Both the position numbers and the translations under genes were made by a program. 32,364 bases of DNA, taken from a virus. The notes below the pieces were generated by a model, which saw nothing but the letters and a program-made list of their open reading frames with translations, was not told where the DNA came from and ran no database searches. Below, piece by piece: positions 1 through 32,364 of this stretch (position 1 is its first letter; each line of letters opens with the position of its first letter). The stretch covers positions 1 through 32,364 of IMG/VR virus record IMGVR_UViG_3300045241_000076; one strand, 5' to 3'.

Positions 1-519
1 AAGAGGGACGGCGAGGCGCTGCCCGACCTGAATGCCGGCAAGGTCTACAGTGGTGACATCCATGTGCCGCAAATCATCGGCGGCGTGGAATACGTGGGGA
101 GCCCCTACCACGTACACATGGGCGATGCCTTCAAGCCTCGCTGCGTGCTCATTGAGAAGAGCCGCAACGCCGTGGACCTCCACTACAAGACCATCAGCCG
201 CGTCACGACTGCCGTCTCAGGTCTGCGCGAGCTCAGGGCCCGAGACTTTCGCGCCGGCGACCAAGTCAAGCTGCGCATCGAACTCGATGAGGCCGACAAG
301 CATCAGTGGTCCCGCATGAAGCGCGAGGCCCTGGAGGAGCTGAAGGCCAAGGGCGTGGACGTCCAGGGCGTCGAGCTCGTCGTGAAGAAGAGGGGCGGGC
401 GCGTGCACCTGGACACCAGCAACGACTACAGTCCCGCCGATGCCGTCACGCGCTTCGTGCGGGCCGAGGAACTCGGGGCCACCGCCCTGGACATTGCCAT
501 GGAGATACTGGAATCATGA
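1..519 (+). CDS. SbcD/Mre11/T4 gp47-like exonuclease subunit, 3' end only
   Basis: The reading frame is open from base 1, so the gene begins before the window and only its C-terminal ~172 residues are seen. The segment GDIHVPQ followed by VEYVGSPYHVHMGD resembles the end of the metallophosphoesterase domain of SbcD/Mre11/gp47 nucleases (a G-x-x-H metal-binding motif, then the Y-x-GSP motif). The rest is the charged helical cap. In this family the nuclease pairs with an SbcC/Rad50 ATPase to process double-strand DNA ends during phage recombination-dependent replication. The SbcC-like partner lies 700 bases downstream on the same strand, which supports the call. The GTG at 64 is internal and is not the start. 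The stop overlaps the next ATG (ATGA). Confidence 0.8.
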   Translation, partial: KRDGEALPDLNAGKVYSGDIHVPQIIGGVEYVGSPYHVHMGDAFKPRCVLIEKSRNAVDLHYKTISRVTTAVSGLRELRARDFRAGDQVKLRIELDEADKHQWSRMKREALEELKAKGVDVQGVELVVKKRGGRVHLDTSNDYSPADAVTRFVRAEELGATALDIAMEILES

Positions 520-980
520 AAACCACAATTGCCATTGTTAGCCGCGCACAGGCTGAGAAGCTCGTCAAAGATGCGCGAGATGGACGTGAGGTCATGCTTG
601 AAGGGGAGTCCTACATCGTAACTGAAATCCACGTAGAACGTGAATTAGGCAAAGACTCACCGCGCGGCCACGCTATCCTTGAGCCCGTGCAGCCAGTGTT
701 TAGAGCCACTACTCCAGGTAAAGAAAAGATGCGTTTCAGAGAGCTGCCACTTGACGACAAGAGCATCGCCGGATTCCGCTTCCAGGCCTCTGTTGAAAAG
801 CCCATGAGCTTGCGCTCCGACAAGCCACATATCTTCTTCTGGAATGGCTGGTACCGCGTCAGCCTCTGGAATCGCAAGCCAGGCGACAACGCCACCTGGG
901 AAGCTGCGCATAGGCATGCCCGCAAGCTTCAGGCCACCTTGTTTGAAGAGGGCTCACCGCTGGTCCGGGGCGTCTCGTGA
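516..980 (+). CDS. hypothetical protein between nuclease and ATPase genes
   Basis: This codes for 154 residues starting MKTTIAIVSRAQAEKL. I chose the ATG at 516 because it overlaps the stop of the nuclease gene (ATGA), which implies translational coupling. The frame is open further upstream, but that part lies inside the nuclease gene. No family is recognised. The protein is soluble, with an aromatic stretch (HIFFWNGWYRVSLWNRK, around residues 105-122) suggesting a compact beta-rich fold. The first ~250 bases use more A/T-ending codons than the neighbouring genes, which may mark a later acquisition. Its place between the gp47-like and gp46-like genes suggests early expression, but says nothing firm about its job. 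Confidence 0.65.
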   Translation: MKTTIAIVSRAQAEKLVKDARDGREVMLEGESYIVTEIHVERELGKDSPRGHAILEPVQPVFRATTPGKEKMRFRELPLDDKSIAGFRFQASVEKPMSLRSDKPHIFFWNGWYRVSLWNRKPGDNATWEAAHRHARKLQATLFEEGSPLVRGVS

Positions 981-1231
981 TGCAGCGCCAGCTACTCATC
1001 GACGACGTAGACGTTGAGACCCTCTTGAACCGCATGGAGTCAGTCCTGCAGCGCAGCGGCGACGTGCCTGCCGATCATCGCTGGTATGCGGCGCTGAAAG
1101 GTGGCGGCCGCTACGGGCGTGGGGCCACAGCCAAGGAGGCCATGCTTGACGCCATCAGCGCCGCCGAGGACCACAAGAAAATAATGGACCGAGTCTTCGG
1201 CAAGCCCAAGAGAGTTACCCTATGCGATTGA
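980..1231 (+). CDS. small hypothetical protein
   Basis: An 83-residue protein. The ATG at 980 shares its first base with the stop codon of the preceding gene; a GTG at 977 is an alternative that adds one residue. The 3' end overlaps the start of the SbcC-like gene by ten bases, so the gene sits tightly inside the operon. The segment WYAALKGGGRYGRGATAKEA reads like a small domain with a conserved Gly-rich turn and a following helix, as in many phage early proteins. I recognise no family and see no catalytic motif, signal peptide or membrane segment. Confidence 0.6.
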   Translation: MQRQLLIDDVDVETLLNRMESVLQRSGDVPADHRWYAALKGGGRYGRGATAKEAMLDAISAAEDHKKIMDRVFGKPKRVTLCD

Positions 1232-3096
1232 TTGCACTGCGAGTCACGAAATTCGGCAGCTTCAAAGAGACCGTCGAGTTCAAGCTCCCCGCGGAGCCCG
1301 GCCTCTACTTCATGCAGGGCCGCAATGAAGCCGAGCCCAGGCTAGAGGCCAACGGGTCCGGCAAGTCCACGCTGTGGAAGGCGCTGACCTGGTGTTTGTA
1401 TGGCAAGACCGCCGACGGCATGGTCGCCGGGGACCTCAACACCTGGGGAGCCGGGAAGGGCACCAGCGTCGAAGCCGAGTTCGAGGATGACGATGTCGGC
1501 ATCAGGCACGTCGTGACTCGCACGTGGGGGCCCATAAGCTGGAAGCTCAGAAGCTGGGACCTCAGCGGGGACCACTGGGACTTCGACGACACCGTGGACC
1601 TGGCTAAGGCCAAGGACAACGCGGTCATCGCCCTCCTGCGCCTGGAGTTCGTCCCCTGGCTGCACAGCGTCCTCATGGCCCAGGAGGAGGACCTCTTCCT
1701 TGACATGAAGGCTGACGCCCAGGCGGCCCTGTTCAGTGAAATCATGGGCCTCGACCGCTGGCTGGAGTACTCGGCGGCTGCTAGCCGCAAGGCAACGGCC
1801 CAGGACGGCGTTTCCAGGGCCCTGGAGCGCGATTTAGCCGAGTTACAGGGGAAGGTAGCCACGTTGGGCCGCAAGGACCTCCAGGCCAGCGTAGACGACT
1901 GGGAGGAGAACCGCCGCGCGCGCCTGGCTGCCGTGGACCGGAAATACCAGGACCTGCTGGAGGACGCCCGTGAACTCAAGGACAAGCTCCCAGGTCTCCA
2001 GGCAGCCGAGGAAGCCAGGCGCGCCGAGTACCGGGCCAGCAAGGCCGAGGCCCAGCGGCCGCGCGAGACCCTCGAAGGCTATCTCCGGGAAGCCGCCCAG
2101 CTTGAAGGCGACCTCAGGCGCGCCCTGCAGGACCTCGATGTCGTCACGCAGCGCATCAAGGACCTGGAGGACAACCCGGCCTGCGAGACTTGCGGCCAGC
2201 GCTTGACGCCTGACGCCAGGCGGGCCGCGGCCCTGAAAGCCAACAAGGAGATGGACCGCGTGGCAGGCCTGGCCGACCGCCTCAGCAAGGACGCCAAGGA
2301 GATAGCCGAGGACGTGGCCACCGTGCGGAATCGCCTCAAGAGCCTGGAGGCCGCCGAAGAAGCCGACGGCAAGGCCCTGGACCAAGCAGCCGATGATTAC
2401 AGCCATGCGCGCCGCGAGCATCAACTAGCCGAGCGGGACCTCGACCGCCTTGAAGAGCAGGCCGAGGACATCGAGAAGGAGCGCAACCCCTACGATGACA
2501 TGCAAGCCGACGTCGTGCGCGAGGGCCACCGCCTGGCTGATGAGCTCGCCGATACCCAAGCCAGGCTTGACGCCAGCAATGAGCGCTACAGCATCCTCAG
2601 CTTCTGGGTGCGTGGCTTCAAGGAGCTGCGTCTCGAGCTCATAGCCGAGGCCCTCAACGAACTGGAGATTGAGGTGAACAGCTGCGTGACCGACCTCGTT
2701 GGCTGGGAGCTCTGCTTCCAGGTGGACAAGGAGACGAAGAGCGGCGGTATCAGCAAGGGCTTCAACGTCTTCGTGCGTAGCCCCCACAACGAGAAGGCCG
2801 TGCCCTGGAAGGCCTGGAGTGGCGGCGAGAAGCAGCGCCTCCGCGTGGCGGGCAACATGGGGCTCAGCGACCTCATACGGAGTCGCACGGCAGCCACGCT
2901 CAACCTGGAGGTCTGGGATGAGCCCACAAAGAACCTCAGCCCCCAGGGCGTCATCGACCTCTTGGAAAGCCTCGCCGCGCGCGCCCGCAAGGAACGCCGG
3001 CAAATCTGGATAGTGGATCACCGCACTCATGCCTTCGGCGACTTCACGGGCAGCGTTACCGTCATCAAGGACAAGCGCGGCTCGTACATCGACTAG
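1222..3096 (+). CDS. SbcC/Rad50/T4 gp46-like recombination ATPase
   Basis: A 624-residue SMC-type ATPase, the partner of the SbcD/gp47-like nuclease upstream. All core elements are visible. The Walker A region is ANGSGKST (residues 43-50). Two long charged coiled-coil arms meet at a zinc hook, CETC (Cys321 and Cys324). The ABC signature is WSGGEKQRLR (from residue 532), the Walker B is LEVWDEPT (Asp566, Glu567), and the switch histidine is His600 in IVDHR. In the family, ATP binding clamps the complex on DNA ends and the nuclease then resects them, feeding strand invasion and replication. The length is close to phage gp46 proteins and shorter than bacterial SbcC. One oddity is that the first Walker A position is Glu42 where Gly is usual. 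The ATG at 1222 overlaps the previous gene. Confidence 0.92.
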   Translation: MRLIALRVTKFGSFKETVEFKLPAEPGLYFMQGRNEAEPRLEANGSGKSTLWKALTWCLYGKTADGMVAGDLNTWGAGKGTSVEAEFEDDDVGIRHVVTRTWGPISWKLRSWDLSGDHWDFDDTVDLAKAKDNAVIALLRLEFVPWLHSVLMAQEEDLFLDMKADAQAALFSEIMGLDRWLEYSAAASRKATAQDGVSRALERDLAELQGKVATLGRKDLQASVDDWEENRRARLAAVDRKYQDLLEDARELKDKLPGLQAAEEARRAEYRASKAEAQRPRETLEGYLREAAQLEGDLRRALQDLDVVTQRIKDLEDNPACETCGQRLTPDARRAAALKANKEMDRVAGLADRLSKDAKEIAEDVATVRNRLKSLEAAEEADGKALDQAADDYSHARREHQLAERDLDRLEEQAEDIEKERNPYDDMQADVVREGHRLADELADTQARLDASNERYSILSFWVRGFKELRLELIAEALNELEIEVNSCVTDLVGWELCFQVDKETKSGGISKGFNVFVRSPHNEKAVPWKAWSGGEKQRLRVAGNMGLSDLIRSRTAATLNLEVWDEPTKNLSPQGVIDLLESLAARARKERRQIWIVDHRTHAFGDFTGSVTVIKDKRGSYID

Positions 3097-3132
3097 CGCC
3101 GGTATAAATTCACCACACAACCAATAAGCACC

Positions 3133-3633
3133 ATGCCAATCACAAGCTATGACCTCGGTATCGTCGTCGGCCCCCAGGGCCTCAACATCAATCAGCGCCT
3201 GGAGGTTGGCAAGCGCTTGAAGTTCATCGCTGACAGCCTGGAGCCTGGCGGCCGCATTTTGCTGCATGCGCCACGCATCCATAACCAGGGCCTCGGCATT
3301 CCCATGGTCCACCCCGACGTAATGGCGCTGCAGTACAAGGAGAAGGTGGTCCTGGCCCCCATGGGCTGGGAACCCCAGCGTTCAGCCGCTGAAGTGATGG
3401 TAGCCAGGCTGCGCTTCTGCGATGAGGTCTGGTGCTGCCCAGGCGAGGGCCAAGAGCGCACAATGTCCAGAGCTCTGACCAATCAGGTCTACCGGCTGGC
3501 GCAGAGAAACGGCTGCCCTGATGCCAGGGTGTTCAAGATGATTCCCGTGTGGGCTGAGCTGCCACAAGGCGAAACGAAGGTGAAGCGAGTAAAACGGCGT
3601 GAGCCCAAACTGAAGAAAGGAAAGCGGAAATGA
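3133..3633 (+). CDS. hypothetical protein, possibly Rossmann-like, basic C-terminus
   Basis: A 166-residue protein that I cannot assign. It opens with a beta-strand plus glycine turn (YDLGIVVGPQG). Later it has DEVWCCPGEG followed by a helix (residues ~97-120), a layout that recalls SLOG/Rossmann-type nucleotide-binding folds. That resemblance is weak and should not be taken as function. The last 20 residues are very rich in Lys and Arg, consistent with nucleic-acid contact. The 36-base gap after the SbcC-like gene is the largest in this block, and I see no clear ribosome-binding site before the ATG. The 3' end overlaps the next gene by four bases. Confidence 0.6.
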   Translation: MPITSYDLGIVVGPQGLNINQRLEVGKRLKFIADSLEPGGRILLHAPRIHNQGLGIPMVHPDVMALQYKEKVVLAPMGWEPQRSAAEVMVARLRFCDEVWCCPGEGQERTMSRALTNQVYRLAQRNGCPDARVFKMIPVWAELPQGETKVKRVKRREPKLKKGKRK

Positions 3634-4181
3634 AAAGCGAACAATTGGAGTTACTGCCCACGAAGAGGGTGCAGTTGTTGCCCGACGAACCAGCGGCCCC
3701 GAAGGGTGTGGTTGTGGGCGATGCCTATCTGGATGGCATCATGAAGCGCCAGGTAACGGCGCGCGTGAAGCTGACCACCTCGTTGGTCAGCACTGACAAG
3801 CGCCTGAAGGCCCGCAATGGCGCGCTGGGCGACATCAAGAAGTTCGCCGGCGCCATACCCCCTAATGAGGATGACGACGGCACGCGCACGAACTGGACAA
3901 GCTGCAAGGAAGACCCGCCGTGGTGCACGGGCTTCTGGGAGGTCAACAGCCGGGAATACAAAAAGCCCTTCGACCGCATTTGGTTTGACAAGGTGCTGGA
4001 TGGCTGGGTGATGCCTGACAGCGGCCAGCTCATCAAGAGCGCCGACATGCACCTGCACTACCGCGGTCTCAAGCAGCCCGCCCAGGACTACGACTACTTC
4101 GTGCCCGGCATGAGCCACCTCGACCAGGTGCTGCTGACCATCAACAAGCCTGCGCCTGCCAAGCGGGTGGTGCTGCTGTGA
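3630..4181 (+). CDS. hypothetical protein
   Basis: A 183-residue protein beginning MKSEQLELLP, with no family recognised. The start overlaps the previous stop (ATGA), and its own stop overlaps a GTG start downstream, so it is inside a coupled gene set. The middle is rich in Trp, Cys and charged residues (TNWTSCKEDPPWCTGFWEVN, residues ~87-106). A pair of Cys in this stretch could bind metal, but no full zinc motif is present. There is no membrane segment or signal peptide. The codon use matches its neighbours, which supports it being a real gene. Confidence 0.6.
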   Translation: MKSEQLELLPTKRVQLLPDEPAAPKGVVVGDAYLDGIMKRQVTARVKLTTSLVSTDKRLKARNGALGDIKKFAGAIPPNEDDDGTRTNWTSCKEDPPWCTGFWEVNSREYKKPFDRIWFDKVLDGWVMPDSGQLIKSADMHLHYRGLKQPAQDYDYFVPGMSHLDQVLLTINKPAPAKRVVLL

Positions 4182-4702
4182 TCCCCAAGCTCCCCCAGTT
4201 CCTGGAGGTCAAGGTGGCCCCACGCTCCCAGGAACGGGAGTGGTATGTGGCGAGCATGCAGTTCGCCCGCACCCAGCTCGTGCGCACGAACCCATTCATA
4301 GCAGTCGAGCATCTCTTCCCCGTATGGCCTGGACTGCGCGGCCTCCTCGAAAAGGAGCTGCCCAAGCACCTGGGCTTCCGGCAGGCAAGCCATGCACGCG
4401 ACGCCGTGGAGCCGGACTACGAGTGGGCTAAGCGCGTTTGGGCGATGGCCCCCACGAAAGGGCACCAAGATGCCTGGGAGGCGCGCTTTGTGCTCATCAT
4501 GCAGGCCCTGGAGCCCTGCTTCCCGGTTTATGACATGGAGCAGTTCCTGCGGCAGAACAATCGTCCAGCGATGAACGCCATGAGCTACGCACGCCTGGCC
4601 GAACTCGTGCAGATCAGCGACCGCGAATGTCAGGCGCTGCACTACCCCACCTTCATGGAACTCTGGTCCCATCTACTAGGAATCCATCATGCAACCATCT
4701 AA
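4178..4702 (+). CDS. hypothetical protein
   Basis: A 174-residue protein with a GTG start that overlaps the upstream stop (GTGA). No family is recognised. It looks like a soluble, largely helical protein rich in aromatic residues, ending in WSHLLGIHH. It ends 14 bases inside the next small gene. No catalytic motif stands out. Its consistent codon use and tight overlaps on both sides support it being expressed as part of the early operon. Confidence 0.6.
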   Translation: MIPKLPQFLEVKVAPRSQEREWYVASMQFARTQLVRTNPFIAVEHLFPVWPGLRGLLEKELPKHLGFRQASHARDAVEPDYEWAKRVWAMAPTKGHQDAWEARFVLIMQALEPCFPVYDMEQFLRQNNRPAMNAMSYARLAELVQISDRECQALHYPTFMELWSHLLGIHHATI

Positions 4703-4907
4703 AGAAACCAAAACGCGTAACCGCATCTACAAGTTCCTGCGCTGGGTGGATGGCAGCACGCGCCGATTCATCCTGGCCTTCATCTTCCTCGGCCTGCCGC
4801 TGGTCATCGCCTTCCTCCTGTCACCGCGCTTCGCCGCTGTCTGGGATGACGCGTTAAGGCAGGTGACGGAGGAAGGCTTTGACACCGAGTTCGACAGCCG
4901 CAGCTAA
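4689..4907 (+). CDS. small single-span membrane protein
   Basis: A 72-residue protein. A basic N-terminal region (about 26 residues with many Lys/Arg) is followed by one hydrophobic segment (FILAFIFLGLPLVIAFLLS, residues ~27-45) and an acidic C-terminal tail. The positive-inside rule predicts the N-terminus in the cytoplasm. AGGA sits at a good distance before the ATG. It is the last gene of the + strand block, and its stop overlaps by four bases the end of the oppositely oriented spanin gene. It could be a host-membrane modifier or superinfection-type protein, but nothing in the sequence decides this. Confidence 0.6.
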   Translation: MQPSKETKTRNRIYKFLRWVDGSTRRFILAFIFLGLPLVIAFLLSPRFAAVWDDALRQVTEEGFDTEFDSRS

Positions 4908-5431
4908 GGCGCTACTGCGTTGGCCGCTTCTGCCTTGAGTCGAGCGGCTTCGTATTGCCTGTAGCAGGCGTCACGCTGATTGCGGATGCGCTGCGCAATG
5001 TCAGCACGCCCGACAAGAAATTCGCTATCGTCTCGGTAAAGTCCGGCTCCTGTTCCCCAACCAGGGGTTCCAGCGCCGGCAACCGCGGGCACCCCTGGGG
5101 CTCCAGGTTTGGGCCTTTCGGGGCGATTCCGCAACTCGAGCATAGCAGCGCGGTACTTACTATCAAGCTTGTCGTTTTGAGCACGGAGTGCCTCCTTTTC
5201 TTTGTCGGCTGCGGCCTGCAGTTCACGTTCATCTTTGCGGGTCTGCTGCAGCTTGTCCATGCGCCACTTGAGCAGGTCGTTGTCGGCCTTCGTCCAGGCC
5301 GCCTGTATGCGGGCCGCGCCGCTGTCGTCGCCATCCACGTGGCCCTTGATGTAGGCCCCGGCGATCGCCAGGACCGCTGCCAGAATCACCCAGGGGCTGG
5401 GGATGAGGTTGGTGATGTTCATGCTTTCCAC
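4904..5431 (-). CDS. Rz: Rz-like inner-membrane spanin (i-spanin)
   Basis: A 175-residue protein with one N-terminal transmembrane segment (WVILAAVLAIAGAYIKG, residues ~14-30). A long charged, coiled-coil-like periplasmic region (residues ~40-105) and a Pro/Gly-rich stretch follow. This is the Rz layout: the inner-membrane half of the spanin complex that fuses inner and outer membranes in the last step of lysis. Its place directly after the endolysin, and the lipoprotein gene embedded in another frame, support the call. The start is either GTG at 5431 or the ATG three codons later at 5422; both have purine-rich sequence upstream. It overlaps the endolysin gene by 13 bases. Confidence 0.8.
   Translation of the reverse strand: MESMNITNLIPSPWVILAAVLAIAGAYIKGHVDGDDSGAARIQAAWTKADNDLLKWRMDKLQQTRKDERELQAAADKEKEALRAQNDKLDSKYRAAMLELRNRPERPKPGAPGVPAVAGAGTPGWGTGAGLYRDDSEFLVGRADIAQRIRNQRDACYRQYEAARLKAEAANAVAP
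4912..5184 (-). CDS. Rz1: Rz1-like outer-membrane lipoprotein spanin embedded in the i-spanin gene
   Basis: A 90-residue protein read in a different frame and lying wholly inside the Rz-like gene. It starts with a GTG at 5184. A strong Shine-Dalgarno (AAAAGGAGG) sits six bases before this GTG and decides the start, although the frame stays open further upstream. The N-terminus is basic then hydrophobic (LKTTSLIVSTALLCSSCG) and ends at a lipobox-like Cys18, followed by a Pro-containing segment, as expected for an o-spanin. The lipobox is atypical (Cys at -3). The protein would be lipidated, sorted to the outer membrane and bind the i-spanin across the periplasm. At 90 residues it is longer than lambda Rz1. 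Confidence 0.72.
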   Translation of the reverse strand: MLKTTSLIVSTALLCSSCGIAPKGPNLEPQGCPRLPALEPLVGEQEPDFTETIANFLSGVLTLRSASAISVTPATGNTKPLDSRQKRPTQ

Positions 5432-6081
5432 GCTTTCCTGAAACGGGCGGCAAGTGCTTCGACTTCTTCGACTCCGAAGTAGCCGCCGTTGACAATCTTC
5501 CTGATGCGCCGATCATCGCCAAGGGCCGCATCAGGCACATGCCCCTCCCACCAGTCGATGCCGTTCAGCATCGCGTAGCGCGGTTGCTCCAGCAACGTGG
5601 GAACGCTGACCAGATCATTGTTGTCCAGCTTCCCGTTGTCGGTCAGCCACTGGTAGCCGTAGAGGCCAGTGACGCCGATGGTGCCCCGTCCCGGATACTT
5701 GGCGCCATCGCCACTGCCTTCGGGCCCATTCCCCATGCGGCCCGCATAGCAGGCCTCGAAGAAGCGATCCTCGCTTGCCGGCGTGCCATCATAGGCCAGC
5801 TCGTCGGCCCTCGCTACCAGGCTCCGCCACCGGCTGCCGGCAGCGCTGGCGTTACCCAGCTCGCGTATGCGCGCGGCGCTGTACTTGCCGCTTTCCTTGA
5901 GCTTGGCAAGCATGGCGCTCTCGTGCAGGATCGTAGGCACGAAGTCGAGCACATCGGCTTCGCCCTTGCTGAAGCTCGCCAGCAGCACCGTCTCCTCGCA
6001 GACCGGACCCCAGGTGGCCGCCGTGGCGGCGCTGCAGCCGGCCAGGGTCAGAATGCCAGTCCATTGCGCCGCGGTCCTCAT
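5419..6081 (-). CDS. endolysin, glycoside hydrolase family 19 type
   Basis: A 220-residue peptidoglycan hydrolase. The family signature is visible: ILHES with the likely catalytic Glu54, a short YSAARIRELGN segment, and MGNGPEGSGDGAKYPGRG (Glu121 region, then the conserved GRG). GH19 lysozymes cleave the MurNAc-GlcNAc backbone after the holin opens the inner membrane. The N-terminal 25 residues look mildly hydrophobic, but they align by eye with the usual start of GH19 endolysins (an AxxW motif after a short helix). I therefore read it as cytoplasmic and holin-dependent, not exported. The ATG overlaps the upstream holin-like gene (ATGA). Confidence 0.87.
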   Translation of the reverse strand: MRTAAQWTGILTLAGCSAATAATWGPVCEETVLLASFSKGEADVLDFVPTILHESAMLAKLKESGKYSAARIRELGNASAAGSRWRSLVARADELAYDGTPASEDRFFEACYAGRMGNGPEGSGDGAKYPGRGTIGVTGLYGYQWLTDNGKLDNNDLVSVPTLLEQPRYAMLNGIDWWEGHVPDAALGDDRRIRKIVNGGYFGVEEVEALAARFRKAWKA

Positions 6082-6506
6082 GTGACGGGCCTCGTGGGCA
6101 AATATCGCTCGACCGCCATCTCCAGCGCCTTGGCTCCCGTGAAGCTAGCCAGGATGACGATGCCGAGCCCCATCCACAGCCCGACCTGCTGATGCTGGCC
6201 GATGATGAAGAAGAAGGCCCCAGCCAGCCAGGAACCACCGATGTGCGCGATACAGAACACCCAGGGGTGTGGCAGTGGCTTGTCGGGCGCCGCCATAAGC
6301 TGGGCATTGATGCGAATCGCCAAGGTCGTGATGGCCGCCAGCGTCGAAAAGCCGAAGTTCACAACGAGCACAACCAGCGGCACATTAAAACCCATCGCCG
6401 CTGCTTCCGGGGCGAGTGCCGCCACCATGCCAGCAAAAGCTACGGTAGGAAGCCATGCGGCCAGCATCATGAGCCGGATGATGATGGAAACATATTTGGT
6501 TGTCAT
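6078..6506 (-). CDS. membrane protein, probable holin
   Basis: A 142-residue protein with about four hydrophobic segments (residues ~9-30, 42-65, 83-104 and 107-127) and short charged loops. It lies immediately before the endolysin with an ATGA overlap, the usual place for a holin. The second half (IGGSWLAGAFFFIIG and following) resembles multi-span phage holins with small-residue-rich helices. A holin accumulates in the inner membrane and opens it at a set time to release the endolysin. The adjacent 139-residue membrane protein is the other candidate, and one of the pair may act as antiholin. Confidence 0.65.
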   Translation of the reverse strand: MTTKYVSIIIRLMMLAAWLPTVAFAGMVAALAPEAAAMGFNVPLVVLVVNFGFSTLAAITTLAIRINAQLMAAPDKPLPHPWVFCIAHIGGSWLAGAFFFIIGQHQQVGLWMGLGIVILASFTGAKALEMAVERYLPTRPVT

Positions 6507-6922
6507 GTGCAGACCCTCTTATTGTGATGGCGGTGGCGGGGAAACATTTCGAGAAAAGCAAGCCCGGCGGAGAAGGTGGCGTCTAACCAGTATTTAAGCA
6601 ACGTGATCGACCAGCCGTCGGCCCCCGCTAGGGTGGTGCTTACCATCATTGCCCCAAAGGCTATGGCGACATAGAGCAGGTGCCTGCGGTCGTGCAAAAA
6701 CTTCCAGGCCACGCGTGGTGGCAAAAAGTCATTGATGAGCACGTCCAGTAGCCCCACGATGGCCAGGCAAACAACCGCGGGGATCGTCCAGTGGATCACG
6801 TTGAAGTCGGAGCCCGACAAGTGGTTTCGACCAAGCACCAGGTCGAACCAGGTGACGGCGGAGGTCACCAGCACATAGGCGCAGAGCATGAGCCGCGCCA
6901 TCCAATAGTCTGTCAATCTCAT
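6503..6922 (-). CDS. membrane protein in lysis cassette (second holin or antiholin candidate)
   Basis: A 139-residue protein with three or four hydrophobic segments (residues ~8-28, 43-64, 82-104 and possibly 112-127) and a His/Arg-rich C-terminal tail. It overlaps the following holin-like gene by four bases, so the two are translationally coupled. Paired membrane proteins before an endolysin often act as holin and antiholin or as a two-component holin. Which is which cannot be told from sequence. It follows the tail-spike gene by 27 bases, which include a purine-rich ribosome-binding region. Confidence 0.6.
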   Translation of the reverse strand: MRLTDYWMARLMLCAYVLVTSAVTWFDLVLGRNHLSGSDFNVIHWTIPAVVCLAIVGLLDVLINDFLPPRVAWKFLHDRRHLLYVAIAFGAMMVSTTLAGADGWSITLLKYWLDATFSAGLAFLEMFPRHRHHNKRVCT

Positions 6923-6949
6923 GGGAAAGGACCTTTCGATTGTTGATGC

Positions 6950-8074
6950 TCAAAAAGGATCGGATTGAATCAGCTGTGCGGAGAGGGCACCGGTTACCGC
7001 AAACTGCGCATAGCGCTTGGTATGCGACACCCGATTAGTACCGCTGTCGTTGACGATGGTTGCATCCAGTACGCCGCCGACGAAGTTTATATCCGTCGAA
7101 CCGTTTTCGATCAGCACGCGGCCAGCGGGCAGGCCATTCACGTCAGGCGTCCCGTCGCCGTAGATGTGGCAACCCGTAAAGGTGAAGCCGTTGGTCACAC
7201 CATTGGCCCAGACGTTAGTCTGCGCGTTGTGGTTGATACTGACGCCTATGAACTTGCCGTGGCCGTTATTCGGGCCGCCGATGAGGCGCGGCCCGTGCCG
7301 GTTTTGCGCGATAGTGCCGCCGATGAACGTCGTGTTGCCGCCGCCGATGATCAAGCTCTCAATGTTGTAGGAAGCGTTGAAGTTGGTGAACACGTTGTAT
7401 TCGGCCGCGCTGTCGGCATCCACCTGAACGGCAACCATGCATTCTGTTGCCGTGCAATCTGACCACTGCCCTTGGTCGGCTTTGGCACCGGAGAAAACAC
7501 CCGCTGCGATGTAGAACGCCGCATTCTTGAAGAGATGACCGGAGATCATGCTCACTCGGAACTTGTTGCAGCCCGAAACGACAAGGCCCTTTTCCGCAGC
7601 GGTGACGGTACTTGTGACCAGCGTGCCGCGAAGCGTGCCGGGGCCACGCAAGTTCCAGCCGTCCACATTGGTAGCTGTAAACATCACCTTGCTATCGTCT
7701 GTGTGGGTGATTATGGCCCCGTTAAAGTCCCATAGCTGATTGGCTTTGATCGCTATTGTGCTATTCATCATGTACGTCTTGTTGGAAAGCACAACATGAG
7801 GATAGGCTGAAGCAGCGATGAAAGCAGCCGTATGGTCGCCGCCGGAACCAACTGGTGCCCAGTCAACTCTGATAAAGTTCCCTTCACGCACACGGAAGCC
7901 TCGCCCCACGCCGGAAGTCGGCATGTAGACGAGCAAGTCGTCAGCAGGTACGGTACTTGTGGCGTCATAAATGAGATACCCGCCGCCCCCGTCATGCGCT
8001 GCGGAGGCACCAAGAACGTGAACGCCACCACCACAAGTCAGATTCTTCCAGTCAGCAATAGTGTCTACATGCAT
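6950..8074 (-). CDS. tail spike / receptor-binding protein with beta-helix
   Basis: A 374-residue protein. The N-terminal ~75 residues look like a head-binding adaptor: GGGGYLIYDATS, then WAPVG, common in phage tail spikes. The middle (residues ~85-330) has repeated short strands with Asn/Gly turns and motifs such as NVDGWNLRGPGTLRG and FIGGTIAQN, typical of a right-handed parallel beta-helix (pectate-lyase-like fold). Such proteins bind and often cut surface polysaccharides. No catalytic pair can be named with confidence. It is last in the tail module and just before the lysis genes. It is slightly less GC-rich than the baseplate genes, as is common for exchanged host-range genes. AAAGGAG precedes the ATG. 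Confidence 0.77.
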   Translation of the reverse strand: MHVDTIADWKNLTCGGGVHVLGASAAHDGGGGYLIYDATSTVPADDLLVYMPTSGVGRGFRVREGNFIRVDWAPVGSGGDHTAAFIAASAYPHVVLSNKTYMMNSTIAIKANQLWDFNGAIITHTDDSKVMFTATNVDGWNLRGPGTLRGTLVTSTVTAAEKGLVVSGCNKFRVSMISGHLFKNAAFYIAAGVFSGAKADQGQWSDCTATECMVAVQVDADSAAEYNVFTNFNASYNIESLIIGGGNTTFIGGTIAQNRHGPRLIGGPNNGHGKFIGVSINHNAQTNVWANGVTNGFTFTGCHIYGDGTPDVNGLPAGRVLIENGSTDINFVGGVLDATIVNDSGTNRVSHTKRYAQFAVTGALSAQLIQSDPF

Positions 8075-8099
8075 TTTTCTCTCCTTTTTATTGAATGAT

Positions 8100-9140
8100 C
8101 TACCAGCGCGTAGAAACGATCACGCGCGCTTGCGTAAAGTTAGGGCCAGCCAGGCCATCCGAACTCGGCGTTGATTCAGGCGTGGAAACTCCAGCTTGCG
8201 TTCTGTAGCCGATATCCAGCGAATCAAGCAAGTTGATAACAACGCCGTTATAGGACGCTGTGAACAGAAAGAAGAAAGGAATCTCAGTGCGCGCAGGTGC
8301 TTTAACAGTCGCCGTGATCGCATCCGGTAAAATTCCGAGCGCATGTCGCGGCGTGTAGCCAGTAGACGCAGCGACGGCCAAAAGCCCTGAATCGAAACGG
8401 CGAAGCTTCGCGTAGTTGATGACAGAAGTCACGACACCGCCCGCGGTAACGGCCTGCCCCACCGCCGTGCGACGGACCGCCGTAGCCACGCTACCGTTGC
8501 CCACATACATCTGCCCCTGGTCATGGATGTACGTGTGCTGGCCGTTGACGATGGACGGCGCGATGCTGGAATCATTGGCGATATAGGGCAGTATGGAGAC
8601 GATGCCCGTCACGGCACCCGTGCCAACGTTCTGATCAACGAAGAGGTAGTTCGTCGTGCTGTTCGTGAGACCCGTCCAGAAGCCCGTGGTATCGACAGCA
8701 ATCTTGCCGACGTAGTCAATGGCACCACTGTCGCCGATGCCGGCCGCGAAGGACCAGCGTGAAGGCGTTGCCGTTGCCACCAGGTTGCAAGCGAGGCCCG
8801 TGCCTGCCACGATGGGCGCCGCGACCCCAGTCAAGATGGTCTGGCGCCTGGGCACTGTTACGGGCGTTGGCACCAGCGACGACACGGCAGCCGTCATCAT
8901 CGTGGATAGCGCGGCGGCACTAAGCTGGTCAGTGACGTTGGTGCCCTGCTTATCTGCGAGCCACTGACCGATTCCGGCGCAGATCGCCGAGACTTGCAGG
9001 AGTGCCTTGTTGGTGAGCTTCGAGCGCGCTATGCCTGGCTGGTTGCCAAGGGGGCGCTGGGCATCGGCCAGGTATTGGGCCTGCGTGAGCACGTTGGCGG
9101 CCACGTCCTGCGAGAAGGGAAGAATTTCAGTTGTTGCCAT
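8100..9140 (-). CDS. tail fibre protein
   Basis: A 346-residue protein. I chose the ATG at 9140 (MATTEILPFSQDVAANVLTQ), preceded by AGGAG; the frame is open 18 codons further but those lie across the ribosome-binding site. The first ~80 residues match the conserved N-terminal domain of phage tail fibres of the 'EILPFA..ANVLTQ.QY' type, with QLAD/IG-like helices that attach to the baseplate. The remainder is beta-rich with Gly/Thr/Ala repeats. There is no collagen repeat and no autochaperone domain that I can identify. It sits between the DUF2612 baseplate protein and the spike and likely contributes to host recognition. Confidence 0.78.
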   Translation of the reverse strand: MATTEILPFSQDVAANVLTQAQYLADAQRPLGNQPGIARSKLTNKALLQVSAICAGIGQWLADKQGTNVTDQLSAAALSTMMTAAVSSLVPTPVTVPRRQTILTGVAAPIVAGTGLACNLVATATPSRWSFAAGIGDSGAIDYVGKIAVDTTGFWTGLTNSTTNYLFVDQNVGTGAVTGIVSILPYIANDSSIAPSIVNGQHTYIHDQGQMYVGNGSVATAVRRTAVGQAVTAGGVVTSVINYAKLRRFDSGLLAVAASTGYTPRHALGILPDAITATVKAPARTEIPFFFLFTASYNGVVINLLDSLDIGYRTQAGVSTPESTPSSDGLAGPNFTQARVIVSTRW

Positions 9141-9156
9141 GTTGGCTCCTGTAAGT

Positions 9157-9828
9157 TCAAGTTGGAAGAATCTCAAGTGCCCAGCTGCCCTCATCCCAGC
9201 CAGCTAGCACGTCAGTGTCGGCATCCCAGGCGAAAATCGGCCCATCATTCACGGGGATCGCAAAGTAGGCGATGCGCACGGCTGCCGGCTTCAAAGGCAG
9301 GTAGCCACCCGTGAGCAGCGCGCGCTCCACCGCTGATAGCGGCGGCCCCACGAAGCCCACGATCATGCTCATGTCCTGGTTGTCTTGGATGACGATCGTC
9401 TGACCGCCGTTGAAGACTATCGACCAGACTGCCACGGCGCCAGGTATCGTGCCGTCCCAGTTGTTGGCGGCAATCTTGCCGCGCAGCAAGATCCTGTAGA
9501 CGTCGTCGGGCAGGCTAACGAGGCCCGTCGTGGGATCAAAATCCCCCTGCCAGATGCCTGAGTCCCAGCCCGTGGTGACCGTGTCATCCCAGGTGAAGTA
9601 GACGCCAGTGATGGGCACGCTGAGGCGCCGCGTGACGCCAACCCAGCGGCCCACGTCATCGAGTTGCACGCCTACGGCTTGGTCGAGGTCGAACTTGGCC
9701 GGCAGCGACAAGTCCAGGTTGATATTGTCGACGGCACCAGACGTCAGGGCCCGGATAGTCGCCACGAAGTTGGGCTTATCGTTGTGCTCATTTGTGATGA
9801 GGTCAACGTAGATATCGGTGCTGCTCAT
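9157..9828 (-). CDS. DUF2612 baseplate/tail protein
   Basis: A 223-residue protein of the DUF2612 type, judged from AVGVQLDDVGRWVGVTR near residues 50-67, a middle FTWDD/GWDSGIWQG segment, LPDDVYRILLRGKIAANNWDGT, and a C-terminal WDADTDVLAGWDEG that echoes the middle segment. Family members lie directly after baseplate J proteins and are thought to sit at the wedge periphery, where they help attach fibres, like P2 gpI. Here it is directly downstream of the J-like gene (start and stop adjoin) and upstream of the fibre gene, in the expected order. Confidence 0.82.
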   Translation of the reverse strand: MSSTDIYVDLITNEHNDKPNFVATIRALTSGAVDNINLDLSLPAKFDLDQAVGVQLDDVGRWVGVTRRLSVPITGVYFTWDDTVTTGWDSGIWQGDFDPTTGLVSLPDDVYRILLRGKIAANNWDGTIPGAVAVWSIVFNGGQTIVIQDNQDMSMIVGFVGPPLSAVERALLTGGYLPLKPAAVRIAYFAIPVNDGPIFAWDADTDVLAGWDEGSWALEILPT

Positions 9829-11019
9829 TTAAGTCACCACTAGTGAGATGTCAGAAAGTTGCCAGGTCGAGCGTTGGTTAAAGGCAATCTCGATATCAAC
9901 GCTGCCCACGGCTGCCGGCACTATGGCGATCTGGATGAGATTGACCTCATAGGTCTCAAAGCCTTGTTGGCCATTGAGCTGCGCCGGCAAGTAGAGGCGG
10001 CCAATGTCCACGCGCTTGTTGATGCCCAGCGCGTTGCCGTAATCCACCATCGACTGCTTGATCTGGTCACCAATCGAACTCGTGTAGCCCGTCAGGGCCT
10101 TGATTGTGAGCTGCGCCTTGATGGCGACATTCGTGGCGATGAAGTACCGGATCGTGTTGATGATGCCGAAGCTGTCAGTGACCGGCACGACGGTCGTGCC
10201 ATAGGTATAGGCGCCCGGTGTCTTCTTGAGATAGATGGCATTCGCGATGTCAGCACTCGCGCCCCCCAGGGTGACCAAGGCAATGCTGTGGGCTGGCAGG
10301 CCGTTGCTATCCGTGGCGTTGGTATCATTCTCGAAGGCCTTGACTTGCGTGACGCCGGCGATCGCAGCCACGGCGCCCACAATGCCATCTAGCACGGTCA
10401 ATGATGGCAGCGCCGTGCTGGTGGTCTGCCGCTGGCGCACGGTGGCGTCCAGCTCTACAGGTGCGCCAGGCGCAGCCGCTGCGGCATTCGTGACGCTCTG
10501 CCAGCCCAGGGTCGGCGTCAAGATGCGCGTCAGCGTGCCAATAGCGGCCTCTGTGCTGCCTTCAAGCGTGCAGGTGGCCGTGACGTCGATGAAAGCCGCA
10601 GGCGGGATCGTAACTAGTGCTGGCAGCGTCCAGCGCGAGTTGTCGGGGCCACCGACGACGCCATTGTTGATCTGCGTGCCGATTTCACCGACTATGCGCA
10701 CGAGCGCCGTGCTGCTGGTGGCGATGCCGCGCGCAATGCCATTGATCTTGATGGCATTGCTGAGCGCCACGCCCTGCGCGGTAGCCGGGCTGTAGGCATT
10801 GTAGACGGCGATGCTCACCGCATTGCTGTCGGCTATGGCCTTGGCAACTATGGCAAGCATCTGGCCGTCCTGGCTGTCGGGGTCCACGTAGGCGTCGCTG
10901 CCGAAGATGCCCTGAAAGCTGGCCTGCAGGCTCTGGTAGATGTCCGCGTAGCTGGGCGCCGTGATGCCCGTGCTTGTGATGGTGCAAGCCAGGGTGGGGA
11001 GGGGGTAGGTAGTAGCCAT
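9829..11019 (-). CDS. baseplate J-like wedge protein
   Basis: A 396-residue protein with the usual features of the J/gp6-like family. An N-terminal helical segment (YADIYQSLQASFQGIFGSDAYVDPDSQDGQML, described here in parts) carries the conserved D-P-D-S-x-D-G motif around residues 46-53. This is followed by the A-x-Q-G...GI-R segment, a beta-rich middle, and a LDGIVGAVAAIAGVTQVKAFEN segment typical of these proteins. The family forms the wedge ring that controls baseplate opening. The gene order gp25 - J - DUF2612 is the standard one. Confidence 0.9.
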   Translation of the reverse strand: MATTYPLPTLACTITSTGITAPSYADIYQSLQASFQGIFGSDAYVDPDSQDGQMLAIVAKAIADSNAVSIAVYNAYSPATAQGVALSNAIKINGIARGIATSSTALVRIVGEIGTQINNGVVGGPDNSRWTLPALVTIPPAAFIDVTATCTLEGSTEAAIGTLTRILTPTLGWQSVTNAAAAAPGAPVELDATVRQRQTTSTALPSLTVLDGIVGAVAAIAGVTQVKAFENDTNATDSNGLPAHSIALVTLGGASADIANAIYLKKTPGAYTYGTTVVPVTDSFGIINTIRYFIATNVAIKAQLTIKALTGYTSSIGDQIKQSMVDYGNALGINKRVDIGRLYLPAQLNGQQGFETYEVNLIQIAIVPAAVGSVDIEIAFNQRSTWQLSDISLVVT

Positions 11020-11021
11020 AG

Positions 11022-11366
11022 TTAGAAGGTCTCGTTAATAGTTACCTGATCTCCGTAGACGGTGTCCACGATGGCCACGACGTTGAAGTCGCGGCCATCC
11101 AGAGTGCTTTGGTAGCTGGCGATTCCCGTGACGCCAGTGGTGCCCAAGATGCGCTTCTGCACCTCGCGGTCCCGGGTACCGGCAGTGTTGCGACCCAGGA
11201 TAAGGTCAGTGTTGAGCCCCACCCGGTTATCGAGGAACCACTCACCCGCCAATAGATTCAGGCGAGTCTTGATGGCCTGCGCCACGGTTGCCGGCGAGTT
11301 GACCAGGAAGTAGGCGCTCGCGCCAAAAAGGTAGTCACCCGTCGGACTCAAAGCTCTGTATCTCAT
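11022..11366 (-). CDS. baseplate wedge protein, gp25-like
   Basis: A 114-residue protein with the layout of gp25-like wedge proteins: an N-terminal strand, a helix in AVAQAIKTRL form (here TVAQAIKTRLNLLAGEWFLD), and a C-terminal T-V-Y-G-D strand. The conserved Gly/Trp-Phe-Leu segment (LLAGEWFLDNRVG, residues ~38-50) is also found in phage members of this group. The family is a central wedge component that links baseplate and sheath. The ATG overlaps the spike gene stop (ATGA), and the gene precedes the J-like gene. Confidence 0.8.
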   Translation of the reverse strand: MRYRALSPTGDYLFGASAYFLVNSPATVAQAIKTRLNLLAGEWFLDNRVGLNTDLILGRNTAGTRDREVQKRILGTTGVTGIASYQSTLDGRDFNVVAIVDTVYGDQVTINETF

Positions 11367-12136
11367 GGAACTGGTCCTCCGCTGTTGTTGGCACCCGTCA
11401 CGACGCCGCTATGCCTGTGGGTACTGAAGTTCAGGCCATTCACCGTCAGCGTGCCGACGATATTGACGGTGCCCGTCAGGGTGGCGACGCCGCCAGCGGC
11501 CATTGAGATGTTGCCCGTCATCGCTATGTTGGGGGCCGTCAAGTTAATGGCCGTCGCTGCGTTGGCGCTAATGCTGCCACCAGCCACTGCAGTTATGTTG
11601 CCAGCCGCTGATGCCGAGATGTTACCGGCTGCCACGACGTTCACACTTCCTGCCGGATTGACTTCCACATAGGTGCTGCCATCCAAGGTCCGCAGCTGTG
11701 CAGTAGTGGTGCTCATGGCAGCAGGCACGGCGGGCATCGACGAGATCCCCACGAAGGCAAAGCCGTCGCTGAGGCTATGCATGCGCAACTCGGCTTGCAC
11801 CTGGATGCCGCCACTCTGCCACCACGAATCTATGCAACGGCTCGCGAAGATGACCAGCGCCTCGTCGCCTGGCTGGATGGGGAAGGTCAGCACGCAGCCA
11901 CCGCCCTGCGGAAAGAAGACCGGGCAGTCAAGTAACAGGGGCAGCGTCTCCCAGTGGAACTCACCGCTTTCGTCTTGGATGCTGGCCTGCAAGGTGGGCT
12001 GCAGCACGCAGGTCTTCTTGGTGGCGTCGTAGCTCACCACTGTGCAGGGGAGGGCGGTCCAGATAGTGGCCTGCAGACCCGCCTGGGCTGCGAGAATGCC
12101 ATCCAGTAGCCGTCCCGATCGTTCACGCCTATCCAT
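11363..12136 (-). CDS. baseplate central spike, Gp138/gpV-like membrane-puncturing protein
   Basis: A 257-residue protein. The N-terminal ~130 residues form an OB-fold-like domain of the Gp138 spike type (PCTVVSYDATKKTCVLQPTL, then LPLLLDCPVFFP and GDEALVIFASRCIDSWW). A repetitive beta-helical stem follows (ISASAAGNITAVAGGSISAN and similar, residues ~170-235). Near the C-terminus, STHRHSG gives a His-x-His pair (His240, His242) before a Gly/Asn-rich end, as in spikes whose apex binds iron. The trimer would pierce the outer membrane when the sheath contracts. It overlaps the gp25-like gene by four bases and follows the hub gene. Confidence 0.87.
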   Translation of the reverse strand: MDRRERSGRLLDGILAAQAGLQATIWTALPCTVVSYDATKKTCVLQPTLQASIQDESGEFHWETLPLLLDCPVFFPQGGGCVLTFPIQPGDEALVIFASRCIDSWWQSGGIQVQAELRMHSLSDGFAFVGISSMPAVPAAMSTTTAQLRTLDGSTYVEVNPAGSVNVVAAGNISASAAGNITAVAGGSISANAATAINLTAPNIAMTGNISMAAGGVATLTGTVNIVGTLTVNGLNFSTHRHSGVVTGANNSGGPVP

Positions 12137-12146
12137 GTTATCTCCT

Positions 12147-13100
12147 CTAGCCGTAGGCTTTTACTTGCTGCGTGACGGGGTTGACCGTGAGGCCAATGAT
12201 GTCGACATACCATTCCTGACCGCGGGTGTCGCCGACATACTCGGCCACATAGACGCGGTAGATGCCGTCAGCCGTGATCGTGGCGAGCTGCTGGATGCCA
12301 GTCCATTGATTGAAAGGCACTGGCGCACTGTCTGGGTTCTGCTGAATGGTCTGGTTGACGCTCTTGTTGTCGATCTTGATGAGGCCACCCACGATAATCT
12401 TTGGATTCAGGAGTGCCCGGCAGCGCACGCCATCAGCTGTTTGCTCCGGGCGTCCGATGAGACCCGACAGGGCAGTCAGCACCACGGCCTCACCTGGGCT
12501 GTATCCCGTCAACGGCAAGATCTGGACTTCCCCGTTCTGGATGCTCCACGTGCTGCCGATGGTGGCCGCCTCGCTACGTATGATGGCCTTCGCCATGCCA
12601 AAGAGTACCTTGCCCCTGGGCAGCACGCCGCCCGTGCTGGGAATCAGCATAGTGCCACCCTTGACGCCCTTGGCAGTCATGGCCTGCACGGCAACGGCCA
12701 GGCGCTCGCCAACCGTGCTACCGGCCGCCATGGCGGCATTGACGGTGGCAAAGTTGTAGGCAATGTCGCCGTCGGCCGCCAAGATGTCCAGGTACGTGTT
12801 GACGCTGTCACCATCCTTGCCGATCCTGAACTGCTTGATGGTGCCATCAAAGATGACGCCGAAGGCCGCGTTATTCTCGTAGCCCGCCTGCAAGACCACC
12901 CGGCTGTACTCGCCCCGGATCTTCTTGATAGTGTCCTCGCTCAGGTTGAAGACGCGGATGGCACAGTTGCTCGGACTCTCGGCATCCTCTTGCGCCGTCT
13001 GGAAGCGGAAGTGCATTTCCGAGAGATCGAGGGCCTGCTCTCCGGACACGAGCAGGAGACTGGCCTTGCGTATGTACTGCGTATTGGGGATGGCGGACAT
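12147..13100 (-). CDS. baseplate hub protein (gpD/gp27-like)
   Basis: A 317-residue protein. Its place between the plug and the spike, and segments such as HFRFQTAQEDAESPSNCAIRVFNL (quoted in two parts in the family sense: an early strand, then a NLS motif) and RVVLQAGYENNAAFGVIFDGTI, match hub proteins that form the first ring under the tube and carry the spike. The C-terminal domain has GEEWYVDI-like strands. The ATG overlaps the plug stop codon by one base (TAATG). I assign hub by context plus fold impression; the exact family name is less certain. Confidence 0.75.
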   Translation of the reverse strand: MSAIPNTQYIRKASLLLVSGEQALDLSEMHFRFQTAQEDAESPSNCAIRVFNLSEDTIKKIRGEYSRVVLQAGYENNAAFGVIFDGTIKQFRIGKDGDSVNTYLDILAADGDIAYNFATVNAAMAAGSTVGERLAVAVQAMTAKGVKGGTMLIPSTGGVLPRGKVLFGMAKAIIRSEAATIGSTWSIQNGEVQILPLTGYSPGEAVVLTALSGLIGRPEQTADGVRCRALLNPKIIVGGLIKIDNKSVNQTIQQNPDSAPVPFNQWTGIQQLATITADGIYRVYVAEYVGDTRGQEWYVDIIGLTVNPVTQQVKAYG

Positions 13101-13414
13101 TAGGGCTCCGTGACGAAATAAACGCGGCCCGTCAGACCCAGATTCTGGAGCGTGGGGACAGCGTTTGGGTTGTGGTCGGTCTGCACGATGAGGCTGCCGC
13201 CGAAGCCCAGGTATTCGTATTGCCGCAGCAAGTCGATGCCCGTTATCAACGGAATGCCCTGGAGGATTGGCACTTCAAGGCGGTCGGCGATATCCAGCAT
13301 CCAGCAGTTGGAGGCTTCGTTCCAGACGATCATCAAGTTGTAGGTCACGCCGGCTAGCTGGATGTTGAACTTCTGGGCCTCCGGACCCAGTGGAATCTCA
13401 AAGGCCGTGCTCAT
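13100..13414 (-). CDS. baseplate plug protein (cyanophage Pam3 plug-type)
   Basis: A 104-residue protein matching the small plug family first placed structurally in cyanophage Pam3. It starts FEIPLGPEAQKFNIQLAG, then has YNLMIVWNEASNCWMLDI and LLRQYEYLGFGG, all characteristic. The protein lies in the baseplate lumen, where it plugs or stabilises the hub. It overlaps the Dit-like gene by four bases and the hub gene by one, so the three are translated as a coupled set. The length is normal for the family. Confidence 0.85.
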   Translation of the reverse strand: MSTAFEIPLGPEAQKFNIQLAGVTYNLMIVWNEASNCWMLDIADRLEVPILQGIPLITGIDLLRQYEYLGFGGSLIVQTDHNPNAVPTLQNLGLTGRVYFVTEP

Positions 13415-14082
13415 AGGTCACCCCGCGGTGCTGGGCCCAGGGCAGAAGCCCCGGCGGCAGCGTTGTAGTTAGGCGCAGGCCCCAGGCTCTTGCTGCCCTG
13501 GTTCAAGGTGGGGCTTGTCGTACCCGGATCGCGCTGTGCGGCGGCGGGCGCCGGGACCACGACGGTCTGCGTGGTCACGATGATGACCTGACGCAGGGTG
13601 GCCGTGATCATCAAGGTGTTCTCCGTCTCCTTGCTGGTCTCCTGGCGCAGTGACTTGATCAGCATGTTCTCGTAGGTGCGCTTGCCCGTGTATACGGTCA
13701 TGGGCACCCTGGATGCCTGAAGCTCTAAGAGCTGCTGATAGATGTCGTTGACCTGGTTGACGTCGTTGCCCGTCAGCAGGGACTCGACGCCCGCAATGGT
13801 GCCAGTCACGGCGCCCACGAGGCCATCGATGAAGCCCGGAATCGTAGGGCTGTTACTCCACCCGCACTTGATGACGACCTCAGCCGGCCGCTTGAAGGCG
13901 TGGTCGCTGATGCGCGCCCCCTGCTCGACGGGCTGGTCTGTGATCTCCAGCTCGTCGTTCGCCGACTCTTCAACGGTGACCTGCGCCGTCAGAGGGCCTA
14001 TGCCGCGCCGCGGTTTGTTGGCCAGCGACGAGAAGCCCAGCTGTGCGGCGGCGCGGATGATGCCCAGTGTTTGACCGCCCAT
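13411..14082 (-). CDS. Dit-like baseplate/tail protein
   Basis: A 223-residue protein with the features of the Dit-like N-terminal domain found in short-tailed myoviruses. It has a beta-rich core with PVEQGARISDHAFKRPAEV (residues ~51-69) and later YTGKRTYENMLIKSLRQE, the motif where 'isDH' and 'Y.g.r...n..i..l' recur in family members. The C-terminal ~50 residues are a Pro/Ala/Gly-rich, probably disordered tail. It would form a ring at the tube-baseplate junction. It comes directly after the tape measure gene with a TAATG overlap, as in related phages. Confidence 0.78.
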   Translation of the reverse strand: MGGQTLGIIRAAAQLGFSSLANKPRRGIGPLTAQVTVEESANDELEITDQPVEQGARISDHAFKRPAEVVIKCGWSNSPTIPGFIDGLVGAVTGTIAGVESLLTGNDVNQVNDIYQQLLELQASRVPMTVYTGKRTYENMLIKSLRQETSKETENTLMITATLRQVIIVTTQTVVVPAPAAAQRDPGTTSPTLNQGSKSLGPAPNYNAAAGASALGPAPRGDL

Positions 14083-15677
14083 TATTGAATCCTCGGTGTC
14101 ATGTTGCGAACGAGGTCCGCGTTGTTGGTCTGCAGCTCGTTGCCCACCAGCTGTGCGGCCTGCTGTGGATCACGAACGCCCTGGATCGTGATGGTATTGG
14201 TCTGCTGCACGGGGCCACCGATGGCATCCATGTAGTCCCGCGTCTCCTTGGGTGCCTTGTCGACGCCCAGGCGGTCCACGCGACCCTGGCCCCAGTTGTA
14301 GTCAGCGGCCGCCAGGCGCACGTCACCATTGCGGGCCTTCAGGCGATCCGACCACATCTTGGCGGCGCCCGTTGCTGAATTGGTCAAGTCGTTGGGGTCC
14401 GTGACGCCGTACTGCGCTGCCGTGGGGTCCATGAACTGGAAGTGGCCCTTGGCCCCGGCAGGCGAGTTCATGTTGGTGCCCCTGCCACTCTCCTGCTTCC
14501 AGACGCGGTCAAGAAGGCCCTCGGGGAGTGCGTATTGCCGCTCCAGGCGCGCGAAAAGCTCGGAGGCACTGGTGGCCGGTGGCTGGGCCGCTGACGCCGG
14601 CATGCCTGGGTTCACGAAGCCCCTGCCACCCCCGGCTCCCGTGGCATCGGGGACGCCCGTATGGGCACTGTTGCGATGCTCGGGCCGACGCGTCCAGTCG
14701 GGGATCAAGGATCGCGCCATGGTGGCCGTATCGATGGGAGTCGTCGCCATGGGCGAGCCATCCTTGTTCTTGAACTCGATGGGCTTCTGGTAGTCAGTGG
14801 TGGGGGTCGTCAACCAATCGAAGAAGTTCTTCGGCTTATCCTTGGAGCCAGGCTTAACGCCCCTGCCCATCATCTCCTCCACCTTGCGCTCGGCGTCGCT
14901 CTTGAAGAAGGAAGCGGCAGCCTGACCCAGGGTCTCAAACTTGCCCAGCCACTTATTCAGTGAATCCAGGTTGTCATTCAAAGCCTGCGTGAAGGCCAGG
15001 AAGCCGGGCAGCATCTGCAGACTCAGGATATCCCGCAGGATGCCGAGGCGCTCGCCGACCCCACGCAAGGCGTTTGAATACTCGACGGCAGCGGCAGCAG
15101 CTTTCTCGGAATCGACGCCAGAATCCTTTTGCATCTGCTTGCGGATGGCCTGAGCCTCCTTCAGCTTCTCCAGGCCCTCCTGCATCATGAACAGCGTGTC
15201 GGCATCCATGCCGAAGAGGGACGCGTATTGCTGCGCCACGAAGAAGGGCATCTTGCGGAGCTGCGTGACCATGTCGGTCATGACGTCCGACATATCGCGG
15301 CCCTTGACCTGCACGCCGATCTGGTTCAAGAGTGCCGTCAATCCCGGGTTGCCGCGCAGGCTTCGCGCCATGCCTTCGAGGGCGCCACGGATGGTCTCGC
15401 CACTCAGTCCGATATTCTTGGCGCCGAACTCCAGCGCCTGGATGTTGGCGACCGTGCTGCCCGTGCGTTTGCTGCTGTAATACAGCTTCTCCATCTGCAC
15501 GGCGAAGATACCCACCATGGTCTGGGCGGCGGCCGCGACCCCCAGCACGCTCTTACCCAGATTGGTGGCAGTCTTGTCGAGGCCCAACAGGTTGCCCTGG
15601 AACTTCTTCTGTGCAGCGTTGTCTACTTTAAAGCCCAGCGATACCAAGTACTCCCGCAGGACGGCTTGCTCAGACAT
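14082..15677 (-). CDS. tape measure protein with C-terminal lytic transglycosylase domain
   Basis: A 531-residue protein. Residues 1-260 look like a tape measure: helical, with a hydrophobic patch at ~42-62 and coiled-coil-like stretches. A Pro-rich linker (~280-370) leads to an SLT-type transglycosylase domain (~372-475), with likely catalytic Glu396 in KQESGRG, followed by GAKGHFQFM and AADYNWGQGRV, which match the SLT motifs. The domain would open the host wall during DNA entry. The helical part is short, so a short tail is expected; scaling at roughly 1.5 angstrom per residue gives at most about 80 nm for the full length. AAGGAG precedes the ATG and lies inside the end of the chaperone extension. 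Confidence 0.9.
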   Translation of the reverse strand: MSEQAVLREYLVSLGFKVDNAAQKKFQGNLLGLDKTATNLGKSVLGVAAAAQTMVGIFAVQMEKLYYSSKRTGSTVANIQALEFGAKNIGLSGETIRGALEGMARSLRGNPGLTALLNQIGVQVKGRDMSDVMTDMVTQLRKMPFFVAQQYASLFGMDADTLFMMQEGLEKLKEAQAIRKQMQKDSGVDSEKAAAAAVEYSNALRGVGERLGILRDILSLQMLPGFLAFTQALNDNLDSLNKWLGKFETLGQAAASFFKSDAERKVEEMMGRGVKPGSKDKPKNFFDWLTTPTTDYQKPIEFKNKDGSPMATTPIDTATMARSLIPDWTRRPEHRNSAHTGVPDATGAGGGRGFVNPGMPASAAQPPATSASELFARLERQYALPEGLLDRVWKQESGRGTNMNSPAGAKGHFQFMDPTAAQYGVTDPNDLTNSATGAAKMWSDRLKARNGDVRLAAADYNWGQGRVDRLGVDKAPKETRDYMDAIGGPVQQTNTITIQGVRDPQQAAQLVGNELQTNNADLVRNMTPRIQ

Positions 15678-15680
15678 GCT

Positions 15681-15950
15681 TTATCTCCTTCCGCCGGGCG
15701 GGCGATTGTTTAGTTCGTGGCGTTCCAGACGCGCACGGTTTTCCTGCTCGACATCAAGGGCTTCGTTGAGCATTGCGATGTAGGCGAGATCCACGCTGCC
15801 GTCCAGCAGGGCTTCGCCCTTGATGAGACCCCGCAGCACGGGGCGAAACAGCGTGTCCTCGCCTTCCCACATCTGAATGAACTTGACGCCACTTGCTGAC
15901 GGTGACGTTAGGAGCTTGGCGATTCCGTCTCTGCGCCGAGCCCCTTCAAG
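15681..15950 (-). CDS. tail assembly chaperone extension (T-like part), made by -1 frameshift
   Basis: This frame has 89 codons after the slip site and reads as good coding sequence (LEGARRRDGIAKLL, then GVKFIQMWEGEDTLFRPVL). The end resembles the small DUF6889-type proteins found after tail chaperones (LRGL...LLDGSVDLAYIAMLNEALDV.EN). The first ATG in frame is at 15872, but it has no ribosome-binding site, and the 26 codons before it already look coding. I infer it is made as a fusion to the upstream protein through AAATTTC (15956 to 15950), giving a product of about 219 residues, the G/GT arrangement of lambda. Such fusions bind the tape measure and recruit tube subunits. Confidence 0.72.
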   Translation of the reverse strand, partial: LEGARRRDGIAKLLTSPSASGVKFIQMWEGEDTLFRPVLRGLIKGEALLDGSVDLAYIAMLNEALDVEQENRARLERHELNNRPPGGRR

Positions 15951-16339
15951 AAATTTCCGAGGTTATCCCGCAGCACTTCGACGACGAGGCGCAGCATCTC
16001 CGCCATGTCCAGGGGGAACATGAACTGTCCGGTCTCGGTCGTCAGCGGCGCCCACTTGCCGCCCTCGCTGCCGCGCTGCACCACGCCCAAGCAAGTCAGG
16101 ATGATGTAGTTACTGTCGGCGTCGCTCATGGCCGCCATGATCTTGCTCAGTGGCTCCAGGATCGGCAAGAACTCGGAGAGGTCCAACTTGGCCCCGCTGC
16201 GCAACTGCGAGATGCTGATACCCATGACGGCAAAGATCGGCAGCAGGCGACGGGTCAAGTGGAATTGCTGCATCGCGTTCAGCTTGCCGATGCGGTACGT
16301 GACGTCCTTGATCTCGATGGTGGTGACTTGCGTATTCAT
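15908..16339 (-). CDS. tail assembly chaperone (G-like)
   Basis: A 143-residue protein lying between the tube and tape measure genes, the usual place for a tail assembly chaperone. It begins MNTQVTTIEIKDVTYRIGKL, followed by LNAMQQFHLTRRLLPI, a pattern I associate with myovirus chaperones of the DUF3383/DUF3277 gene set. At codons 129-130 (AAT TTC) it contains a canonical slippery heptamer with a downstream stem, so a fraction of ribosomes would shift to the -1 frame and extend it. AAGGAG precedes the ATG. The short form ends in TESPSS. Confidence 0.78.
   Translation of the reverse strand: MNTQVTTIEIKDVTYRIGKLNAMQQFHLTRRLLPIFAVMGISISQLRSGAKLDLSEFLPILEPLSKIMAAMSDADSNYIILTCLGVVQRGSEGGKWAPLTTETGQFMFPLDMAEMLRLVVEVLRDNLGNFLKGLGAETESPSS
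15911..15956 (-). promoter_or_regulatory. programmed -1 ribosomal frameshift signal
   Basis: On the - strand the heptamer A AAT TTC (15956 to 15950) fits X XXY YYZ in the reading frame of the chaperone gene. After a five-base spacer (TTGAA), an 11-base arm at 15944-15934 (GGGGCTCGGCG) pairs with an 11-base arm at 15921-15911 (CGCCAAGCTCC). This gives ten base pairs with one G-U, one C-A mismatch and a 12-base loop. Slippery site, spacer and stem are all within the usual range for such signals. Confidence 0.8.
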
Positions 16340-16369
16340 TTTTATGATCTCCTTACGTAGTTACAGAGC

Positions 16370-16813
16370 TTAGGCGCTGCCCAGGGTGCGCTCGATCTTG
16401 ATGCTGTTGAACTCCCACTCCTGGGTGCCGCCATCCTTGGCGTAGGTCAGATCGGGGGCCTTCTTGAAGCCGCACTGCGTGCAGGTGATGACGTCGCCAC
16501 GGCTGCTGTCATTGATGACGATCGTGTTCTGTCCGTAGGTGGCGCCGCTGGCCGTCTGGAAGTTGTAGAGCGCGCTGAGCATCTCGTTGACCGGCGAGGT
16601 CTTGAGCAGGCGCACTGTGACGACGCCCGACTTGTCGGCGTACAAGCTGTGCTGGCCCTCGCCGTCGGAACCAATCAGCATGCCGCCCTTGTCGCCGCTC
16701 GGCGCGATGGTGATACCTTCCTCGGCGGCCCCCACCCCCGAGCCCAGACTGAAGGCGCCGCCGGGGCCGACGATACCCGCGTTTACGTCGAGGAAGCTGT
16801 AAGTGCTAGACAT
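16370..16813 (-). CDS. tail tube protein, DUF3277 type
   Basis: A 147-residue protein matching the DUF3277 tube family: TYSFLDVNAGIVGPGGAFSL followed by AAEEGITI at the N-terminus, and a C-terminal EWEFNSIKIERTLGS. Hexameric rings of this protein form the inner tube through which DNA passes. It contains a Cys-x-x-Cys (CTQC, residues ~111-114), which some tube proteins also have. It lies right after the sheath gene and before the chaperones, as expected. The length is typical. Confidence 0.92.
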   Translation of the reverse strand: MSSTYSFLDVNAGIVGPGGAFSLGSGVGAAEEGITIAPSGDKGGMLIGSDGEGQHSLYADKSGVVTVRLLKTSPVNEMLSALYNFQTASGATYGQNTIVINDSSRGDVITCTQCGFKKAPDLTYAKDGGTQEWEFNSIKIERTLGSA

Positions 16814-16847
16814 GAATTACTCCTGAAGTTTTGTGGTGAGCCTGGGA

Positions 16848-18353
16848 TTACTGATTGACCGTGACGGCCACGTCGATGCTGTGGATGGCGCCTGCCAGCT
16901 TGGCAGCGATCTGGATGGGCATCGCCATGCGTGCCGCGCGATCGTTCTGCGTCTGCGTTGCCACGGGGGCGTTGTAGACGTAGAAGCCCTTGGGCAGGAA
17001 ATCACCTTGCTTCAAGATGCCGAAGCCACCCGAGTTCCAGACGCCTGGTGCCAAGAGCCCGTTCACCACCGCCTGGCTGCAGACTGCCTCGCATTGCGTG
17101 GTCAGGAGCTGCATGCCCTGGTCGGTCTGCGGGATCTTCGTGGTGCTCGTGTAGAGCAGGTTGTAGAGCTGCACTTGGAGCTCGACAGCCAGCCAATCGG
17201 TGCCCAGCACGATGTCGATGAACGTGCCGTCAGCCATGACCCCCTGTTCGAGAATCGCCGTGTTGTTGTTGTAGTTCACGAAGACGTTGCAGTTCTTGGC
17301 CTCCAGCGCAGCGGCTTGCGTGCTGTTCAGCGATTCCGCGACCACGCCAGGCTCTTGTTTGAACTTCAGCGTGATGACGGTGTTGCTGCCGTCATAGTTG
17401 GTCGTCATGATGCGCGCCATCGCGGATACGATGGCGTTCTGGTCACTGCTGCTGTACTGCGTCATCGTGCGCTTGTAGCGGAGCTGCTCGAGCTGATAGG
17501 CGATGTCCGTCGTCACCACCGCAGAAAGCACGCCGGCCTCCTGCGTGGTAATGCCCAGCACGTGCTTGGTATTGGTGCCCTCGATGTAGGCGGCCACCGC
17601 GAGCAGGCCCGTCGTGTTGGCGCCCGCATCGGGCAGGTAGCCCGGGATGTTGACGCCGTACCACTGCTGGCCCAACATGGAGTCCATGAGCTGCACGGCG
17701 GCAACGGCAGTCTCGGCGGCCTGGCCCGTGTACAAGTAGGCGCCACTGAAGCTTGCCGTGCAGCCCAGGGCAGCGCTGATGTTGGTACCGCTGGCAGCCG
17801 CCACCAGGAAGCCCACAGACGAGGTGGCACCAGTTGTGGCACTCTCGAACTCGAAGCGCTGGTAGACGCTGTTCCACTTGCAGGTGATGCCCGTCAAGGC
17901 CGCCTGAATGATGCCCGCCACTGCGTTCAGGTTGGCGGCGGCCGCGAAGTTCAGGCCCGTGATGTCGGTGCCTGCGGCGCCATCCTTGGCGATCTTGAAG
18001 CTGCCCGTGGTGATGGCAGTCCAGACGCTCATGGCCTGCTGCGCGGCGCTGAGGGTGCCGCCGCGCAGGCCACCCTTGCTGGCGGCGTTGACCCAGCGGG
18101 CAATCAGCAGTTCTGTGGGCTGTGGCGTCTGGCTGAACCACTTCTGGGCCGCCAGGTACTCGATAGCGAGCAGGCCGAAGTCATCGGCCACCGATTCCAG
18201 GGTACCGTAGATACGGTAGCGTTCCGTGGTGTCGATGATGGCAGAGGTGCCCATCAGCAAGAGGTTGCTGAGGCTTTGCGCCTGCGCGCCTGCAGGGGTG
18301 AGTTGCACGCTGACGGCAACTACGCGGGATACGGGGAGGGAGGGGTTAGCCAT
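16848..18353 (-). CDS. contractile tail sheath protein, DUF3383 type
   Basis: A 501-residue protein. I chose the ATG at 18353 (MANPSLPVSRVVAVSVQLTP), which has AAAAGGAA before it; the frame is open 65 codons further, but that part lies inside the upstream gene. The N-terminus and segments such as YRIYGTLESVADDFG, a Gly/Thr/Ala-rich middle and a C-terminal APVATQTQNDRAARMAMPI are characteristic of the DUF3383 sheath group. Subunits stack around the tube and contract on infection. Its presence is the strongest evidence that the virion is a myovirus. Confidence 0.93.
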   Translation of the reverse strand: MANPSLPVSRVVAVSVQLTPAGAQAQSLSNLLLMGTSAIIDTTERYRIYGTLESVADDFGLLAIEYLAAQKWFSQTPQPTELLIARWVNAASKGGLRGGTLSAAQQAMSVWTAITTGSFKIAKDGAAGTDITGLNFAAAANLNAVAGIIQAALTGITCKWNSVYQRFEFESATTGATSSVGFLVAAASGTNISAALGCTASFSGAYLYTGQAAETAVAAVQLMDSMLGQQWYGVNIPGYLPDAGANTTGLLAVAAYIEGTNTKHVLGITTQEAGVLSAVVTTDIAYQLEQLRYKRTMTQYSSSDQNAIVSAMARIMTTNYDGSNTVITLKFKQEPGVVAESLNSTQAAALEAKNCNVFVNYNNNTAILEQGVMADGTFIDIVLGTDWLAVELQVQLYNLLYTSTTKIPQTDQGMQLLTTQCEAVCSQAVVNGLLAPGVWNSGGFGILKQGDFLPKGFYVYNAPVATQTQNDRAARMAMPIQIAAKLAGAIHSIDVAVTVNQ

Positions 18354-18364
18354 GAGATTTCCTT

Positions 18365-18946
18365 TTACGGGTTGATGCTGACGTTGATGTTTTCGACGTA
18401 GATGTCGTTGTTGAGTCCCACGGTGGCCGTGAGCAGGGAAGGCACTGCATACTCGCGCTTGATGCGCCGCACAAAGAGGGCCCGCATGTCCACGCGCTTC
18501 ACCCACTTGTTCTTCATGAGCGCCGGCACGTTGACTGTCTCCAGGCACTCGGTGAGCTTGATGTCGAAGGCCAGCAGGGCTTCGCGGTTCAAGCCAATCT
18601 GCAGGCCGTCCTTGTAGCGCGCCGCCATCTGTTGACTGCCGGGCCCGTAGAAGCTGTGCAGGACATTGAGGCGCTCGTCCTTCTCGAACTTGTTGCCACC
18701 CGTGCCGCCGTTCAACGTGGGGTCGTGGCCCTGCCAGGCATAGCGGTCGCCGTCCATCGTCATGATGCCGAAGGCCACCCAGTTGGTAGTGAAAGGTGGC
18801 TGATTGGGTGGCTCGGGCTGCCAGCGGGGACGCACGAGGTCGCCGGCGATGCCGGTAATACCCACGATCGTGGCCTGGAAGGCGTCTTCAAGAGGGTCGT
18901 CATAGAGCGGCGGCGATGCTACCGCGGGTGCTAAGAAAGTTGCCAT
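18365..18946 (-). CDS. tail/neck terminator protein
   Basis: A 193-residue protein located between head closure and sheath genes. The start is taken as ATG 18946, with AAAGGAG five bases before; a GTG three bases earlier is possible. Segments TTNWVAFGIMTMDGDRYAW and DERLNVLHSFYGPGSQQMA resemble the phage neck terminator (gp12-like) group. Such a ring ends tube and sheath polymerisation and docks the tail to the head. Family assignment is by pattern and position. No membrane or catalytic feature is visible. Confidence 0.72.
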   Translation of the reverse strand: MATFLAPAVASPPLYDDPLEDAFQATIVGITGIAGDLVRPRWQPEPPNQPPFTTNWVAFGIMTMDGDRYAWQGHDPTLNGGTGGNKFEKDERLNVLHSFYGPGSQQMAARYKDGLQIGLNREALLAFDIKLTECLETVNVPALMKNKWVKRVDMRALFVRRIKREYAVPSLLTATVGLNNDIYVENINVSINP

Positions 18947-18956
18947 CACATCTCCT

Positions 18957-19337
18957 TTATTGGGGCACGTCTATGGCCTGCTGCGTTTCGGCGATCCACT
19001 CGTAGGTGCCGGCCCCGAAGCGGCTATAGGGCAGCACTTCCTTGACGACGTAGTCGCTGCCGTTCCAGGTCACGATGTCGGGCTGCTGACCACTGACGGC
19101 ATTGCGGACGGCAAACACAGAGGCGCCGAAGATCTTGCGTGGCACGTTCTGCAGATCGGTGTTGCGCATCAGCTCGTCCGGGCTTTCCTGCGTGATGACG
19201 CCGATGAGGTTGGGAATCACGGTGGGCGTCACAGTGCTGCGGCCATTGGCGCCCACAGTCTCCACGCGGCGCGTCACGACAAAGCCGTCGGCCAGCATGG
19301 GGTCGAAGGTCATAAACGAGACGTCAAGTTCTGGCAT
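18957..19337 (-). CDS. head closure / head-tail joining protein
   Basis: A 126-residue beta-rich protein (MPELDVSFMTFDPMLADGFV..., with later ITQESPDELMRN and DYVVKEVLPYSRFGAG). The layout matches small head-closure or stopper proteins that sit below the adaptor ring. Its position after DUF4054 and gp10-like genes and before the tail terminator is the standard one. AAAGGA lies before the ATG, overlapping the end of the previous gene. I am sure of the module, less of the exact ring. Confidence 0.68.
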   Translation of the reverse strand: MPELDVSFMTFDPMLADGFVVTRRVETVGANGRSTVTPTVIPNLIGVITQESPDELMRNTDLQNVPRKIFGASVFAVRNAVSGQQPDIVTWNGSDYVVKEVLPYSRFGAGTYEWIAETQQAIDVPQ

Positions 19338-19339
19338 AG

Positions 19340-19930
19340 CTACTTCCTTTTGCTTTTCGCCCGTATGGCATAACTCACGGCGTTGCGCATCTGCGCCGTC
19401 TCCACCAGCGTCTTCGCGAATTCAGTACTGGGGGCCTGGTCATCCCACCTGCGGTCGAGTTCACGAAGTGCCCCCTTCTTGGCGCTGTTGCGGCGCACTC
19501 TGGAGCGCAAGGTGGATTCAGCGAGGGGCGGGGGTATGCCTTCGTTGATGGCGCGCTTAATGCTGGTGGACGCAATGATTCCAACCTGGTGCTGACCGCG
19601 TTCAACTGCATCGGCGCCGCCACCCTTCAGTACGGCCTTGGCGATCTGGCCCAGCTTGTTGGCTATCTTCTCTCGCGCCGCTTCTATACCTGGTCCCATG
19701 AAGGGGCGCGCCGGAATGTTCTGGTCTGGCGCCCCGTTGTCATGGATGTAACCCAGCGCGGCATTGGTGATGGGTTCCTTGCTATCCGCGTCTTCCTTGC
19801 GGTCGGCGTTCTCTTCAGGGAAACCCACCAGCACCTCTGTCGCCGCCATCAAGTTCAGGACCTGCACGGTTTCATCGAAGCTGATCTTGGGCTTGATGAT
19901 CTGGACGCCGTTGCCACTCTTCGTAGCCAC
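19340..19930 (-). CDS. HK97 gp10-like neck / virion morphogenesis protein
   Basis: A 196-residue protein with the probable start at GTG 19930, one base after the stop of the DUF4054 gene. The frame is open upstream, but that part is the shadow of the DUF4054 gene. Conserved segments include VLVGFPEENADRKE, ALGYIHDNGAPDQNIPARPFM (read as A-x-x-x-x-x-NG...IPARPF) and R-x-A-I-N-E-G-x-PP-x-x-x-x-T. These are the hallmarks of the gp10-like/virion morphogenesis family, which helps connect head and tail. The start is the weak point: no good ribosome-binding site precedes the GTG, so re-initiation after the upstream stop is likely. Confidence 0.75.
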   Translation of the reverse strand: MATKSGNGVQIIKPKISFDETVQVLNLMAATEVLVGFPEENADRKEDADSKEPITNAALGYIHDNGAPDQNIPARPFMGPGIEAAREKIANKLGQIAKAVLKGGGADAVERGQHQVGIIASTSIKRAINEGIPPPLAESTLRSRVRRNSAKKGALRELDRRWDDQAPSTEFAKTLVETAQMRNAVSYAIRAKSKRK

Positions 19931-19931
19931 G

Positions 19932-20393
19932 TCAGTACGGGCCTGGAATAGGGCCAGGCCAAGCGCCTGGGTACCAGTCGGGGCTTGTGCCACCCATGGG
20001 CACGCCGACCTGGATGGGGCCGGCGCCAACCCTGTTCACCAGGTCCAGGTAGCGCAGTCCATAGATGGTCAAGTTCCAGTGTCCGTTTTTGGGGTCCATA
20101 GCCAGGCCCGGGTTGCGGCTGTAGCTGACCTTGTCGACGGCACCCGCGGTCTGCGGACCCTGGACGTTGCCTGGGTTGCCACCACTCGCTGACGCCTTCA
20201 TGGCATTGAACTGCAACGCCAGGTTGTGGGCGACGAAGAGCATCTGCCCGTAATCGAACAGATTGCCCCAGCGCTCCACGTTCAAGAGCAGCAGGCCCAG
20301 GTCCAGCCAGAACTGCACCTCAGCATCTGGGTACGTCGTGGTGCTTGTGAATTCGGGGAAGGCCGCCCGAAAGGAGGCTACAGTAACAGTCAT
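19932..20393 (-). CDS. DUF4054 head-tail adaptor
   Basis: A 153-residue protein with the DUF4054 pattern: FRAAFPEFTSTTTYPDAEVQFWLDLG at the N-terminus (helical start of a gp6-like adaptor), then LFVAHNLALQ and SKVS-like VDKVSYSRN, and a GLRYLDLVNRVGAG C-terminal segment. The adaptor ring attaches beneath the portal after packaging. AAAGGAG is seven bases before the ATG. The Pro/Gly-rich C-terminal end runs into the next gene's start. Confidence 0.85.
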   Translation of the reverse strand: MTVTVASFRAAFPEFTSTTTYPDAEVQFWLDLGLLLLNVERWGNLFDYGQMLFVAHNLALQFNAMKASASGGNPGNVQGPQTAGAVDKVSYSRNPGLAMDPKNGHWNLTIYGLRYLDLVNRVGAGPIQVGVPMGGTSPDWYPGAWPGPIPGPY

Positions 20394-20423
20394 CAGGATT
20401 CTCCTTTAGGGGCGGGGATGGGC

Positions 20424-20774
20424 TTACTCGTCGGCGCCGGCCAGGTGTGGCGCCGCATACCAGTGCTCGGCGTGTTCCTTGGGCATGGAGTAGGTGCCGA
20501 CGCCATACTTGTGCTCACCTGCGTGATCGGTGATGCGAAAGGCCTTGATGACGGTCACTTCGACTTCGTCGGCCTTCTTCTTGCCGGCACTCACGCGGCG
20601 CGGCAAGATGGTATCGGTGCCGTCGTCGACCTGCTGCTTGTCGGCGGCGGTCTCGGGGCGAACCTTGACTTCTTCGGCAGCCGCTGTCTCGCGGGGGTCG
20701 GCAGTCAAAGGCGTACGTTTGGGAGCGACAGCCTTCTTGGCTGCGGCTTTCTTGGCGGGGGCAGATTTTGCCAT
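20424..20774 (-). CDS. small Lys/Ala-rich protein between capsid and connector genes
   Basis: A 116-residue protein. I chose ATG 20774 (MAKSAPAKKAAAKK), preceded by GGAG; the longer frame upstream crosses the terminator after the capsid gene and is not coding. The N-terminal ~25 residues are a histone-like Lys/Ala tail, then an acidic and disordered segment. A short C-terminal domain follows (KAFRITDHAGEHKYGVGTYS, ending HWYAAPHL). The C-terminal pattern recalls small phage-associated proteins of unknown role found at this place. The basic tail could contact DNA. No function is assigned. Confidence 0.65.
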   Translation of the reverse strand: MAKSAPAKKAAAKKAVAPKRTPLTADPRETAAAEEVKVRPETAADKQQVDDGTDTILPRRVSAGKKKADEVEVTVIKAFRITDHAGEHKYGVGTYSMPKEHAEHWYAAPHLAGADE

Positions 20775-20795
20775 ATCAGTTCTCCAGAGTTGAAA

Positions 20796-20825
20796 CAAAA
20801 AAGGAGGGGCGCAATGCCCCTCCTT
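20796..20825 (-). terminator. intrinsic terminator after the capsid gene
   Basis: On the - strand a perfect 10-bp stem (AAGGAGGGGC / GCCCCTCCTT, five-base loop) is followed by a T-rich run (TTTTTTG). It lies 26 bases after the capsid stop codon. Because the connector genes follow on the same strand, it probably acts as a partial terminator that sets capsid transcripts high relative to the tail genes; this last point is inference. Confidence 0.85.
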
Positions 20826-20850
20826 ACCACACTCACATGAGCGCAAGCGC

Positions 20851-22050
20851 TTAAATGCCGTCGCGATACGCCAGGGTTTCTGGGTACACGACCTCGACTG
20901 CACCCAGGCGGCAGAAGTAGGTGCTCTTGTGGTAGATGCTGTCGTACTGGATCGGCGTACGTTGCAGCATCGTCATCGGGTAGCGCACGTACTTCTTCTC
21001 GGGCGTGTAGGCGATCATGCGATCCACGCCAGCGGTGCCGATCGTGCCACCGGCGCCGGCACCCACCAGCCACTTGGCGGGCTGGATGGTGATGGAACCC
21101 TGGCCACTTGCCGTCACGATGTTGTTCTCCAGCAAGTACTTCAGGATGGAGATACTGCCAGCAGAGCTCACCACCTGCGTGCTGATGTAGCCGTACTGGG
21201 TCGGCGGCAGCAAGATCTTGGTGGGCATCTGTGCGTAGCCGCTGGCGGCCCAGGCGCTTTGCAGCATGCTGTTCACGTCGGCCAGCATCTCGGCAGGCGT
21301 CTTGGTGCTCCAGGCCGGGAAGCCCGAGGCGCCATTCGCCACGTTCGTGACATTGGTCACCAGTGCCGAGTTGAAGAGGCCGAACTGACCCAGGGTGGAA
21401 TCGCCGACGTAGACCTGCTCGTCGATGTCCATCTGGTGCTTGAGCTTCAGTGCCTCGTACTTCTGGTCGTCGATGGGGCGGCCCATCTTCGCAGCGCTTT
21501 CGAGCTCCAAGATGGAGTACTTGATCTCCAGGCCCCAGGGGGTCAAAGGGGTCGGGTACTTCCCGGTGTCCACGCCCACGCCGCCGATCTGGTCGGTGGC
21601 CTTGCCGATCCACGCCTTGCCGTTGCGGATGCCATTACCGGCGCCCAGGTTGCCAGCGCTGCCGAAGGTCGTCAGCGTGAAGGAGCTGAACTCGTCGGCG
21701 AGGCTGACGTCTTCACGCAGGGGCACGTCGCGGGTCCAGGTCACGGCCGCCAGGGGCATGTGCAGGGTCTGGTCAAGGCGCTCGAGCTCGCCCACCAGGA
21801 AGGCGCCCGTGCTGTCCACCGTGCGGTAGCGGTTGCCTTCCATGTTGGCAAGGCTATCGTGGGTCCGGTAGGCGTGCTCGAAGCGACGGCCCTGCATGTC
21901 GCCGCGCGCCGTGATGGGCGCATTTTCCAGCATGGCGTGGTCGAAGGTCTGCACGTCGCGCGTGCGGGCGCGCACGCCTTGTGGGGCAGCGGAGAAGCCC
22001 ATGGCAATGGCAGCCGCCATGTTGCTTGCCAGGATGAGGTTGCGTTTCAT
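20851..22050 (-). CDS. major capsid protein, DUF2184 type
   Basis: A 399-residue protein. The body matches the DUF2184 capsid family (HK97 fold): LERLDQTLHMPLAAVTWTRD, then WGLEIKYSILELESAAKMG, YVGDSTLGQFGLFN and a C-terminal YDSIYHKSTYFCRLGAVEV. The copy-number-critical gene is followed directly by an intrinsic terminator. The N-terminus is odd: MKRNLILASNMAAAIAMGFS looks like a bacterial signal peptide and is followed by GVRARTRDV. Both features are shared with the next structural gene upstream. Capsids assemble in the cytoplasm, so I read this as an assembly or protease-processed leader, not a Sec signal. AAGGAA precedes the ATG. Confidence 0.92.
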   Translation of the reverse strand: MKRNLILASNMAAAIAMGFSAAPQGVRARTRDVQTFDHAMLENAPITARGDMQGRRFEHAYRTHDSLANMEGNRYRTVDSTGAFLVGELERLDQTLHMPLAAVTWTRDVPLREDVSLADEFSSFTLTTFGSAGNLGAGNGIRNGKAWIGKATDQIGGVGVDTGKYPTPLTPWGLEIKYSILELESAAKMGRPIDDQKYEALKLKHQMDIDEQVYVGDSTLGQFGLFNSALVTNVTNVANGASGFPAWSTKTPAEMLADVNSMLQSAWAASGYAQMPTKILLPPTQYGYISTQVVSSAGSISILKYLLENNIVTASGQGSITIQPAKWLVGAGAGGTIGTAGVDRMIAYTPEKKYVRYPMTMLQRTPIQYDSIYHKSTYFCRLGAVEVVYPETLAYRDGI

Positions 22051-22104
22051 AGCTTGTATTCCTTGAAGTAGTTGTGGAATTGTTTCTGTTGAGCCTGGCT
22101 TGGC

Positions 22105-22698
22105 TTACGCGGCCCAGGTTTGGATCTCGCAGATGCCGTTGGCATCGGGAGGGCCGTTGTAGCGCGCGTTGCTGATGAGCGCCGTGCTGCCGCCGGTTGC
22201 CACCGTTTCGAAGCCGCCCTGCACGTGGACGCCCGAGCTCGCGGCGAACCACACGTAGACGGCGCCACCCTTGACAGGCGGGTTGGTGGCAAAGTCATTG
22301 CTGCGCGCAATGATGAAGCCCTCGTTGAGGACATCGCCGACGCCACCAGCGGGAGGCACTGCAGCGCCGAGGCTCGCCGACATGCCACCAGTCGTTTGCT
22401 GGGTGGGGTAGGGGCGCACAGCGATGCCGGCGATGGTCGTCGGAGTCGTGGTGTCGCCGGCGATGAAGCCGCGGTAGCCCACGCCGGTGATCAGCACCGG
22501 GTCGCCGTAGAGGCGCACGGGGTTGGCGACGTTGAAGAGGCCCGGCAAGATGCTGGCGGGGTGCGTGCGATTCACATCGCCAGGGAAGCCGGCGCCCATG
22601 CGATACGTGAAGGCCACGTCATGGGTGCGGGCGCGGATGCCCTCGGACATGCCGGCGATCAGGGCCAGCGCTGCCAGGTTGATAAGGGTGCGTTTCAT
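22105..22698 (-). CDS. capsid cement / decoration-like structural protein
   Basis: A 197-residue protein directly before the capsid gene, where DUF2184 phages keep a structural cement protein. The sequence is Gly/Ala/Thr-rich and beta-like (YRMGAGFPGDVNRTHPASIL, later VKGGAVYVWFAASSGVHVQGG and a C-terminal GICEIQTWAA), which fits a decoration protein of the Gp24-cement type. The first ~28 residues (MKRTLINLAALALIAGMSEG, then IRARTHDV) form a leader very like that of the capsid protein. AAAGGAA precedes the ATG. Confidence 0.72.
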   Translation of the reverse strand: MKRTLINLAALALIAGMSEGIRARTHDVAFTYRMGAGFPGDVNRTHPASILPGLFNVANPVRLYGDPVLITGVGYRGFIAGDTTTPTTIAGIAVRPYPTQQTTGGMSASLGAAVPPAGGVGDVLNEGFIIARSNDFATNPPVKGGAVYVWFAASSGVHVQGGFETVATGGSTALISNARYNGPPDANGICEIQTWAA

Positions 22699-22769
22699 AT
22701 CGAGATTCCTTTGTGGAAAAAGATGGTTGAAGGTTTTTGCTGGTTTGTTGGATGGGGTGCTTGCTGGGC

Positions 22770-23666
22770 TTATTTCCCCTTCCAGAAGTCGGCGTTGGCC
22801 TTGTTGATGTCGGCCATCGTGGTGATCTTCGTGCCACCCATCGCAAGGTTCTGGGGCTTCGCCATGGTGGCGGCGTCACGGGTAGCGGCCTGGTGATTCA
22901 GGAGTGCCTTGGCACCGCTGGCGGCGTTGAACAGATTGGCGGCTTGCTTGCAATCGAGCTTGCCGAGGTCAATGGCCTTCGTGCCAGGACCGGCCACGCT
23001 GTGCAAGAGCTCCTGCCCTGGCCCCGTGGCGTAGACGGCATCCAGGCACTTGCGGCGTGCCTTGCACATGCTGTCCACGGTGAAGGCGCGCTTGGCGGCG
23101 CTGTCGAAGGTCGGCATCGTGAAGCCAGGCACGAGGATCTCGGCTTGCTGCAGGACTTGCGCGTAGCTGGTTTCCAGCGCCGCACTGTCCTTACCCTTGC
23201 CGTCTTTGCCCTTGGCGTCGTCACCGTCTTCGTCATCGGGATCGGCATCGTCGGTTTTCTTCTTGCCGTCTTCGTCATCGGGATCGGCATCCTTGCCCTT
23301 ACCGTCCTTCGACTTGTCCTTGTCATCCTTCTCGTCGGGATCGGGCTCACCATCCTTACCCTTGCCGTCTTTGCCCTTATCTTTGCCTTCACCCTTGTTG
23401 ATGGACTTCAGGACTTCGGCGAGAGTGTCACCAATTGTCTTCACGCCGCCTTCAAGGGCCAGGAAGCGCTTCTCGTTGGGGTCTTCTTCACCGGCGTCCT
23501 TGCCTTTGGCGTCGGCCATGGGCTCGCCGTTGGCATGGATGTGGATGTGCGTATCACCGCCGCCAGCTCCTTCTTCGAGCTCGGCTTCGGCATCACGCAC
23601 CTGGCGGCGCAGCTCGTCGAGAGCCACGCGTTTCGTAGGATCAATTTTCACACGGGGGGTAGGCAT
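22770..23666 (-). CDS. nested in-frame scaffold protein (internal start)
   Basis: Inside the DUF2213 gene, ATG 23666 (codon 213, MPTPRVKIDPTKRVALDELR) is preceded by GTAAAGGA, seven bases before it, as strong as the sites used by neighbouring genes. It falls exactly at the border between the protease domain and the scaffold region. The product would be 298 residues: scaffold without protease. This copies the lambda C/Nu3 arrangement, in which excess free scaffold is made from the same message. Expression from this site is inference. Confidence 0.6.
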   Translation of the reverse strand: MPTPRVKIDPTKRVALDELRRQVRDAEAELEEGAGGGDTHIHIHANGEPMADAKGKDAGEEDPNEKRFLALEGGVKTIGDTLAEVLKSINKGEGKDKGKDGKGKDGEPDPDEKDDKDKSKDGKGKDADPDDEDGKKKTDDADPDDEDGDDAKGKDGKGKDSAALETSYAQVLQQAEILVPGFTMPTFDSAAKRAFTVDSMCKARRKCLDAVYATGPGQELLHSVAGPGTKAIDLGKLDCKQAANLFNAASGAKALLNHQAATRDAATMAKPQNLAMGGTKITTMADINKANADFWKGK

Positions 23667-24302
23667 GGCCTTTTCCTTTACAGTTGGAGGTGGTTGAAAT
23701 TCACGGTCGCCGATAGCACAGCGCGGGCCACAGCGACCTTTTTCGACCAGCGCGACATGGTTGCAGATGATCTTCACTTGGCGCCCAACGCCGGGCGCCA
23801 CGGGGAGATACGTGGAGTCATAGCCGAGGCTGACCTCGATCAAGCCGGCGAGCACCTTTTCGATGAGGCCCTTGTCGGCAATGATGAGGTCGGCCAACAC
23901 CACTTCGGCGTCATCACCAGTTCCCTGGCGTACGTTGGTAGTGGCGAAGCCCTTGGCAAGCTTCTTCCAGTTCGCCGGCGTCACGTCGTCTTCAGGGTGC
24001 CCGTCAGTAACTGCGGCCCCCATGATGGAGCCCAGCGTGATGGGGTTGAAGAGCTCGTCGGCTTCCCGCTGGATATAGGCGACCCCCGTCTCGCCGACCA
24101 ATATGGGAGTCTCGCCGGGGCCATACATCATCCAGCCGATGCGCGCCACTGGGACGTCCAAGCACAGCAGGTTGCCGTTGGGCAGCAGCTTGCGTTTGGG
24201 TCCGAGTTGCTCGACCGTGTGGATCGTGATGCGTGGCTCGTCGTCAGGGGGCCCGCGGTCAGCGGTGCGGCTGCGCGCACCAGGTAGCGTAAGTACTTTC
24301 AT
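22770..24302 (-). CDS. DUF2213 prohead protease with fused scaffold region
   Basis: A 510-residue protein. Residues ~25-200 match the DUF2213 protease domain: early PNGNLLCLDVPVARIG, then TDGHP (100-103), EVSLGY with likely nucleophile Ser158, and KIICNHVALVEKGRCGP with His182. Residues ~213-510 look like a scaffold: a helical start, an HIHIH motif (His252, 254, 256), an extremely Asp/Lys/Gly-rich stretch (~290-370) and a helical C-terminal domain. The protease would cleave scaffold and perhaps capsid leaders before DNA entry. An internal start for the scaffold part is likely (see the nested feature). AAAAGGAGG precedes the first ATG. The length is larger than a protease alone, in line with a fusion. 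Confidence 0.85.
   Translation of the reverse strand: MKVLTLPGARSRTADRGPPDDEPRITIHTVEQLGPKRKLLPNGNLLCLDVPVARIGWMMYGPGETPILVGETGVAYIQREADELFNPITLGSIMGAAVTDGHPEDDVTPANWKKLAKGFATTNVRQGTGDDAEVVLADLIIADKGLIEKVLAGLIEVSLGYDSTYLPVAPGVGRQVKIICNHVALVEKGRCGPRCAIGDREFQPPPTVKEKAMPTPRVKIDPTKRVALDELRRQVRDAEAELEEGAGGGDTHIHIHANGEPMADAKGKDAGEEDPNEKRFLALEGGVKTIGDTLAEVLKSINKGEGKDKGKDGKGKDGEPDPDEKDDKDKSKDGKGKDADPDDEDGKKKTDDADPDDEDGDDAKGKDGKGKDSAALETSYAQVLQQAEILVPGFTMPTFDSAAKRAFTVDSMCKARRKCLDAVYATGPGQELLHSVAGPGTKAIDLGKLDCKQAANLFNAASGAKALLNHQAATRDAATMAKPQNLAMGGTKITTMADINKANADFWKGK
23190..23400. repeat. low-complexity Asp/Lys/Gly coding repeat
   Basis: Within the scaffold region, the peptide KDGKGKD recurs, and a 26-base perfect direct repeat (23224-23249 and 23266-23291) encodes two copies of DADPDDEDG with a 42-base period. 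The stretch is in frame and highly charged, so it is most likely a disordered spacer prone to slipped-strand expansion. Confidence 0.8.
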
Positions 24303-24330
24303 CCGGAGTCCTCCTTTTCGATGGTGGCTA

Positions 24331-24717
24331 TCATGTTCGCGTCCAGGTGTTGGCGGCCGTCTTCGTGAAGGTCACGCTCTGGTTGGCAGCAAGTGCTGTG
24401 AGTGCGGCACCCAGGAAGACGGCAGAGCCACCTATCTGGTTGAGCGTGAGTGCGGTGACGATCTGCGTGCACATGATGGTGCGCTGCTGGCCGAGCTGGG
24501 ATTGGGCATCGCTGGGCAGGTTGACCGTGAGGGCCGCCAGGGTGCCGGCCGGCGAGAGCTGCAAGATGCCGTCCTGCGCGCTATCGGTCATATTGACCGT
24601 CTGTCCCGTTGTGGGCACCACTGGGGCCTGCACCGTGGGTCCGCCGCTGTTGTCCCAGCTCTGCGGAATCCAGGCGGTGCCGCCGCCGTTGAGTTTGGGC
24701 ATGAAGGCGCTGGTCAT
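24331..24717 (-). CDS. small structural protein, possibly decoration
   Basis: A 128-residue protein rich in Thr, Ala, Gln and Gly (MTSAFMPKLNGGGTAWIPQS, later LTLNQIGGSAVFLGAALTAL). It looks beta-rich, with no membrane segment or catalytic motif. The ATG overlaps the stop of the upstream Ig-like gene (ATGA), so the two are coupled and may act together on the capsid surface. I recognise no family; the C-terminal TFTKTAANTWTRT resembles ends of minor virion proteins. Function is not assigned. Confidence 0.62.
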   Translation of the reverse strand: MTSAFMPKLNGGGTAWIPQSWDNSGGPTVQAPVVPTTGQTVNMTDSAQDGILQLSPAGTLAALTVNLPSDAQSQLGQQRTIMCTQIVTALTLNQIGGSAVFLGAALTALAANQSVTFTKTAANTWTRT

Positions 24718-25340
24718 GGCGCAATCGTGTAGGCAGAACTGCCCACGGCCGAGTTGGTGAAGAGGGCCTTGACGCCAAGTGCCTTGATGGTCATGGCGCC
24801 CGTGACCAGAACCGGCACCGTGTATGGCGTGCTGGCGACAGTCGGCGTGCTGCCATCCACGGTGTAATACAGGCTGGCTCCAGCGGTAGCCGAGCTGATC
24901 GTGACGGGCGCGTTGAGGGCAACGGCGCCTGCTACCGGACTGAAGGTCGGCGTTGCCACGGCGCCATTGATGACGAAGGCGGCGCTGATGACGGCGCTGC
25001 TCACCTGGCCGCCTGCTATGGCGATGACCTTCAGGGTGGCCGTGCTGCTCACGTTGAAGGGCGCCGTGTATTCGGTCGAGGACGCCGAGGGCGTGCTGCC
25101 GTCGACTGTGTAATAGATCTTCGCGCCCGCCGTCGCCGTGGCAAGCGTGACCTGAACGGCCGTGGCACTCTCGGCACCGTTGGGGGAGATCGTGGGGTTA
25201 GCCACGACCTGGGCCATCACGGTGCCGTCGGGCCGCATGATGGCTGTGCCGTCGCTGCTCATGCGCAACACGCCCAGCGCGTTGAGCTCCTGCAGGATTG
25301 GGGAGGGCCCCACGGGATGGGGGAGGGTGGGTGCTGGCAT
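24714..25340 (-). CDS. virion protein with two chitobiase-C/Ig-like repeats
   Basis: A 208-residue protein. After ~50 residues of N-terminal region (SSDGTAIMRPDGTVMAQ), two tandem Ig-like repeats follow (residues ~50-125 and ~130-205). Each has the chitobiase C-terminal type pattern: PT.SP, then VT(L/I)..ATAGA, then (I/L)YYTVDGSTP, then TIKA or TLKVIA. Phages often carry such domains on capsid or tail surfaces, where they bind carbohydrates weakly and aid adherence. Its location in the head module suggests a capsid decoration. AAAGGA precedes the ATG. Confidence 0.8.
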   Translation of the reverse strand: MPAPTLPHPVGPSPILQELNALGVLRMSSDGTAIMRPDGTVMAQVVANPTISPNGAESATAVQVTLATATAGAKIYYTVDGSTPSASSTEYTAPFNVSSTATLKVIAIAGGQVSSAVISAAFVINGAVATPTFSPVAGAVALNAPVTISSATAGASLYYTVDGSTPTVASTPYTVPVLVTGAMTIKALGVKALFTNSAVGSSAYTIAP

Positions 25341-25352
25341 GGTTGTGTTCCT

Positions 25353-26099
25353 TTAGAGGTCGGGTAAAACTGGTTCGGCGAAGCAGCGGCAATTGGGCCC
25401 GCAGCCCGCGTGGTAGGGCGCAAGATTCTTGTCTGTCTTGGGTGGCGTGTCCCAGCGCACGTACTTGCCTTCCATCTCCTGGTGCGTGGGCCTGACGTCG
25501 CCGTCCGTGGAGGTCCGCCATATGTAGCCCTCGCTGCCCGCGAAGACGGCGCGCGCCTGCATGAAGGTGGCGGCCGTCCTGGCTACCTCCGTGCGCGCTA
25601 TGAGCTTGGCACGGCTGGCCGTCACCTCGCCGCTGCGCATGATTTCCTTCTGCACCTCGGCGGCCCGCTTGCTGGTCACCAGGGCTTCCGTGGTCAGCAC
25701 GTGGACGCGCTGCGCGGCTTCAAGTGGCAAGCTCTTGATGAGCACTACCTGCTCGTTCATGAGGGCCCGGCGCAAGATGCCCGTGGGCGCCTCCTGCAGC
25801 TCGCCCCTGATGGCACGGCTCATCGCGGCGCTGTTCTTCTCCCACATGCGGGCATCGCGGCGCTGCACGTCGGCCACCATGTAGTTCGCCACGCTCCACG
25901 CCCAGGGCGTCAGCACCTCGGCATAGCCTTCCAGCGTCTGCTTGAGCAAGGACTGGTCACTGACCAAGCCGTCGGGTGCAAAGCCACGTATGATGTGGCC
26001 GACCTGGCGCGCCACCTGGACGAGGCGGCTACTGTAGTGCGACTCGGCGCGCCTGGCCTCCGCCCACCTTTGCCGCTTGCCCGTTCGGTCGTACTTCAT
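25353..26099 (-). CDS. minor head protein, Mu gpF / SPP1 gp7-like (MuF)
   Basis: A 248-residue protein with the MuF C-terminal motif: RAKLIARTEVARTAATFMQA, then WRTSTDGDVRPTHQEMEGKY, and the Cys/His end YHAGCGPNCRCFAEPVLP. MuF proteins bind the portal, enter the prohead in a few copies and help early head assembly or DNA ejection. The start at ATG 26099 lies 71 bases inside the portal gene and is supported by AGGAG six bases upstream. The Cys/His cluster may bind zinc. The length is normal for a MuF protein without a fused toxin. Confidence 0.88.
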   Translation of the reverse strand: MKYDRTGKRQRWAEARRAESHYSSRLVQVARQVGHIIRGFAPDGLVSDQSLLKQTLEGYAEVLTPWAWSVANYMVADVQRRDARMWEKNSAAMSRAIRGELQEAPTGILRRALMNEQVVLIKSLPLEAAQRVHVLTTEALVTSKRAAEVQKEIMRSGEVTASRAKLIARTEVARTAATFMQARAVFAGSEGYIWRTSTDGDVRPTHQEMEGKYVRWDTPPKTDKNLAPYHAGCGPNCRCFAEPVLPDL

Positions 26100-27594
26100 T
26101 CTCGTCTCCTGGTAGGCCGGTATCTGGCTCCGGGGCCGCCGGCAAGCCAGTCAGTGGGTCGATCTCAAAGCCTTCCCCAAGTGGCGGCTCCACTTCGTCG
26201 TCGGCGTCGTCGATGGTCTGCTGCGTGATGTTGGTGAAGACGCCCGTCGTGCGGCTGCTCTGCCGCAATTCCTTCAAGGCAGTCTGACGGCCGATGAGGC
26301 CGGCGTCGAATGCCTTCGTCACGGATTCTGTCGTCTTGCTTGCCACGTCGGCCTTCTGCACGTCGTCGAGCTCCCACAGCGAGGCGAAGTCGATGGTGAA
26401 GTTCTTGGGCACCTTGATGCCCTTGCTCTGCGCCATCAGCTTGTAGACGCTGGTCATGCCCGTCAGCATCGTCTTGCGTTGCTGCTGCCTGACGCCGTCG
26501 TAGTAGGTCCTGAGGTCCGACTCGCCGCTGCTGTTCAAGCCAGCCGGGCTTTGGCCGAACATGCGGACAAGCGGTATCTGCAGGGCGCCGCTGAGCTGCT
26601 GACCGAACTGATTCAAGGCATCGCTGAGCCCGCTGAAGGCACTGTGCTCCTGCACGTCGAACTCATCGTCACCATCCAGTAGCGTGATACCTTCCATGCC
26701 CTGGAAGCGGCGCATGATCTCCGTGTATTGGATCAAGCCGTCCAGGGGCTTGCCGCCACCAGCAATGATTTGCCGCATGCCCTTGACCTTGAGCGTGCGC
26801 AGATAGCTCTTGTAGACGAGCTGAGCGGCCCCGGTGCTGGCGCTGTCGAAGGCAATCATGCGGTCGTAGAGACGCTCAAGTACCGAGATGCCCCAGAGAT
26901 TCTCCGTGAGGCGCTGCTGGTAGGGGAGCTGGATGCCCTCGAAGCGTGACGCAATGCGGCTGTGGTGGATCACCTGACCACGGAGCGCCGGCGCGTTTGA
27001 CTGCACCCGGTAGTACTTGGGTTGTCCCAGGTGGGGGCCGAAGTCCGTCACGAGGTCTTCAAGGGTGGGCTCCACCATCCAGCGGTCCAGGCACAGCAAG
27101 CCCTTAAACTGGTCCTTGCCCACGGTCTCCAGGCGGAGAGGCGTCTTGAAGTCCTGGCCGTCGACGAGCATGACGGCGAGGCTACCACCGTAGAGCCGGC
27201 CCCAGCGGACAGCCTCGTTATAGACGTCCCAGATGCCCAACGTCGTGGCTTCGTTGTCCAGCTCTTCGGCCTCGTCGGGGTCCATCTCCGAGACGAAGTC
27301 GATGCCGGCGCGCGTCATGTCGTCGGCCACGAGGTCCACGGCGATGCCACCCAGCCACGAGCCGCGGTGAATCCATTCGAGCAGCACGCGATTACGCGTG
27401 ACTGGGTTGTAGCCGTAGGTGCCAGACGTCAGTGCGTTGTCGGCGCCCACGCCAAGCTTCTGCGCGAAGTTGACGAAGCTGTCATTGGTGGCTACCGCGC
27501 CGAGGCTCACTCCCTGGTAGCCCACCATGGCCTTGGCGCTGCGCTTCTCCGCAGCCACGGCGTCACGGACGGCCGCCTTTACTGATAGCTTCAT
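26029..27594 (-). CDS. portal protein, DUF1073 type
   Basis: A 521-residue portal of the DUF1073 group, seen in VRDAVAAEKRSAKAMVGYQG, TGTYGYNPVTRNR-like GTYGYNPVTRNRVLLEWIHR, WLGGIAVDLVADDMTRAGID, and LVRMFGQSPAGLNSSGESDL further on. Twelve copies would form the ring at one capsid vertex through which DNA is packed. In many related phages the same polypeptide carries an Acb1-type phosphoesterase at its C-terminus. Here the C-terminus is only a short Pro/Gly-rich tail, and the Acb1-like domain is a separate gene upstream. GAGGAG precedes the ATG. Confidence 0.92.
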   Translation of the reverse strand: MKLSVKAAVRDAVAAEKRSAKAMVGYQGVSLGAVATNDSFVNFAQKLGVGADNALTSGTYGYNPVTRNRVLLEWIHRGSWLGGIAVDLVADDMTRAGIDFVSEMDPDEAEELDNEATTLGIWDVYNEAVRWGRLYGGSLAVMLVDGQDFKTPLRLETVGKDQFKGLLCLDRWMVEPTLEDLVTDFGPHLGQPKYYRVQSNAPALRGQVIHHSRIASRFEGIQLPYQQRLTENLWGISVLERLYDRMIAFDSASTGAAQLVYKSYLRTLKVKGMRQIIAGGGKPLDGLIQYTEIMRRFQGMEGITLLDGDDEFDVQEHSAFSGLSDALNQFGQQLSGALQIPLVRMFGQSPAGLNSSGESDLRTYYDGVRQQQRKTMLTGMTSVYKLMAQSKGIKVPKNFTIDFASLWELDDVQKADVASKTTESVTKAFDAGLIGRQTALKELRQSSRTTGVFTNITQQTIDDADDEVEPPLGEGFEIDPLTGLPAAPEPDTGLPGDENEVRPNGQAAKVGGGQARRVALQ

Positions 27595-27609
27595 GCTGTG
27601 CTCCTCTGG

Positions 27610-28179
27610 TTAATCTTTCCTGGGCTTTGGTGGCCCGGGTACGTCATGCACTTCAAACTCCGTCTCCCTCTCCCCAGCCAGGCGCATCGCTGTTATGCGG
27701 TGGTGGCCGTCTTGGAGGTAGAGCTTGCCGTCAGGCGTGCGCGCCACCTGGGGTAGGTCAGAAGTGGGCTGTTCATTCTTCAAGAAAGCCCTCACCTTGT
27801 CGGCGTCAACGCTAACCTGGGTGCCTATGAGCTTGCGCAAGGCAAGCTTCTCGACCTTGGGCTTACCGGGCAGCCTCTGGTCGGCCAGGCTATAGTTCAT
27901 GCCCACGTCTACCTTCTCGCTGGCCAGCACGTTGGTGAGCAGCACTTCACCCTTCTGCGCGCTGCCCAAGCCCTGGCCATTCTTGTACTCAGTGCCTCGG
28001 CCTTCGAGGATGCCCAGCTGTGAGAGTCCCGACTTCATGCCGGCCTCACTGATGACGGGGGCCACGTTGGATGACCCCGAGCCACTGCCAAACTTGCCAT
28101 CAGGTGCCCGTGGGTGCTTCCCTTCTTCCCAGGCATCACGCGTGCGTGCCGGCAGGTGAATATGAATGTGCTTAGCCAT
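27610..28179 (-). CDS. ParB/sulfiredoxin-like fold protein with HIHIH N-terminus
   Basis: A 189-residue protein. Residues 1-9 (MAKHIHIHL) carry His at 4, 6 and 8. Residues 20-32 (GKHPRAPDGKFGS) match the short linker motif KHPR..DG(K/R)F seen in many phage head-module proteins. A ParB/Srx-like domain follows, ending DGKLYLQDGHHRITAMRLAG (DGHHR at 157-161) and FEVHDV. This fold includes nucleases, NTPases and modifying enzymes; no specific activity can be read from it. It lies between the Acb1-like and portal genes. GGGAGG precedes the ATG. It may be a packaged effector, by inference only. Confidence 0.75.
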   Translation of the reverse strand: MAKHIHIHLPARTRDAWEEGKHPRAPDGKFGSGSGSSNVAPVISEAGMKSGLSQLGILEGRGTEYKNGQGLGSAQKGEVLLTNVLASEKVDVGMNYSLADQRLPGKPKVEKLALRKLIGTQVSVDADKVRAFLKNEQPTSDLPQVARTPDGKLYLQDGHHRITAMRLAGERETEFEVHDVPGPPKPRKD

Positions 28180-28196
28180 GCCTTCTGCCTCCCTTG

Positions 28197-28697
28197 TTAG
28201 TCGAACGCCGTGCGTTCCTCGGGTCCCAACGTGATGGGCTCGTTAAACGGCAAGATGCTGCCTCGTGGAGGCAAGCCATCGGCACCGCCAAGCGTGATGT
28301 GCGGCTGGTAGACGGGGAAGGGCCACCTGGCCCCCATGGCCTCGTACTCCTTGTTCCTGGCATCGAGCTCCGGGCTGCGCACGCATAGCACCAGCACGTC
28401 ACCGAACTGTTCGATGCGCCGGCCGCCCGGTGGTATGACAAGGCCTCCCCTGGGTGGCGGCAGCGTGTGCCTGTCTATCTTCGTGCGGCTCTCAGCCACC
28501 GTGACGTGAAGCTCGCCGGCGTTGCATGAGCTCGGGTCGAAGCCCTGTTCGAGCATCCAGGCGCGCAGGGCCACGTTGCTGGCCTCGGCCACCGGGTAGC
28601 CGGCGTAAAGCGTGCCGAAGCGCGAGTAGCTCAATGGCATGCCGTAGGCGAAGTCCAGCGTGTGGCCGCGCGTGTGGACGTGGATGTGAACCGTCAT
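28197..28697 (-). CDS. Acb1-like 2H phosphoesterase (putative anti-CBASS protein)
   Basis: A 166-residue protein with both 2H motifs, His64-Val-Thr66 (GELHVTVAESRT) and His133-Ile-Thr135 (VYQPHITLGG), at the spacing of Acb1-family proteins. FGDVLVLCVRSPELDARNKEYEAMG between them also fits the Acb1 domains that end many DUF1073 portals. Acb1 enzymes cleave cyclic di- and trinucleotides and so disarm CBASS immunity. The start at ATG 28697 overlaps the stop of the 43-aa gene (ATGA); the frame is open further but lies over that gene. The N-terminus MTVHIHVH mirrors that of the ParB-like protein. Length is close to phage T4 Acb1. Substrate is not proven. Confidence 0.75.
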   Translation of the reverse strand: MTVHIHVHTRGHTLDFAYGMPLSYSRFGTLYAGYPVAEASNVALRAWMLEQGFDPSSCNAGELHVTVAESRTKIDRHTLPPPRGGLVIPPGGRRIEQFGDVLVLCVRSPELDARNKEYEAMGARWPFPVYQPHITLGGADGLPPRGSILPFNEPITLGPEERTAFD

Positions 28698-28825
28698 GGC
28701 CGCACCATGCAGATGAAGAGAAGCCCGAGGACCACCACCAGCGCTCCCAGGAGCCAGGAGCAGGCCGTGAGCTGCAAGGGGATGTGGTCCTCGGGCTTCT
28801 CGCCTAAAGGCTGTCTGGACCTCAT
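28694..28825 (-). CDS. 43-residue single-span membrane protein
   Basis: A short gene: ATG at 28825 overlaps the stop of the upstream gene (ATGA), and its TGA overlaps the Acb1-like ATG (ATGA), so it is coupled on both sides. A polar N-terminus (MRSRQPLGEKPEDHIPLQL) is followed by one membrane span (WLLGALVVVLGLLFICM, residues 24-40) and a short basic end (VRP). An 18-bp inverted repeat lies inside it. I recognise no family. It could target the membrane or simply couple translation. Confidence 0.65.
   Translation of the reverse strand: MRSRQPLGEKPEDHIPLQLTACSWLLGALVVVLGLLFICMVRP
28718..28801. repeat. 18-bp perfect inverted repeat inside the 43-aa gene
   Basis: GAGAAGCCCGAGGACCAC (28718-28735 read on the + strand) recurs as its exact reverse complement at 28784-28801, with 48 bases between. 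The arms encode VVLGLL and EKPEDH of the small membrane protein. In the message they would form a long stem ending 21 bases before the Acb1-like start codon; the loop contains a smaller GCTCC/GGAGC stem. Confidence 0.85.
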
Positions 28826-29232
28826 TTGAGCGCAGCCTTGCGGCCTTCCAGCCAGTCGATGCACTCGGCGCGATAGATGCCCACGTTGGGGTGCACGTTC
28901 TTGACCTGGACAAGCTTCAGCATGCGGATGCAGGCCTCGAAGCTGTCGGGCTTCGACTTGTCGGCAAGCGCGGCTACGTGGCTAATCTGGTTAGCAACAT
29001 GGCGGCTGCCCGGCCCCACAAGGAATGGGTAGGCCGGCGGCTTCTGGCGGTGCTCGACGTCAGGTAGTGGCTGCGCATCGCCGCGGTCAATGCGTTCGTC
29101 CAGGGTCTCCTCGCGTTCCACCTTGACGGGGTGCGCACTGTCCGTGATGGTGGGCTCCATGGCCGCCACCTCTGCACCTGCCTTGGCAATCAGGGCCTTT
29201 GAGGTGGCTACTACCTTTGCTGTCTTCGTCAT
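28822..29232 (-). CDS. hypothetical protein after the large terminase
   Basis: A 136-residue protein with AGGAG six bases before its ATG. The N-terminal half is Lys/Ala- and Glu/Asp-rich and probably flexible. The C-terminal half (HVANQISHVAALADKSKPDS, then FEACIRMLKLVQVKNVHPNV) looks like a compact helical domain. No family is recognised. It sits between the large terminase and the small membrane protein, with tight spacing on both sides, and so is expressed with the packaging genes. Confidence 0.6.
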   Translation of the reverse strand: MTKTAKVVATSKALIAKAGAEVAAMEPTITDSAHPVKVEREETLDERIDRGDAQPLPDVEHRQKPPAYPFLVGPGSRHVANQISHVAALADKSKPDSFEACIRMLKLVQVKNVHPNVGIYRAECIDWLEGRKAALK

Positions 29233-29241
29233 GCTGATCTC

Positions 29242-30708
29242 CTAGTTGGTTTCTGATTGGGGCGCGTAGACGCCATCTTCACCTTCGGCAAGCCTGGACC
29301 ACATGCCCATGGCGCCGCTACGCTGGATGTAGCCATCGAGGCCGTAGCGCACGGCATCCCAGCAGTGGTCGTGGCCCTTCACGAGGACTGGCAGCACGAG
29401 GGGCTGACCCTGGGCATCCACGACGTTCTTGTCCACCTTGTAGCGCCACGCGTAGGCCTCCTCGGCTGTTCGCTTGCAGCGCTCGTGGATGACGATCTCC
29501 GTGAAGCCCCTGAGGTGGGCAATGCCGTCCTTGACGCTGCCGTCCCACTTCTCGGCGGCGCTGATGGCGAAGCCGTGATTAGCGAGATGGCTGATGGTCT
29601 CGGGCCGCGAGCTGTCGCCCTTGATGGGCCAGTCCCTACTGCCTGGCACGTCGTCGTAGAACTCCGGGAGCTCATCGAGTTCGACGCCAGTGCCGTAGGC
29701 CTCGTGGCTGATGTAGAGACGTCGCTCGTTCCTGCCAGTCTCTGCGTTGACGCCCTCGATTGTGAAGAATCTGATGAGCGTGCTTGGGTCCTGCGAGAAG
29801 CCGAAGTCGGCACCGTAGTGCACGCGCTCGGCCTTCTTCCACAAGTCGTCACTGAAGGCTTCGACGCGATACTTGCCGCTAAGCACGATGGCCTTGCTGA
29901 TCTTGCGGGGCATGCCCAGCCAGATGTGCTCGTAGAGCTGATAGTCGATTGCCTTGTCGTCCTCCATCTCCTGCCTGAGCTCCTTGCTCATGTAGGGATT
30001 GCTGTCGTAGTTCACCTTGTGGACGATGGAGTCGCTGCGCTCGTTGACGACGAAGCGCTGATAGGTTGCGTCGTTCTCGTCGCCCATGTTGAAGCTCACC
30101 CAGACCTCGGAGCCGGGCTTACGTATGGTGGGACCGATGGCGCGCCAAGAGACGGCACTGATGCTGTGTGCTTCCTCGGCCCACAGGATGTCCACGGCCT
30201 CCGTGGACTTGATGCCGTTCTCGTTGTTGTGGCAGCCCTTGAAGATGAACTCGCCGCCGCTGCGTGACTTGATGGACTCGTTGGTCACGATGAACCAGGC
30301 GTCCATGCCAAGCCGGCTGATGGTGTCCTTCAGTATCTTGTGGCTGCTCTCCTTGATGCTGGCCTGGTACTCGCGCACGCACAGCACGCGAAGTCCAGGT
30401 ATAGCCGCCATCAGACGTATGAGGGCCTCTGCAAATGCCCACGACTTGGCGGCACCGCGGCCGCCCCAGTAGATCTTGTGGCGTGCCTTCTTGTAGTAGA
30501 GGTCGGAGAACACGTGATTCTTGTCCAACACGAGGCTGGGTGCATCACGGAACTCCGGTGGCACGTCATTCGTCGAGTCTGACGCGGCGGCTTCCAGTGC
30601 GAGGCGCGTCTGCGTCGCCATCCTCGTGCGTCTCGCCTTCTCCTGTAGGGCCAATACTAACGCCTGCTTCGGCGGCAAGGCGCGCAATGAATTCATCAAG
30701 TTGCTCAT
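29242..30708 (-). CDS. terL: terminase large subunit
   Basis: A 488-residue packaging motor of the PBSX/Terminase_3 type. The N-terminal ATPase shows Walker A GGRGAAKS (82-89), [14 protein letters not shown], and Walker [11 protein letters not shown] (172-181, catalytic Glu178/179). The nuclease domain follows with [12 protein letters not shown] (Asp301) and later acidic residues. It cuts concatemeric DNA and pumps it into the prohead through the portal. The start at ATG 30708 has GGAG six bases before it, which makes a 143-base overlap with the small subunit gene; a later ATG at 30621 would shorten but not remove the overlap. Length is slightly longer than typical PBSX-type subunits because of the N-terminal extension. 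Confidence 0.94.
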
Positions 30709-31030
30709 CTGCTACTCCACCAATGACTTCCACGGTGCTAATCTTCGGCGCGTAGTAGGGAGCCGCAGCCTTTGCGGCATCGCGCCTGGCATCGATGTCC
30801 AGGCTCACCCACTTCTCGGTCCTGTTGCCTTCTGCGTCCACTTCGATCTGCAGCTGTGGTTCCCCACGTGCCATGTCGAGCAGTATCTCGTGGGGCAGCA
30901 AACCGTCGGCCTGTGCCTTCTCACGTGCTTCGTGAGCCAACTTGCTCATGGAGCCCGGCTTGCGGCCGGCGTTCTCGCGATAGCCACCTCTGCCGCTCCC
31001 CGTCTTCTTGGGTTCATCGGTTTGATTCAT
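30566..31030 (-). CDS. terS: terminase small subunit
   Basis: A 154-residue protein. The N-terminal [17 protein letters not shown] is the basic, AT-hook-like start seen in many phage small terminases. It is followed by a helical middle ([19 protein letters not shown], residues ~79-98) where the family usually oligomerises. The C-terminal ~35 residues are acidic then basic and are coded in the overlap with the large subunit gene. Small terminases recognise the packaging site and load the large subunit. AGGAAA precedes the ATG. Confidence 0.82.
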
Positions 31031-31075
31031 TTGATTTCCTATCTACGTGCTTTGTTGTGTCTCTGTCCTACGTAA

Positions 31076-31093
31076 AGCACCCACGTGGGTGCT
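31076..31093. repeat. 18-bp perfect palindrome before terS
   Basis: AGCACCCACGTGGGTGCT is a perfect palindrome in the 81-base gap between the 100-residue gene and terS. It could be a protein-binding operator, a weak terminator (only three T follow on the - strand) or part of the packaging site recognised by the terminase. The sequence alone does not choose between these. CTACGT occurs twice just beside it (31052 and 31070 region). Confidence 0.6.
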
Positions 31094-31111
31094 GAGTGCC
31101 TTACATCCGAC

Positions 31112-31414
31112 TTAGTTGGCAGGCGTGAAGTCTATGTAGAACTCACGGCCAGGCACAAATTCCTTTGCGGCGCTGGGGTTGATGGTGCCCAACTGAATCT
31201 GCCCGCTGGGAGTCCACTTGAAGAAGCTCGCGTTCTCCGGGCTGCCGTTTGTGACGGGCTGCAAGGTGGCCGTCTTCAGCCCACCTTCTTGCTCGGTGAC
31301 GCTCACGCACTTGAACTTTGCACGTACTCGCACGGGGTCCTGTACGCCACGACTCTCGTTGGCGCGATCCCGTGTGGGGTCTGGATGCCCGTGAATCGGT
31401 GTATCGTTGTCCAT
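31112..31414 (-). CDS. conserved hypothetical protein before the terminase genes
   Basis: A 100-residue protein. The N-terminal ~30 residues are polar and probably disordered. The rest is a small beta-rich domain (VRAKFKCVSVTEQEG, then TLQPVTNGSPENASFFKWTP, GQIQLGTINPSAAKEFVPG and a final FYIDFTPAN). I recall this pattern from unnamed phage proteins with the same FY.DFTPA ending, often near replication or packaging genes; the role is unknown. AGGAG precedes the ATG. A terminator lies upstream, so a promoter for the terminase operon may sit in 31415-31509, though I can point to no clear boxes. Confidence 0.68.
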   Translation of the reverse strand: MDNDTPIHGHPDPTRDRANESRGVQDPVRVRAKFKCVSVTEQEGGLKTATLQPVTNGSPENASFFKWTPSGQIQLGTINPSAAKEFVPGREFYIDFTPAN

Positions 31415-31509
31415 GTCTAACTCCTGGTAGTGTGTTGCCCCATTGCGTGGTGGCGCGCATCAACGTGGTAGTGGCTCGCTGTCCTACTCACGGTAATTCT
31501 GTGCACATG
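31415..31509 (-). other. short intergenic gap, possible late promoter region
   Basis: This 95-base gap lies between the terminator and the 100-residue gene. It holds the AGGAG site of that gene. A TTGATG hexamer is present on the - strand but has no matching -10 box at a usual distance. Start of the late operon here is inferred from the terminator upstream, not from promoter boxes. Confidence 0.25.
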
Positions 31510-31534
31510 AAAAAGCCCACGCAGAGGTGGGCTT
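31510..31534 (-). terminator. intrinsic terminator upstream of the late block
   Basis: On the - strand an 8-bp stem (AAGCCCAC / GTGGGCTT, six-base loop) is followed by TTTTTC, counting the last stem bases. It lies 20 bases after the stop of the frame-disrupted gene and separates it from the terminase genes. Confidence 0.8.
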
Positions 31535-31553
31535 GCTTATAAGCACGTAGCTG

Positions 31554-31895
31554 CTAGCTTCTCTGGACTACGACGCCATTACGTAGCTCCACGCGGCCAT
31601 CACCTATGGGCTCCAGGCGGCCCAGTGGGACAGCTGAGGTGCTGGCTAGCTGCAAGTCACGTGAGCAGGCCCACCGTGCGGCGCTCCTCAAGAATGGCCT
31701 TGACGGCCTCCACGTGCTCCTTGGGGCAAGCCACGATGAGAGTGAGGGGCAAGGCCCCGTTGTGCATCTTCGCGCGGCCGTGAGTTCGCTGATGGCCTTC
31801 ATGTAGTAGGCCACGTGGTTGGGGTTGTCCTCGGGCCTGGGCACGCGCTTCATAAGCATGCGGCGCGCGTTGTCCATCCAATCGTCTTCGCTCAT
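31554..31895 (-). CDS. small gene with internal frame disruption
   Basis: The start at ATG 31895 (MSEDDWMDNARRMLMKRVPR) has AAGGAG six bases before it and is well supported. The first ~41 codons use typical codons. Then coding character moves to the -1 frame (KMHNGALPLTLIVACPKEHV, then EAVKAILEERR, ending at a TGA at 31657), while the original frame becomes Ser/Arg/Trp-rich and unlike a natural protein. After that TGA the original frame again looks coding (GRLEPIGDGRVELRNGVVVQ) to its stop at 31554. A one-base indel, a recoding event or two overlapping genes are possible. No family is recognised. Confidence 0.5.
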   Translation of the reverse strand: MSEDDWMDNARRMLMKRVPRPEDNPNHVAYYMKAISELTAARRCTTGPCPSLSSWLAPRSTWRPSRPFLRSAARWACSRDLQLASTSAVPLGRLEPIGDGRVELRNGVVVQRS

Positions 31896-31905
31896 GAATC
31901 TCTCC

Positions 31906-32364
31906 TTAGGTTCTAGCCAGGGCATCCCACATGCGAAGGCCTGCTAGCCTGGCTATGTCTATGGCATCCGCGGCGCTTATCGGCTTGGCCTTGATGTTGG
32001 GCTTCGCGCGGCGCAGCACCCGGACGTTGTGGGGCCTGTGGAGAAGTAATACTCCAGACGCCTCAGGTATGGCAGCAAACAGCTTGTCATCCCATATCTC
32101 GGCGGGCATCGCGTAGTAGTGCTTCCAGATGCCGCGCGGCCACTCAACGCGCTCAATGAGTTGCTTGCGGCTCCAGGGCTTGCGCCAGGTCGGCGTGTGC
32201 CACCACTTGGCCTTCTTCAAGTCAGCCTTGAGGTCGCTGCGGCTTATCTTGACTTCGAGGTCGATGATGCGCAGACCCTTCTCGACTACCAGCAGGTCGC
32301 ATTCATGGCCAGCCCAGTTAGTGCAGGGCACCGCGAGGACTCCACGGTTGAAGACCTGGGAGCG
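31906..32364 (-). CDS. PD-(D/E)XK nuclease-like (MmcB-type) protein, 5' end outside window
   Basis: The frame is open to the right edge, so the start lies outside; 152 residues are visible. The segment NRGVLAVPCTNWAGHECDLLVVEKGL, given here in outline as VP-x-x-x-W-x-G-HECDLLVV, is followed by RIIDLEVKISRSDLKADLKK and KWWH. This matches MmcB-like proteins with a D-x(n)-E-x-K nuclease core (HECD and LEVK). The GTG at 32331 is internal and breaks a conserved region, so it is not the start. Such proteins may act in DNA repair or end processing. It ends ten bases before the next gene's start. Confidence 0.72.
   Translation of the reverse strand, partial: RSQVFNRGVLAVPCTNWAGHECDLLVVEKGLRIIDLEVKISRSDLKADLKKAKWWHTPTWRKPWSRKQLIERVEWPRGIWKHYYAMPAEIWDDKLFAAIPEASGVLLLHRPHNVRVLRRAKPNIKAKPISAADAIDIARLAGLRMWDALART

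Follow-up and report, generated by a model that had tools for sequence, protein, structure and literature searches.

Propeptides and head proteases are already known in phages; what is new within the literature searched is the proposed T-x-D rule for phages with a DUF2213 protease, together with a matching leader on the cement protein. The SPN3US protease gp245 cuts after A-X-E with Ser favoured at P1', its substrates being the capsid protein, the portal and the protease itself (PMC10052503). DUF2213 proteases are present in many phages, T1 included, and a literature search combining DUF2213 with cleavage or maturation found no described cleavage rule. For several related phages, data on the ends of mature head proteins have been published. 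Edman sequencing of the mature virion capsid of TLS gave ASDMGIW, the authors inferring that 45 residues are removed, after AYE (PMC11447400), and density for the T1 capsid begins at residue 27 (PMC11945409). The capsids of E217 and Pa193 are both resolved from residue 66 (PMC10329688, PMC11042391), the E217 authors proposing cleavage or disorder for the missing N-terminus (PMC10329688), while residues 1-93 of the Pa193 portal are missing from both the map and mass spectrometry. The cement protein is a surface trimer in E217, XM1 and T1 and is uncut in E217 and T1 (PMC10329688, PMC11945409), E217 gp24 and XM1 gp53 being shown as exterior trimers at threefold sites. At the locus analysed here, capsid and cement protein both carry an N-terminal leader ending in R-x-R-T-x-D, and a reading of the sequences suggests that these leaders are likely to be propeptides, in which the DUF2213 protease recognises the motif and cuts.

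Paired leaders on the capsid and cement proteins

The window, meaning the whole stretch of DNA that was analysed, is a virus record of 32,364 bases that carries on its minus strand the head module of a contractile-tail phage, comprising terminase, portal (PF06381), Mu-F-like protein, DUF2213 protein, cement and capsid (Table 1). The AlphaFold model of the capsid protein matches the capsids of Pam3, T1, XM1, Pa193 and E217, and the PF22758/PF23982 beta-tulip cement profile match spans residues 31-193 of the cement protein, downstream of its leader. The gene between those for the Mu-F-like and DUF2213 proteins (24714-25340) encodes two chitobiase/beta-hexosaminidase C-terminal-like repeats and is perhaps a head fibre or decoration protein.

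Table 1. Features of the head module and their positions in the window; a slash within a sequence marks a putative scissile bond.
Feature	Positions	Strand	Basis
Major capsid protein (PF09950 / DUF2184), 399 aa	20851..22050	-	Pfam E 2.4e-79; phrog_264
Cement/decoration protein (PF22758/PF23982), 197 aa	22105..22698	-	PF23982 E 2e-16, PF22758 E 4e-15
Capsid leader, residues 1-32, ending RARTRD32	21955..22050	-	Predicted unstructured
Cement leader, residues 1-27, ending RARTHD27/V28	22618..22698	-	Leaderless homologues begin at the same junction
Second capsid T-x-D site, RTHD, residues 62-65	21856..21867	-	T63 nearly invariant, D65 invariant, 34 capsids
Third capsid T-x-D site, RTVD79/S80, probable mature N-terminus	21814..21825	-	D79, S80 invariant; TLS Edman alignment
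Putative DUF2213 head-maturation protease (~8-195) with acidic linker and helical scaffold domain (~372-474)	22770..24302	-	Profiles, AlphaFold
Protease N-terminal T-x-D site, RTAD15/RGPP	24258..24269	-	Sequence alignment and site list
Linker site K-D372/S373, just before the scaffold helices	23184..23192	-	KTGD/SAA, RTGD/SAA and others in relatives
ATRD476/A site, just after the scaffold helices, before the C-terminal tail	22875..22886	-	Sequence alignment, AlphaFold model and site list
Portal ATND38/SFVNF site, end of the variable N-terminal extension	27481..27492	-	T-x-DS enriched 5.2-fold in portals, one aligned position
RTRD15 in a small HIHIH...HPRAPDGKFG protein (ORF 27610-28179)	28135..28146	-	T-x-D upstream of the HPR motif in 9/12 related ORFs

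The capsid leader, MKRNLILASNMAAAIAMGFSAAPQGVRARTRD, and the cement leader, MKRTLINLAALALIAGMSEGIRARTHD, are each followed by Val and hold the motif at residues 27-32 and 22-27, respectively. The likeness of the two, pointed out in an earlier note on this DNA, is borne out, the reading frames being as described there and the local alignment of leader with leader scoring 56, a value that none of 20,000 shuffles reached (shuffled mean 18, sd 3.7); the remainder of the two proteins is, as the note also stated, unrelated. Relatives were collected as 80 IMG/VR loci, 11 loci from prokaryote genomes and Edwardsiella phage ZHS, all fetched with the capsid, and their N-termini were tabulated with start codons and ribosome-site scores. 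Matching leaders, which the note had proposed to look for in relatives, occur on both genes in 58 of the 63 non-redundant loci, on the capsid only in three, on the cement only in one and on neither in one. There are exceptions to the pairing: a capsid leader without a cement leader is seen in Burkholderia phage Magia, Bordetella phage IFTN9 and Acinetobacter phage AbTJ, and neither leader in SEN34, Mulock, EKP1 and YP3; some relatives that lack one or both leaders still have DUF2213.

The constant part of the leaders is their end, [RK]-x-[RK]-T-x-D, which lies at the junction with the mature domain, as RTRD/MMTFD in capsids and RTRD/VAFTYRMGAGFPGD in cements. In other respects the leaders differ widely, both in length, which for the cement ranges from 8 residues (MKRMKTRD) to about 60, and in character. 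Leaderless homologues begin at this junction, cements with M-PAFTFRM (L086) or with starts of the MGNAFLYRM type (L096, L100), and capsids with MLTFD (L074) or MITFD (SEN34, L097). The capsid N-arm of one relative (L028:1945 region) bears three nearby RARTxD copies, VRARTMD, FRARTRD and RARTHD, as if multiplied. Within genomes the capsid and cement motifs covary with z about 7 against free permutation and with P 0.03-0.07 once relatedness is controlled, a covariation that mostly reflects shared ancestry and which, given the latter value, is not taken as the main support for a shared reader.

T-x-D sites across head proteins and published N-termini

T-x-D sits in flexible tails or linkers of the capsid, cement, portal and protease-scaffold proteins. 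Counted by gene family over the loci, [RK]T.D occurs 237 times in the capsid against 13 expected from shuffles, 52 against 4 in the cement, where all occurrences are N-terminal, and 149 against 24 in DUF2213; it is at or below chance in terminase, DUF4054, sheath, tube and tape measure, the exception among tail genes being one small family (5 against 1.5 expected). Followed by Ser, T.D is enriched 12.5-fold in the capsid, 9-fold in DUF2213 and 5.2-fold in the portal, in the last at one aligned place (ATND/SFVNF-like) that closes a variable N-terminal extension, all such ratios being descriptive only, because the sequences within each family are related. The control patterns T.E, S.D, T..D and TD showed no consistent enrichment, the first three staying near 1, and in PB1 alone the enrichment of [TA].DS is not significant. 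As a guard against post-hoc choice of the pattern, each of the 1,600 gapped residue pairs was scored for its excess over local shuffles, and the pairs ranked, in four regions unrelated to one another, namely the capsid N-arm, the cement N-terminus, the portal N-terminus and the DUF2213 scaffold region, and T.D came first by both the minimum and the mean over the four, with controls at chance; in the scaffold region T.D averages 6.7 copies per protein, where 1.85 are expected. At the level of sequence, the strength of the motif evidence lies in this agreement between non-homologous regions, and a rule shared by several unrelated head proteins and absent from tail proteins is what a propeptide system of the T4 or SPN3US kind would be expected to give. 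Across 34 capsid sequences T63, D65, T77, D79 and S80 vary hardly or not at all, and low-confidence regions of the models hold T-x-D sites, at capsid residues 1-42 and 73-97 and on the flanks of the DUF2213 scaffold helices. Further T-x-D sites in the window, absent from the earlier note, are RTHD65 and RTVD79 in the capsid, RTAD15 and ATRD476 in DUF2213, ATND38 in the portal and RTRD15 in ORF 27610, for whose relatives a search found only one locus.

The DUF2213 protein matches PF09979 (E 1.9e-37) and phrog_530 (E 5.9e-39), and in its AlphaFold model residues from about 8 to 195 form a confidently predicted domain, after which come a disordered acidic linker, a compact helical domain (372-474) and one final helix. 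The T-x-D sites of the linker and the C-terminal part lie on either side of the helical domain. H102, S158 and H182 are invariant in 29 DUF2213 sequences and are compatible with a serine protease; their order and spacing presumably resemble those of the Ser-His-His triad of herpesvirus assemblins. Because a Foldseek search of the whole model against the PDB returned no significant match, the catalytic class is deduced rather than read from a known fold. The acidic linkers of the SEN34 and Mulock DUF2213 proteins (L097, L098) are strewn with TGD (VTGDE, PTGDG, ITGDS and others), a pattern compatible with a scaffold chopped at many sites. Another motif, H-[IV]-H-[IV]-H, is common to the DUF2213 linker (22770-24302, GDTHIHIHANG) and two small head-region proteins, at 27610-28179 (MAKHIHIHLPARTRD) and 28197-28700 (MTVHIHVHTRGHTLD). 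It is retained in the DUF2213 linker of most relatives and stands immediately N-terminal to T-x-D in both small proteins, metal binding or docking being possible roles.

The published N-termini of related phages can be set against these sites. Coliphages T1 and TLS share the head set, with DUF2213 (E 9e-26 and 4e-23), a PF09950 capsid and a PF22758 cement. In the record, the TLS Edman heptapeptide spans residues 33-39 and immediately follows ...AKND32, and for this reason the peptide position was used instead of the published AYE inference, which does not match the position of the authors' own peptide in the record (L108:7073-8062). T1 residue 27 directly follows KQD26, and in an alignment of 34 family members with other relatives TLS D32/A33 falls within 2 residues of D79/S80 in the window. 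E217 also has DUF2213 (E 1.5e-33), and its capsid matches PF09950 weakly; in the E217 capsid sequence AMD64/S65 adjoins the first resolved capsid residue, the portal has AMD72/S73, and the protease-scaffold contains AAD/S, AMD/S and AQD/S. Mature N-termini thus follow a P1 Asp in TLS and T1 and lie close to one in E217, all of them outside the window family, and such published data agree with a cut behind Asp in phages that share this gene set. Since P3 is Thr in the window family, Ala in E217 and Lys in TLS and T1, only the P1 Asp is common to the groups. Homology to PB1-type proteins rests on Pfam/PHROG and fold matches, because the profile comparison of the window capsid and cement with PB1 proteins was not significant. 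Shigella phage Sf11, considered as a blind test, falls outside the class, having a DUF6260 capsid and a candidate protease without a Pfam (DUF2213) match; its mature capsid covers residues 40-356, after A-L-A, and the T-x-D rule is therefore claimed only for DUF2213 phages. The XM1 record PP580404 was set aside, as its annotated head genes disagree with the capsid of the XM1 cryo-EM paper.

Proposed processing and its alternatives

The best reading of the window family is a rule T-x-D/, with the cut C-terminal to Asp, Thr at P3, Asp at P1 and Ser, Ala or Val at P1'. It draws on the motif, its position, enrichment and pairing, and the agreement with published N-termini of relatives. Cleavage of the capsid, portal and scaffold is quite likely, that of the cement on balance probable, and the DUF2213 protein would be the cutting enzyme. 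The substrates of the protease-scaffold fusion in the prohead would be its own N-terminus and linkers, the N-terminal extension of the portal, the capsid N-arm, cut at several sites ending with D79/S80, and the cement leader, cut at D27/V28; the mature proteins would remain and the small peptides exit the head. As alignment places the capsid maturation cut most probably at D79/S80, the capsid leader would be the first segment of a multi-site propeptide, while the cement leader probably ends at Asp27/Val28. The leader may also hold its protein on the scaffold before the cut, as the T4 capsid-targeting sequence does. The existence of very short leaders (8-10 residues) counts against the propeptide reading, as do the relatives that retain DUF2213 while lacking one or both leaders, and the differing P3 residues. 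Of the options in the earlier note, that of an element cleaved by the DUF2213 protease has the most support, from the motif enrichment and from Edman and cryo-EM N-termini in DUF2213 phages.

The cement protein is the weak point of this scheme. Because the cements of E217 and T1 are exterior and uncut, a protease inside the head could act on the cement leader only if the two came into contact; otherwise the leader would be cut in another place or stay on the protein. That an exterior cement protein should have its leader cleaved by the maturation protease inside the prohead is a tentative proposal, of less than even probability. The cement could be recruited during prohead assembly, its leader threaded through the shell to the scaffold and cleavage freeing it to take its final place; lambda gpD, unlike a cement recruited at the prohead stage, binds after expansion.

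The same motif could serve as an assembly tag without cleavage, R-x-[RK]-T-x-D docking capsid, cement and portal on the protease-scaffold and staying on the mature proteins. Its repetition in the scaffold region itself, well above expectation, would suit such a tag, as would its presence on leaders so short that their removal would seem pointless, but the mature N-termini of three DUF2213 phage groups lie at or within 2 residues of a matching Asp and leaderless homologues start at the junction, so that a tag alone is unlikely. The common assembly tag suggested earlier is possible as an added role beside the better supported cleavage. More doubtful still is a purely structural part, in which T-x-D belongs to the local structure of extended N-arms within the shell lattice and is retained, with purifying selection acting on it. 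The E217 cement does have an ordered N-terminal arm (residues 1-25) packing on its neighbour (PMC10329688), and invariant D65, D79 and S80 in the capsid would agree with such a role; the capsid N-region, however, is predicted to be disordered, and the portal, the DUF2213 N-terminus and the disordered linker carry the motif without a common structural context.

The earlier note had likened the leaders to Sec signals and raised membrane-associated prohead assembly, in which capsid and cement would be directed to the inner membrane and assemble there. The leader itself stands, its hydrophobic core being variable and the R-x-[RK]-T-x-D end the conserved part. With a core defined as a 9-residue Kyte-Doolittle mean of at least 1.8, both proteins have one in 14 of the 63 pairs, the cement only in 14 and neither in 35. 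Several cement leaders resemble textbook signal peptides (MKKSLIALAALAA...), and wherever the capsid leader is hydrophobic its cement partner is too (phylogeny not controlled), so that the hydrophobic version appears as a paired variant, probably lineage-bound. Most leaders, however, are short and non-hydrophobic (MSNRMKTRD, MKRMKTRD), and the capsid leader is modelled without a helix, capsid residues 1-42 falling below a confidence of 50. A basic start, hydrophobic core and A-x-A type end were not found as a feature of leader-bearing relatives. With 35 of the 63 pairs lacking the hydrophobic stretch in both proteins, a Sec signal fails as an explanation of the class and was rejected, and export would not account for the motif in the portal and the DUF2213 linker, the conserved portion being the charged leader end; a membrane role is accordingly very improbable. 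Least probable of all is a recent recombination that copied the leader between neighbouring genes with no common function, for although the window leaders are closely alike and their genes adjacent, leader sequences differ widely between genomes around a constant end motif that also occurs in portals and at several internal places in DUF2213.

Comparison with known systems

If the rule is true, T-x-D, or more widely x-x-D, would predict the mature ends of capsid, portal and scaffold from sequence and would explain the absent N-terminal density in the E217, Pa193 and T1 capsids; it would also make it possible to test directly whether a maturation protease can act on a cement protein. T1 and TLS resemble the window family in the head gene set and in a mature capsid N-terminus directly after an Asp aligned with D79/S80 of the window, but differ in a cement without a leader (T1 gp49 is resolved from residue 2), in Lys at P3 and in a shorter propeptide. 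E217, PB1 and Pa193 share DUF2213, a PF22758 cement and a remote PF09950 capsid, the capsid being invisible before residue 66, next to AMD/S, and the portal having the same AMD/S, whereas P3 is Ala and the cement, resolved from residue 1, lacks a leader. In T4, several head proteins carry short N-terminal peptides that direct them to the core and are then removed, the N-terminus of the protease gp21 is self-cleaved and about 65 residues are removed from the capsid protein gp23; in contrast to the present case, the named substrates are internal or shell proteins with no decoration protein among them, and the sequence rule is another (PMC9958956). The SPN3US protease gp245, as far as the consulted part of its description extends, resembles the window family in a tripeptide rule with a fixed P3, an acidic P1, Ser after the cut and several sites per propeptide, and in having capsid, portal and the protease itself as substrates; it differs in cutting by A-X-E instead of T-x-D and in that no cement-type substrate is described there (PMC10052503). 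By analogy with these systems, a prohead protease of the T4 and SPN3US kind, acting in the window family at T-x-D/, is the best reading of the leaders.
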